A stretch of 41,918 nt of DNA from a virus: positions 1 through 41,918 of IMG/VR virus record IMGVR_UViG_3300027770_000102. One strand, 5' to 3'. The position numbers and the translations under genes are program-made. This document shows, in pieces, positions 1 through 41,918 of the stretch. Positions within the stretch are counted from its first letter, which is position 1. Each line of letters begins with the position of its first letter. The notes beneath the pieces are model-generated. The model searched no databases. It had not been told where the DNA came from and saw nothing but the letters and a program-made list of their open reading frames with translations.

Positions 1-127
1 GATGTTGAACAGCTTGAAAGTCCAAATCCTTTGGATACTAATTACAAGATTTTGACTTCTGCAAATGCAAGAAATCTTCTTGTAACTAGTGGTGTTGCTG
101 CTTCAACAGCAGATAAATATGTTTTCC
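1..127. repeat. Terminal direct repeat, left copy (assembly overlap)
   Basis: The first 127 bases are identical to the last 127 (41792-41918). The capsid reading frame passes through both copies in the same phase, so joining them gives one uninterrupted gene. This shows that the contig closes into a circle of about 41,791 bp. A length of 127 equals a common largest k-mer of short-read assemblers, so the repeat is more likely an assembly overlap than a physical terminal repeat. A circularly permuted, headful-packaged genome would give this result. Confidence 0.95.
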
Positions 128-306
128 TTGGCAACTTCAAAAAGGCCTTCTGCTGGAGAGAAGCAAAACCGCTTGAAGTGGTTCAAGCTCCAGCAAATAA
201 TTGGGCTGAATTCAATCAGGATATCACCGTGGCAATTAAAGCTTCTTGGTGGGGTTCTGTTGGTGTTCTTGATCCTCGTTATGTCGTTCAAGGTTTACCT
301 GCATAA
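1..306 (+). CDS. Major capsid protein, C-terminal part (continues from 40877-41918)
   Basis: This frame is open from base 1 and ends with TAA at 304-306. It is the C-terminal 101 residues of the major capsid protein whose N-terminus starts at 40877. Joined across the 127-bp overlap the protein has 406 residues, a usual size for an HK97-fold capsid subunit. The segment contains DTNYKILTSANARNLL and ends DPRYVVQGLPA, which looks like the axial domain and C-terminal strand of HK97-like shells. The order protease-scaffold, decoration protein, then this gene supports the call. The TTG at 31 is only an internal codon, not a start. A strong terminator follows directly, as expected for the most abundant late product. 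Confidence 0.85.
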   Translation, partial: DVEQLESPNPLDTNYKILTSANARNLLVTSGVAASTADKYVFLGNFKKAFCWREAKPLEVVQAPANNWAEFNQDITVAIKASWWGSVGVLDPRYVVQGLPA

Positions 307-327
307 CCCTCAGGTAAAACCCTCAAG

Positions 328-366
328 GCCTGTACAGTTATTCCCTTTTCTGTACAGGCTTTTTTT
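328..366 (+). terminator. Rho-independent terminator after the capsid gene
   Basis: A perfect 10-bp stem (GCCTGTACAG at 328-337, CTGTACAGGC at 350-359) encloses a 12-base loop and is followed by seven T at 360-366. It sits 22 bases after the capsid stop codon and before the connector genes. It would cap the abundant capsid message and reduce, but probably not abolish, read-through into the tail operon. Confidence 0.9.
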
Positions 367-384
367 CTTATAGGAGTATTTGCA

Positions 385-597
385 ATGCCTACACCCGCTG
401 AAAATATTCTTACCATTCGAGATAATTATATTGCAGCATTGTTAGCTGATTCTGCAAATCCTCAACCATCTTATTCTTGGGAAGGTGTTAGCGTTTCCAG
501 AACTGAATGGAGACAACAACAACTTTTGAATGTAACGGAATGCAACAAGGTAGCAGCAGCATTAAACCCCCAAGAATTTAGAACCCAATTTATGTAA
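385..597 (+). CDS. Small hypothetical protein, head-tail junction region
   Basis: This 70-residue protein starts at ATG 385 with AGGAG upstream. It contains two probable helices, around NILTIRDNYIAALL and WRQQQLLNVTECNKVAAAL, and has no signal peptide or membrane segment. I do not recognise a family. It follows the capsid gene and its terminator and precedes two connector-like genes, so a structural or assembly role in the neck is the natural guess. Because it is the first gene after a strong terminator, it may be made at a lower level than the capsid protein. Confidence 0.6.
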   Translation: MPTPAENILTIRDNYIAALLADSANPQPSYSWEGVSVSRTEWRQQQLLNVTECNKVAAALNPQEFRTQFM

Positions 598-607
598 GGA
601 GTTTAAT

Positions 608-931
608 ATGCCTTACCTAGACTTATCGCAAGAATACAATGTTTTTGACAATCCTGAAGTTCTTGTTTTAGTTAATCCTAATGGCGATAACGCTTCTACT
701 AATTACGGGTATCGTAGAGCAATTACAGTTGCTTATCATGATCAATCAGGTGTTATGAAAGTTGAAAACATGACTAAATTTTTGGTTTGGAAAACCAATG
801 TTGCTCCTTGGGTTCCACAAATAGATTGTGAAATAACTGATTCTCATGCTCACAAGTTCTTTGTAAATGGTGTAGATAATCAAGGAAATCAAGAATATTA
901 TTCTTTAGATTGCACTAGGAAAAGTAGCTAA
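608..931 (+). CDS. Putative head closure / neck protein
   Basis: A 107-residue protein with a clear AAGGAG ribosome site before ATG 608. It looks rich in beta strands (EVLVLVNPNGDN, YRRAITVAYHDQSG, VMKVENMTKFLVW, NQEYYSLDCTRKSS) and has no catalytic motif. Its stop codon overlaps the next start (TAATG at 929-933), so the two genes are translationally coupled. Genes in this position, between capsid and tail terminator, usually encode head-completion or stopper proteins. The assignment rests on position and predicted strand content only. Confidence 0.5.
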   Translation: MPYLDLSQEYNVFDNPEVLVLVNPNGDNASTNYGYRRAITVAYHDQSGVMKVENMTKFLVWKTNVAPWVPQIDCEITDSHAHKFFVNGVDNQGNQEYYSLDCTRKSS

Positions 932-1407
932 TGCAAAAAGTAATGAAAACAAATCGGCCTATAATGACAGCAAATCCCGCTGATCGTTATACTACGATTG
1001 AAGATACTTTAGCAACAAATTTAACTGCATTAGGTTATACAGTTTATAAAAGAAAAGGTTCTGTAATTCGTGAAACAGATGTATTTCCATGTGTAATAGT
1101 TTCACCCGCTGAAGATGGTGAAGAATTAGGAATTGAAACATTTGGCGGTATTGTTGAATTCCTTTATAACTTTAGAGTTTATTATATTCAGACTTATACA
1201 AGGGATTTAGATTTTACTGATCTTGAAGACCGTTACAAAATTAGAAAAGAAATTTATAGGATTAATCAATTCGCTGGTTCTATAAGTCCTACAAGAATTT
1301 CCATCAAAGGTATTCAACCCTTCAGTATTAACGGACAACCTAACACGGTTTACAATGTTACGGGTTTTAGGGTACAATATGGTTTTATGGAACAAGGTTT
1401 AGTTTAA
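931..1407 (+). CDS. Putative tail terminator protein
   Basis: A 158-residue protein of the size and position expected for a tail terminator (lambda gpU-like) or tail completion protein. The segment YTTIEDTLATNLTALGYTVYKRKG resembles the opening helix and strand of that fold. It is followed by the strand-rich DVFPCVIVSPAED and VEFLYNFRVYYIQTYTRDLD, and then a C-terminal strand YNVTGFRVQYGF. ATG 931 overlaps the previous stop codon; ATGs at 943 and 964 are in-frame alternatives, and 964 would better match the normal N-terminus. The gene directly precedes the tail tube genes, which supports the call. Confidence 0.5.
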   Translation: MQKVMKTNRPIMTANPADRYTTIEDTLATNLTALGYTVYKRKGSVIRETDVFPCVIVSPAEDGEELGIETFGGIVEFLYNFRVYYIQTYTRDLDFTDLEDRYKIRKEIYRINQFAGSISPTRISIKGIQPFSINGQPNTVYNVTGFRVQYGFMEQGLV

Positions 1408-1419
1408 CTAGGAGATAAA

Positions 1420-1923
1420 ATGGCAGCAGTAACAAACTACTTTTTAACAGGCAAAATTGCTTTATTTGATTTAGCTAGAACAGATGGAATTGTTGGAACT
1501 GGTACACTTCCAGTTACTACAGCAACCATTGCAACTAAAATAGAAACACCTGAATCTTCTTCATACGCTTCAGGTGGTTACACGAATCTAGTTCTAGGAA
1601 TTCAATCAGCAGAAATTACGGTTGAAATTCTTTATGATAAAGTTGCATTGCCTCCAATATTTGCTGGTATGAAAGCAGACATTGAATTATCTCCAACTGG
1701 TGGTAGAACTGCATTTCTTGCAACATCTCCAACTAGCACACAATCTACTTTAGCAACTAATGAATACGGGCCTTATGCGGGAGATCCTTTAACTTTTATT
1801 TTTGAGAATTGTACTGTAACGCAAGTTACTTATGATATGCCTGTAAAGGATCTTCAGAAAGTAAAGCTAACTTTAATACCTTCAGCAAGTCCAGAAGTAA
1901 ATTTTGGTACAGTAGCATTTTAA
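1420..1923 (+). CDS. Tail-tube-like protein 1
   Basis: A 167-residue protein preceded by AGGAGATAAA. It shares a scaffold with the next gene product: IQSAEITVEILYDKV here matches MYSAEITLDLLEV there, and ENCTVTQVTYDMPVKDLQKVKLTLI matches the corresponding TNCLITGINYDAGAKDVQKMSITLA (shown here only for comparison). Both motifs look like the strands and helix of a tail tube fold. Position before the chaperones and tape measure also fits a tube protein. I cannot tell whether this copy or the next is the main tube subunit; the longer copy has an insertion with TPTSTQSTLATNEYGPYAG. Confidence 0.6.
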   Translation: MAAVTNYFLTGKIALFDLARTDGIVGTGTLPVTTATIATKIETPESSSYASGGYTNLVLGIQSAEITVEILYDKVALPPIFAGMKADIELSPTGGRTAFLATSPTSTQSTLATNEYGPYAGDPLTFIFENCTVTQVTYDMPVKDLQKVKLTLIPSASPEVNFGTVAF

Positions 1924-1938
1924 TTAGGAGTTTTAACA

Positions 1939-2319
1939 ATGGCTGTTATATCAGGTAGACTTGGTTCAATTGATTTTGGAACTTTAACCAACATTCCAGC
2001 AACCAACATTTCAGTTAATTCAAAAGCTGAAGTTGTTGATACTACTAATTTTACTGGTTTAGGTTTTGATTCTCATGCAATTGGAATGTATTCCGCTGAA
2101 ATAACTTTAGATTTACTTGAAGTTGTTTCAGGTTATGGATTGAAACAAGGTCAATCAGGAACTGTTACCATTAATGATGGTGATCCAGATAACCCCGGTG
2201 CAGTTACTATTACGAATTGCCTGATTACAGGTATTAATTATGATGCTGGTGCAAAAGATGTGCAAAAGATGTCTATTACATTAGCTACTAAAGGTGCTTA
2301 TTCTATTATTGTTGGTTAA
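1939..2319 (+). CDS. Tail-tube-like protein 2 (probable major tail protein)
   Basis: A 126-residue protein with TTAGGAG upstream, compact and strand-rich. It is paralogous to the product of 1420-1923, sharing the SAEIT(V/L) strand and a C-terminal YD-x5-KD(L/V)QK motif. The conserved motif pair and its place just upstream of the chaperone pair make a tube or major tail role likely. Its smaller size suggests the minimal tube fold, while the upstream paralog carries extra loops. The alternative is that the two copies form different rings, for example tube and tail-head connector. Confidence 0.6.
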   Translation: MAVISGRLGSIDFGTLTNIPATNISVNSKAEVVDTTNFTGLGFDSHAIGMYSAEITLDLLEVVSGYGLKQGQSGTVTINDGDPDNPGAVTITNCLITGINYDAGAKDVQKMSITLATKGAYSIIVG

Positions 2320-2334
2320 AACTAAGGGGAAAAA

Positions 2335-2757
2335 ATGGCAGATTCAGTAGGAAATATTTTAAATTCATCTGGTGAAGGTTCACAAACGATTGAATTTAAA
2401 GGGAAAAAATATACTGCAAGTTTGATTACTCAAAAAGTAAAAGCTGATTTTGAAAAGTCTATGGAAAAAAAAGCTTTAGATTCAATTTTTACTTTGAAAG
2501 ATCGTCTTGAACCAGTTGAATTTAGAGAAGCTGTAAGCGGTGTTACTAGAGATATTGCTTCAGGTGTTTATTCTTTTGGATCAGAAAATTGTGTAGCGTT
2601 TTTAACAACTCCTGTAGGTGTTTTAACATTCGCTTCAATACTTTTTTCTGCTCCTGAAAATGAAATGCAAGATTTAGTTCTTTCTGAAAAAGAAAGATTT
2701 GAAGCAGTTATGGAAATCGTAAGGGAAAAAAGTTTCCCAAACGCAAGGAGGGAGTAA
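2335..2757 (+). CDS. Tail assembly chaperone, short form (lambda gpG-like)
   Basis: A 140-residue protein lying between the tail tube genes and the tape measure, where long-tailed phages keep their tail assembly chaperone. It starts at ATG 2335 after AAGGGGAAAA and contains the chaperone-like stretch QTIEFKGKKYTASLITQKVK followed by an acidic helical C-terminus. Its 3' end overlaps, in the -1 frame, an open frame that continues to 3107 with a slippery heptamer in correct phase. The pair therefore behaves like lambda G and GT. No sequence hallmark is strong, so the call rests on position and the frameshift architecture. Confidence 0.75.
   Translation: MADSVGNILNSSGEGSQTIEFKGKKYTASLITQKVKADFEKSMEKKALDSIFTLKDRLEPVEFREAVSGVTRDIASGVYSFGSENCVAFLTTPVGVLTFASILFSAPENEMQDLVLSEKERFEAVMEIVREKSFPNARRE
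2736..2742 (+). promoter_or_regulatory. Programmed -1 frameshift site CCCAAAC
   Basis: The heptamer CCCAAAC is in exact X XXY YYZ phase with the upstream frame (zero-frame codons CCA at 2737 and AAC at 2740; shifted codons CCC AAA). The overlapping TTTCCCA at 2733-2739 is also in phase. The -1 frame is open from 2703 through 3107, with the zero-frame stop at 2755-2757, so a slip at this point gives one continuous product. Confidence 0.8.
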
Positions 2758-3107
2758 GTTCATCAAAAAGATATGAACCTATTCCCCCTCCAAATTTAAT
2801 TAATTACTATGTTCACTTAATGGATAAACCTTATCTATTAAGGCCTTGGGAGATAGAAAAATTAACCGATATGCAGATTGTTGAACTGTACTACAGAAAA
2901 AGAGATGATAAGGGGATACCACTAGAAATACACGATGAAAAGCATGAATGGGATACAAGGAAAAAGATAGTTGCAGAAGATGTTATGATGTTTAACAAGT
3001 ATCAAAACTTTATGAAAACTGGTTCTATGTTAGGTGGTTCTCCCAAGCAATTAAATAAATCTTGGGTTGATAAATTTGGAAAAATACCGGAAAGACCAAA
3101 TGGCTAA
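2742..3107 (+). CDS. Tail assembly chaperone frameshift extension (lambda GT-like)
   Basis: After a slip at CCCAAAC this frame continues for 121 residues, giving a fusion of about 257 residues with the gene at 2335. The linker reads through KEGVSSSKRYEPIPPPNLIN, then enters the domain that also begins at ATG 2820 (MDKPYLLRPWEIEKLTDMQI). ATG 2820 has no visible ribosome site, which argues against independent translation. The T-domain of such chaperones binds the tail tube, while the shared G-domain coats the tape measure. Its end overlaps the start of the tape measure gene by 8 bases. Confidence 0.7.
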   Translation, partial: RKEGVSSSKRYEPIPPPNLINYYVHLMDKPYLLRPWEIEKLTDMQIVELYYRKRDDKGIPLEIHDEKHEWDTRKKIVAEDVMMFNKYQNFMKTGSMLGGSPKQLNKSWVDKFGKIPERPNG

Positions 3108-5211
3108 AGATATTCCAATTGATTCCGGTTCAGATTTTACAGCAGATGTTGTAAAAGCTGTTGAAGCAATTGCCCAAAACATAAAGAATTCATCAACCGC
3201 TTTTACAGGTAATTTTGATAAGATTGCAAAATCTGTTAAGACAATGCAAACAGCAGTTGTTAATTCAATTAAACAAATTAAATTAATTGCACCAACATTA
3301 AAAAAAGAACCTAAAAAAGAATCAAAAGGTAAAGAGAATTTTTCTGAAGATATTTCTTCAGGTTTTTCTTCTGTTATCACTTCTGTTTCAGATTCAGCAA
3401 TGTTAATTACTGATGCTATTATTGGAGTTGGTGCAGAAGTTATAAACGAATTAACAAAAACTAAAGAACAAACTGAAAAAAAACCTAAAGAAAAAACTGG
3501 CCCTGATTACACTCCTGATTCATCGATGGATGAAAAAGAAAAAGAAGATATTAAAAAAGAAGGTTACAAAGATAAATCTAAAAAAGAATCTAAAGCAAAA
3601 GGTATTTCAATAGCTAAAGCAGTTATTGAAATTCAACAAGCAATTATAGTTTTAGGTAAAGGAAAAGAAGAAGATAAGAAAAAAGATAAGAAGGAAAATA
3701 ATAAAGACGATAAGAAAAAAGACACAAAAACAGGAAAAGATAATTCAATAAAATCAATTTTTGAAGATATCAAAAGCACTATTAGCAGCTTTATGAAAGG
3801 TAATAAAGCTGAAGGTATGAAAAAAGCAAAAGGTATTGTAGGCAATGTTATAAAAAACAAAACAAGCAGTTTAATGGGTGGTGGTAAATCTCCTTCAAAA
3901 ATGGGAATTAAATCTGGTGCTGGCGGTGCTGGTGGTATTGGGGGAAAAATTGGTGGCCCTGCAATAGCTCTTTTAGGTGCTGGCCTTGGAAAACTAAAAG
4001 AAGCATTGGGTACTGCTGCAACTGCTATTAAAAAAAATGGTATAGAACTTGCAAAAAAGATTCCCGGTGCAAGCAATATTATTAAGGGTTCTTTAGTTAC
4101 TGGTGAAGGTAATAAAACTGCAAAAAAAGTTGGTGGTAAAATTGGTGGTTCTGTTGGTGCAGAAGCAGCGGGTGCAGCAGCAGCGGGTTTAGGAATGGCT
4201 TTGAATTCTGTTACAGGTGCAGTTGGTATTGCAACAGGTGCAATTGGAATGTTTGGATCATATGTTGAAAAATCTAACCCTGCATTAATGGAACAATTTG
4301 GAATTATTTTAAATGATTTAGGTGGTGTTATTGGCCGATCACTTGCACCAGTAATTCAATCCCTTCTTCCATTGTTTCGCCAATTTGCTGATTACATTGA
4401 TTACGCAATGAAGTTGATCCAACCTTCCATCGATGTTGTAATTAACGCATTTAAAGCATTAGCCGGGCCTTTAATGGAAACAGGGGCAACAATTTTAAAA
4501 GTGTTTGCTCCTGTATTAGTTTTTGCTGCAAAAATCCTTGAAGGTTTAGTAATTATTGTTACTCCTTTGCTTGATGCTTTTTCAACATTGTTAGAAGCAG
4601 TTGATGAAATGTTTGGAATATTTTTTGGTGGTATTGGCATAACCGATATTATGATGAATGGTTTTAAATTAATGGCAGATGCTGTAAAGATTTTAGTTGG
4701 TGCAATTACTTGGGCAGCGGGTGCATTTTATCAGGTAATTGGTGCAGCAATAAAAGGTATTGGAACTTTGATTGATTGGATTCCCGGTACAGGGGATCTT
4801 GGTCAAACTCTTATGAAAATGGGGGAAGATGCTGATAAAGCTGGTGCAAAATTAAGGGAATCAGGGGCAAATATGATTTCTTCAGGTTTAACAGGTAAAG
4901 AACAGGATAAAAAACCATCTAAAATTCCCAAGGGTGCATCTGTTGGTGCTGCTGTTCGTGAAGCTCAAGAAGTTTCAATATCAGGTATTGGCGATGATAT
5001 CCGTAAATCGGCAATGATGGCAGGGCAAGGACAAAAAACACAAGAAGAATCTTTAAATGATATTGCTAAAAATCTAGAAAAGAACAATTTAGCAGCAGCA
5101 GTTGCACAAGGAATGATTGAAGCACAAAATAAAATGGGTGATAAACCTGAAGGTTTTAAGAAAGATACTGAATCTTCTGGTTCAGGTGGTTCTTTTGAAG
5201 CACCATCATAA
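3100..5211 (+). CDS. Tape measure protein
   Basis: The longest gene of the tail block codes for 703 residues from ATG 3100 (GGAAAG upstream). A TTG at 3067 is an in-frame but less likely start. Residues about 75-230 are very rich in Lys and Glu and probably coiled coil. Residues about 250-390 are Gly/Ala-rich, and about 400-570 contain several long hydrophobic helices, as in tape measures that later cross the host membrane. The protein sets tail length; at the usual 1.5 angstrom per residue it would give a tail near 105 nm. No lysozyme or peptidase motif was seen. Placement after the chaperone pair is diagnostic. Confidence 0.88.
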   Translation: MAKDIPIDSGSDFTADVVKAVEAIAQNIKNSSTAFTGNFDKIAKSVKTMQTAVVNSIKQIKLIAPTLKKEPKKESKGKENFSEDISSGFSSVITSVSDSAMLITDAIIGVGAEVINELTKTKEQTEKKPKEKTGPDYTPDSSMDEKEKEDIKKEGYKDKSKKESKAKGISIAKAVIEIQQAIIVLGKGKEEDKKKDKKENNKDDKKKDTKTGKDNSIKSIFEDIKSTISSFMKGNKAEGMKKAKGIVGNVIKNKTSSLMGGGKSPSKMGIKSGAGGAGGIGGKIGGPAIALLGAGLGKLKEALGTAATAIKKNGIELAKKIPGASNIIKGSLVTGEGNKTAKKVGGKIGGSVGAEAAGAAAAGLGMALNSVTGAVGIATGAIGMFGSYVEKSNPALMEQFGIILNDLGGVIGRSLAPVIQSLLPLFRQFADYIDYAMKLIQPSIDVVINAFKALAGPLMETGATILKVFAPVLVFAAKILEGLVIIVTPLLDAFSTLLEAVDEMFGIFFGGIGITDIMMNGFKLMADAVKILVGAITWAAGAFYQVIGAAIKGIGTLIDWIPGTGDLGQTLMKMGEDADKAGAKLRESGANMISSGLTGKEQDKKPSKIPKGASVGAAVREAQEVSISGIGDDIRKSAMMAGQGQKTQEESLNDIAKNLEKNNLAAAVAQGMIEAQNKMGDKPEGFKKDTESSGSGGSFEAPS

Positions 5212-5220
5212 GGGGAAAAA

Positions 5221-6516
5221 ATGCCAACGATTCCTATAGGTTTAGAAACAGCTTGGACAGATGATACCATTGCGGAAAGAATTGGAAGTAGCTCCCCCAA
5301 CTCTGCATCTTTTGCTTCTGATGGAAATTCTAGAGCATCCATGACATATATTGTTGATGGCTTTGGAACTGATTTGGCACAACAAAACCCATTAGTTGCA
5401 TTTTGCCAACAAGCTTTAGGAACTACAAAAATAAGCCAACTTTTTGGTGATGGATCTTTGGAACGATCTTCACCAATGGCCCATCCACAATATAGATGGC
5501 TTTACGCTGATCACATTTCTTCAATTCGTGGTTTAGGATTACTTCGGGAATCGCAAGAAGATCCTTCATCCCCTTTAGTTTCTTGGAATACTGCATCAAG
5601 CACTTCATACCAATTAACAGCACCATATTTTGCAATTTATTCTAAATATGAAGTTACGGTTGAATTTGGGCCTCGGCCTTATCTTGCAATTAATGATCCA
5701 ACTATGTTAGCACTAGAAGCAGAACACCCCGGTGAATATGCAATCATTGGCCCAAACAATACCTATTCAAAAGATAATGGAACACCTATAACAATTGCTG
5801 GTTCTCCATTCCGTGAATATATGCGATTTACAACATTCACAACTGAAACTTCAGCAGAATATTTAACCCTTAAAGGTGGTCAATTTCAGTTTGTTTCTGA
5901 TGTTACTGATCCCCCAATCAATGGAACTACTATTCCCGGTTTTTTTGGAAAAACTTTAATTCCAAAAACAACAATTAAAATGACTTGGTTTGATGTTCCT
6001 TACAATTTTGTTGATCCTAATTCAACAGCATCAACAAATATTTATCAAGGTTTAGGAAGGGTAAATCAAAATTGGTTTTTTGGTTTTGCTCCCGGTGAAT
6101 TATTATTTGTTGGATTTTCTAATACTCAAAAAATGCGAAATCAATTTGATGTGTTCGATTATTCTTTAGCTAATGCAGCAGATTTACCTGATATAAACAC
6201 AATTCTTTTAACTGATATTACATTTAATTTTTTATACATTCCTATTTTTTCTTATGACAAAACAGGAAATATTTATCCAGCATCACCAACAGGGGTTATC
6301 AATCCTTTAAATCTTAGTTATGTAAATGCTGGACATAATTTGGCAATGTCGAACGCAAACAAAAAATATTATCCTGTTGTTTCTTTAGATGTTGCACCAA
6401 ATCCATTGCCAGAAAATTGGAATAAAACAATTAAAAAACCAATATATCCTAGTTACCCTTTTGAATTAATGTTCAACGCTTTGCCTTACATCATGGCAGA
6501 AGAACCAACAGCATAA
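5221..6516 (+). CDS. Putative distal tail / baseplate protein
   Basis: A 431-residue protein starting 9 bases after the tape measure stop, with AAGGGGAAAA before ATG 5221. It looks globular and strand-rich, with many aromatic residues (YRWLYADHISSIRGLG, FREYMRFTTFTTETSAEY, GRVNQNWFFGFAPGELLF) and no membrane segment. I do not recognise the family. Genes directly after the tape measure encode distal tail, hub or baseplate proteins, so a tail-tip structural role is inferred. The AGTTDK-type catalytic motifs of tail-associated hydrolases were not found. Confidence 0.5.
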   Translation: MPTIPIGLETAWTDDTIAERIGSSSPNSASFASDGNSRASMTYIVDGFGTDLAQQNPLVAFCQQALGTTKISQLFGDGSLERSSPMAHPQYRWLYADHISSIRGLGLLRESQEDPSSPLVSWNTASSTSYQLTAPYFAIYSKYEVTVEFGPRPYLAINDPTMLALEAEHPGEYAIIGPNNTYSKDNGTPITIAGSPFREYMRFTTFTTETSAEYLTLKGGQFQFVSDVTDPPINGTTIPGFFGKTLIPKTTIKMTWFDVPYNFVDPNSTASTNIYQGLGRVNQNWFFGFAPGELLFVGFSNTQKMRNQFDVFDYSLANAADLPDINTILLTDITFNFLYIPIFSYDKTGNIYPASPTGVINPLNLSYVNAGHNLAMSNANKKYYPVVSLDVAPNPLPENWNKTIKKPIYPSYPFELMFNALPYIMAEEPTA

Positions 6517-6526
6517 AAGGAAAATT

Positions 6527-6877
6527 ATGAACGCTGGAACATACAATATAATTTGCGAACAAGGTGCAACATTTCAACGAATAATAACGGTTGTAAATGC
6601 TGATGGAACTTTACCGGATTACAATACTTCAACCGCAAGAATGCAAGTAAGACCTAGCGTAGAATCACTTACAATAATCATTGAATTAACAACTGAAAAC
6701 GGAAGAATTACCTTATTAGATAATACAATTACCTTAAATATTATTGCAGATGATACAACAATTCTTGTTGCGGGTGCTTATAAGTACGATTTAGAAATTG
6801 AAACAGGTGCAGATGTAATTCGTTTAGTTCAAGGTAATTTTACAGTTTCACCTGAAGTTACAAGGGTAAACCCATAA
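6527..6877 (+). CDS. Tail-tip / fibre-associated small beta protein
   Basis: A 116-residue protein of a type I recall as common next to phage fibre genes. The recurring features are an N-terminal ICEQGATFQRIITV strand, the central TARMQVRPS motif, ELTTENGRITL, and the closing GNFTVSPEVTR. It probably forms a small beta-sandwich that joins baseplate and fibres. It is coupled to the next gene by TAATG at 6875-6879. The general family resemblance is good, but its function has not been clear to me from sequence. Confidence 0.6.
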   Translation: MNAGTYNIICEQGATFQRIITVVNADGTLPDYNTSTARMQVRPSVESLTIIIELTTENGRITLLDNTITLNIIADDTTILVAGAYKYDLEIETGADVIRLVQGNFTVSPEVTRVNP

Positions 6878-8040
6878 TGGCCAATACAGATATTTTTGCA
6901 AGGGTTATTGTGAATGAAGACCCCGTTAAAGCAACTATTGTTGTACCTCAGATTGTTGCAACAATTAACGATCCGTCTTCAAAAGTTGTTATCAATAATG
7001 ATTCTTCTGTTGCTGTTTTTCGTTATGTTTCTTTTACTCCTTCTTCTTTTTCTGTTGGCTTGACTGCTCAAAACAATATTTTTTCTGTTTCAAATTCTCC
7101 TGTTACTTCTCAAGGTGTTATTGATTTAAGTTTTATTTCTCAAGGTCAAAATACTTTTCTTGCAGCTTCTGCAACAAAAAATAGTGTTCCTAGTTTTAGA
7201 AAAATAACTCAAACAGATTTACCAAATCTTTCAGGAACTTATTTAACTTCTGTTTCACATAATGGAACGCTTACAGGTGATGGATCAACAGCATCACCGC
7301 TTCAAGTTGTTACAGGTGGTTCTGTTGGTACTGTAAATTCTGTTGCAATGACATCAACAGATTTTACAATTTCCGGTTCTCCTATCACAAACTCTGGAAC
7401 CATAATTGCAAACATTACTGCAACTGGTGTTTCTTCTGGAACTTATGGTAGTGCAACTCAAGTTCCTGTTTTAACTGTTAATGCAAAAGGACAAGTAACA
7501 AACGCAACTACAACATCAATTTCAATTCCAACGCAAGGATTAACATCTGTTGGTATTCTTTCAGCAAGTTTAACTGTAACAAATTCTCCAAGAACAACAG
7601 ATGGAAACATAACTTTAGAAACTGCTCCAACCGGAGTAACTACAGGTGTGTATGGTAGTAATTCATCCATTCCACAAATTACAATTGGCCCTGATGGTAG
7701 AATAACTTCAGCAGTAAATTTATCTGTAGGAACTCCCGGTAGCGGTATTGGTACAGTTACATCTGTTGGATTAACATCTTCAACATTATCTGTAACAGCT
7801 ACACCAATCACTTCAGATGGGTTTCTTTCAGTTAATCTTGCTGCATCTGGTGTAATTGCTGGAACTTATGGAAGCTCAGTAAATATCCCTGTTTTTACCG
7901 TTAATTCATTTGGGCAGATTACTAGTGCTACAACATCAATTATTAATGTTTCAACATTAGGTAATCTTGATGGCGGTGTGGCAAATAGCGTATATTTAAT
8001 AACACAAAATGTTACTGGTGGTAACGCAAGCGGAGTTTAA
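6877..8040 (+). CDS. Tail fibre protein with internal repeats
   Basis: A 387-residue Ser/Thr/Gly-rich fibre. About three copies of a two-part repeat are visible: a first part like VGTVNSVAMTSTDFTISGSP, and a second part GTYGS-x4-(V/I)P-x2-TVN-x2-GQ(V/I)T-x-ATT. The repeats start near residues 150, 225 and 290. Such repeats form trimeric beta-structured shafts in many phage fibres. The N-terminal 60 residues (MANTDIFARVIVNEDPVKAT) are non-repetitive and probably attach to the tail. The C-terminus is short, so receptor binding may be done by the next two proteins. Confidence 0.8.
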   Translation: MANTDIFARVIVNEDPVKATIVVPQIVATINDPSSKVVINNDSSVAVFRYVSFTPSSFSVGLTAQNNIFSVSNSPVTSQGVIDLSFISQGQNTFLAASATKNSVPSFRKITQTDLPNLSGTYLTSVSHNGTLTGDGSTASPLQVVTGGSVGTVNSVAMTSTDFTISGSPITNSGTIIANITATGVSSGTYGSATQVPVLTVNAKGQVTNATTTSISIPTQGLTSVGILSASLTVTNSPRTTDGNITLETAPTGVTTGVYGSNSSIPQITIGPDGRITSAVNLSVGTPGSGIGTVTSVGLTSSTLSVTATPITSDGFLSVNLAASGVIAGTYGSSVNIPVFTVNSFGQITSATTSIINVSTLGNLDGGVANSVYLITQNVTGGNASGV

Positions 8041-8043
8041 AAT

Positions 8044-9051
8044 ATGGCAATTGAAATCCAAATTAGGCGAGATACAGCAGCAAACTGGACTAGTGTTGAT
8101 CCTACTTTAGCACAAGGCGAATTTGGTTTAGAAACAGACACAAACCAATTAAAAATTGGTGATGGTGTTTTGGCTTGGACTGCTTTAGCTTATTTTGGTG
8201 GTAGTGGAAATCCATTTGATCAAGATTTAAATACTACAGATGCAGTATCTTTTACTGGATTAACAAACAATGCGATTATTTATCCAACTGTAGACGGTAC
8301 AGCAGGGCAAGCAATTGTAACTGATGGTGCGGGAAATCTTTCATTTGCATCAGCAGCAAATCCCTTCGATCAATCACTTAATATTGCAGATGCAGTATCT
8401 TTTACTGGATTGACAAATAATTCAATAATCTATCCTGTTGCAGATGGAACAGCGGGTCAAGTAATAGTAACTGATGGTGCTGGTAATCTTTCATTTGGAA
8501 GTTATTTACCGCTTGCTGGCGGTGCGATGGATGATACTGCAATAGTCACTTTAAGCAACACCGGAACGGATAGAGATACGGAAATAGGTGGTTGGGGATT
8601 AGGAACGCAAAAAACCTCCGACAATGATTATTCTGCAACCTTTGAATACGATCAGATTTTAATTAAAGACGGAACGCAAACAACAACCATAAAAACAAAC
8701 ACTATCACCACAGGTGGATCATATATTGAGCGACAAGTTGCAGCAAGTTTTACCGCTGGGGTAATGACCTTAGATTGCAATTCCGCAAATGTTTTTACTT
8801 GTGCATTAACAGGCAATGTAACCACATTAACAATAAACAATATTCCAACATCAGGAAAAGCAATTGGAATCACTTTAATCTTAACTGCTGATGGAACTCA
8901 AAGAACTATTTCTTGGCCCGCATCATTTCTTTGGTCTAATGGAAATGCACCAATAATTACTGCAACTAATACAAAAAAAGATGCAATAGTATTTATGACT
9001 TATGATGCTGGAACAACTTTCTTGGCATTTGTGGCAGGGCAAAACCTATGA
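8044..9051 (+). CDS. Tail fibre with Mtd-type N-terminal domain
   Basis: A 335-residue protein. Its first 50 residues (IQIRRDTAANWTSVDPTLAQ, then GEFGLETDTNQLKIGDG) match the Mtd N-terminal / fibre-attachment domain seen in many phage fibres. Two 46-residue copies follow with a 50-residue period (DNA 8209-8346 and 8359-8496), each running NPFDQ...DAVSFTGLTNN...DGTAGQ...TDGAGNLSF. The C-terminal third contains FTCALTGNVTTLTINNIP and looks like a small beta-sandwich. The gene overlaps the next by ATGA. It is likely a side-fibre or shaft protein. Confidence 0.8.
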   Translation: MAIEIQIRRDTAANWTSVDPTLAQGEFGLETDTNQLKIGDGVLAWTALAYFGGSGNPFDQDLNTTDAVSFTGLTNNAIIYPTVDGTAGQAIVTDGAGNLSFASAANPFDQSLNIADAVSFTGLTNNSIIYPVADGTAGQVIVTDGAGNLSFGSYLPLAGGAMDDTAIVTLSNTGTDRDTEIGGWGLGTQKTSDNDYSATFEYDQILIKDGTQTTTIKTNTITTGGSYIERQVAASFTAGVMTLDCNSANVFTCALTGNVTTLTINNIPTSGKAIGITLILTADGTQRTISWPASFLWSNGNAPIITATNTKKDAIVFMTYDAGTTFLAFVAGQNL

Positions 9052-10391
9052 TAAGTAGAATGTTAATGATGGCAGCAAGTTCGGGAGTTTTGGGTACAGT
9101 TTCTAATGTATATGTAGCAAATGTTACATCAAATACTGTCTCAATCTTTGATAGAAATATTTCTTCTGGTGCATTGTCTGGATCGACTACGATTGCTGCT
9201 GGAAGTAATACTGAGGGCATTGCCATTTCATACGATGGGAAAAGCGTGTACGCAACAAATGCAGTCACTAATAATGTCTCAATCTTTGATAGAAATATTT
9301 CTTCTGGTGCATTGTCTGGATCGACTACAATTGCTGCGGGGATTAATCCATATGGCATTTGCATTTCAGCCGATGGAATAAGCGTTTATGCAGCGAATCA
9401 ACTTTCAAATTCTGTTTCGGTTTTTGACAGAAATACTTCTTCTGGTGCATTATCAGGATCAACTACGATTGCTGCGGGAACTGCTCCATCACAAATTTGC
9501 ATTTCAGCCGATAAAAAAAATGTCTATGTAACAAATCAAAACTCGGCTAATGTCTCGATATTTGATAGAAATACTTCTTCTGGGGTTTTGTCAGGATCAA
9601 CTAAAATTGCAACAAATTCGTTTCCAATTGGCATTGCCATTTCATCCGATGGGAAAAGCGTATACACAGCTAATAATGGATCAAATAATGTCTCGATATT
9701 TGATAGAAATACTTCTTCTGGGGTTTTGTCAGGATCAACTACAATTGCTGCGGGGATTAATCCACATGGGATTTGTATTTCAGACGATGGGAAAAGCGTT
9801 TATGTAACAAATGCAGGAACTACTACTGTTTCAATATTTGATAGAAATATTTCTTCTGGTGCATTATCAGGATCGACTACGATTGCTGCGGGAACTGCTC
9901 CAACTGCAATTTGTATTTCAGCCGATGGAAAAAATGTCTATACGACTAATAGTGGATCAAATACTGTTTCAATATTTGATAGAAATACTTCTTCTGGGGT
10001 TTTGTCAGGATCAACTAAAATTGCAACAGGGGCTAGCCCTTTTGCTATTGCCGTTTACTCTAAGCCTACACCGACTCCTACACCAACACCAACACCAACA
10101 CCAATTAATCCTTATTGCGTTTCTGGTGCTGGAACAACTTCAGCAAATGGGACTTATACATTTGTTGCAACCCCAACAAGTTTTTACAGTTATGGTTATT
10201 GGGAAAAAATTGGAGATACAGTTTACACTTTTGGGTATGATTCTAATGAAGAATGGTGGGTAATAAAAAACAATTCTACTTATATTTATGGTGCAAATGC
10301 ATCAGGTTACACAGTTCCGCCTTCGATGTGGTCTTATACTTACGGGATGGGAACTTCACCACCACCATATACGACTTCAGGAAGTTGCTAA
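9048..10391 (+). CDS. Seven-bladed beta-propeller receptor-binding protein candidate
   Basis: A 447-residue protein. Residues 20-341 are seven tandem 46-residue repeats of the YVTN type, each with VY(V/A/T)(T/A)N...VSIFDRN(I/T)SSG(A/V)LSGST and ICIS-x-DGK. Seven such units are expected to close into a beta-propeller. A Pro-Thr linker (about six PT pairs, 10066-10104) leads to a C-terminal domain of about 90 residues. That domain (CVSGAGTTSANGTYTF, WWVIKNNSTYIYG) resembles a domain I recall from phage structural proteins. The gene overlaps the fibre gene upstream by 4 bases and ends the tail block. Adhesion or receptor recognition is inferred from its place; lactonase activity is unlikely. Confidence 0.8.
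   Translation: MISRMLMMAASSGVLGTVSNVYVANVTSNTVSIFDRNISSGALSGSTTIAAGSNTEGIAISYDGKSVYATNAVTNNVSIFDRNISSGALSGSTTIAAGINPYGICISADGISVYAANQLSNSVSVFDRNTSSGALSGSTTIAAGTAPSQICISADKKNVYVTNQNSANVSIFDRNTSSGVLSGSTKIATNSFPIGIAISSDGKSVYTANNGSNNVSIFDRNTSSGVLSGSTTIAAGINPHGICISDDGKSVYVTNAGTTTVSIFDRNISSGALSGSTTIAAGTAPTAICISADGKNVYTTNSGSNTVSIFDRNTSSGVLSGSTKIATGASPFAIAVYSKPTPTPTPTPTPTPINPYCVSGAGTTSANGTYTFVATPTSFYSYGYWEKIGDTVYTFGYDSNEEWWVIKNNSTYIYGANASGYTVPPSMWSYTYGMGTSPPPYTTSGSC
9105..10070 (+). repeat. Seven tandem 138-bp repeats encoding propeller blades
   Basis: The seven blades are nearly identical at the DNA level, for example GATAGAAATA followed by TTTCTTCTGG or CTTCTTCTGG recurs every 138 bases. Variation is concentrated in the loop before VSIFDRN and in the stretch between GST-x-IA and ICIS. 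Such similarity suggests recent duplication or continuing gene conversion between blades. Confidence 0.9.
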
Positions 10392-10398
10392 ATTACTA

Positions 10399-10426
10399 TT
10401 TCAATTTTAGGATTTTAGATTATAAT
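10399..10426 (+). promoter_or_regulatory. Possible promoter before the lysis genes
   Basis: TTTCAA at 10399-10404 and TATAAT at 10421-10426 are separated by 16 bases, just upstream of the holin-like gene. The -35 box is poor and the region is AT-rich, so this is a weak call. TTTTAG recurs three times here, which may be incidental. Confidence 0.35.
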
Positions 10427-10451
10427 TGATTAGATTTTAGGAGTAAGAAAA

Positions 10452-10721
10452 ATGTTTGCAGACATAAATATCGTAGACATTTTTGAGCGATTCGGAGTAT
10501 CTTTAAGCTTTCTAATTTTTCTTTTATGGGTAACTTACAAAGGTTTTGGGTGGTTGGGTAGTAATATATTATTACCCTTGCATCAAAGGCATATGTTGTT
10601 CATAGATCGTCTTGAAAACTCAATTGGTGAAGTTGCCAAGGCACAAGCAGAAAGCTTAAGGATTTTGACAGAAGTTTTGAACTACACAAGAACTTTAAAA
10701 AAGGAAGTGAAAAATGATTAA
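10452..10721 (+). CDS. Holin-like membrane protein
   Basis: An 89-residue protein with one strong membrane segment at residues 15-34 (VSLSFLIFLLWVTYKGFGWL), followed by an amphipathic helix (RLENSIGEVAKAQAESLRIL) and a basic C-terminus. Short one-segment proteins with a coiled-coil tail are typical of BhlA-type and other small holins. It opens the block between fibres and the papain-like peptidase. TAGGAG lies before ATG 10452. It overlaps the next gene by 8 bases, so the two are coupled. Holin function is inferred from topology and place. Confidence 0.6.
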   Translation: MFADINIVDIFERFGVSLSFLIFLLWVTYKGFGWLGSNILLPLHQRHMLFIDRLENSIGEVAKAQAESLRILTEVLNYTRTLKKEVKND

Positions 10722-11022
10722 GTTTCCAGACTCATTACCAATGGATTCTATTCTTTTGGTTATAAATAAAATCAAAGGTACAAATGAACCGTCAAACAAA
10801 GAATTTGCTGAAGCTATTTGGAATATCGTTGGGTATGCAGCTAATCAGGTTATACCGGAAGATAAGCCGATTATTGGAGAAGTACAAGATTTAAACCTTG
10901 AAGATTTTGCAGCAATTTTAGAGCAAGCAATCACAATGAAAGATTCTCCTGAAGTTGCTAAACTTCCTTGGGCAAATATTTTAAAGATTGGTTTGAAGCT
11001 TTTGATTTCGATTTTTTTGTAA
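10714..11022 (+). CDS. Small C-terminally hydrophobic protein, probable lysis partner
   Basis: A 102-residue protein that is soluble-looking for its first 85 residues (an acidic helical middle, EDFAAILEQAITMKDSPEVA) and ends in a hydrophobic tail LPWANILKIGLKLLISIFL. It stops at a T7 run, just where an HNH frame without any start codon opens in the +1 frame. In related proteins as I remember them, a hydrophobic segment of this kind leads straight into an RxGSxWxxVRxxxLxxHPxC HNH domain. This gene may therefore be the N-terminus of an HNH protein, read through by frameshifting, or separated from it by an indel. AAGGAAG precedes ATG 10714. Confidence 0.6.
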   Translation: MIKFPDSLPMDSILLVINKIKGTNEPSNKEFAEAIWNIVGYAANQVIPEDKPIIGEVQDLNLEDFAAILEQAITMKDSPEVAKLPWANILKIGLKLLISIFL

Positions 11023-11299
11023 TAGGGGATCGGATTGGCACAAGGTAAGAAACAAGTATTTAGAAAAGCATCCAACTTGTGCAGCTTGTTTAGAAGTCGA
11101 TCCCGAAGATTTACAGATTCATCATGTTATACCGTTTTCAGTAGATGAAAATTTAGAATATGACGAATCTAATTTAATAACTCTTTGCCGAAAATGTCAC
11201 TTTCTTTTTGGACATTTAAAAAATTGGCGATCTTTTAACAAGTGGTGTAGGACAGATTGCAAAACAATGTCTGAACGAATAAGGAATAGACCATGCTAA
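11006..11299 (+). CDS. HNH endonuclease frame without a start codon
   Basis: The open frame runs from 11006 to the stop at 11297-11299 and has no ATG, GTG or TTG before the conserved region. It translates to a clear HNH nuclease: NRGSDWHKVRNKYLEKHPTC, AAC, IHHVIPF, LITLCRKCHFLFGHL, then KNWRSFNKW and an RIRNRP end. The two CxxC pairs would bind zinc, and HH plus N and H form the active site. The frame is +1 to the upstream gene, which ends at the T7 run at 11012-11018. A +1 frameshift, transcript slippage or a one-base indel would join them. Its last 7 bases overlap the next start. Phage HNH enzymes often assist DNA packaging or act as free nucleases. Confidence 0.7.
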   Translation, partial: FRFFCNRGSDWHKVRNKYLEKHPTCAACLEVDPEDLQIHHVIPFSVDENLEYDESNLITLCRKCHFLFGHLKNWRSFNKWCRTDCKTMSERIRNRPC

Positions 11300-11919
11300 A
11301 CATCGTTTTATTAGTGTTTCTGCAAATTCCAACAGTAGACTTACCCGCAAAGGTTACAGGGCAAATAGGGGCATTTATAACGATCCCTGCAAAGACAGAA
11401 GCGAAATCTGTTAAGTGGGTTTCGGTTGATAAAGGTTTAAATATTTTCCCTGTTGATCTTCTTAAAGATTCAAAAACTTTGATTGTTACGGCTCAATCTG
11501 AAGGTGCTTACAGGGTGTTTGCATATGTTGGTGATGCTTTTGGCCCTTCTGAACCAGCATTTACAACAGTTTTAATTGGTGAAAATCCTGAACCTATTCC
11601 AGTTAATCCAACTGATTCAGATATTACAAAAGCAGCATCAAAAGAAAATAAAGATTCGGTAAAATGGTTGTCTATGTTCTACGAAGAACTTGCTAAGGAA
11701 TGTCAGAAAAATGACTACGAATTTCTTACAGATGTTTTTAAGACAGCAAAAGCAAATATTAATAAACAATTTATGGAAAATGAACTTGCCAATCTTAGAG
11801 ATGTAATTGGAAAGAGATTAAATCAAAATCTTCCAAAAGATGCTTCATTGAAACTTGATCAAAAACTAAGAGATCTTCTTTCTAAAGAATTTAATCAAAT
11901 TGCAAAGGAGTTGAAATAA
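11293..11919 (+). CDS. Secreted Ig-like protein of planctomycete type
   Basis: A 208-residue protein with a short hydrophobic N-terminus (MLNIVLLVFLQIP) that may act as a signal peptide. It then has a beta domain: PAKVTGQIGAFITIPAKTEA, VKWVSVDKGLNIFPVDLLKD, SEGAYRVFAYVGDAFGPSEP. I recall this 'GKxVxWxxxDxGLxxFPxDLLKDSxT...YRxxAYxxxGDxxSEP' pattern from many planctomycete proteins and their phages, and it is the best host clue in the window. The C-terminal 100 residues are helical and charged. It overlaps the HNH stop codon and the following peptidase start (TAATG), so it is part of one operon. Function unknown. Confidence 0.65.
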   Translation: MLNIVLLVFLQIPTVDLPAKVTGQIGAFITIPAKTEAKSVKWVSVDKGLNIFPVDLLKDSKTLIVTAQSEGAYRVFAYVGDAFGPSEPAFTTVLIGENPEPIPVNPTDSDITKAASKENKDSVKWLSMFYEELAKECQKNDYEFLTDVFKTAKANINKQFMENELANLRDVIGKRLNQNLPKDASLKLDQKLRDLLSKEFNQIAKELK

Positions 11920-12878
11920 TGGATGAACCATTTGGAGGTTTTAAAAAACCTGTAGAAGTTGTAAACAATTTTGGTTGGTTGCCGATTGAATCGCAACCCC
12001 AAGAACTTCAAGATAAATTTAATGCAACATTAGTTCCATTTATGATTTCAGGGGAAGATGTTGAAGCTAAAGAAGCTCTATTATATAAGGTAGTTAATAA
12101 GGCTTGTGGCTATGATTTTTTCCCTTGGAATCAAAAAACTGGTTCTTGTGTCGCTCAAGGTGCTTTAGCAATGCTAGCTACATTGCAAGCGGTTGAAATC
12201 GTAACATTAAGACAATCTTACGAGGAATTTAGAGTTCCATTTATTCTTTATAATTATGGGCAATCTCGATCTCGTGGCGGTCTTCGTGGTAGTGGTGAAG
12301 GTTCTTTTGGTTCAAGCATGGCAGAATCTTTGAATGAAGATGGTTGCCCTCCCCTAGATCCTAGTTATCCTCAACCGATTAAAGAATCTGATGGTTCATT
12401 TACATTTGGTGCTGCTGCTGAAATGGCTTGGTCAAACGGTGATAAACCCCCAATTAATTTAAAAGAAAAAGCTAATCATTTTAAAATTAAATCCACAAGC
12501 AAACTTGTAAACGCTTTACAAGTTAAACAAGCTTTAACTAATGGGTATCCAGTTACTATTGCATCGGATTGGTGGGGTTTTAGTGATATAAAAATTAAAC
12601 CATCTGGAACACCAGCAATACAATTAGCTTCAAGAAATCAAACTTGGGGACATCAACAATCATGTTTGGGATTTACTACACATCCTGATTTTGGTCTAAT
12701 ATTCCTAATTCAAAATTCTTGGGGCAATGCTCATGGCACTCCCCCCGGTAATTTTGGAGAACCAAAGGGATCATATTGGATTAAAGAATCTGATATGGAT
12801 CGAATTTGCAAAGAAGAAGTGTTTTCTTTTTCAAATTTTGAAGGGTATCCAGCAAGAATTATTGACTGGAATTTGTAA
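11919..12878 (+). CDS. Papain-like (C1-type) cysteine peptidase
   Basis: A 319-residue protein with the papain arrangement: oxyanion Gln72 and catalytic Cys77 in NQKTGSCVAQGALAM, His245 in TWGHQQSCLGF, and Asn266 in LIQNSWGN followed by GSYWIK near the C-terminus. There is no signal peptide and no propeptide of normal size. The gene is coupled to the secreted protein upstream and lies close to the holin-like gene. Possible roles are lysis, cleavage of host cell-surface protein or a virion-associated peptidase. No amidase or lysozyme gene was found elsewhere in the genome, so an endolysin role deserves consideration. Confidence 0.8.
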   Translation: MDEPFGGFKKPVEVVNNFGWLPIESQPQELQDKFNATLVPFMISGEDVEAKEALLYKVVNKACGYDFFPWNQKTGSCVAQGALAMLATLQAVEIVTLRQSYEEFRVPFILYNYGQSRSRGGLRGSGEGSFGSSMAESLNEDGCPPLDPSYPQPIKESDGSFTFGAAAEMAWSNGDKPPINLKEKANHFKIKSTSKLVNALQVKQALTNGYPVTIASDWWGFSDIKIKPSGTPAIQLASRNQTWGHQQSCLGFTTHPDFGLIFLIQNSWGNAHGTPPGNFGEPKGSYWIKESDMDRICKEEVFSFSNFEGYPARIIDWNL

Positions 12879-12898
12879 CTTTTTGAAAGGATTCTGAA

Positions 12899-13135
12899 AT
12901 GTTTTCATTAATTTTGGCGGTTGGTTTTGTAGTTGATTTACCTGCCCGCAGAGGAGGTTCTTCATGTGCTAATGGTCAATGCTCTGCTTCATCAGCACAA
13001 GTTGCACAAGTTGTGCAAGTAGAAAATACGGTTGAAAAAACGATCAAGATTGAAACGATTAAAACAGATACGCAAGTTTTTCGTGGTGGAAAACTTCGTT
13101 TCAGTTTGCGTGGTTCTAGTTGCTGTGGTCGATAA
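12899..13135 (+). CDS. Small secreted Cys-containing protein
   Basis: A 78-residue protein with a hydrophobic N-terminus (MFSLILAVGFVVDLPA) followed by ARR, which looks like a short signal peptide. The mature part has Cys in SSCANGQCSASS and in the terminal GSSCCGR and a valine/glutamine-rich middle. AAGGATTCTGAA precedes ATG 12899. It lies between the peptidase and a short cytoplasmic-looking gene. A spanin-like or cell-envelope role is possible but unsupported by any motif. Confidence 0.5.
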   Translation: MFSLILAVGFVVDLPARRGGSSCANGQCSASSAQVAQVVQVENTVEKTIKIETIKTDTQVFRGGKLRFSLRGSSCCGR

Positions 13136-13148
13136 GAAAGGAAGTTTT

Positions 13149-13403
13149 ATGAATCCTCAAATGATGGGTCAATCTGGAATTCCTCCAGTTCATCCCTCCC
13201 TAGATGTTTTTGAAAAGTTTGTTAAAGGGGAAGCTACAAGGGAAGAAGCTGTAAATGCTTTTGCTGATTATGTAATGACTGGAATTCGTGGTATACCTGT
13301 TCCAGAAATTGATTTAGCAAAATCTGTTTTATCCTATCCCTCTAATAATTTTATGCAATATCCTCAAGTAATCCAATGTATGGCTTTGCTGATTAAAGGT
13401 TAA
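13149..13403 (+). CDS. Hypothetical small protein
   Basis: An 84-residue protein starting at ATG 13149 after AAAGGAAG; the open frame extends further upstream to 13032 but that part overlaps the previous gene and reads as a shadow. It has a helical pattern, SLDVFEKFVKGEATREEAVN then AFADYVMTGIRGIPVPEID. No family recognised. It is the last gene before the terminator at 13428-13459, so it closes the lysis/accessory operon. Confidence 0.5.
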   Translation: MNPQMMGQSGIPPVHPSLDVFEKFVKGEATREEAVNAFADYVMTGIRGIPVPEIDLAKSVLSYPSNNFMQYPQVIQCMALLIKG

Positions 13404-13427
13404 TAAATGGGGTTATTTTAGGTTATA

Positions 13428-13459
13428 ATAGAACACTAGATTGTTAGTGTTCTATTTTT
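13428..13459 (+). terminator. Rho-independent terminator
   Basis: A perfect 11-bp stem (ATAGAACACTA at 13428-13438, TAGTGTTCTAT at 13445-13455) with a 6-base loop, followed by T-rich TTTTATTTA. The stem is AT-rich, so strength may be moderate. It separates the lysis/accessory operon from the second fibre pair. Confidence 0.75.
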
Positions 13460-13475
13460 ATTTAAGGCAAAAATC

Positions 13476-14657
13476 ATGAGAATACAACCTGTACAGGGAA
13501 GCGGTAGTAATGTTGGCTTTGATGCTGCTACAGGTTCTATCACAATTTCAAATGAAGGTTTAACACCATTTCTTTATTTTAGAGTTAATAATAAAATACC
13601 TTATGGTGATGAAGTAGAAATTACAGGTTATTACAGGTATTACGATTTCTATGAAGTATCTTGGAACGGTACAGATTTTGAAGAAGTTATTGGTGGTTTG
13701 TTCGCTGATTTTGATTCTAGGGAAACTTGTCCTAAACTTTATGCAATGCCTTATGATATCGATGAACCAACTAATCAAGGTAATTTTGCTGGCAATGTAG
13801 GTGTATCAGGTCAAGGTTTAGTTTATGTTTCTAGATATCGTGGTACAGATTCAACTGATGGTAGAGATGTTTACGAATTCCTTAGAAGTTTAGATCCATC
13901 TTCAAAATGTTTTGTACAGATTGATGAAACAGGGATTGTTAACGGTTATTACCCTGCATTAGGTTTTGATACACTTTCTCAATCTTCTGCAAACATGGGT
14001 ACATTTTGGGGCAAAGATATCAACGGTGGTGAATTAGTTTCTGGAAGAAAATATGTTGGTTACTATGTTGGATCATCTTACAATCCATTTCCAAATGATC
14101 CTGTTAATTCAGATCCAAGACCTATAGTCACTTTATTAAATTCGCTTGTTTCCGGGCCTACAGGTATTACAGTTGTTACAGATGTTACTTGTGTTAATGG
14201 TGTTCTTGCAAATACCTATGCAACTTTTTACCCTTCTGAAACAGTACAGATTGCAGAAGATGCAAGAAAAAGTTTTCTTACTTTAAACGATACTCCTGAT
14301 TCTTATGCTGGTGTTGCAAATTATTATGTAGCTGTCAATCCAACCGCAACAGGTTTAAGCTTTACCTCAACAAATCCAGCTTCGGTTATTGTTCCATCAT
14401 TGTCGTTTATCAACCTTAAAGATTGCCCTCAATCTTATTCTGGAACATCTGGAAAAGTTGTTACATCAACAGGAAGCGGTTTAACTTTTACAACTGTTGC
14501 ATTTACTACACCTACAGATTCTTCAGTTGTACCAAAACAAAACGCATTAAATTCAACTATACAGTTTAAACTTGTAAATGATGAATTAACTCCCGGTGCA
14601 AATAAATATTATGGAACAAATTCATCAGGTGTTAAAGGTTGGTACGATTTACCATAG
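13476..14657 (+). CDS. Tail fibre protein with LTDTP-type repeats
   Basis: A 393-residue protein. The N-terminal 240 residues are globular, with many Tyr ([19 protein letters not shown]). The C-terminal third has two fibre repeats of the form [20 protein letters not shown] and [19 protein letters not shown], each ending in a TGLSFT-like strand. It finishes with [16 protein letters not shown], a standard phage fibre tip. Start ATG 13476 is the first in frame; the ribosome site (AAGG at 13464-13467) is weak. It stands after a terminator, so it may have its own promoter, none of which is obvious. Confidence 0.75.
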
Positions 14658-14665
14658 AGGAAACA

Positions 14666-17600
14666 ATGGCATATAGACCAACAAACAATATTAAAGAAAA
14701 TGTAATTCATCGAAACACAATCTTTGATGGTCAAGGAATAGTTTCTTGTTGTACTTGTGGATACTGCATTAAAAGAAATGAAGAATCAACTTTAGAACTA
14801 ACTAATTTTAAAGCAGCACCACCTATTATTAATGAAAATTCTATTGGATCAACGATAATAGAATTCTCTGATTATATGATTCCAGTAGCAAACAGCAGTT
14901 TTAGTGGATATGTTTTAACACCAAATCCAATACCACAAAGTGAAAACCCAACAGGTTTAGCAGATGGTTTAATTTATTATCCTTTTTTAAATTGCAATGG
15001 AGAAACAACACAAAGAGCAATGTATTTTTCTCTTTATTGGTATCCCCCATACAAATCTGGTTATTGGAAAAACCCTTCTTTTTACAATGAAAAAACAGCT
15101 TTTCCTTATGGTATTGCAGTTGTAAATGGAACAACTTCTTTTTCTACAGAAGCATCCGTTTATATTCCTTTAAATACATTTGAGACAAAAACTGGAAGTG
15201 GGCAATTAAATTTTTTTGCTTATGCAACATATTTGCAAAAAAATATATATGAAAACGGTTCTGATTCTGGTTCTTATGATAATTATTTATCATATATATC
15301 ATCCCATGATTTTAGTGTTGAAGGTGCAAATCCAAATGCAGAATGTTCAAACAACATATTAAAAATAATGAATCCTGTTTTTTTTCTTGATGTTTCCGAA
15401 TATCCTTTTTCTTATTTGCATCCTAATTATACATTTATTAGTTCAACAAAAAATATTTATACATCTCCTAATTCAAGCAATCTTGTATGTACTGGTTTTA
15501 GAGACAGTTACAATTGGTCTTATGATATGGATACTGGAACAAACAGACCTATTTTTAAAAGTGGTTATGTTTTAAATAAATTTTCAATTGATAAACAAGG
15601 GGTATTTTCTTCCAAAATTTCTGTAATAAATACAAACAGAATAGATTATTCTTCATATCAACAAGTAGGAGATAAACAAGTTGTAACAAAAATTAGTTCT
15701 TTAGGTACTATTGCAGCATATTATTCTGTAATATCTTCTACATATTTTGAAAACCAAGAATTAAATAATTATTTTAAAAATGGTCAATTTCAAGATATAT
15801 CTTATTATTATGATTACAGATATGTTAATGTGCCTTGTGGTGATCCATACAACGAAATATTTTTTGGAATTAAAAGAGATTATATATACTGGGAAGACCC
15901 TCACCGTATTAGAGGTTATTATGATTATCCTACAGATCCAACATTACCTATTAATTATACAGCTTCAAAAACAAACAGAACCCAAATATTAACTACTACA
16001 GATTCATCAGGTAGAACAACATTAACAATCAAGAATGTTTTGTGGACTGGTAAAACACTTTTAACAAATCTTTATGGGCATAATTCTGGTGGTAATAGAC
16101 CTAATCTTGCATTAGGAAAAGTTCCACTAACTTACCAAGCAATTTTAAAAGGTGGTTTTGAATCTGATATTATTGTTTCTTTTCAAAGTGTTCCATATTG
16201 CCAATTAGCAAATATTCCAGACAAATTAAAAAGAGTTACTGAAATAAAAGTTAATTTTGAGAATTATGAAAAAGTTCCACAATATAATATGTTGAAATAT
16301 TATCAAGCATTAAATTACTTTCAAGCTACACCGTTAATAGGAGATCCTTTTTATACAGAAGAAGCATTTAATAATTTTATGGTGCAGATGGCTTTTACTG
16401 ATTCTTATAAGGAATTTCAAAACATTGCTTTTTTACCACCTAATGTAAACGCAAGTAATGAATTTTTTGTTAGAAAAAATCCAGCATCAAACTCATATTT
16501 TAATGTAATAAAGAAAGATATCATTCCAATAGATCCCCCGGTTCTTACTTCTTATGTCGCATTTCCCGGTAGAGTTTATCCTGATTTTGGTGTTCCTGAT
16601 AGATTCAAAAGTTGTTTATTAATTAATGGTGATGAAGATGTTTGGAAAACAGGTAATGAAGTTCAATTTGTTGGATTAGATTACTTAGTAACCAATGGGG
16701 GTTCTGGATATACATCTGTTCCAACTGTTACTCTTTCTGGTGGTGGTGGTACAGGTGCAACAGCATATGCAACTATTAGCGGTGGTAAAGTTGTATCGGT
16801 TACAACTTACAATAAAGGAAAAGACTTTACATCAAATAAAACTGTAGTTATTTCTGGTGGTGGTGGTAGTGGTGCAACCGCTGTAGATATATCCTTTACT
16901 CCGTTTTATTCTATTTACATGGAAGAAATTAAGGATGAAAAGCAAACTGCTGGACAATCATTAATTAGAATTGCAACCACATTGGAAAATGCAAACAATG
17001 GAATTTACATTCCTAATGTTGGATTAGAAACACTATACAAAGACAAATATTTGTCAGTTAAATTTCTTTATGGTTTCAAAGATGTATCAATTGAAAATCT
17101 TCCAAGATATGAAAATGTAAATCCAAACAATATTGATCAGACTAATGTTAATGCAGATATTTTAGGTGCATCATATTCTACTAGCGGTAATTACCCAACT
17201 TTATTTAATAGTGTATTTGATTTTTCTTTTAGTGTATTACCTTCTAGTTTTTTATACAGTTATTTCACATTATCTATAAAGTTTTCTATGCCTGCAACTT
17301 ATCCTAATGTACCAATATATTTATCTAATTTTGAAATAAACCCCGAGGGTTCTGAATTTTATAAACAAGAGTTTGAAATAATATCATTAAGCCCATTAAA
17401 AATAAAATATCCTAAAATGAAATTTGGTAATGTTGATAGTTATTATAATTATTATTATTCTGTTCCAATTACAAATATAAATGTAACATTCCCTTGGTCT
17501 AGTATTGAATCGCATTTAACAGGTGCATTATTTTTTGGATTTCAATGCGATGTAATCATTGAAGAAGTTGTAAACGAATTTATTGAAGAAGCATTGCCAA

Positions 17601-17830
17601 TTGAATTTAATCAAATTCTTGAAGGTGTTCAATATATCGAAACATCAAACTTGATGAATTTTAGAAATCCAATGGAGATGATTAATCCAGAGCAATGTGA
17701 ACACATTGGAAAAGTAATCGACAGAAAAGATTGTAATTGTCCTAAGAAGTGGGTTCGCTTATGTGATGTTCATGGAAAAACGGATTGGAAGAAATGTATG
17801 CAATGCAAAGATTTTAGGGTGTCTGAATAA
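14666..17830 (+). CDS. Large fibre / virion protein with C-terminal Cys cluster
   Basis: A 1054-residue protein starting at ATG 14666 after AGAGGAAACA. An N-terminal CCTCGYC motif suggests metal binding. The middle is Tyr/Asn/Ser-rich beta structure. Around residues 680-755 lie two repeats typical of fibre beta-helices ([20 protein letters not shown] and [14 protein letters not shown]). The last 50 residues contain [19 protein letters not shown], then C-x2-HG-x7-C-x2-C, a probable zinc site. I recall similar Cys/His tails in proteins from Planctomycetota. Together with the preceding gene it is probably a host-recognition structure, but it could be a large virion wall protein. Confidence 0.65.
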
Positions 17831-17914
17831 AACTTTTCCCCTTGATGCAATTCTACTACAGGGGAAATTCGGATCAGGAAATTGCGAAAACAACCCCTAG
17901 AATTATTCAGACAC
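17819..17914. terminator. Nested inverted repeats between convergent genes
   Basis: An outer 12-bp perfect inverted repeat (GTGTCTGAATAA at 17819-17830 and TTATTCAGACAC at 17903-17914) encloses an inner 8-bp stem (TTTCCCCT 17835-17842, AGGGGAAA 17860-17867). The left outer arm contains the end of the fibre gene, including its stop codon; the right arm lies 13 bases from the end of the leftward gene. No strong T-run follows on the + strand; TTTT follows the inner stem on the - strand. It probably ends transcription in both directions. Confidence 0.55.
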
Positions 17915-17927
17915 AAAACCAATTATA

Positions 17928-18239
17928 TCAACCTTGTTTCTTTTCGTCTTCATCAATTACAGAATTATGTAAAACAATCCCGCCCGGCCTCATGGATTTC
18001 ATTAATCCATCTGTAGGTGATCCCATAATGATTTCAATTTCATGTTTATCATCGTGCCTAACATCTAATGTGTTTTGCATTTGAATAGCTTTTAAAAGCA
18101 TATTAGCAGCTTTTAAATTACCTCTTTCAGCTTTTCTAGACAACATATCAATAATCATTTTGATATGTCCTTTGGTAACTCCCATTGCAAATTCTCGTTT
18201 TAAATCTGCAACATGGCGATAATATGGGTTTAGGTACAT
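17928..18239 (-). CDS. Hypothetical helical protein
   Basis: A 103-residue protein read leftward, with helical segments MYLNPYYRHVADLKREFAMG and MLSRKAERGNLKAANMLLKA. The pattern of short helices with AERGN..AAN resembles small regulatory or terminase-associated proteins that I recall near terminase genes in similar phages, but I do not recognise a named family. Its ATG at 18239 overlaps the stop of the upstream leftward gene by one base, so the pair is coupled. A forward open frame over the same DNA (17842-18084) is a shadow. Confidence 0.6.
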   Translation of the reverse strand: MYLNPYYRHVADLKREFAMGVTKGHIKMIIDMLSRKAERGNLKAANMLLKAIQMQNTLDVRHDDKHEIEIIMGSPTDGLMKSMRPGGIVLHNSVIDEDEKKQG

Positions 18240-18766
18240 TATTTCTTCCTTGGGTTTCTTGTTCCTCGAACAGCTTTCATTCTAATTTTTGTAGGAATGT
18301 AGCTAAACCCTGATTTCTTTAATTGTCTTTTTTTCAATTGTTGGTTACCAATTCTTCCTGTTGTGGTCTTTCTCCCCCTATGCGATTTCCTTGCAACAAT
18401 TGAATAATCTTTTAATGATGGTGTTCCTACACCATACCAATAAATCTTTCCTCCCCTTGCTTTCTTATCGATCCAAGTTACAAAAACCTTTTGTCCTATT
18501 CTTGGATAAATGTAAGCAACCGGGCCTGTTTTAACCCTCATAACTACTGAACCTGATTGACTTCCTTCAATCGGATAATATTCAAGTTGTTTCATCCATC
18601 TTGAATTTATTTTCTTGGGAAGTCCTATGTATTCTTTTCCAAGTTTTACAAGCTTGTTGGGATCTCCCAACCCGCCCTTAGTAAAAATATCCGATCTTCT
18701 ACGAATCAAACTTTTGGCTTTGATTATATTTTTAAGCTTTTCAATCGTAGAATACAGATCAGCCAT
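18239..18766 (-). CDS. Basic hypothetical protein
   Basis: A 175-residue very basic protein. The start chosen is the ATG of MADLYSTIEKLKN (18766), which has GGGGA 11 bases upstream; an in-frame ATG at 18784 has no ribosome site but could be a leaderless start. The middle shows a strand-rich stretch (VVMRVKTGPVAYIYPRIGQK, IYWYGVGTPSLKDYSIVA). The C-terminal 45 residues are dense in Lys and Arg (SHRGRKTTTGRIGNQQLKKR), suggesting nucleic-acid binding or interaction with DNA in the head. It is one of two leftward genes lodged between rightward virion and terminase genes. Confidence 0.55.
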   Translation of the reverse strand: MADLYSTIEKLKNIIKAKSLIRRRSDIFTKGGLGDPNKLVKLGKEYIGLPKKINSRWMKQLEYYPIEGSQSGSVVMRVKTGPVAYIYPRIGQKVFVTWIDKKARGGKIYWYGVGTPSLKDYSIVARKSHRGRKTTTGRIGNQQLKKRQLKKSGFSYIPTKIRMKAVRGTRNPRKK

Positions 18767-18805
18767 ATTTACACAAATCCCCAATCATGTTAAAATAATA
18801 TTGTC

Positions 18806-18817
18806 AATGTTAACATT
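18806..18817. promoter_or_regulatory. Palindromic operator in divergent control region
   Basis: The 52-base gap 18785-18836 between the leftward pair and the rightward terminase genes holds a perfect 12-bp palindrome, AATGTTAACATT. A half-related copy, ATGTTAAAAT, lies at 18787-18796. TTGACA on the - strand and TATTAT/TTATAA on the + strand are near, although spacing to standard partners is poor. A regulator-binding site controlling both directions is a plausible reading. Confidence 0.5.
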
Positions 18818-18836
18818 ATTATAAGGGAAAATCAAT

Positions 18837-19025
18837 ATGTTGGAAAAAGCTGGTGCAGATTGGATGATAGAAGCAATAGCAGCTTGGGAAAAGAATGATC
18901 ATTCTAAAAGTGTTGCAGCTTCATTAATTTACATTTCTGAAACTTTGGAAATGATGCGAATGCTGCTTGACCCTGAAACCCCTGAAGATGTTCAATTTCC
19001 CGGTGGTAAGGAATTCCCAACATGA
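18837..19025 (+). CDS. Small hypothetical protein before terminase
   Basis: A 62-residue acidic, helical protein (IEAIAAWEKNDHSKSVAASL, ISETLEMMRMLLD). ATG 18837 follows AAGGGAAAATCAAT. It overlaps the next gene by ATGA at 19022-19025. No family recognised. As the first gene of the terminase operon it may take part in packaging or simply be a leader gene. Confidence 0.55.
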   Translation: MLEKAGADWMIEAIAAWEKNDHSKSVAASLIYISETLEMMRMLLDPETPEDVQFPGGKEFPT

Positions 19026-19480
19026 TTGAACCTGATACATTTTATGAAATGTTGGAAAATATCCAGCATGGTGTTGATATCAAATTAGCTATGAAAGCTT
19101 TTGGAGTTTCTAAAAATGATTTAGAACATTGGCATAAAGTTGAATGTGTTAAGGCAAAAGCACAAGCAACCATTGCCATGCAAAAGATAATCAATGAACA
19201 TGGTGCAGAAGATTGGCGAGCAATGCAATGGATCATAGAACGCAACAACAGAGCAAAAGAAAATGGGCAAAACATCGAAATCGCAATCAACAAACAAATT
19301 GCTAAAGAATTGGCAAAAGGTCTTATCGAGTCCAGCATTACAGGCACAATTGGAACAAATCAAGGTTCTGAAGGAGTATCAGGAAGCGAACAGGAAGATT
19401 ATTCAGATTCCCAAGAATCCAAGGGAGTATTGCAACTACCTGAAAATAAAATTAACAAATCAACAAATGGAAATTTTTGA
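19022..19480 (+). CDS. terS: Terminase small subunit candidate
   Basis: A 152-residue protein directly upstream of the large terminase. Residues 1-45 form a helix-turn-helix-like unit (FYEMLENIQHGVDIKLAMKA, then FGVSKNDLEHWHKVE), the usual DNA-binding domain of small terminases, followed by helices that could oligomerise (ATIAMQKIINEHGAEDWRAM, WIIERNNRAKENG). The last 45 residues are low-complexity (GTNQGSEGVSGSEQEDYSDS) and lie over the start of the large subunit frame. Length and order fit a small subunit that selects phage DNA for headful packaging. Confidence 0.65.
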   Translation: MIEPDTFYEMLENIQHGVDIKLAMKAFGVSKNDLEHWHKVECVKAKAQATIAMQKIINEHGAEDWRAMQWIIERNNRAKENGQNIEIAINKQIAKELAKGLIESSITGTIGTNQGSEGVSGSEQEDYSDSQESKGVLQLPENKINKSTNGNF

Positions 19481-20816
19481 AGCTGTTGCAGACGGTGCAA
19501 GAAAAGTATTAGTTCGATCAGCCCACAATCAGGGAAAAACTTATCTTTGTGCAGTTATTGCAAGTTGGTTTCATGATCATTTTACACCTTCTGAAGTTCT
19601 TATATCTGCTCCTGTATCCCAACAAATTCGTGACGGTGTTTTCAAAGAACTTAGAAGGGTTCGCTTGGGTGATCCAAATTGGCTACCAAAAGCAAATAGG
19701 CTAGAGAAATCACCTAGTCATTATATTCAAGGTTTAACAGCACAAAAAGCAGATGCGTTTCAGGGTAGGCATTCCGCTGGTGGTTTGTGTATTTTATTCG
19801 ATGAAGCATCAGGCATTGAACCTACCTTTTGGGAGCGGGCCGAATCGATGTTATCAGCATCAAAAGAAAATTGCCTTTGGTTCTGCATCTTCAACCCTTA
19901 CGATTCTTCAAGCCCTGCATATTTTGCAGAGAATTCACCAGATTGGAAAGTATTTCATTTATCTGCTTTAGATCATCCTAATGTTGTTTATCAGCAAGAT
20001 TTAATACCCGGTGCAATCAATCATGAATATGTTGTAAACAGATTAAGAAATGAATGTAGGTCTGCAATGGAAGGTGAAGAAGGTGAACCCGGTTACTTTG
20101 AATTTGAAGATAAGGGTTACATGGTTGAAGATCCTTTATTTGACATTCAGGTTCTCGGCCGATATCCAACCAAGGCAATTAATTCGGTTTGGTCTGCAAT
20201 GTGTCTTAAACAGTTACTTGATCCAATTGAAATGAATGAAAATTGGTCAATCCAAATTGGTGCAGATCCTGCCCGCTTTGGTGATGATCGATCTTGTTTA
20301 GTTGTGAGAAAAGGTAGTTGTATTCTTGAAATGAAAGAATATCGTGGTTTATCCACAAAAGAATTTGCAGAAAAGATAAAAGAGTTCTGCAATAAATATG
20401 CTAGCAAAAACCAACCTGAATATAAAATTCCGGTGTTAATTGATGAAGGTGGTGTAGGTGGTGGTGTTGTTGATAATCGTGGTCAATATCTGTTCTATGG
20501 TGTTAATTCATCATCTGAAGCGGTACGCTGGAGAGAATTTCCTAATACCCGATCTTCCCTATGGTTTGAAGCTTCAGAACTTGCAATTGAAGGAAAGATA
20601 TCAATTTCAAGATTACCGATTAATGAAAGGGAAAAACTTTGCGAAGAACTTAGAACCCCTATCTATGTTGTAGATTCTATTGGCAGAAGGGTTGTTGAGT
20701 CTAAAGAAGTTATGAAAAGAAGATTGAAGCATTCCCCTGATATTGCAGATGCTTTTAACCTTTCACTAATGGCAATTCCTAAAGTTGGAATAGAAAAAAT
20801 TATTGGGAATTTGTAA
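19263..20816 (+). CDS. terL: Terminase large subunit
   Basis: The DNA packaging motor ATPase and nuclease, 517 residues from ATG 19263. Family features: the Q-motif-like LTNQQMEIFEAV (residues 64-75), Walker A SAHNQGKT (86-93), Walker B ILFDEA (177-182), the coupling motif WFCIFNPYDSS, and RNase H-like nuclease residues in IGADPARFGDDRS, VLIDEGGVGGGVVD and DIADAF near the C-terminus. The start is uncertain because 218 bases overlap the small subunit; TTG 19350 would shorten the overlap, and ATG 19469 would remove part of the conserved N-terminus. The 3' end overlaps the convergent primase-helicase gene by 17 bases. Confidence 0.92.
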   Translation: MGKTSKSQSTNKLLKNWQKVLSSPALQAQLEQIKVLKEYQEANRKIIQIPKNPREYCNYLKIKLTNQQMEIFEAVADGARKVLVRSAHNQGKTYLCAVIASWFHDHFTPSEVLISAPVSQQIRDGVFKELRRVRLGDPNWLPKANRLEKSPSHYIQGLTAQKADAFQGRHSAGGLCILFDEASGIEPTFWERAESMLSASKENCLWFCIFNPYDSSSPAYFAENSPDWKVFHLSALDHPNVVYQQDLIPGAINHEYVVNRLRNECRSAMEGEEGEPGYFEFEDKGYMVEDPLFDIQVLGRYPTKAINSVWSAMCLKQLLDPIEMNENWSIQIGADPARFGDDRSCLVVRKGSCILEMKEYRGLSTKEFAEKIKEFCNKYASKNQPEYKIPVLIDEGGVGGGVVDNRGQYLFYGVNSSSEAVRWREFPNTRSSLWFEASELAIEGKISISRLPINEREKLCEELRTPIYVVDSIGRRVVESKEVMKRRLKHSPDIADAFNLSLMAIPKVGIEKIIGNL

Positions 20817-23241
20817 TTACTAAATACATTGAACCCGGCCCATTTGTATCTTTCTTTTTTCGTACACTTATTTCATTGGTATCCTGAAGATATCTAATTG
20901 CATCATCAACACTTTGCCCATTGTGAACAATTTTTCTTAGTAGTTTCTTTGCATCTATCATTCTAATACCCATTACCCCCGGTTCAATTTCCTTTGAAGA
21001 ACCTGAAATCATTGTTAACAACTTGTCAGTTATTTCACCAAACTTTGTATCAGATATCATTACGGTGTTTGCAGTTTGTCTTTTATTAACTTCCACAACA
21101 AAATTAAATCCAGCGGTAATACCTTCAAGAGAAAGATTCTTTGCATGAATGTTTCTTGAAAGCTCCCACAAGCAACCAATTTTTAAAGCTAATTCTGGCA
21201 ACCTTGCACAACTGGAAGCTTTTTCTTCCTCCCCTTTTTTCTGATACTCTGCATATAGATCGTCATTTTTCCAAACCTGTTCACCAAAATATTCTAATCC
21301 TTCAGGTGTTAATTCTAAGATTCTTGAATCGTTTTCAACCTTATTTAAAACTTCATTACCAAATTCTTTTTCTATTTCTAATTCCTCAATAAATGCTTTT
21401 GTTTTCCCTGCAACCAAATTTTCATTCATCATTAACAAGTTTGTTGCAACATCAATTAAATACCTTGGAATTGGTTCTTGTACCGAAATCCCCCGCAAAT
21501 TCATTCTTCCCCTGATAGATGCCTGAAGAATCAATAAACGATTGTAAAAACCTGATCGAAGCATCTTAGGCGATAAAGCTTTAAAATATTCTTCAGGTGT
21601 TGAACTAGTCATAACAGAAAGGAAAGGGTATCTAATAAAATTTTCTTCTGATTCATCCCCCGCTTTTGCTCGTTTCTTTATGTAATTTGCTGTAAACAAT
21701 TCAAGCATCGTTCCCATGATATCGGAAAATCTTACATCACCTGATTTAGCTTTTTCCAAATCAAATGCACCTTCATCAGCCATTAAGAACTTCGGGCCTT
21801 GCATAACCTTTTCTTCCAAGCCTTCCCTAGATCCAACTTTTGTCATTAACAAATCACCGCAATCAATTTCCATGCAAATTCTAGCATTCAACTTTCTAGG
21901 AAAATCTTTTCCGTTTGCAGTTAAACCAAGAATCACAATATACAAATTCAATTTCATTTCCCCCGGCCCCATTACAGATCGACCAACCAAGGAAGAAAAT
22001 AAACCTAGTGCAGATGCAACAGCTATTCTTTTTTCAGGATACAATGCGTTTTTCATGCAATGTTCAACATAGGTATCAATCCAACCGGGGAAGCTTATTG
22101 CTGCATCTGGAACAACATCTAATGACCTTTTAGTTTTAACTTTGGAATTGGTTGTATCTTTAAAATCAAAATCTTCCCATCTGGTTTCATCAACTATTTC
22201 TGATTCATCAGCAGGGCAATATTTATCAAAAACCTTTTTGTAAAATCCTTTAAATTCTCTTGAACCCGGATTCCAACCTCGTGACAAGCAAAACACATAA
22301 TCCTTTGTTAATGGGGTGTTTGCTGGCAATCTCCAATCTAATGGTGAGAAGTTCCAATAGCGATCTAATCCCTTTGATTTTGCACCAGCAATTGCATTAG
22401 GTGCAGAACCACTAGAATCAGGATGCCAAACTTGAAAATAATCTGGTCTAACTTCAATCATCCTGTAAGATTCTGGAAGAACTTCATTCCAAGGTGTTTC
22501 AAGTCTCCATTGTTCTAACGCACTTTTTTTGTCAACTTCATACTTATGTATTGGTTCAGGGTTTACAGTTGCGAATTTCTTGATTGATTTTTCATCATAG
22601 GATTGTGCAAACGCAATTAAGAAATCATGTTCTTCAGCAGTTAACATTGGTATGTTTTCGACAGAACCAAAAACCATTTTGTAGGGTTTAACTGTTCCAT
22701 CTATTTTAGAAATGGCTTGGGAAAAAAACCCAACTACATAACCACCTGCTCCCCTTGTTTCAATAATTGGTGGTGCAACTAATTTACAAGAACCTCTTGC
22801 TCTAGCTTCTACACACCATGCTTTTGAATTTTCTAAAGACATCATTGCCAATTCTTTACATTTGCTTTTACCCATAGGTAAGTAATAAAAAATGTGCAAT
22901 CCTTCAGATGGTGTAGTTTCAACGCAACCTTTACATTTTTCCCCTAGTTCTGGATTGCTAATAAGTAATTCATCAAGGAAAGTTTTTGCCAACTTTGGGC
23001 AATCAATATCTAAACATTCTAAATCTTTATCCTTATTTGGAACAGGCCCGCAATTAATCGCAATCCCTGCAACTAATGGTTGACCAAAATCTATTTCAAT
23101 TTCATGTTCTGATTGCAACTTTGTACGCAATTCAACAATTCTATTTGTTCTTTTAATTACAGGTGTTTTATCTGTTTTAGCTGCAAAAACACTCAGCCCT
23201 TGTTTACGAATCTTTAACGCTTCTTTTTTAATATCTTCCAT
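20800..23241 (-). CDS. Primase-helicase (prim-pol plus DUF3987-like ATPase)
   Basis: A replication protein of 813 residues, starting at the ATG of MEDIKKEALKIRKQG (23241) after AAAGGGAAAATC; the frame extends to 23295 but that would overlap the helicase gene. The N-terminal 220 residues look like an archaeo-eukaryotic primase/polymerase domain: PLVAGIAINCGPVPNKDKD, then LECLDIDC (metal-binding DID), SEGLHIFYYLP and ETRGAGGYVVG. The C-terminal half carries a divergent Walker A (LGLTANGKDFPRK) and FLMADEGAF in a Walker B position, as in DUF3987 helicase-like proteins. It would prime and unwind at the phage origin. It is the last gene of the leftward operon. Confidence 0.8.
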   Translation of the reverse strand: MEDIKKEALKIRKQGLSVFAAKTDKTPVIKRTNRIVELRTKLQSEHEIEIDFGQPLVAGIAINCGPVPNKDKDLECLDIDCPKLAKTFLDELLISNPELGEKCKGCVETTPSEGLHIFYYLPMGKSKCKELAMMSLENSKAWCVEARARGSCKLVAPPIIETRGAGGYVVGFFSQAISKIDGTVKPYKMVFGSVENIPMLTAEEHDFLIAFAQSYDEKSIKKFATVNPEPIHKYEVDKKSALEQWRLETPWNEVLPESYRMIEVRPDYFQVWHPDSSGSAPNAIAGAKSKGLDRYWNFSPLDWRLPANTPLTKDYVFCLSRGWNPGSREFKGFYKKVFDKYCPADESEIVDETRWEDFDFKDTTNSKVKTKRSLDVVPDAAISFPGWIDTYVEHCMKNALYPEKRIAVASALGLFSSLVGRSVMGPGEMKLNLYIVILGLTANGKDFPRKLNARICMEIDCGDLLMTKVGSREGLEEKVMQGPKFLMADEGAFDLEKAKSGDVRFSDIMGTMLELFTANYIKKRAKAGDESEENFIRYPFLSVMTSSTPEEYFKALSPKMLRSGFYNRLLILQASIRGRMNLRGISVQEPIPRYLIDVATNLLMMNENLVAGKTKAFIEELEIEKEFGNEVLNKVENDSRILELTPEGLEYFGEQVWKNDDLYAEYQKKGEEEKASSCARLPELALKIGCLWELSRNIHAKNLSLEGITAGFNFVVEVNKRQTANTVMISDTKFGEITDKLLTMISGSSKEIEPGVMGIRMIDAKKLLRKIVHNGQSVDDAIRYLQDTNEISVRKKKDTNGPGSMYLVITNSQ

Positions 23242-23260
23242 GATTTTCCCTTTGATATGA

Positions 23261-24880
23261 TTAAACTGATACTTTTTCAAACTGGTACGAATCAATCTGG
23301 TAATAACCTTTTTCGTTTTTGTGTGCGATTATACCTATTGGTTTTGGTAAAGCATCTAAAAAATCTACGGATTGGATTTTATTTTTATCAAGATGCCAAT
23401 GATGTTTAGGAATATCTAATGTAAGATTCTTTAGCCATTTCCATACAGAAAATTCTAAACCTGATTTTAATGAATGAAATGATTTAATTAATGTTCCTGA
23501 TAAAGTTTCATGGGTTTCCATAATACAGGGTTCTGCTTGTGGGTGTTTCCTGTATATGGAATAAACGCTCGAAACTATGTCAAATTCTCTAGGTTTCATT
23601 CCGTTTAGAATATCTCCCTTACTTTGTTGATTACTCAATTTAGATGATATTTCAGGGGTTTCATGCCTTGGTTTGACATACCCGCAACTTGGGCAAATTG
23701 GGATATGAATCTTGTAAACAAGTTTGCAAGCTGGACATTTCTTTACCTTTGCTGAAGGTATTTCAATCCCTTTTGCAGATACTTCTATTTGATCGATACA
23801 ACCATGTCTAATAGCATTATCACCATAATCAAGAACTAAGCAGTTTTGTTTACCCTCATTCAACCTGAACCCTCTCCCAACCATCTGATACCATAATCCT
23901 TTGCTCATTGTGGGTTTCATTACAACAACACAATCAATATTGGGTGCATCAAATCCAGTTGTTAAAACTGCAACATTTACCAACCATTTATAATTATTTT
24001 CCCTGAATCCATTAATTACGCAATCTCTAATAGCGGGGTGTGTTTCTCCTGTTATTATGTTTGCTCTTTGATTTTGTTTCTTTAGTTCATCAAGAATCAT
24101 TTCAGCATGGCGAACAGAAGTTGCAAAAACTAAAACTGAATTTCTATCTGTAGCTTTTTTGATTGCATCGTTAACACCTGATTGAACAAGTTCTTCAGTT
24201 TCAAGAACTTTGTTTAAATCAGTATCTAAAAATTCTCCCGCACGAATTCGCACATTTTTTAAATCAGGTGAATCAGATGCAAATGTAATCAATGGTGAAA
24301 GGTATCCATCTGTTATTAAATCTTTAACTCCGATTGCATAACAACAATCATCAAAGGTTTTGTTCTCCCCAAATATAATCCCGCTTTGCAATCTGTATGG
24401 TGTAGCTGTTAACCCAATAACCTTTAGCCTTGGGTTTCTAATCTTCAAACATGATAAAAATTTCCGGTACATTGTTTCTTTATTCTGACTAATCAAATGG
24501 CATTCATCAATCATTACAAAATCTAATACACCAAAAGAATCAGCTTTACGATATACGGATTGAATACCCGCAATTGTTAACGGTTTGATTTCTTTTCGTT
24601 TCATTGATGCTGAAAAGATTCCAATTGATTGAACTGGTAGACCAGTTGCAACAGCATACCCTTTACAGGTATTTTCTGATTGCTCTAATAGTTCCTTTAC
24701 ATGGGAAAGAATCATCCCCTTGCAATCATGGTTTCCTTCAAATGATTTACGGATTACTTCAGCCATTACCCTAGTTTTTCCCCCGCCTGTTGGAATAACT
24801 ATTACAGTTGATTTACTAGGGTTGTCTTGATGAAACTGGAATAAAGCATCTACAGAATCTTGTTGGTATTTTCTTAACAT
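23261..24880 (-). CDS. Superfamily 2 DEAD-like helicase
   Basis: A 539-residue helicase. Motifs in order: Q-like LRKYQQDSVDAL, I IPTGGGKTRVM, Ia ILSHVKELLEQ, II MIDECHLI (DECH), III GLTATPYR, IV VLVFATSVRHAE, V VNVAVLTTGFDAPNIDCVV, VI YQMVGRGFR. The C-terminal part has a zinc ribbon, CPACKLVYKIHIPICPSCGY. This layout resembles RadD/YejH-like and phage DNA repair helicases. It overlaps the GP88-like gene upstream by 7 bases and precedes the primase-helicase, so it probably takes part in replication or recombination. Confidence 0.9.
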   Translation of the reverse strand: MLRKYQQDSVDALFQFHQDNPSKSTVIVIPTGGGKTRVMAEVIRKSFEGNHDCKGMILSHVKELLEQSENTCKGYAVATGLPVQSIGIFSASMKRKEIKPLTIAGIQSVYRKADSFGVLDFVMIDECHLISQNKETMYRKFLSCLKIRNPRLKVIGLTATPYRLQSGIIFGENKTFDDCCYAIGVKDLITDGYLSPLITFASDSPDLKNVRIRAGEFLDTDLNKVLETEELVQSGVNDAIKKATDRNSVLVFATSVRHAEMILDELKKQNQRANIITGETHPAIRDCVINGFRENNYKWLVNVAVLTTGFDAPNIDCVVVMKPTMSKGLWYQMVGRGFRLNEGKQNCLVLDYGDNAIRHGCIDQIEVSAKGIEIPSAKVKKCPACKLVYKIHIPICPSCGYVKPRHETPEISSKLSNQQSKGDILNGMKPREFDIVSSVYSIYRKHPQAEPCIMETHETLSGTLIKSFHSLKSGLEFSVWKWLKNLTLDIPKHHWHLDKNKIQSVDFLDALPKPIGIIAHKNEKGYYQIDSYQFEKVSV

Positions 24881-25581
24881 TGTTTATTCCTCAAATCTTT
24901 TCTTTTTTCTTGCCCGCTTTTAAATGTCAATTCACCCTGTATTTTTTTAAAATGTTTGATGTTGTTTGAAACAATCACAATTTTATTTGTTGGTAAAGTA
25001 ATAGCTAATAAATCATTTTCTGATTGATCCATATAACCCGCATTGTTTAAAGCTTCTAGACTTGGAAACACATCACAATGACGATCAGATTCCAAGTCTA
25101 TTAAATGATCTTCCTTCCCCCCTAATGAAAATAAATACTTAAAGTTTTTTGGGCAACTACCTTGCACAATCTTTTTAAATCTGCTCACTTCTTTGGTGTA
25201 ACAATAGAAGGTAACGCTTGGAATACTCATTGCAATATCCAACCAAGCTTGCAAGTATTCATCAGAATAAAAATCACCCGCATCGTGAATGCGAAGAAAT
25301 TTTATTTTGTTCAACCCTATTCGATTTATTTCTTTAATCATATCTAGCATCCAACCAACTAAATCGTTAATTGTGTATTCAAGGTTTGAAAGATGTTTTG
25401 CTTTGACAACAGGAAACAAATAAGTTCCATTCTTTGCGTAACAAACTTTCACGCAAAAATCAGCATTAGGGCAACAATTAAACCAAGAACCATTTGATAA
25501 CTGAACTTGCCAAGCTGGTATAGACCAGTTCCAAATTCCATCTTTTTTTAATTCAGAATTTTGACTAAGAAGTTTTCTCAT
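24874..25581 (-). CDS. GP88-family protein
   Basis: A 235-residue protein that matches, from memory, the phage 'gene product 88' family of mycobacteriophages and mobile elements. Visible features are NWSIPAWQVQLSNGSWFNCC, CPNADFCVKVCYAKNGTYLF, a conserved KHLSNLEYTIN segment, and LRIHDAGDFYSDEYLQAWLD with a following YCYTKE. The Cys cluster and the RxHxxGDFYS motif suggest a metal- or cofactor-dependent enzyme, possibly of radical-SAM-like barrel fold, but no reaction is established to my knowledge. It sits between an SSB-like gene and a helicase, so it may act on DNA or nucleotides. AAGGAAAAATTA precedes its ATG. Confidence 0.75.
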   Translation of the reverse strand: MRKLLSQNSELKKDGIWNWSIPAWQVQLSNGSWFNCCPNADFCVKVCYAKNGTYLFPVVKAKHLSNLEYTINDLVGWMLDMIKEINRIGLNKIKFLRIHDAGDFYSDEYLQAWLDIAMSIPSVTFYCYTKEVSRFKKIVQGSCPKNFKYLFSLGGKEDHLIDLESDRHCDVFPSLEALNNAGYMDQSENDLLAITLPTNKIVIVSNNIKHFKKIQGELTFKSGQEKRKDLRNKQC

Positions 25582-25964
25582 TAATTTTTCCTTAACTTGT
25601 TAAATCCATTGATGCAATTCACATTCCCAAAATTATCTTCTTGTTCTCCGATATCAACAAGGAAGGGTTTATCAACAATAACTGATAGATCATTAACCTT
25701 GATCTCTGTTTGAATGCCACAACAGGAAACAAGCCTTGCAAATTTTCTTCTTGAATCAGAACGGAATTTAGAATCATTTGACCAAAGATGAAAATTGCAA
25801 TCAACTAATTTTCCTTGGGAAGTTCCTTGAATAATTTGAACATCACAAGAAATATATTTGTTGCCAGCTTTTGATGTTTTGATTTCCGCTTTTAGAACCC
25901 TAGCAGTATAAACACCCTTGGGAATTGGTTTGCATTCATCAGGGGAAAATAACAATTCATCCAT
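25581..25964 (-). CDS. DUF669-like single-strand binding protein candidate
   Basis: A 127-residue protein with the DUF669 pattern: PIPKGVYTARVLKAEIKTSK, AGNKYISCDVQIIQGTSQGK, then VDCNFHLWSN and a helix RRKFARLVSCCGI. Such proteins usually accompany Sak4/AAA recombinases and are thought to bind single-stranded DNA. It is separated by 56 bases from the similar-sized protein upstream and is coupled to the GP88-like gene by a one-base overlap. GAGGTTATTC precedes its ATG. Confidence 0.7.
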   Translation of the reverse strand: MDELLFSPDECKPIPKGVYTARVLKAEIKTSKAGNKYISCDVQIIQGTSQGKLVDCNFHLWSNDSKFRSDSRRKFARLVSCCGIQTEIKVNDLSVIVDKPFLVDIGEQEDNFGNVNCINGFNKLRKN

Positions 25965-26020
25965 GAATAACCTCAGAAAAAAAGGGAAGGAATTTTCATT
26001 CCCCCCCCTAAAACTAAAAA

Positions 26021-26446
26021 CTAAACCGAAAAGAATTTATCAATGTTTTCGTAAACATTTCCATCTTTTTCGCTGTTCTTTATTTTAACCATGCAAGATT
26101 GGCCTATGATTGATTGCAAGGTTAACCTATCTAAATGCAACGCTCTATCTAAAGATTGTCGAATCTTTGCGTGAATGTTGCACACCTTGGGGTTTGCATG
26201 GCCTCCCTGAATATACATCGAAAAGGTTTTAACCCTTCCAGACATTTCATGCGGATCTTCAATTTTAACAGTTAACGCAATCCATTTTGAAGATTCTTTA
26301 GATCGCATTTCAGCTTTAATTATTGTTATTGGATAATCACCCGCTGCAAGTATATCAAGCTTTAAAATTTCCTTAGCTTCTTCAGCACCAAAAATTTCAA
26401 AATCATCTGAACCATTCCCAAAAGCATCGTAATTTTCAACAGACAT
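26021..26446 (-). CDS. Second DUF669/SSB-like protein
   Basis: A 141-residue protein coupled to the Sak4-like gene (start ATG at 26446 overlapping its stop; AAGGAG 7 bases upstream). It has an acidic N-terminus and then a pattern like the next gene: DILAAGDYPITIIKAEMRSK, SKWIALTVKIEDPHEMSGRV, a helix KIRQSLDRALHLDRLTL and SCMVKIKNSEKDGNVY. This suggests another OB-fold-like strand set. Two such proteins in a row may work as separate partners of the recombinase or as a duplicated pair that has diverged. Confidence 0.6.
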   Translation of the reverse strand: MSVENYDAFGNGSDDFEIFGAEEAKEILKLDILAAGDYPITIIKAEMRSKESSKWIALTVKIEDPHEMSGRVKTFSMYIQGGHANPKVCNIHAKIRQSLDRALHLDRLTLQSIIGQSCMVKIKNSEKDGNVYENIDKFFSV

Positions 26447-27204
26447 TATACATTCTCCTTCTTAGCAGAAAAAATAGAATTGATCTTAGAAACAAACACA
26501 TCAACAGACATTACACCAGAGATACCCGGTATCCTAGATTTTGCGGTTAACCCGCCTCTAGGAGTAACAGTTACTGTTCGCTTTACATTGTCTCCTTCCC
26601 TTTTAATAACTGATTTACCATCTTCATCAATCAACAAATCGATTTCAATAAACCCAATTAAATCGGCCCAACTGGTAGCCCATTCAGTTAATGATTTATC
26701 TCCCCTTACCTGAAAAGCTGCATACTCTCCACGGGTAGGGTCGTTAACATTTTTGATGGTTGAATGAGCTAAGAACCAAACACCCAAATCTTTTTTACTG
26801 CATAGGGAATTGATTGCTAAACTCATTTGGGTTGAAGCTTCAACAAGCCCTTTACCATACCCGCCACAAGCTAGAACAATGGAACTTGAATTGCTTTGGG
26901 TGCATATGTGTTGATGCAATAACCTTTCTAAAGCTGTTAAGGAATCAATTACAATATTTTTGTAATCAAATGTTTTTGATCCTGAAATTTCCTTTAGAAT
27001 TTCTTTAATGGTTGATACAAATTCAGTCCATGTATTAATGCGAATTGCATCAACATCAATTCCTGAAATCCCATCCTCAACATTTAAAAATAAAGGTTTC
27101 TCAAGCTTACTTCCTAATGTTGATTTACCTGAACCTTCAGGCCCAAACAAAACCGCTTTGGGTTTATTATTCGGCCCAAAACTAGTAGGTTTTGTAATAT
27201 TCAT
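26446..27204 (-). CDS. Sak4-like RecA-fold ATPase
   Basis: A 252-residue P-loop ATPase starting at MNITKPTSFGPNNKP, with TAGGAGAAAAAGC upstream. Walker A is FGPEGSGKST (residues about 20-29). KNIVIDSLTALERLL contains Walker B. LACGGYGKGLVEASTQM follows, then the sensor-like WFLAHSTIKN and VTPRGGLTAKSRIPG. This is the AAA_24/Sak4 pattern found in phage recombination modules, which promotes single-strand annealing together with an SSB. The two DUF669-like genes directly downstream and the exonuclease gene on the other strand complete the expected module. Confidence 0.85.
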   Translation of the reverse strand: MNITKPTSFGPNNKPKAVLFGPEGSGKSTLGSKLEKPLFLNVEDGISGIDVDAIRINTWTEFVSTIKEILKEISGSKTFDYKNIVIDSLTALERLLHQHICTQSNSSSIVLACGGYGKGLVEASTQMSLAINSLCSKKDLGVWFLAHSTIKNVNDPTRGEYAAFQVRGDKSLTEWATSWADLIGFIEIDLLIDEDGKSVIKREGDNVKRTVTVTPRGGLTAKSRIPGISGVMSVDVFVSKINSIFSAKKENV

Positions 27205-27214
27205 GCTTTTTCTC

Positions 27215-27613
27215 CTAAAGGTTAAAGATTTTAAATTTTAAATCAAACGCTTGTGCAGTCCAATAACCACGGTGTAATTTCATTTCATGGTTTTCACCGT
27301 AGAAATTTTGCACTCCAAGAGTTAAAATCTCATTAAATTTCTCTTGAGTTACAGAAACAACAAATCTTGTATGAGTTCCTAAAATGTTAACAAATCCTTT
27401 GATCTCAATAATGTCATCATCCTGATTTTCTCCCATAATTTGATCAACGCTAAACGATGAACTTTCAATAAGCTCCTCTTGACCCGTTTGAATTTTTTCC
27501 ATTCCTATATCAAGAAATGGCTTTAACATCTCGAAATTAAAATCCAGAATCAATTCAAAATTATCTTCAAAAATCGAGATATTGTTCAGCCTATTTAATT
27601 CAACCAATGACAT
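27215..27613 (-). CDS. Hypothetical early protein
   Basis: A 132-residue acidic protein. The start chosen is the ATG of MSLVELNRLNNISIF (27613), which has AAAGGGG six bases upstream; the frame extends to 27712 through a terminator-like hairpin and is not likely to be translated there. Features include DNFELILDFNFEMLKPFLDI and a GENQDDDIIEIKGFVNILGT region. No family recognised. It is the first gene after the attenuator in the replication operon and is followed 10 bases later by the Sak4-like gene. Confidence 0.55.
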   Translation of the reverse strand: MSLVELNRLNNISIFEDNFELILDFNFEMLKPFLDIGMEKIQTGQEELIESSSFSVDQIMGENQDDDIIEIKGFVNILGTHTRFVVSVTQEKFNEILTLGVQNFYGENHEMKLHRGYWTAQAFDLKFKIFNL

Positions 27614-27635
27614 AATAAACCCCTTTAAAAAAAGT

Positions 27636-27703
27636 AAAAAAATTGACCAACGGTGTGATATGTCTATGATCCTAGGAAACGATCCTAGTAACCGATGGTC
27701 AAT
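27636..27703 (-). terminator. Terminator-like attenuator in the replication operon leader
   Basis: Read on the - strand, ATTGACCATCGGT (27703-27691) pairs with ACCGTTGGTCAAT (27654-27642) with one mismatch, and a T-run of six to seven follows. The 36-base loop contains a second hairpin (CTAGGA/TCCTAG at 27672-27677 and 27683-27688). The stem includes the stop codon of the preceding small gene. Only 22 bases separate it from the next ATG. A terminator placed between gene one and the rest of an operon suggests regulated read-through. Confidence 0.7.
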
Positions 27704-27917
27704 GTTCATCAATATGGGTGTATTCGCTAATGTCGATTGACATTTTAGCGTTATTATTTTTATCTCCAGTATTATCGCATGAATGAAATTCGTGCTTTAG
27801 ATCTCTAGGATGAAAAATTGGTAAACCGTAAAAACTTCTGGCAACCATCAGAAGCTTTTTTTCTTCTGAACCCGGTTGTAGGTTTGTAGGTTTTAATGCT
27901 TCATTTCTAGATATCAT
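27699..27917 (-). CDS. Small hypothetical protein, first gene of the replication operon
   Basis: A 72-residue protein. The start is placed at MISRNEALKPTNLQP (27917), which has AAGGA seven bases upstream; in-frame ATGs at 27935 and 27950 lie too near the predicted promoter to have a normal leader. The sequence LMVARSFYGLPIFHPRDLKH and a polar C-terminus (CDNTGDKNNNAKMSID) give no family. The following terminator-like hairpin overlaps its stop codon, so this peptide could act as a leader gene for the attenuator. Confidence 0.5.
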   Translation of the reverse strand: MISRNEALKPTNLQPGSEEKKLLMVARSFYGLPIFHPRDLKHEFHSCDNTGDKNNNAKMSIDISEYTHIDEH

Positions 27918-27956
27918 GAAGAATTCCTTTTCCATACTCCCACATCTCACATTCGT

Positions 27957-27985
27957 AGTATAAGAACCATTAAAATGAAATGCAA
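27957..27985 (-). promoter_or_regulatory. Promoter for the leftward replication operon
   Basis: On the - strand TTGCAT (27985-27980) and TATACT (27962-27957) are 17 bases apart. It lies 40 bases upstream of the chosen ATG and back-to-back with the rightward promoter at 28032-28059. Confidence 0.65.
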
Positions 27986-28031
27986 TAGCAATTAGACAAA
28001 ATTAGAATAAATAATATTTTTGGAACTGGTA

Positions 28032-28059
28032 TTACAATCACAACTGTTATTGTTATAAT
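28032..28059 (+). promoter_or_regulatory. Promoter for the rightward nuclease operon
   Basis: TTACAA (28032-28037) and a perfect TATAAT (28054-28059) with 16-base spacing and an extended TGT before the -10 box. A strong ribosome site AAAGGAGG follows before ATG 28088. Together with 27957-27985 it forms a divergent control region. Confidence 0.7.
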
Positions 28060-28087
28060 TTTTTTGTAGCCAAAAGGAGGTAACAAC

Positions 28088-28282
28088 ATGGCGAAAAAAA
28101 GAGGAACGAAAAAAGGTGAAAGGGAAAAACTTTGGATTATTTTCAGGTTGGGTTCAGACTTGAAAACAAAGATTCAGTACCTTGCATTAGCTAAGAACAG
28201 AACTATGAACGGTCAAACGCTGGAAATTCTTGAAAACTATTTTAAACTTGAAAAGGAATTGCAAAATGATTTATCCAATTGA
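28088..28282 (+). CDS. Ribbon-helix-helix type DNA-binding protein
   Basis: A 64-residue basic protein with the Arc/MetJ-like pattern: a short strand (LWIIFRLGSDLKTKI), a helix (QYLALAKNRTMNGQ) and a second helix (TLEILENYFKLEKEL). The strong ribosome site and place as first gene after the divergent promoters suggest a regulator, perhaps acting on this same region. It overlaps the exonuclease start by 17 bases. Confidence 0.65.
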   Translation: MAKKRGTKKGEREKLWIIFRLGSDLKTKIQYLALAKNRTMNGQTLEILENYFKLEKELQNDLSN

Positions 28283-29057
28283 GTACATATCACATTCACG
28301 ATTAGAAATGTTTAGAAAAAACCCAATGCTGTATAAAAAAACCTACATCGATAAAGTTGTTGAAAGAACTTCATCTCCTGCAATGATGTTAGGAAGTTTA
28401 GTTCATTCAATGCTGTTAGAACCTGCAACCGTTGAAGAAAAGTTTGCAGTTAGTCCAATGGTTGATAAAAGAACTAAAGCGGGTAAAGAAGCTTTTGAAG
28501 AATTTCAAAAGACATTGAAACCTGAAACATTAATTATTACCCATGATGATGTTGCACAAGCAAACAGAATGATAGCAGCTATTCAGGAAAATTCAGCTTC
28601 GAGCTATTTTTTGAATTGTCCAACGATTGTTAAAGAACAAGAAATTTTAACAGAAGTTGTTTTTGATGCTGAACCAATATTAGTTAAGTTTATTTGTGAT
28701 GCTTATTGCCCTGAAAATAATTGGGTTTTGGATCTTAAAACAACTGCAAGTTATGATGTTTTTGATTGGGGTAAAGATTGCGTTTTTAACGGTTATTTTC
28801 GGCAATTGGCTTTATATCGCTTTTGCTTACGATCTATGCAAATACCTATCAGGGATTGCTATCATATTGTTTGTGATAAAGGAGAGTATCCAACTTCAAT
28901 GGTAGTGCAATTTGATAATGCTGATATTGATCGGTCTGAAAATCAGGTATTTGAAACGATTAGGAAATTCATTGAATCCCATAGAACCGGAGTATTTCAA
29001 CCTGTTCATTATGGTATTGTTCCTAAAATTACTGCCCCAGCTTGGTCTTGGAGATAA
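28266..29057 (+). CDS. RecE/YqaJ-type exonuclease (PD-(D/E)XK)
   Basis: A 263-residue nuclease starting at MIYPIEYISHSRLEM (28266). Family hallmarks are SHSRLEMFRKNPMLYKKTY near the N-terminus, MMLGSLVHSMLLEP, and the catalytic NNWVLDLKTT (D-x-x-K-like) with NGYFRQLALYRF following. These match double-strand 5'-3' exonucleases that feed Sak4 or RecT-type annealing proteins. The partner Sak4-like ATPase lies in the divergent operon. An upstream in-frame ATG at 28230 would overlap the previous gene more, so the internal one with GGAA is preferred. Confidence 0.82.
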   Translation: MIYPIEYISHSRLEMFRKNPMLYKKTYIDKVVERTSSPAMMLGSLVHSMLLEPATVEEKFAVSPMVDKRTKAGKEAFEEFQKTLKPETLIITHDDVAQANRMIAAIQENSASSYFLNCPTIVKEQEILTEVVFDAEPILVKFICDAYCPENNWVLDLKTTASYDVFDWGKDCVFNGYFRQLALYRFCLRSMQIPIRDCYHIVCDKGEYPTSMVVQFDNADIDRSENQVFETIRKFIESHRTGVFQPVHYGIVPKITAPAWSWR

Positions 29058-29062
29058 ACAAA

Positions 29063-29710
29063 ATGAACAAAAATAATTTAAAACCAATTGAAACTAAATA
29101 TAAAGGTTACAAGTTTCGTTCAAGGCTTGAAGCTCGTTGGGCAGTATTTTTTGAAGGAATGGGTTTAGATTGGACATATGAACCAGAAGGGTTTCAACTT
29201 CCAAGCGGTACATGGTATCTTCCAGATTTTTTTGTTAAGGGCCATATAACAGGAGAAGATTATTATTATGAAATAAAACCAAGAGGATCTAAACCATGTT
29301 TGAAAGTTGAAGAATTTAACAATATTAAACACATTTTTCAATTAAATGGAGATCCAGTTGATGTTGTAAACACTTTATGCCCTAGATGCAAACTTATTTG
29401 TTTAAATAATGGTGATGAATACCAATCAACTTATCGTATTGTTTATGGCAAACATGATAGAAGATTTAATACTTTAGAATTTAGTTATTATTGCGAGTAT
29501 TGTGATTTTTCAAAATCTGAATGTGGAACATTTACAGAAAATAACGCATTTAAATATATGGGTTATAGCATGGAGTTAAATTGGCATGAAGGATATATGG
29601 AATTTAATTACAATAATGATTTTTGGTTTGCTGATTTTGAACATGATATAGAATTTTGGAAGTTAAAAGCCCGTCAAGAAAGATTTGATGGAAATGATGA
29701 TATTAGTTAA
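29063..29710 (+). CDS. PD-(D/E)XK-like protein with zinc-ribbon insertion
   Basis: A 215-residue protein from ATG 29063 (GGAGATAAACAAA upstream; an earlier ATG at 29042 lies inside the exonuclease gene). It opens with the familiar phage restriction-endonuclease-like pattern: YKGYKFRSRLEARWAVFFEG, YEPEGFQLPSGTWYLPDFFV and YYEIKPRG, which supply E, D and ExK residues. A Cys pair CPRCK and, further on, YCEYCDF suggest a zinc site inserted in the C-terminal half. Role in replication is unclear; single-strand nicking or a Holliday-related function is possible. Confidence 0.7.
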   Translation: MNKNNLKPIETKYKGYKFRSRLEARWAVFFEGMGLDWTYEPEGFQLPSGTWYLPDFFVKGHITGEDYYYEIKPRGSKPCLKVEEFNNIKHIFQLNGDPVDVVNTLCPRCKLICLNNGDEYQSTYRIVYGKHDRRFNTLEFSYYCEYCDFSKSECGTFTENNAFKYMGYSMELNWHEGYMEFNYNNDFWFADFEHDIEFWKLKARQERFDGNDDIS

Positions 29711-29714
29711 ATCA

Positions 29715-29834
29715 TTCCTGATGCGGAGATACATCAGGAAAGAAGCTGGTGGCAATGGCTATACGGGTAAGCTTGTTGCAAACCCTAAAAAGGCATTAGA
29801 TTTTACCGAATCTAATTAGTAACACACATTGCCA
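29715..29834 (+). ncRNA. Structured intergenic RNA candidate
   Basis: The 147-base gap between the PD-(D/E)XK and RusA genes contains a 9-bp hairpin (TTCCTGATG 29715-29723, CATCAGGAA 29732-29740) and a separate 85-base element. The latter is closed by TGGCAATG (29750-29757) and CATTGCCA (29827-29834), and contains an 8-bp hairpin ATTAGATT/AATCTAAT (29795-29816) and a short GGGT/ACCC pair. The outline recalls a tRNA, but there is no T-loop or anticodon arm, so it is not a normal tRNA. It may be an RNA element or processing signal. Confidence 0.4.
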
Positions 29835-29857
29835 TCTTTATTATAAAAAGGGAAATT

Positions 29858-30247
29858 ATGGCTAATAATTGGGGTGCAACAATATTGTTTACATTGCCTC
29901 CTTCAGCTAATAGCTGTTGGCGAAATGTAAACGGAAGAACAATTCTATCTGCAAAATATCGTGAATGGAAAGAAGAAAATAAACCTATTGGCAAGGGTAA
30001 AGTGTTTTGCCCAAACTACCCTGTTGCGATTACGATCATTGTTAGACCGGGTAAGAAGTGGAGAAAATGCGATTTAGATAATAGGGTTAAACCAATTCTT
30101 GATCAGTTGACAAGTTGTGGTTATTTGGAAGATGATAATTGTGATTATGTTAAATCGATAACCATTGCATTAGGCGAAAAAGTTTCTAAGGATTTTGAAT
30201 CTTATGTTGAAATTGATATGACAAAATTTGGAGATGTTTTTGTATAA
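29858..30247 (+). CDS. rusA: RusA-like Holliday junction resolvase
   Basis: A 129-residue protein. It shows the RusA pattern: PPSANSCWRNVNGRTILSAK at the N-terminus, YREWKEE, then the acidic catalytic core WRKCDLDNRVKPILDQLTSC and GYLEDDNCDYVKSITI. The Asp residues of DLDN and DD bind metal. It would resolve branched DNA before packaging. AAGGGAAATT precedes ATG 29858. Its stop overlaps the next start (TAATG). Confidence 0.85.
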   Translation: MANNWGATILFTLPPSANSCWRNVNGRTILSAKYREWKEENKPIGKGKVFCPNYPVAITIIVRPGKKWRKCDLDNRVKPILDQLTSCGYLEDDNCDYVKSITIALGEKVSKDFESYVEIDMTKFGDVFV

Positions 30248-30828
30248 TGTTTCCTATGAATGAAAAGATTTCACAACTGGAAGCAATTCAATTAACAACC
30301 CGTAGAAGTTGTTTCTTGATCAGAGAATATACAGGTTATGAAATCATGCCTGAAGAATTGTTTTCGACCTGTAACGAAGCTATTTCTTTGCTAGCGTTGA
30401 AATGGGATTCTGAATTAATTCCTGTTAAAAAGAATCCTGAATCAATCATAAACATTGTTGTAACAATGAATGTCATGGAATGGTGTATCAAAAGCAAAAT
30501 AGAAGTAACAGGTAAAAAGGAGTACAAACTAAACGCACAAAAAATAAGTAATGATTTGGAATTTATGGCAGAACATTTTGAACGAATGTTTCCCGGTCTG
30601 ATGAATAGTAAAAATGCAGAAGATTCTTTAAATGCTGGTGTTTCTGCAACTGCAAACGCTGTTGAAAGCAATGGGTTCTTTTGGTCAAAAAAACTAAACG
30701 AAAAGATTACTATGTTAATGAGTTTTTATCCTGTTCTGCAAATTCACGCAAAACAGAATAAGAAATTGAATGAACTTTTGAACTGTTTAACAACTAATAA
30801 AGGGGATAAAAATGGCTTGCAAGATTAA
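30247..30828 (+). CDS. Hypothetical helical protein
   Basis: A 193-residue protein overlapping the RusA stop; ATG 30256 (MNEKISQLEAIQL) is an in-frame alternative. Largely helical (SCFLIREYTGYEIMPEELFS, IINIVVTMNVMEWCIKSKIE), no membrane segment of full length and no motif recognised. It overlaps the next gene by 17 bases, which is typical of a tight phage early operon. It may be a replication accessory protein. Confidence 0.5.
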   Translation: MFPMNEKISQLEAIQLTTRRSCFLIREYTGYEIMPEELFSTCNEAISLLALKWDSELIPVKKNPESIINIVVTMNVMEWCIKSKIEVTGKKEYKLNAQKISNDLEFMAEHFERMFPGLMNSKNAEDSLNAGVSATANAVESNGFFWSKKLNEKITMLMSFYPVLQIHAKQNKKLNELLNCLTTNKGDKNGLQD

Positions 30829-31177
30829 TGGATTGGTTTATGTTTCTAGTGCTGAAGCTAGAATTATTACTGGTGAATCTGCAACAAGTGTTATGAATAG
30901 CATTAACAAGCTAATTTATACTGATTGCGTTAACATGAATGATTTTGAATTTGCTAAAGATATCCTGAAAGATGCTGGTGTATTGTCTGATGAAATGGAA
31001 ATGAGAATCAAAAAGATAACTGAGAAAACTAGAACAACTTGGTTAATACCTATTGATCAGGTAATTGAAAAGGCAAAAAGGTTTAAGGTAAGGGAAGAAA
31101 AGAACATTGAAAGAAAACTGAAAAGAATTCAGGAAGCAATAACCCTTGTAAAATCCCTTGATGAAAAACAAATATAA
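30812..31177 (+). CDS. Hypothetical protein with basic C-terminal helix
   Basis: A 121-residue protein starting at MACKINGLVYVSSAEARI after AAAGGGGATAAAA. The N-terminus resembles a small beta-hairpin plus helices that could form a winged-helix-like or excisionase-like unit (YVSSAEARIITGESATSVMN). The C-terminal part is a long charged helix (FKVREEKNIERKLKRIQEAI). A DNA-binding role is possible, but no family is certain. Confidence 0.5.
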   Translation: MACKINGLVYVSSAEARIITGESATSVMNSINKLIYTDCVNMNDFEFAKDILKDAGVLSDEMEMRIKKITEKTRTTWLIPIDQVIEKAKRFKVREEKNIERKLKRIQEAITLVKSLDEKQI

Positions 31178-31191
31178 AAGGAGTTTTTAAA

Positions 31192-31503
31192 ATGCAATCA
31201 TCAATAAATTACCAAGTATTTTTTGCAAAATGTGTTGAGACTATGCAATCTCGATCTATCCATTACGATGACCCTGAAGTGAATTTTGATCGTATTGCTA
31301 GAAGTTGGAGTATCTTTCTAAAGCGGGAGATTTCGCCCTATGAAGTTGCTATTATGATGGTTCATTTAAAGCTAGCAAGGTTAGCTAATGGGGTTCATCT
31401 GGATTCTATTGAAGATGCTGCAAGTTACCTTGCTATTGCAGAATCATTTGCACAAGCTGAAATTGATCAGGAAGAAGAAAAGTTTGGAAAGATAAAGCTA
31501 TAA
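31192..31503 (+). CDS. DUF6378-like protein
   Basis: A 103-residue protein with the pattern I recall for DUF6378: SRSIHYDDPEVNFDRIARSW, FLKREISPYEVAIMMVHLKL and ARLANGVHLDSIEDAASYLA. Proteins of this type are common in phage early regions and are small helical units that may be related to MazG-like NTP pyrophosphohydrolases. AAAGGAGTTTTTAAA precedes ATG 31192. It is the last gene of the rightward operon. Confidence 0.6.
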   Translation: MQSSINYQVFFAKCVETMQSRSIHYDDPEVNFDRIARSWSIFLKREISPYEVAIMMVHLKLARLANGVHLDSIEDAASYLAIAESFAQAEIDQEEEKFGKIKL

Positions 31504-31507
31504 AAAA

Positions 31508-31539
31508 AGGAGAGGGAAAACCCCTCTCCTAATTTTTTT
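31508..31539. terminator. Bidirectional terminator between convergent operons
   Basis: A 9-bp GC-rich stem (AGGAGAGGG 31508-31516, CCCTCTCCT 31522-31530) is flanked by A7 on the left and T7 (31533-31539) on the right. It can end both the rightward DUF6378-like transcript and the leftward one of 31549-31881. Confidence 0.9.
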
Positions 31540-31548
31540 ATTTAGCTT

Positions 31549-31881
31549 TTACAAACTTAGATAAAGCTTTGTATGGTTCTGGAACACTTCAATTAGCATA
31601 TCATTGTAAACACCTTGTATTGTATGCTTTTCAATGCCTGATTTGCTGTAAAATTTCAAAGTATAAGTATCATTGTATTCCAAGAAGATTCTAACCTTGG
31701 AAGCAATTCTACACCCTTTAAAATCAAACTGTAAGAACCCTTGGGTTAAAGAATCTGTACTAAAATAAAGATTGTGCATTGCAATCATTGCAGATAGTTT
31801 ACGATTCCCGCCTAATTGGTTTAATATTTCTTCAGCAACTTGATTAGATTTTTCTTGGTTTCTGATTTCGATTTCGGTCAT
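31549..31881 (-). CDS. Hypothetical early protein
   Basis: A 110-residue protein with the start at MTEIEIRNQEKSNQVAEE (31881), preceded by AAAGGGGAATACA. The frame also extends to 31911 but without a ribosome site. Middle motif: NQLGGNRKLSAMIAMHNLYF-like helix, then strands (QGFLQFDFKGCRIASKVRIF, YTLKFYSKSG) that look like a small alpha/beta fold. I recall similar small phage proteins but no function. It has its own strong promoter and terminator, so it is a single-gene unit. Confidence 0.6.
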   Translation of the reverse strand: MTEIEIRNQEKSNQVAEEILNQLGGNRKLSAMIAMHNLYFSTDSLTQGFLQFDFKGCRIASKVRIFLEYNDTYTLKFYSKSGIEKHTIQGVYNDMLIEVFQNHTKLYLSL

Positions 31882-31898
31882 TGTATTCCCCTTTAAAT

Positions 31899-31912
31899 TT
31901 TGGTCAACCAAA
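31899..31912. promoter_or_regulatory. Small palindrome downstream of an early promoter
   Basis: TTTGGT-CA-ACCAAA is a 6-bp-arm palindrome between the -10 box at 31933-31938 and the start codon at 31881. Its placement just downstream of the transcription start fits an operator, though it could also be chance. Confidence 0.35.
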
Positions 31913-31932
31913 GCGATTAACCTTATACCTTT

Positions 31933-31961
31933 ACTATATGCTTATGTATTCGCATTGTCAA
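31933..31961 (-). promoter_or_regulatory. Early promoter, cassette copy 1
   Basis: On the - strand TTGACA (31961-31956) and TATAGT (31938-31933) with 17-base spacing. The -35 context is TGTATTGACAATG, shared with three other early promoters. Confidence 0.85.
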
Positions 31962-31980
31962 TACAAAAGGGAAAGAATTA

Positions 31981-33018
31981 TTATAGTTTTGAAATCCATT
32001 GATCATAGATTCTTTTAACGATTTGTGCCATCATCACCGGGGGAACGCTCATGCCAACTATGTATTTAACTTTATTTACAAGAAAATTATAATCTTGCGG
32101 ATAACTACCACCTAATTTTAATTCTGTTTTTGTTAAAGTCCTTATTTTTTCGTAATGGTATCCGCATCCTCCTTTAGTATTTGCTGTTATCGTTTGCAAT
32201 GGTTTATTTCTATCAACTTTGTGATAAGAAAAAAAACTACCTTTTTCGTGAGCATCTGAAAAATCTCTACCTTCTTTTACATAAGGGTAAAGATTTCTTA
32301 CTGATGGATAAACTTTTGATTCTCCAACATCAGCATCAAAATCTTCAATTTCCAAAAATGGTATTTCGCTTTCATTAAATTCTAAATCTAAATAAGGTGC
32401 AATTGTAAACAGGTCTACAGGTTTAAGAAATGGTTTTGCAATGTCTTTTCGCATAGCAATAAAAAATACTCTTTCTCTTTTTTGAGGAACTCCCATTCTT
32501 GAAGCATCTAATAAAAAATGCTGGCAATAATAACCAGCATTTTCAAATTCATCATAAATTTTTCTTACATATTTTTTTGCTTCTCCCATTAACAAACCTT
32601 TTACATTTTCTGCAATTACAACCTTTGGTTGAAGTTCTTTAGCTAAATAAATAAAATCAAAAAATAATGTATCTAATACTTGTAATTCTTGGCCTTCTGT
32701 AAATACCTTTTCTTTTCCCCAATCTTTTTCTCGATTTCCTACCATTGAAAAACTAGAACAAGGGGGAGAACCATCAAGAATATCAAGATCATAAAGTTCT
32801 TTAGGTAAATCTTTTCGCCTTGCAAAAGTTACAATTGATTCTAAAAAACTATATTTTGGCTTATGGTTCTCCTTGTAAACATCTAACATTTTAGGATCAA
32901 TTTCATTGCATCCTAATACATCAAACCCAGCTAACTTGTAACCCATTGTTGAACCCCCGCCACAGGCAAAGCATGAAAATACCTTGCCTTTATCTTTTGA
33001 AAAAACAGTATCTTTCAA
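31981..33018 (-). CDS. dcm: DNA (cytosine-5) methyltransferase
   Basis: A 345-residue orphan C5 methyltransferase. Motif I is FSCFACGGGSTMGY, motif IV DGSPPCSSFS with catalytic Cys87, motif VI VVIAENVKGLL, motif VIII MGVPQKRERVFFIAM, and motif X VKYIVGMSVPPVMMAQ near the C-terminus. The start is probably TTG 33018, because no ATG exists in frame upstream of motif I. The target cannot be told from the variable region. No restriction enzyme gene lies next to it, so self-protection against host restriction is likely. The enzyme should be considered with the absence of CCWGG and GGWCC sites in this genome. Confidence 0.9.
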   Translation of the reverse strand: MKDTVFSKDKGKVFSCFACGGGSTMGYKLAGFDVLGCNEIDPKMLDVYKENHKPKYSFLESIVTFARRKDLPKELYDLDILDGSPPCSSFSMVGNREKDWGKEKVFTEGQELQVLDTLFFDFIYLAKELQPKVVIAENVKGLLMGEAKKYVRKIYDEFENAGYYCQHFLLDASRMGVPQKRERVFFIAMRKDIAKPFLKPVDLFTIAPYLDLEFNESEIPFLEIEDFDADVGESKVYPSVRNLYPYVKEGRDFSDAHEKGSFFSYHKVDRNKPLQTITANTKGGCGYHYEKIRTLTKTELKLGGSYPQDYNFLVNKVKYIVGMSVPPVMMAQIVKRIYDQWISKL

Positions 33019-33038
33019 ATTCCATCGATAATTAAAGA

Positions 33039-33197
33039 TTATTTCTCCTTTAGCTTTTTAAAGTATTTTAAAGCTAATCTGATTGCATCTGTTTTGTTGT
33101 CAAGATCCTGATTTTCCCGAATCCATTCGATTAACTCTATATCCTTATCAGTTAATCGAAATGAACTTTGCGGGTATTTTTTCTTATCAGTTTTCAT
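33039..33197 (-). CDS. Small ribbon-helix-helix protein
   Basis: A 52-residue gene with AAAGGAAAAAAATA before ATG 33197 and stop at 33041-33039. The sequence SSFRLTDKDIELIEWIRENQ followed by NKTDAIRLALKYFKKL is a classical ribbon-helix-helix fold: one strand and two helices. It overlaps the next upstream gene by one base and stands 20 bases before the methyltransferase, so it may regulate that gene. Confidence 0.7.
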   Translation of the reverse strand: MKTDKKKYPQSSFRLTDKDIELIEWIRENQDLDNKTDAIRLALKYFKKLKEK

Positions 33198-33403
33198 TAT
33201 TTTTTTCCTTTGTTAAAAATTTTCTTACTAGAAAAGTCTGGTGCAACATTTGGATTAAGAACCTGAATTCTTAACTTTTTTGCACCAAACTTAGTTTCAA
33301 TAACCTTCATTACATTTCTCGCTTCCGCTGGTGTTTTGCTTTGGGTATGCAAAACCGTTTCATGCTCTGAACCAACAGGTATACCCCAAATAATATATTC
33401 CAT
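33197..33403 (-). CDS. Small hypothetical protein
   Basis: A 68-residue protein with the start at MEYIIWGIPVGSEHETVL (33403) after AGGAGTTTTATC. It has a compact alpha/beta look (IIWGIPVG, KTPAEARNVMKVIETKFGAK, LRIQVLN) and a basic tail. The pattern of strand, helix with AEAR, and strand is common in small phage proteins of the early region. No function known to me. Confidence 0.6.
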   Translation of the reverse strand: MEYIIWGIPVGSEHETVLHTQSKTPAEARNVMKVIETKFGAKKLRIQVLNPNVAPDFSSKKIFNKGKK

Positions 33404-33431
33404 GATAAAACTCCTAAAAAAAAGTAAAAAA

Positions 33432-33713
33432 CTACACCCTTGGGTTTTTAGGTAAATCCCAACCCATTTCGCCAAAATACAAAACCCGGTGAAGATGATC
33501 CATGTCAGCATGGGTAGCATTATCTGCAACAGATAAAATTACTTCGTATGCGGAATTTGAAGGACTGGATAAACAAGCAACTATCTTGCGTAGTTTCCAC
33601 AAATCAGAAGCTTTAATATTGATTGTAACAACCCTGTTTGGGTCTTCTAAATTAACCATTGGATATACTGTAGCTGGAACTATAGCTGGAATAGAATCGA
33701 TTTCTGTAGACAT
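33432..33713 (-). CDS. Small hypothetical protein
   Basis: A 93-residue protein starting at MSTEIDSIPAIVPATV with AAAGGGGTTTAAGTT upstream. Contains VVTINIKASDLWKLRKIVAC followed by LSSPSNSAYEVILSVADN and a C-terminal HLHRVLYFGEMGWDLPKNP. No recognised family. It is first in the transcript from the promoter at 33763-33790 and is followed by the 33403 gene after 28 bases. Confidence 0.6.
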   Translation of the reverse strand: MSTEIDSIPAIVPATVYPMVNLEDPNRVVTINIKASDLWKLRKIVACLSSPSNSAYEVILSVADNATHADMDHLHRVLYFGEMGWDLPKNPRV

Positions 33714-33762
33714 AACTTAAACCCCTTTGTAAAAAATAAAACACACACATCAACACAATATT

Positions 33763-33790
33763 AATATATTACTTGCATTTACATTGTCAA
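33763..33790 (-). promoter_or_regulatory. Early promoter, cassette copy 2
   Basis: On the - strand TTGACA (33790-33785) and TATATT (33768-33763) with 16-base spacing. Context TGTGTTGACAATG. The bases after the -10 box (AATATTGTGTTGATG) also match the promoter at 34424-34452. Confidence 0.8.
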
Positions 33791-33809
33791 CACAAGTTGC
33801 AAAGATTTA

Positions 33810-34169
33810 TTAGTTTATTTCTAAACCTGAATCATCCCATTCATAAGGAACGATTGTCCAACAGTCTAAATTATTAGCTAAATTTGAATCTGGATGAACT
33901 TCAGGACATAACTGCCAAGTTAAGATTTTAACCCCCTGAATGATGATCCTATGATCATCCATAAGGGTATAAAGGTTGATTGCTGCTCCTAGTTCTTCCC
34001 AATCTTCTGATTCTTTGTCTTCAGGTTCAATCTGAATGATTAGATTCCCTGTAATATCCTGTAGACAATAGGAAGATGGAAGCGGGTATCTTCCCCCATT
34101 AGAAGGATAATCCCCCGGATCTTCCCAGATGTCGAGATCAACGGATAATGTGTTTTTAAGAATCTTCAT
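33810..34169 (-). CDS. Hypothetical early protein
   Basis: A 119-residue acidic protein. The start MKILKNTLSVDLDIWEDP (34169) has AAAGGGTGTAAC upstream; a frame start at 34208 overlaps the previous gene. Segments include NLIIQIEPEDKESEDWEELG and DHRIIIQGVKILTW, suggesting a beta fold with acidic loops. Small, acidic proteins in early regions often inhibit host enzymes or defence, but nothing here shows that. Confidence 0.55.
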   Translation of the reverse strand: MKILKNTLSVDLDIWEDPGDYPSNGGRYPLPSSYCLQDITGNLIIQIEPEDKESEDWEELGAAINLYTLMDDHRIIIQGVKILTWQLCPEVHPDSNLANNLDCWTIVPYEWDDSGLEIN

Positions 34170-34170
34170 G

Positions 34171-34380
34171 TTACACCCTTTCAGTAAATTGTTTGTAAAT
34201 ATGATCAACTATCTTTTCATAGGTGTTTTCGCCAAGAACCATGTTTACAGCTTCTTGGGTTGAAACATTAAAAGTTTCCTTGATGGTAACAATTAGCAAA
34301 GAAAATACTTGCATCTTTGTTGCCTTGATTCCCTTAGATTCCAGTAACTCAAAAACTGATTTGATAATATTATCATTCAT
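34171..34380 (-). CDS. Small helical hypothetical protein
   Basis: A 69-residue protein with the start MNDNIIKSVFELLESKG (34380) after AAAGGGGTTTTGAA. It has about four helices (NIIKSVFELLESKGIKATKM, FSLLIVTIKETFNVS, QEAVNMVLGENTYEKIVDHI). No family recognised. It is first after the promoter at 34424-34452 and is followed after one base by the 34169 gene. Confidence 0.55.
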   Translation of the reverse strand: MNDNIIKSVFELLESKGIKATKMQVFSLLIVTIKETFNVSTQEAVNMVLGENTYEKIVDHIYKQFTERV

Positions 34381-34423
34381 TTCAAAACCCCTTTGTTTAA
34401 AGTTCAATCATCAACACAATATT

Positions 34424-34452
34424 AGTATATATCCCTGTATGAGCATTGTCAA
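34424..34452 (-). promoter_or_regulatory. Early promoter, cassette copy 3
   Basis: On the - strand TTGACA (34452-34447) and TATACT (34429-34424) with 17-base spacing; context TGTATTGACAATG. Confidence 0.85.
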
Positions 34453-34492
34453 TACATATTGGCAAGATTGTTGGGAAATAAAATAAAATAAA

Positions 34493-34750
34493 TTAAAAAT
34501 CTAGGAGGGTTAAATCCTTTTGAAGCTGGACAATTCTTTGTAAAAGCTGATTTATTCTGTTTTCTTGGGTACGAACTTTATTTGTTAGAATGGAAATTTT
34601 TTGTTGTTGAATGCAAATAATTTCTACAGTATCACCTAATTTAGTGTGGTAGCAGCTTTTGCATAATCTACCGCTGTAGGTATACTTAGCCAATTTTTTG
34701 ACACATTTTCGGCATTCCGTAGGTTGTTCTGTTAGTTTCCTGTTTCGCAT
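34493..34750 (-). CDS. Small zinc-finger / coiled-coil protein
   Basis: An 85-residue protein with two CxxC pairs (TECRKCVKKLAKYTYSGRLC, then KSC) in the first 35 residues, a likely zinc finger. A leucine/glutamine-rich helix follows (ISILTNKVRTQENRINQLLQ) and is probably a coiled coil. DNA- or RNA-binding or host-protein interaction is likely. ATG 34750 follows the 35138 gene by 4 bases; GGTAAAATAATC upstream is a poor ribosome site, so translation may be coupled. Confidence 0.6.
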   Translation of the reverse strand: MRNRKLTEQPTECRKCVKKLAKYTYSGRLCKSCYHTKLGDTVEIICIQQQKISILTNKVRTQENRINQLLQRIVQLQKDLTLLDF

Positions 34751-34754
34751 TAGA

Positions 34755-35138
34755 TTATTTTACCTTTCTTGATTTAAATTTAGATTTTGTTGCTGGATAA
34801 TAGATTGGAATCATTTTTTCTGTTCCATCTTCTTTGTTCATTAGTCCTAAAGCGGGTTGCATCAAGTTCATAACAACAACAGGTATAATCATTTCGTACT
34901 TCTTGATTGATTTACCGTTTTTGCTAGTAGGGTAGTACACAAGTTGGGGGCAGGTTGAATGCGTTTTGGATTCAAATTCCCGTATGTTTTTTGCCTTTAT
35001 CTCCCTTCCCCAAGTGATGAATACTTCTTCTTCTATTCCCTCTATTTTGGCCTTACCTATGGATGCACAACCTAGGAAGTAACTTCCGTAAATTGTGCCA
35101 TAATAACGCATTTCTAGAACCCTTAAAGCTTTAAGCAT
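34755..35138 (-). CDS. Hypothetical basic protein
   Basis: A 127-residue protein starting at MLKALRVLEMRYYGTIYG after AAAGGGGTTTAATC. Strand-rich N-terminus (YFLGCASIGKAKIEGIEEEV) and a segment CPQLVYYPTSKNGKSIKKYE, then a C-terminal basic tail (YYPATKSKFKSRKVK). Not recognised. It is co-directional with 35192-35413 and shares its promoter. Confidence 0.55.
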   Translation of the reverse strand: MLKALRVLEMRYYGTIYGSYFLGCASIGKAKIEGIEEEVFITWGREIKAKNIREFESKTHSTCPQLVYYPTSKNGKSIKKYEMIIPVVVMNLMQPALGLMNKEDGTEKMIPIYYPATKSKFKSRKVK

Positions 35139-35191
35139 GATTAAACCCCTTTGTAAATGTAAAGTAAATAGTAATGGTGTTAGTGTTAGTG

Positions 35192-35413
35192 TTAGTTGCA
35201 GCAGCTTACTGGCAACATTTCAGTTTCACGGAGAGCAAAACCATAGTTTTCAAAAGATACAGAATAAACAAACATATCTTCACTTTTAAACCTTCCTGTT
35301 CTAGCAGGGAAGAAAGTTGCTTCGTTAACAATGCAAACTTTACCGAAATACCAAGAATTCCTATCATTGTTAACAACTTGTTGACCAACAACAAACTTTG
35401 ATACATTAGCCAT
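35192..35413 (-). CDS. Small SH3/Tudor-like protein, first early gene
   Basis: A 73-residue protein, MANVSKFVVGQQVVNNDR, with AGGGGATTGAA before ATG 35413. The pattern FVVGQQVV-N-WYFGKVCIV-YSVSFENYGFALRETEML looks like a small beta barrel (SH3 or KOW/Tudor-like) often seen in phage early proteins. It is the first gene downstream of the promoter at 35482-35510 and may be among the earliest made. A GTTAGT tandem run (35176-35199) lies at its 3' end. Confidence 0.6.
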   Translation of the reverse strand: MANVSKFVVGQQVVNNDRNSWYFGKVCIVNEATFFPARTGRFKSEDMFVYSVSFENYGFALRETEMLPVSCCN

Positions 35414-35481
35414 TTCAATCCCCTAGCTTCGCTTCGTTCACAAGTTACCCGGCCAAACACTTCGTTTAACCTTATAAGTTT

Positions 35482-35510
35482 AATATATTATCATTGGAAT
35501 ACATTGTCAA
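35482..35510 (-). promoter_or_regulatory. Early promoter, cassette copy 4
   Basis: On the - strand TTGACA (35510-35505) and TATATT (35487-35482) with 17-base spacing; context TGTGTTGACAATG. It drives the first leftward early genes and borders the non-coding region. Confidence 0.85.
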
Positions 35511-35532
35511 CACAAGTTTGGAAAGATTGTTG

Positions 35533-36036
35533 GTTTTGTATGAATATATTATTTTCTATGATTTTGGGTTGTTCTTAGGTAGTTTACAATGATTAGGTAA
35601 TCTGTAAGCTAAAAATGTTTTGGTTCAAACTGTATGAATACATTCATTATATTGCTAAATAATGTATTATTTGGTTATTTGGTTAGTTTACATTGGTTGG
35701 GTTGTTGTGTTTTTAGACTGTTTTGGGAAGGTTTTGTATCAGTTTATATGAATAGATTCAACTTTTGAGGTTTTATCAGGTAAGGTTTTGGATTGGTTTA
35801 TATGAATATATTCATATAGAATCGTAAACAATTGGGTTGATATAGGGGAAGCTCCTGATGCAATAGGGGAAGCTTAAAGGGGGAAGCTGGATCTGTTTTA
35901 GGAAGGTTTTAGTTTGGTTTATATGAATACATTCAACTTATCGTTTACAATTGGGTTGTATGTATGAGAAATGTTAAGATTTATGTAACTGTAGGTAATG
36001 TAGGTAAGTATTTAAGAGAATAATATATTCATACAG
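35533..36036. repeat. Iteron-like repeats (TGAATANATTCA and GTTTACAATTGGGTTG)
   Basis: Five forward copies of a core TATGAATANATTCA or close variants occur at 35539-35550, 35632-35646, 35745-35760, 35799-35818 and 35919-35935, and an inverted one at 36022-36036. The copy at 35799-35818 is a perfect 20-bp palindrome, TATATGAATATATTCATATA. A second motif, GT(A/T)(A/T)ACAATTGGGTTG or a variant, follows several of them (35582, 35686, 35824, 35943). AGGGGAAGCT or a close form occurs three times at 35844-35888. Such regular, partly palindromic repeats suggest protein-binding sites, most likely an origin or a control locus. Confidence 0.7.
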
Positions 36037-36061
36037 AAGTTTAAAAAAAAAATAAAATAAA

Positions 36062-36172
36062 TTGGGTGGGGGTGGCTTGGTCAAGGGGAGGGAGGGTATC
36101 TAGTGTTAACATAGGTAGGATAGGAGGGTGGTGGGTAATGGGGTGTTATTGGGGGTGTAGGGGGTATAGGTA
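36062..36172 (+). other. G-rich tract with quadruplex-forming potential
   Basis: The + strand has many runs of three or more G: GGGTGGGGGTGG, GGGGAGGGAGGG, GAGGGTGGTGGG, GGGGTG and GGGGGTGTAGGGGG. There is hardly any C, in an otherwise AT-rich genome. A C-rich counterpart with eight consecutive C (36483-36490) plus ACCCCTCCC lies 300 bases on. Possible roles are replication fork pausing, primer formation or regulation. Confidence 0.6.
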
Positions 36173-36245
36173 GTACTATATTAAAGACCTCTCTTATCCA
36201 TATATATATATCCGTATTCTATTATAATATTTTTTTTTTTTTATA

Positions 36246-36395
36246 TAGAGATACTATTAAGACATCCAACCATTATTTATATTAATCTATTCAATCTACT
36301 CTACTCTTAATATATTCAACCTATCTTTGTCTTAATATATTAAACCTACTCTACTCTTTAATATATTAAATGTCTTGTACTATGAATATATTATA
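36246..36395. repeat. 25-bp tandem repeat array with AT-rich flank
   Basis: Six units with a period of 25 bases are visible. Three are good copies, at 36296-36320, 36321-36345 and 36346-36370 (first half CTACTCTACTC or close, second half TTAATATATTNAA). The others, at 36246-36270, 36271-36295 and 36371-36395, keep mainly the second half. A T13 tract (36230-36242) and alternating AT (36199-36210) lie just upstream. The combination of iterons and an AT-rich block is typical of replication origins. Confidence 0.65.
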
Positions 36396-36512
36396 TCTAC
36401 TTACCAACCTTGTGTACGGGATATTAAAGACACCGCAAGTAGGAATTGTCGAAACCCTATTAATATTGTCGAGGAGGAATTCTCCCCCCCACCCCTCCCT
36501 AAAAATAATTAC

Positions 36513-36568
36513 CATTTTCCCAAATCGTCAACTTAGAATATTTTTCATTTTTCCTGAATCGTCAACTT
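36513..36568 (+). promoter_or_regulatory. Direct repeat upstream of the late head operon
   Basis: CATTTTCCCAAATCGTCAACTT (shown as 36513-36534) recurs as a 23-base variant at 36546-36568, about 33 bases apart; the shared core is AATCGTCAACTT. It lies 60-115 bases before the first late head gene, where a late activator or repressor site would be expected. TTGTCGA also occurs twice just upstream (36446 and 36466). No convincing standard -35/-10 pair was found here. Confidence 0.5.
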
Positions 36569-36627
36569 GCAAAGTATTGCAAAAATTAGAAACGGTGTTA
36601 GGATAGTAAAATCAAAGGAGAACAATT

Positions 36628-36927
36628 ATGCCTTCAGATTCATCAATGGCAATTTCGCAAACGATACCGGGAACAGTAACAATTATTTCTAGTGGTTCAG
36701 GACACATTCACGGATTTGTTTTGCAACCAGATGGTGATTGTACTATTCAGTTTTTCAAGGCTGATGGAACAACGGCAATGTCGGGCAAGATTCACATCCC
36801 GCAATATCAAACGCTTTTTTGTTCTGTGCAGGGTAATGGGATGCTGATAAGTACAGCAGGGATAAAGCTTACAGTAACTGGAAATGTTACTGGAACTTTA
36901 AGCGGTTTTGTTACTTTAAACAGTTAA
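36628..36927 (+). CDS. Small virion-like beta protein
   Basis: A 99-residue protein starting at MPSDSSMAISQTIPGTVT after AAAGGAGAACAATT. It is strand-rich with Gly/Ser/Thr (SGSGHIHGFVLQPDGDCTIQ, AGIKLTVTGNVTGTLSGFVT) and looks like a small beta-sandwich of the decoration or fibre-accessory type. It is first in the head operon, before the portal, so a structural role is likely. An open frame at 36370-36606 upstream has no coding character and is ignored. Confidence 0.6.
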   Translation: MPSDSSMAISQTIPGTVTIISSGSGHIHGFVLQPDGDCTIQFFKADGTTAMSGKIHIPQYQTLFCSVQGNGMLISTAGIKLTVTGNVTGTLSGFVTLNS

Positions 36928-36962
36928 TTCCCCCCGCAAATTGTAAACGCAAGAATTAAACC

Positions 36963-38747
36963 ATGAATTCAAAAACCCCAAACAAAAAATTTAAAGAATC
37001 GATCAATTACGGTTCTGGTGAATATTCTTCAGGGTTTGGGCCTTTTTGGAATGATGGTGGTGCGTACAATCCTTTTCAATTCCCTTCAGCGGGTCAAAAC
37101 GGTTGGATAGATCCCGTACAGCTTGCAATTCGTGATAATTACCTTTCAGGTGAGCAATTACCTGTTTACCTGACTTGGTGGCAATTAAAGAGCATCAGAG
37201 ATCGTGCAAGGTATGTCTACGCTGTAAATGAGTTTGCTCATGGGATCGTTGGATGTTTTCAGAATTTTGTTGTTGGTGCAACCGGGTTTAAGTGGCGGGT
37301 AGCAAATATTGATTTAAGAACTCCGGTTCCTGAAGACATATTGAAACGATGTCAAAACACTTTAGATATCTTCCGTGAATATAACAACATGGTTGAGGTT
37401 GAGAATGAAATAGTTTATCGGCTCCATGTTGACGGTGAAGTGTTCATCAGGAAATTTCCTCAAGCGAATGGGATGCTTGTAATCAGATTCATAGAACCTG
37501 AACTTGTTCGAGGGTATGCAACGGATATAGGTTCACCAAAAGATTCATTTGGAATAATTGCGGAAGAAGATGATATAAATTCTGTTCTTGGATATCAGGT
37601 TATTGAAAAACCTTGGGAAACAAAAGAACCAAAATTTGTTGAAGCGAATCAAATCATTCACATTAAATTTGGAACGAATGCAAATGCGAAGCGGGGTTTA
37701 ACTTCCTTTTACCCGGTGTTCCAGAATTTGAACAATTGCGAAGATATATTGGCTTCTACGGTAACGATGGCAAAAGCTAGAGCGAAGATTGCGATGATTC
37801 GCAAAGTTGCTAATGTTGCACCTGATTCAATGTCTAACCTTGTAGACGCAACGGTTGATGCAACGATTACTGATAATAATCCAATGACGGGAAACAACCT
37901 GAAGCTTGAACGCTTTGGTTATGGATCTATCATTACAACCCCCGAAAATATTAGTTACGAGTTTCCCGGTATGAATGTTGATGCTGCTGGATTGATTGAA
38001 GTCCTTCAAGCTAATTTAAGATCCCTTGCAACAAGATTCGGTATTAGTGAAACCTTAGTTTCTGGTGATGCGTCTAATAACAACTATAGTTCCGCATTGA
38101 TTGCGGAAGCACCAGCAAGAAGAACATTTGAACGATGGCAGGGTATTGTAGGTAGATCCCTTGCTGAATGCCGATTTGAACCAAACAAATCGCTTGCATG
38201 GACACAACTCCATTTAGCTGCTGAACATGGAATAATACCAAAAGAGATTCTAAAGAATCTTAAAGTTACTGCTGAAGCTTGTTCCCTGCAATCTAGAGAT
38301 CATCAAAAAGAAGCAGAGATGAACAGAATGTATCTTGATATGGGTGTTAAGTCGATTCAAACGATTAGATCAGAAGTTGGTTTAGATAATGATACTGAAG
38401 CAAGTAACATCAACACCCATGCAAATTCTAAACCCGGTTCATCTCCAACAGCAGCATCACCCAATGCAGCACCATTAGGAAATAAACCTGAAGGTGAAGC
38501 AACAGACAATGTTCAAGATACTGCTTTAAATGGGGCTCAAATTCAATCACTAGTAAATGTGGTAACGCAATGTGTACAAGGGTTGTTACCAATTTCCGCT
38601 GGTATGGCTATTGCGAAATCTTCCTTCCCACTAATTCCGCAAAGTGTTATCGATGCGATTTTCAAAGATATTGAAGTAAAGAAAATACCTGAACCTGAAA
38701 CACCCAAGCCTTCCAACTCATTGACAACCGATACTAAGAAAGATTAA
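36963..38747 (+). CDS. Portal protein
   Basis: A 594-residue protein with the portal pattern: an N-terminal WWQLKSIRDRARYVYAVNEF and AHGIVGCFQNFVVGATGFKW segment, the helical LRSLATRFGISETLVSGDAS and NNNYSSALIAEAPARRTFER region typical of lambda-like portals, and a C-terminal ALNGAQIQSLVNVVTQCVQG with FPLIPQSVIDAIFKDIEV. It forms the dodecameric ring through which DNA enters the head. Order portal, protease-scaffold, decoration, capsid is standard. No clear Shine-Dalgarno is visible before ATG 36963 (CGCAAGAATTAAACC), so the start is somewhat uncertain. Confidence 0.88.
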   Translation: MNSKTPNKKFKESINYGSGEYSSGFGPFWNDGGAYNPFQFPSAGQNGWIDPVQLAIRDNYLSGEQLPVYLTWWQLKSIRDRARYVYAVNEFAHGIVGCFQNFVVGATGFKWRVANIDLRTPVPEDILKRCQNTLDIFREYNNMVEVENEIVYRLHVDGEVFIRKFPQANGMLVIRFIEPELVRGYATDIGSPKDSFGIIAEEDDINSVLGYQVIEKPWETKEPKFVEANQIIHIKFGTNANAKRGLTSFYPVFQNLNNCEDILASTVTMAKARAKIAMIRKVANVAPDSMSNLVDATVDATITDNNPMTGNNLKLERFGYGSIITTPENISYEFPGMNVDAAGLIEVLQANLRSLATRFGISETLVSGDASNNNYSSALIAEAPARRTFERWQGIVGRSLAECRFEPNKSLAWTQLHLAAEHGIIPKEILKNLKVTAEACSLQSRDHQKEAEMNRMYLDMGVKSIQTIRSEVGLDNDTEASNINTHANSKPGSSPTAASPNAAPLGNKPEGEATDNVQDTALNGAQIQSLVNVVTQCVQGLLPISAGMAIAKSSFPLIPQSVIDAIFKDIEVKKIPEPETPKPSNSLTTDTKKD

Positions 38748-38758
38748 AATATTTACAT

Positions 38759-40348
38759 ATGGGAAACGCATTAATTCAAAATCCTGTTGATCGAGAAAAC
38801 CACATTGTACACGGTGTGAAAGTTCTTGGATTCACTTCTGCAAACGGAAGGATTTATGATTTTGCTGCTGTTAAAGAAGCTATTCAAAAATATGAAAAAG
38901 CCCCCGTTAACAAAGACCACAATATGGAAGAACCATCCTTTTCTGATAGGCTAGGATGGCTTGAAAATGTGACATTAGAAAAAGACGGGTTGTATGCTGA
39001 TTTTCATTATAACCCTCATGCAGAGGGTATAGAATCGTTTCTATGGTTCGCTGAACATAATGGTTTAGGCGATGTTGGTTTCTCGCATTTAGTTTCGGGA
39101 AAATATTCCGTTGATCCAGATGGTACGGAAAGAATCACAAGAATTGATAAAGTTAAATCGGTTGATCTAGTGGCAAATCCTGCAACAACAAAAACAATAT
39201 TTGAATCAGAGGTAAAACCAATGGGTAAGAAGATTACAAAAGAAGCTGATGATGATTACCATGATCTAGAACACGATGTGTTAATTCAAAAATTAATTGC
39301 TAAAAACAAAGAGAAAGAAAAAGAAAAAGAATTGAATAAAAAATCTTCAGGTATGGGTAAGAAGATTGCAAAAGAAGCTGAAAATGTTTTTCTTAATTTC
39401 AACAGATTTAAAGATCAATATTTAAAAATGTATCCTAAAACGGCTGAAGAAATTATTAAAAAAGCATTTGAAAAATATAAATCTCTTGTTGGTAAAGATA
39501 TAGAAAGTAACGAACAAGAAGATGATGATGTTGGGGAAGCAAGGGCAGAACCTAAACCTACTTTGACTAATCAAAGGTATTGGAATTTATCTGATTACGA
39601 ATTAAAATCTTTAGCAAAAGACGCTAGGGAAGCATCTGCAAGAGTTTTAAAAATGGGCGATATGAAAAACGCAATGAGATACGATGAACAAAATGCAGAT
39701 GCTGCAACTGTTTTAGGGTACAGGCAAAGAAATCCAAAAGATCCAATTAAACCTGAACAAGAAGGAGATGATGAAATGGACAATAAGAAAATGATGGAAG
39801 AAGAAAATCCAATGCAAGAAGAAGGTATGCAAGAACCAATGATGGAAGAAGCCGATGATGTGTACGCAAAGATTAAAGAAATTTGCGAGGGGGAAGGATC
39901 TGATGAAGAAAAATCAAAACAGGTTCTTGATATGCTTGGCCTCTCCGGTGGTATGTCAGAAGGTGATGAACCTATGGAAGAAGCAGAAGAAGATTCAAAA
40001 GAAAAAAATGGTTCTGAATCTGCTGTTCTTGAAGTCGATGATGAAGAAGATCAAGAAGAAGAACCTAAAAAAGAATCCAAATCCGAATTAGCTTCTTTGC
40101 GAAAATGGAAAGCTGAAAAGCTTAAGGAAGAAAAGATTGTGAATCTAATTAAAGAATCTAATCTTGAACCTACTAAAGTATTCATCAAGCAGCTTTCAGC
40201 AATTGATTCTAAGCTATGGAGTGAAGCAATTAGAGATCGAAGAAAAGTTGCGTTGACAAGATCAGCGGTTAAACCTATTTCATCTGGTTCGCAATCAAGA
40301 AGCGAATCTAGTTACAAACAATTTCTTGAATCCGTATTAGGTAAATAA
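38759..40348 (+). CDS. Prohead protease fused to scaffold
   Basis: A 529-residue protein. The first 150 residues are an HK97-type prohead protease: VNKDHNMEEPSF with His54, GFSHLVSGKYSV with Ser109, and VKSVDLVANPATTKTIFES supplying the acidic residue. The rest is very acidic and Lys-rich coiled-coil scaffold (about 160-440), ending in KWKAEKLKEEKIVNLIKESN and a short Ser-rich tail. The protease would process itself, the scaffold and possibly the capsid. In-frame ATGs at 39221 and 39776, each after a good ribosome site, could make scaffold alone, as in lambda C and Nu3. Repeat MGKKI(T/A)KEA occurs twice. Confidence 0.85.
   Translation: MGNALIQNPVDRENHIVHGVKVLGFTSANGRIYDFAAVKEAIQKYEKAPVNKDHNMEEPSFSDRLGWLENVTLEKDGLYADFHYNPHAEGIESFLWFAEHNGLGDVGFSHLVSGKYSVDPDGTERITRIDKVKSVDLVANPATTKTIFESEVKPMGKKITKEADDDYHDLEHDVLIQKLIAKNKEKEKEKELNKKSSGMGKKIAKEAENVFLNFNRFKDQYLKMYPKTAEEIIKKAFEKYKSLVGKDIESNEQEDDDVGEARAEPKPTLTNQRYWNLSDYELKSLAKDAREASARVLKMGDMKNAMRYDEQNADAATVLGYRQRNPKDPIKPEQEGDDEMDNKKMMEEENPMQEEGMQEPMMEEADDVYAKIKEICEGEGSDEEKSKQVLDMLGLSGGMSEGDEPMEEAEEDSKEKNGSESAVLEVDDEEDQEEEPKKESKSELASLRKWKAEKLKEEKIVNLIKESNLEPTKVFIKQLSAIDSKLWSEAIRDRRKVALTRSAVKPISSGSQSRSESSYKQFLESVLGK
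39776..40348 (+). CDS. Nested scaffold protein (internal start candidate)
   Basis: In-frame ATG 39776 (residue 340 of the fusion) follows AAGGAG with 8 bases spacing, the best ribosome site in the gene. It would give a 190-residue acidic, coiled-coil protein starting MDNKKMMEEENPMQEEG and ending as the fusion does. An alternative start, ATG 39221 (AGAGG upstream, MGKKITKEADDD), gives 375 residues. Making excess free scaffold from a protease-scaffold gene is known in lambda and related phages. Whether either start is used cannot be shown from sequence. Confidence 0.45.
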   Translation: MDNKKMMEEENPMQEEGMQEPMMEEADDVYAKIKEICEGEGSDEEKSKQVLDMLGLSGGMSEGDEPMEEAEEDSKEKNGSESAVLEVDDEEDQEEEPKKESKSELASLRKWKAEKLKEEKIVNLIKESNLEPTKVFIKQLSAIDSKLWSEAIRDRRKVALTRSAVKPISSGSQSRSESSYKQFLESVLGK

Positions 40349-40373
40349 ACAAACTATTTAAGGAGTTTCTAAA

Positions 40374-40844
40374 ATGGCGATTCGCTACAGTTTCAATACT
40401 ACTAATCCTGTTATGGCTGAAGTTGATACAACTTCTGCAATCGCTTTAGGCGATCTTGTTGCACAAGTTTCAGGTGAAGCAATTTCTGCTGCTGATTTTA
40501 CTTGGACAACTGATCTTGCAACCACCCAAGCAAACTTTACAAACGCTTTTCTTGGTTTATCTGGTCAAACTAAACTTGCAGATGTTGCCAAAATTTATGG
40601 TAACTCTGTAGCTAATCAAATTCGTATTGATTGCTCCGGCATCTATGAAGGTGATTATACAGGTGTTGCATTAGTTGTTGGCGATTATGTTGGCCCTAGT
40701 TCTGCTGCTAGCAAACTACTTCCCCAAAACCTTGTTAAAGTTGCAACTGCATCTGTAGCTATAGGTAGAGTTGTAGAATCTTTAGACGGAAATGGAACTG
40801 TAAAATTCCAATTGTTATCTAAACTTAATGCAGTATCCCGTTAA
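40374..40844 (+). CDS. Head decoration protein candidate (DUF2190-like)
   Basis: A 156-residue Ala/Val/Gly-rich protein. It contains a central FTWTTDLATTQANFTNAFLG LSGQ region (split here only for reading) and a C-terminal VATASVAIGRVVESLDGNGT pattern. This is like small capsid decoration proteins that lie between scaffold and capsid genes; the FLG(L/V)SxQ motif is common in head proteins I recall from planctomycete phages. AAGGAGTTTCTAAA precedes ATG 40374. It would stabilise the expanded shell. Confidence 0.7.
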   Translation: MAIRYSFNTTNPVMAEVDTTSAIALGDLVAQVSGEAISAADFTWTTDLATTQANFTNAFLGLSGQTKLADVAKIYGNSVANQIRIDCSGIYEGDYTGVALVVGDYVGPSSAASKLLPQNLVKVATASVAIGRVVESLDGNGTVKFQLLSKLNAVSR

Positions 40845-40876
40845 ACAAACTTTTTAATTTTTAGGAGATTTCGAGA

Positions 40877-41918
40877 ATGAAGAATCTAGGAAAAAAGCTT
40901 AAAGCATTTGGCAAACAAAACGGTGTTTTAAAAACTAAAACCTACTTGGCAGAATCTATTGCCAAGGGTGATATCAGTTTAAGGAATGTATCGCTTAGAG
41001 GCCTTGCAGAAGGTATCATTGGAGATGATTGGGCAGAGAAGATGCAACGCTTCAACGGGCCTGATCGAGTGTTTATGGAAGCATCTGAAGCGGTTGATGC
41101 AAGTAATTTTGCAGCAATCACCGGGCAGATTCTTATCACTACTGTTCAGGAAAAATATAAACTAGCAAACTTGATTGGCGATGAATTGGTACAAACAATT
41201 CCCGCTGGTCAAAATCTTTCTAGTGAATTGATTCCTTGGCTATCTGATATCAGCCCCTCGCCTGATGTTGTGCAGCCCGGTATGCCATATTCCCAAACTC
41301 AATTTAGTGGTAACTATGTACGCATTCCAGCAATCGAAAAGGTTGGTAGAATTTGTGCAATCACCGCTGAAATGATTTACTCTGATAAAACTTCTCAAGC
41401 TTTATCTAGTGCTGAATCAGTTGGAACTTATTGCGGTCTAGTTCGTGAAGAACGAATTCTAAATACCGTATTAGGTTTAACAGGTAGTTATGTTTATGGA
41501 ACTTCTGTAGGTGCAGAATCAACCCTAAACACCTATTCAACAACTGCTCAAGCTGGAATGACATATGGCTTTGTAAACAAAATTGCATCTTATTCTTTAA
41601 GCAATTGGGCAAGTATTAATACTCTTGAACAATTGTTTTATAATATGAAAGATCCAAATACCGGAAAACCAATTATGGTATTTGAACCCGGTGCAATGTC
41701 AATCCTAGTTATGCCATTCCAAAAGTATACTGCAAGTAGGATTCTTAATCCTCAAACAGTTACTAAAAACGGGCCTTTTGCTACTAGTGGCGATGTTGAA
41801 CAGCTTGAAAGTCCAAATCCTTTGGATACTAATTACAAGATTTTGACTTCTGCAAATGCAAGAAATCTTCTTGTAACTAGTGGTGTTGCTGCTTCAACAG
41901 CAGATAAATATGTTTTCC
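40877..41918 (+). CDS. Major capsid protein, N-terminal part (continues at 1-306)
   Basis: The frame opens at ATG 40877 after TTAGGAGATTTCGAGA and is still open at the window end, entering the 127-bp overlap in frame (codon 306 at 41792). Complete length is 406 residues. The N-terminal 60 residues (KKLKAFGKQNGVLKTKTYLA) are helical. Then follow EAVDASNFAAITGQILITTV, the segment LSSELIPWLSDISPSPDVVQ, and IPAIEKVGRICAITAEMIYS, which resemble N-arm, E-loop and P-domain elements of HK97-like shells. It is the last gene of the head block, after the decoration protein. Confidence 0.85.
   Translation, partial: MKNLGKKLKAFGKQNGVLKTKTYLAESIAKGDISLRNVSLRGLAEGIIGDDWAEKMQRFNGPDRVFMEASEAVDASNFAAITGQILITTVQEKYKLANLIGDELVQTIPAGQNLSSELIPWLSDISPSPDVVQPGMPYSQTQFSGNYVRIPAIEKVGRICAITAEMIYSDKTSQALSSAESVGTYCGLVREERILNTVLGLTGSYVYGTSVGAESTLNTYSTTAQAGMTYGFVNKIASYSLSNWASINTLEQLFYNMKDPNTGKPIMVFEPGAMSILVMPFQKYTASRILNPQTVTKNGPFATSGDVEQLESPNPLDTNYKILTSANARNLLVTSGVAASTADKYVF
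41792..41918. repeat. Terminal direct repeat, right copy (assembly overlap)
   Basis: Identical to bases 1-127. Removing one copy gives a circle in which the capsid gene is whole and every gene is accounted for. Confidence 0.95.

Follow-up and report, generated by a model that had tools for sequence, protein, structure and literature searches.

The window, a 41,918-nucleotide stretch of viral DNA (positions 1 to 41,918 of IMG/VR record IMGVR_UViG_3300027770_000102), encodes a protein built of YVTN repeats directly behind a tail fiber gene, which raises the question of what such a protein does at that position. An earlier note on this DNA had proposed it as a phage receptor-binding candidate, and our analyses support the proposal along three independent lines: the slot that the gene occupies is hypervariable, its occupants elsewhere include GP38- and lectin-type proteins, and amino acid variation between blades falls on one face. 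Very probably, the protein is an exchangeable receptor-binding adhesin capping the tail fiber tip, a reading that is well supported, at the level of sequence, by genomic context and comparison.

Table 1. Features of the propeller locus and its flanks (window positions)
Feature	Position	Strand	Basis or remark
Small conserved gene, phrog_1084	6527..6877	+	Weak match: L-shaped tail fiber assembly; constant 5′ flank
Fiber-like gene, 387 aa	6877..8040	+	70-95% conserved in 16 relatives
Tail fiber gene with Mtd_N (PF18454) and C-terminal tip domain	8044..9051	+	Pfam, PHROG, relatives
Fiber-tip domain, 107 residues, ending ..AFVAGQNL	8728..9048	+	phrog_9017 tail fiber; alignment; proposed docking site
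Propeller gene (putative adhesin), 447 aa	9048..10391	+	Starts within 4-nt overlap with fiber gene 8044-9051
N-terminal motif MISRMLMMAA, proposed docking peptide	9048..9077	+	Motif enrichment in tip-adjacent genes
Blade unit 1, strands B-C-D then A	9108..9245	+	Sequence repeats, AlphaFold2
Blade unit 2	9246..9383	+	Sequence repeats, AlphaFold2
Blade unit 3	9384..9521	+	Sequence repeats, AlphaFold2
Blade unit 4	9522..9659	+	Sequence repeats, AlphaFold2
Blade unit 5	9660..9797	+	Sequence repeats, AlphaFold2
Blade unit 6	9798..9935	+	Sequence repeats, AlphaFold2
Blade unit 7	9936..10073	+	Sequence repeats, AlphaFold2
Pro-Thr linker, overlapping last residues of unit 7	10059..10109	+	Sequence; low pLDDT
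C-terminal Cys-bracketed domain, CVSGAG..NGTY..SGSC	10110..10388	+	Sequence; starts ~10110
3′ constant flank: genes of 89, 102, 208 and 319 aa	10452..12878	+	53-98% identity in relatives

The repeat architecture claimed by the earlier note was borne out. Exactly seven 46-residue YVTN units span 9108-10073 with every spacing 46. Each unit follows the pattern VYVTN-loop-VSIFDRN-loop-ALSGSTTIAA-loop-PxGICISADGKS, corresponding to strands B, C, D and then A; the ring is closed by the final strand A of unit 7 with strands B-C-D of unit 1, and the last few residues of unit 7 extend into the Pro-Thr linker. The best Pfam match is PF10282 (Lactonase, 7-bladed propeller), at 183.2 bits against a cut-off of 21.7 (E 1.1e-53), which puts the repeats far beyond chance; among PDB sequences, the protein most closely matches 1l0q, a YVTN surface-layer protein from an archaeon (5e-40). 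Structure prediction, which had been suggested as a check, gave an AlphaFold2 model (22 aligned sequences) with 28 strands in residues 19-336 at a pLDDT of ~93. In this model, seven four-stranded blades close as a ring, as in propellers of the YVTN/PF10282 type. Foldseek matched it to the 7-bladed propellers 6nau and 1ri6 with TM scores of 0.89 and 0.86, respectively, both by target length, and to the designed 7-bladed v31WRAP-T (7bid) with a TM score of 0.83. Residues 1-16, the linker and the C-terminal domain were predicted with low pLDDT. The linker and the distinct C-terminal domain are present as the note had described. The latter is mobile, forming a separate small ORF in the phage contig L005 and the N-terminus of another fiber protein in L045, and the search found no annotated phage relative of it. 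Extremely long Pro-Thr or Thr-Lys-Pro repeat stalks follow YVTN propellers in L099 (4190-6580) and L092 (5920-8829).

The 4-nt overlap couples translation of the propeller gene to that of the fiber gene ending in the tip domain. A fiber query related to this domain matched 239 phage records, and a profile search of the domain against the PDB returned no useful match. The body of the fiber contains a tandem module of ~50 residues, NPFDQSLNIADAVSFTGLTNN..GNLSFAS ("NPFDQ..LSFAS"), the copy number of which varies between close relatives, with two copies in the window (8044-9051) and up to five in L045 (8159-9253); another Mtd_N fiber carrying it is L041:8168-9475. This copy number may set the length of the fiber. 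The propeller gene had also been called the last gene of the tail block. It does adjoin the fiber gene, but it does not end the block: ORFs 13476-14657 and 14639-17830 have local matches to tail or virion-structural PHROGs, and tail-related genes thus resume downstream, after the short block at 10452-12878 that is common to relatives.

The 387-aa gene also defines the set of 16 relatives, whose flanks were compared wherever the contig extends far enough. A variable cassette is bounded upstream by the 3′ end of this 387-aa gene, which is preceded by a gene (6527-6877) that is 78-96% identical in relatives. Near-identical relatives keep 78-98% identity in the flanking genes, whereas what lies between those genes is replaced altogether. 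Thus, L041 and L042 retain the fiber and the N-terminus MISRMLMM, with a propeller only 25% identical to that of the window, and L043 and L044 have an unrelated 1482-aa collar-domain fiber in the slot, with fibB 92% and s102 98% identical. Across relatives with a different slot gene (L041, L043), identity is 92-95% for fibB, 97-98% for s102 and 93-94% for pep. Elsewhere the slot holds BspA-type LRR proteins (L052, L053), a repeat protein judged by eye to be beta-helix-like (L048), a long array of "YGTDKAIFGYG" repeats (L049) or two propellers (L050). The slot is hypervariable between constant flanks.

A scan for the tip domain, combined with local searching, located 128 places with 55 unique next genes. 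About 20 of these 55 encode YVTN propellers. Eleven others encode six-repeat "AIFGYG" proteins, whose profile matches the Photorhabdus PLL2/PHL propeller lectins at 7.6e-13; it is this sequence similarity to PLL lectins that suggests that they, too, are propellers, the AlphaFold2 model of one such occupant reaching a pLDDT of only 42. Further occupants include LamG (L157), DUF7483 (L166), SBBP, LVIVD and SGL-type propellers, Lcl_C, and, in L171, a GP38 tail-fiber adhesin (PF05268, 27.2 bits against a Pfam cut-off of 25). In cultured phages, the gene behind the tip encodes a tagged DUF7483 protein in Roseobacter phages CRP-13 and CRP-603, a glycine-rich protein in Microcystis phage Mel-JY34 and a large fiber protein with annotated glycosidase domains in Escherichia coli phage DrSchubert, with a similar one in FV3.

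Most of these next genes begin alike, although the proteins are otherwise unrelated, with MPISRKIMG, MISRMLMM, MIYRYLMM, MSIERALM, MSVERQLMM, MSVIARNLMM and similar sequences; the tag of CRP-603 is MSNVKKLMM. A simple tag pattern occurs in 39 of the 55 unique next genes, a figure that overstates the number of independent cases as these genes are not phylogenetically independent, compared to 23 of 900 background ORFs. Of these 23, six or more are copies of the same genes with a wrongly called start, and one is the CRP-603 gene. Tag-less occupants are found in L171, L177 and L116 and among the glycosidase-like fibers of FV3 and STsAS. The codons of the tag differ between members, indicating that it is conserved at the protein level; a nucleotide-level cause of the motif, such as a recombination site or ribosome-binding site, is unlikely, given these synonymous differences. 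From its recurrence we infer that the shared motif is a docking peptide, and the propeller would belong to a large assortment of tip adhesins that can stand in for each other, united by a fiber-tip domain and a short N-terminal tag.

The expectation that variation would be focused on loops proved right and can be sharpened to the BC and DA loops, not CD. In a set of 92 complete blade units from 19 propellers, mean entropy reached 2.62 bits for BC loops and 1.97 for DA loops, compared to 0.59 for CD and 0.99 for AB, and was 2.29 bits in BC and DA combined versus 0.89 elsewhere. The difference between top and bottom loops gave a permutation p of 0.0004 for the 92 units and of 0.011 for the window alone. 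Between the window blades, pN was 0.52 in BC and 0.45 in DA versus 0.03-0.09 in C, CD and D; pS was 0.2-0.6 throughout the unit. When the window is taken by itself, nonsynonymous differences are also seen in strand A and the AB loop (pN ~0.33), partly because unit 7 extends into the linker. In standard propeller topology, BC and DA loops lie on one face and AB and CD on the other. On this topology, which we used for face assignment in place of model coordinates, amino acid variation between blades appears to be concentrated on one face. The propeller of the window is broken at AB, giving seven whole units, and tip-adjacent YVTN relatives are broken at CD, with a 26-residue D-A half, whole units and a 20-residue B-C half; the window propeller is thus a circular permutation of these relatives. 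Since the AB and CD breaks are both lower-face connections, by standard topology the termini, and with them the tag, lie across from the variable loops, on the other face, in both permutations.

The blades had further been described as near-identical in DNA, which was overstated, as they are 62-83% identical in pairwise comparisons, with a mean of 73%. Blade DNA is nevertheless more alike within a gene (72%) than between genes at the same blade index (62%), and the framework codons 11-32 more so (81% within versus 65% between genes). The higher identity within genes indicates homogenization or recent amplification of blades, processes described for propellers generally (PMC9218822, PMC6805158). 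When blade number and loops were compared among relatives, as had been proposed, nearly all other tip-adjacent YVTN propellers had seven blades; a further ORF of L050 specifies a propeller of six blades. The seven-bladed propeller of L139 (4324-5322) differs from the five-bladed one of L140 (4324-5049) and L138, which come from two metagenomes, by 273 nt, exactly two blades; the sequences are identical over 4 kb upstream and have a 121-nt repeat identity at the junction. This difference reflects either recombination between blades or collapse during assembly. Together, the homogenization within genes and the two-blade deletion in a relative give indirect support, at the sequence level, to blade recombination.

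These observations suggest a mechanism in which the N-terminal peptide MISRMLMMAA would dock into the trimeric fiber tip, the conserved lower face would hold the propeller, and the variable upper face, formed by the BC and DA loops, would bind a ligand on a surface, for which a glycan or an S-layer-like polymer is the likeliest candidate. Because the loops are present in seven copies, such a face would be multivalent. The C-terminal domain may be a second, separately shuffled binding module. Host range could then change by two routes, the fast re-sorting of loops through recombination or gene conversion between blades and the replacement of the whole adhesin domain behind a constant docking peptide. 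We consider it evenly balanced whether a plug-and-socket that works regardless of fold is common to the fiber tips of many phages, so that a propeller, a lectin or another repeat fold could each take the place of the others, and blade shuffling would further diversify the propellers. In such an arrangement, a conserved tip ending ..GGQNF would accept any adhesin tagged with M-x(1-6)-R/K-x-x-(L/I)-M within its first ~10 residues.

The gene order is also that of T4 gp38 and Tfa, whose genes likewise lie directly downstream of fiber genes, and T4 gp38 is a chaperone released after assembly of gp37 (PMC12892980). By analogy, the propeller might be an assembly chaperone that covers the tip only during folding and is gone by the time of infection, and a hypervariable chaperone could co-vary with its fiber. 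However, the tip is conserved while the fold in the slot changes completely, the opposite of chaperone-client co-variation, and neither the concentration of diversity on one propeller face nor the lectin and adhesin folds of the slot occupants fits a chaperone, making this role quite unlikely. The standing of PF10282 as best Pfam match and the presence of 6-phosphogluconolactonases among the PDB matches could instead point to a lactonase- or 6-phosphogluconolactonase-like enzyme, or a captured host metabolic gene, without a structural role. We regard this as very unlikely: among seven blades that are almost equivalent, no asymmetric catalytic pocket is obvious, the closest PDB sequence match is the surface-layer protein, and the gene lies in a fiber operon, starts with the proposed docking motif and gives way to unrelated folds in relatives. 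Blade symmetry and genomic context thus argue against lactonase activity. Neither outcome that the note had named as refuting was encountered: the predicted structure closes as a propeller, and no homolog of the propeller that we examined was seen to have a non-virion function in a phage.

The likeness in fold and repeat type to surface-layer YVTN proteins, and of slot alternatives to glycan-binding propellers, would also suit a decoration of the virion for attachment to surfaces other than the host, such as mucus, algal or particle glycans or S-layer material, which would place the phage near its hosts without determining specificity; several adhesin ORFs occur at once in relatives, for example the two propellers of L050. 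This, too, is unlikely, as the propeller gene is coupled directly to the fiber tip and the slot of L171 holds a member of the GP38 family, studied members of which set host range (PMC12892980).

By function and position, the receptor-binding adhesin proposed here would be closest to the GP38 adhesins, outside that sequence family. The gp38 protein of T2 interacts with gp37 through its N-terminus and binds the receptor with its hypervariable loops (PMC12892980). Like GP38 of the T2/S16 type (PF05268), the window protein is encoded by a separate gene directly downstream of the distal fiber gene, and in L171 a PF05268 protein takes the equivalent place after the same tip domain. In contrast, GP38 is a polyglycine-II sandwich and the window protein a seven-bladed propeller without a PF05268 match in a Pfam search; the N-terminal tag shared by proteins of the window type is only ~9-12 residues, and their diversity lies in repeated blade loops. 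With YVTN/lactonase propellers (PF10282; S-layer 1l0q) the protein shares fold and repeat type, but it differs from them in its phage fiber context, high internal symmetry, N-terminal docking motif, mobile C-terminal domain and one-face diversification. The Photorhabdus PLL/PHL proteins are repetitive seven-bladed propeller lectins with several fucose-binding sites (PMC5584973, PMC6943638, PMC6797808). They resemble the "AIFGYG" slot occupants, although the phage versions have six repeats and a docking motif, and no PLL/PHL protein is among the PDB sequence matches of the window propeller. Recently amplified repetitive propellers have near-symmetric blades that arose by amplification, and viral members are mentioned; a fiber-tip role, one-face variation and adhesin exchange are not among the features described in the available text of these reports (PMC9218822, PMC6805158). 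The upstream fiber gene shares its Mtd_N domain with Mtd of BPP-1, whereas the binding module of the window would be a separate propeller gene and not a C-type lectin targeted by a diversity-generating retroelement (DGR). DGR-driven variation, considered on account of Mtd_N, was rejected, as no PF00078 reverse transcriptase match was found in the record, which may be incomplete. In the open-license literature we found no description of phage YVTN or propeller tip adhesins.

If the receptor-binding reading is correct, these phages would change host range with the fiber body untouched, a constant tip and short tag permitting exchange of adhesins of any fold, and the repeated blades would provide a second, finer way to reshuffle the binding face. 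Receptor-binding genes would then be predictable by position and tag instead of by sequence similarity, dependence on which is the main obstacle to finding them in uncultured phages. As the tip domain and tag are also present in cultured phages, such as Roseobacter phage CRP-603, the reading is directly testable.

Short terminal motifs recur more widely in fiber cassettes. In L050, L107/L108, L121, L129, L168 and others, successive fiber ORFs end in "[ILV]DGG[NTS]F*", and the ORF that follows usually starts with "MANTIRIKRR", "MANTIKPKRS" or "MANxxKIKQS", resembling the start of Mtd_N; the pattern suggests that fibers are built from serial segments linked via such motifs. In the 3′ flank, the 319-aa gene looks papain-like by its conserved motifs, and a similar pair to it and the 208-aa gene (11293-12878) is found in the more distant phage L005, so that the two are apparently conserved as a pair. 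The two MAG contigs matched with the papain-like gene are assigned to different phyla (L110, Flavipsychrobacter; L111, Rhodobacteraceae), and the disagreeing assignments may be binning errors. A C5 cytosine methylase and a helicase of the ResIII/DEAD type are among the other proteins of the record, encoded at 31981-33018 and 23261-24880 (minus strand).
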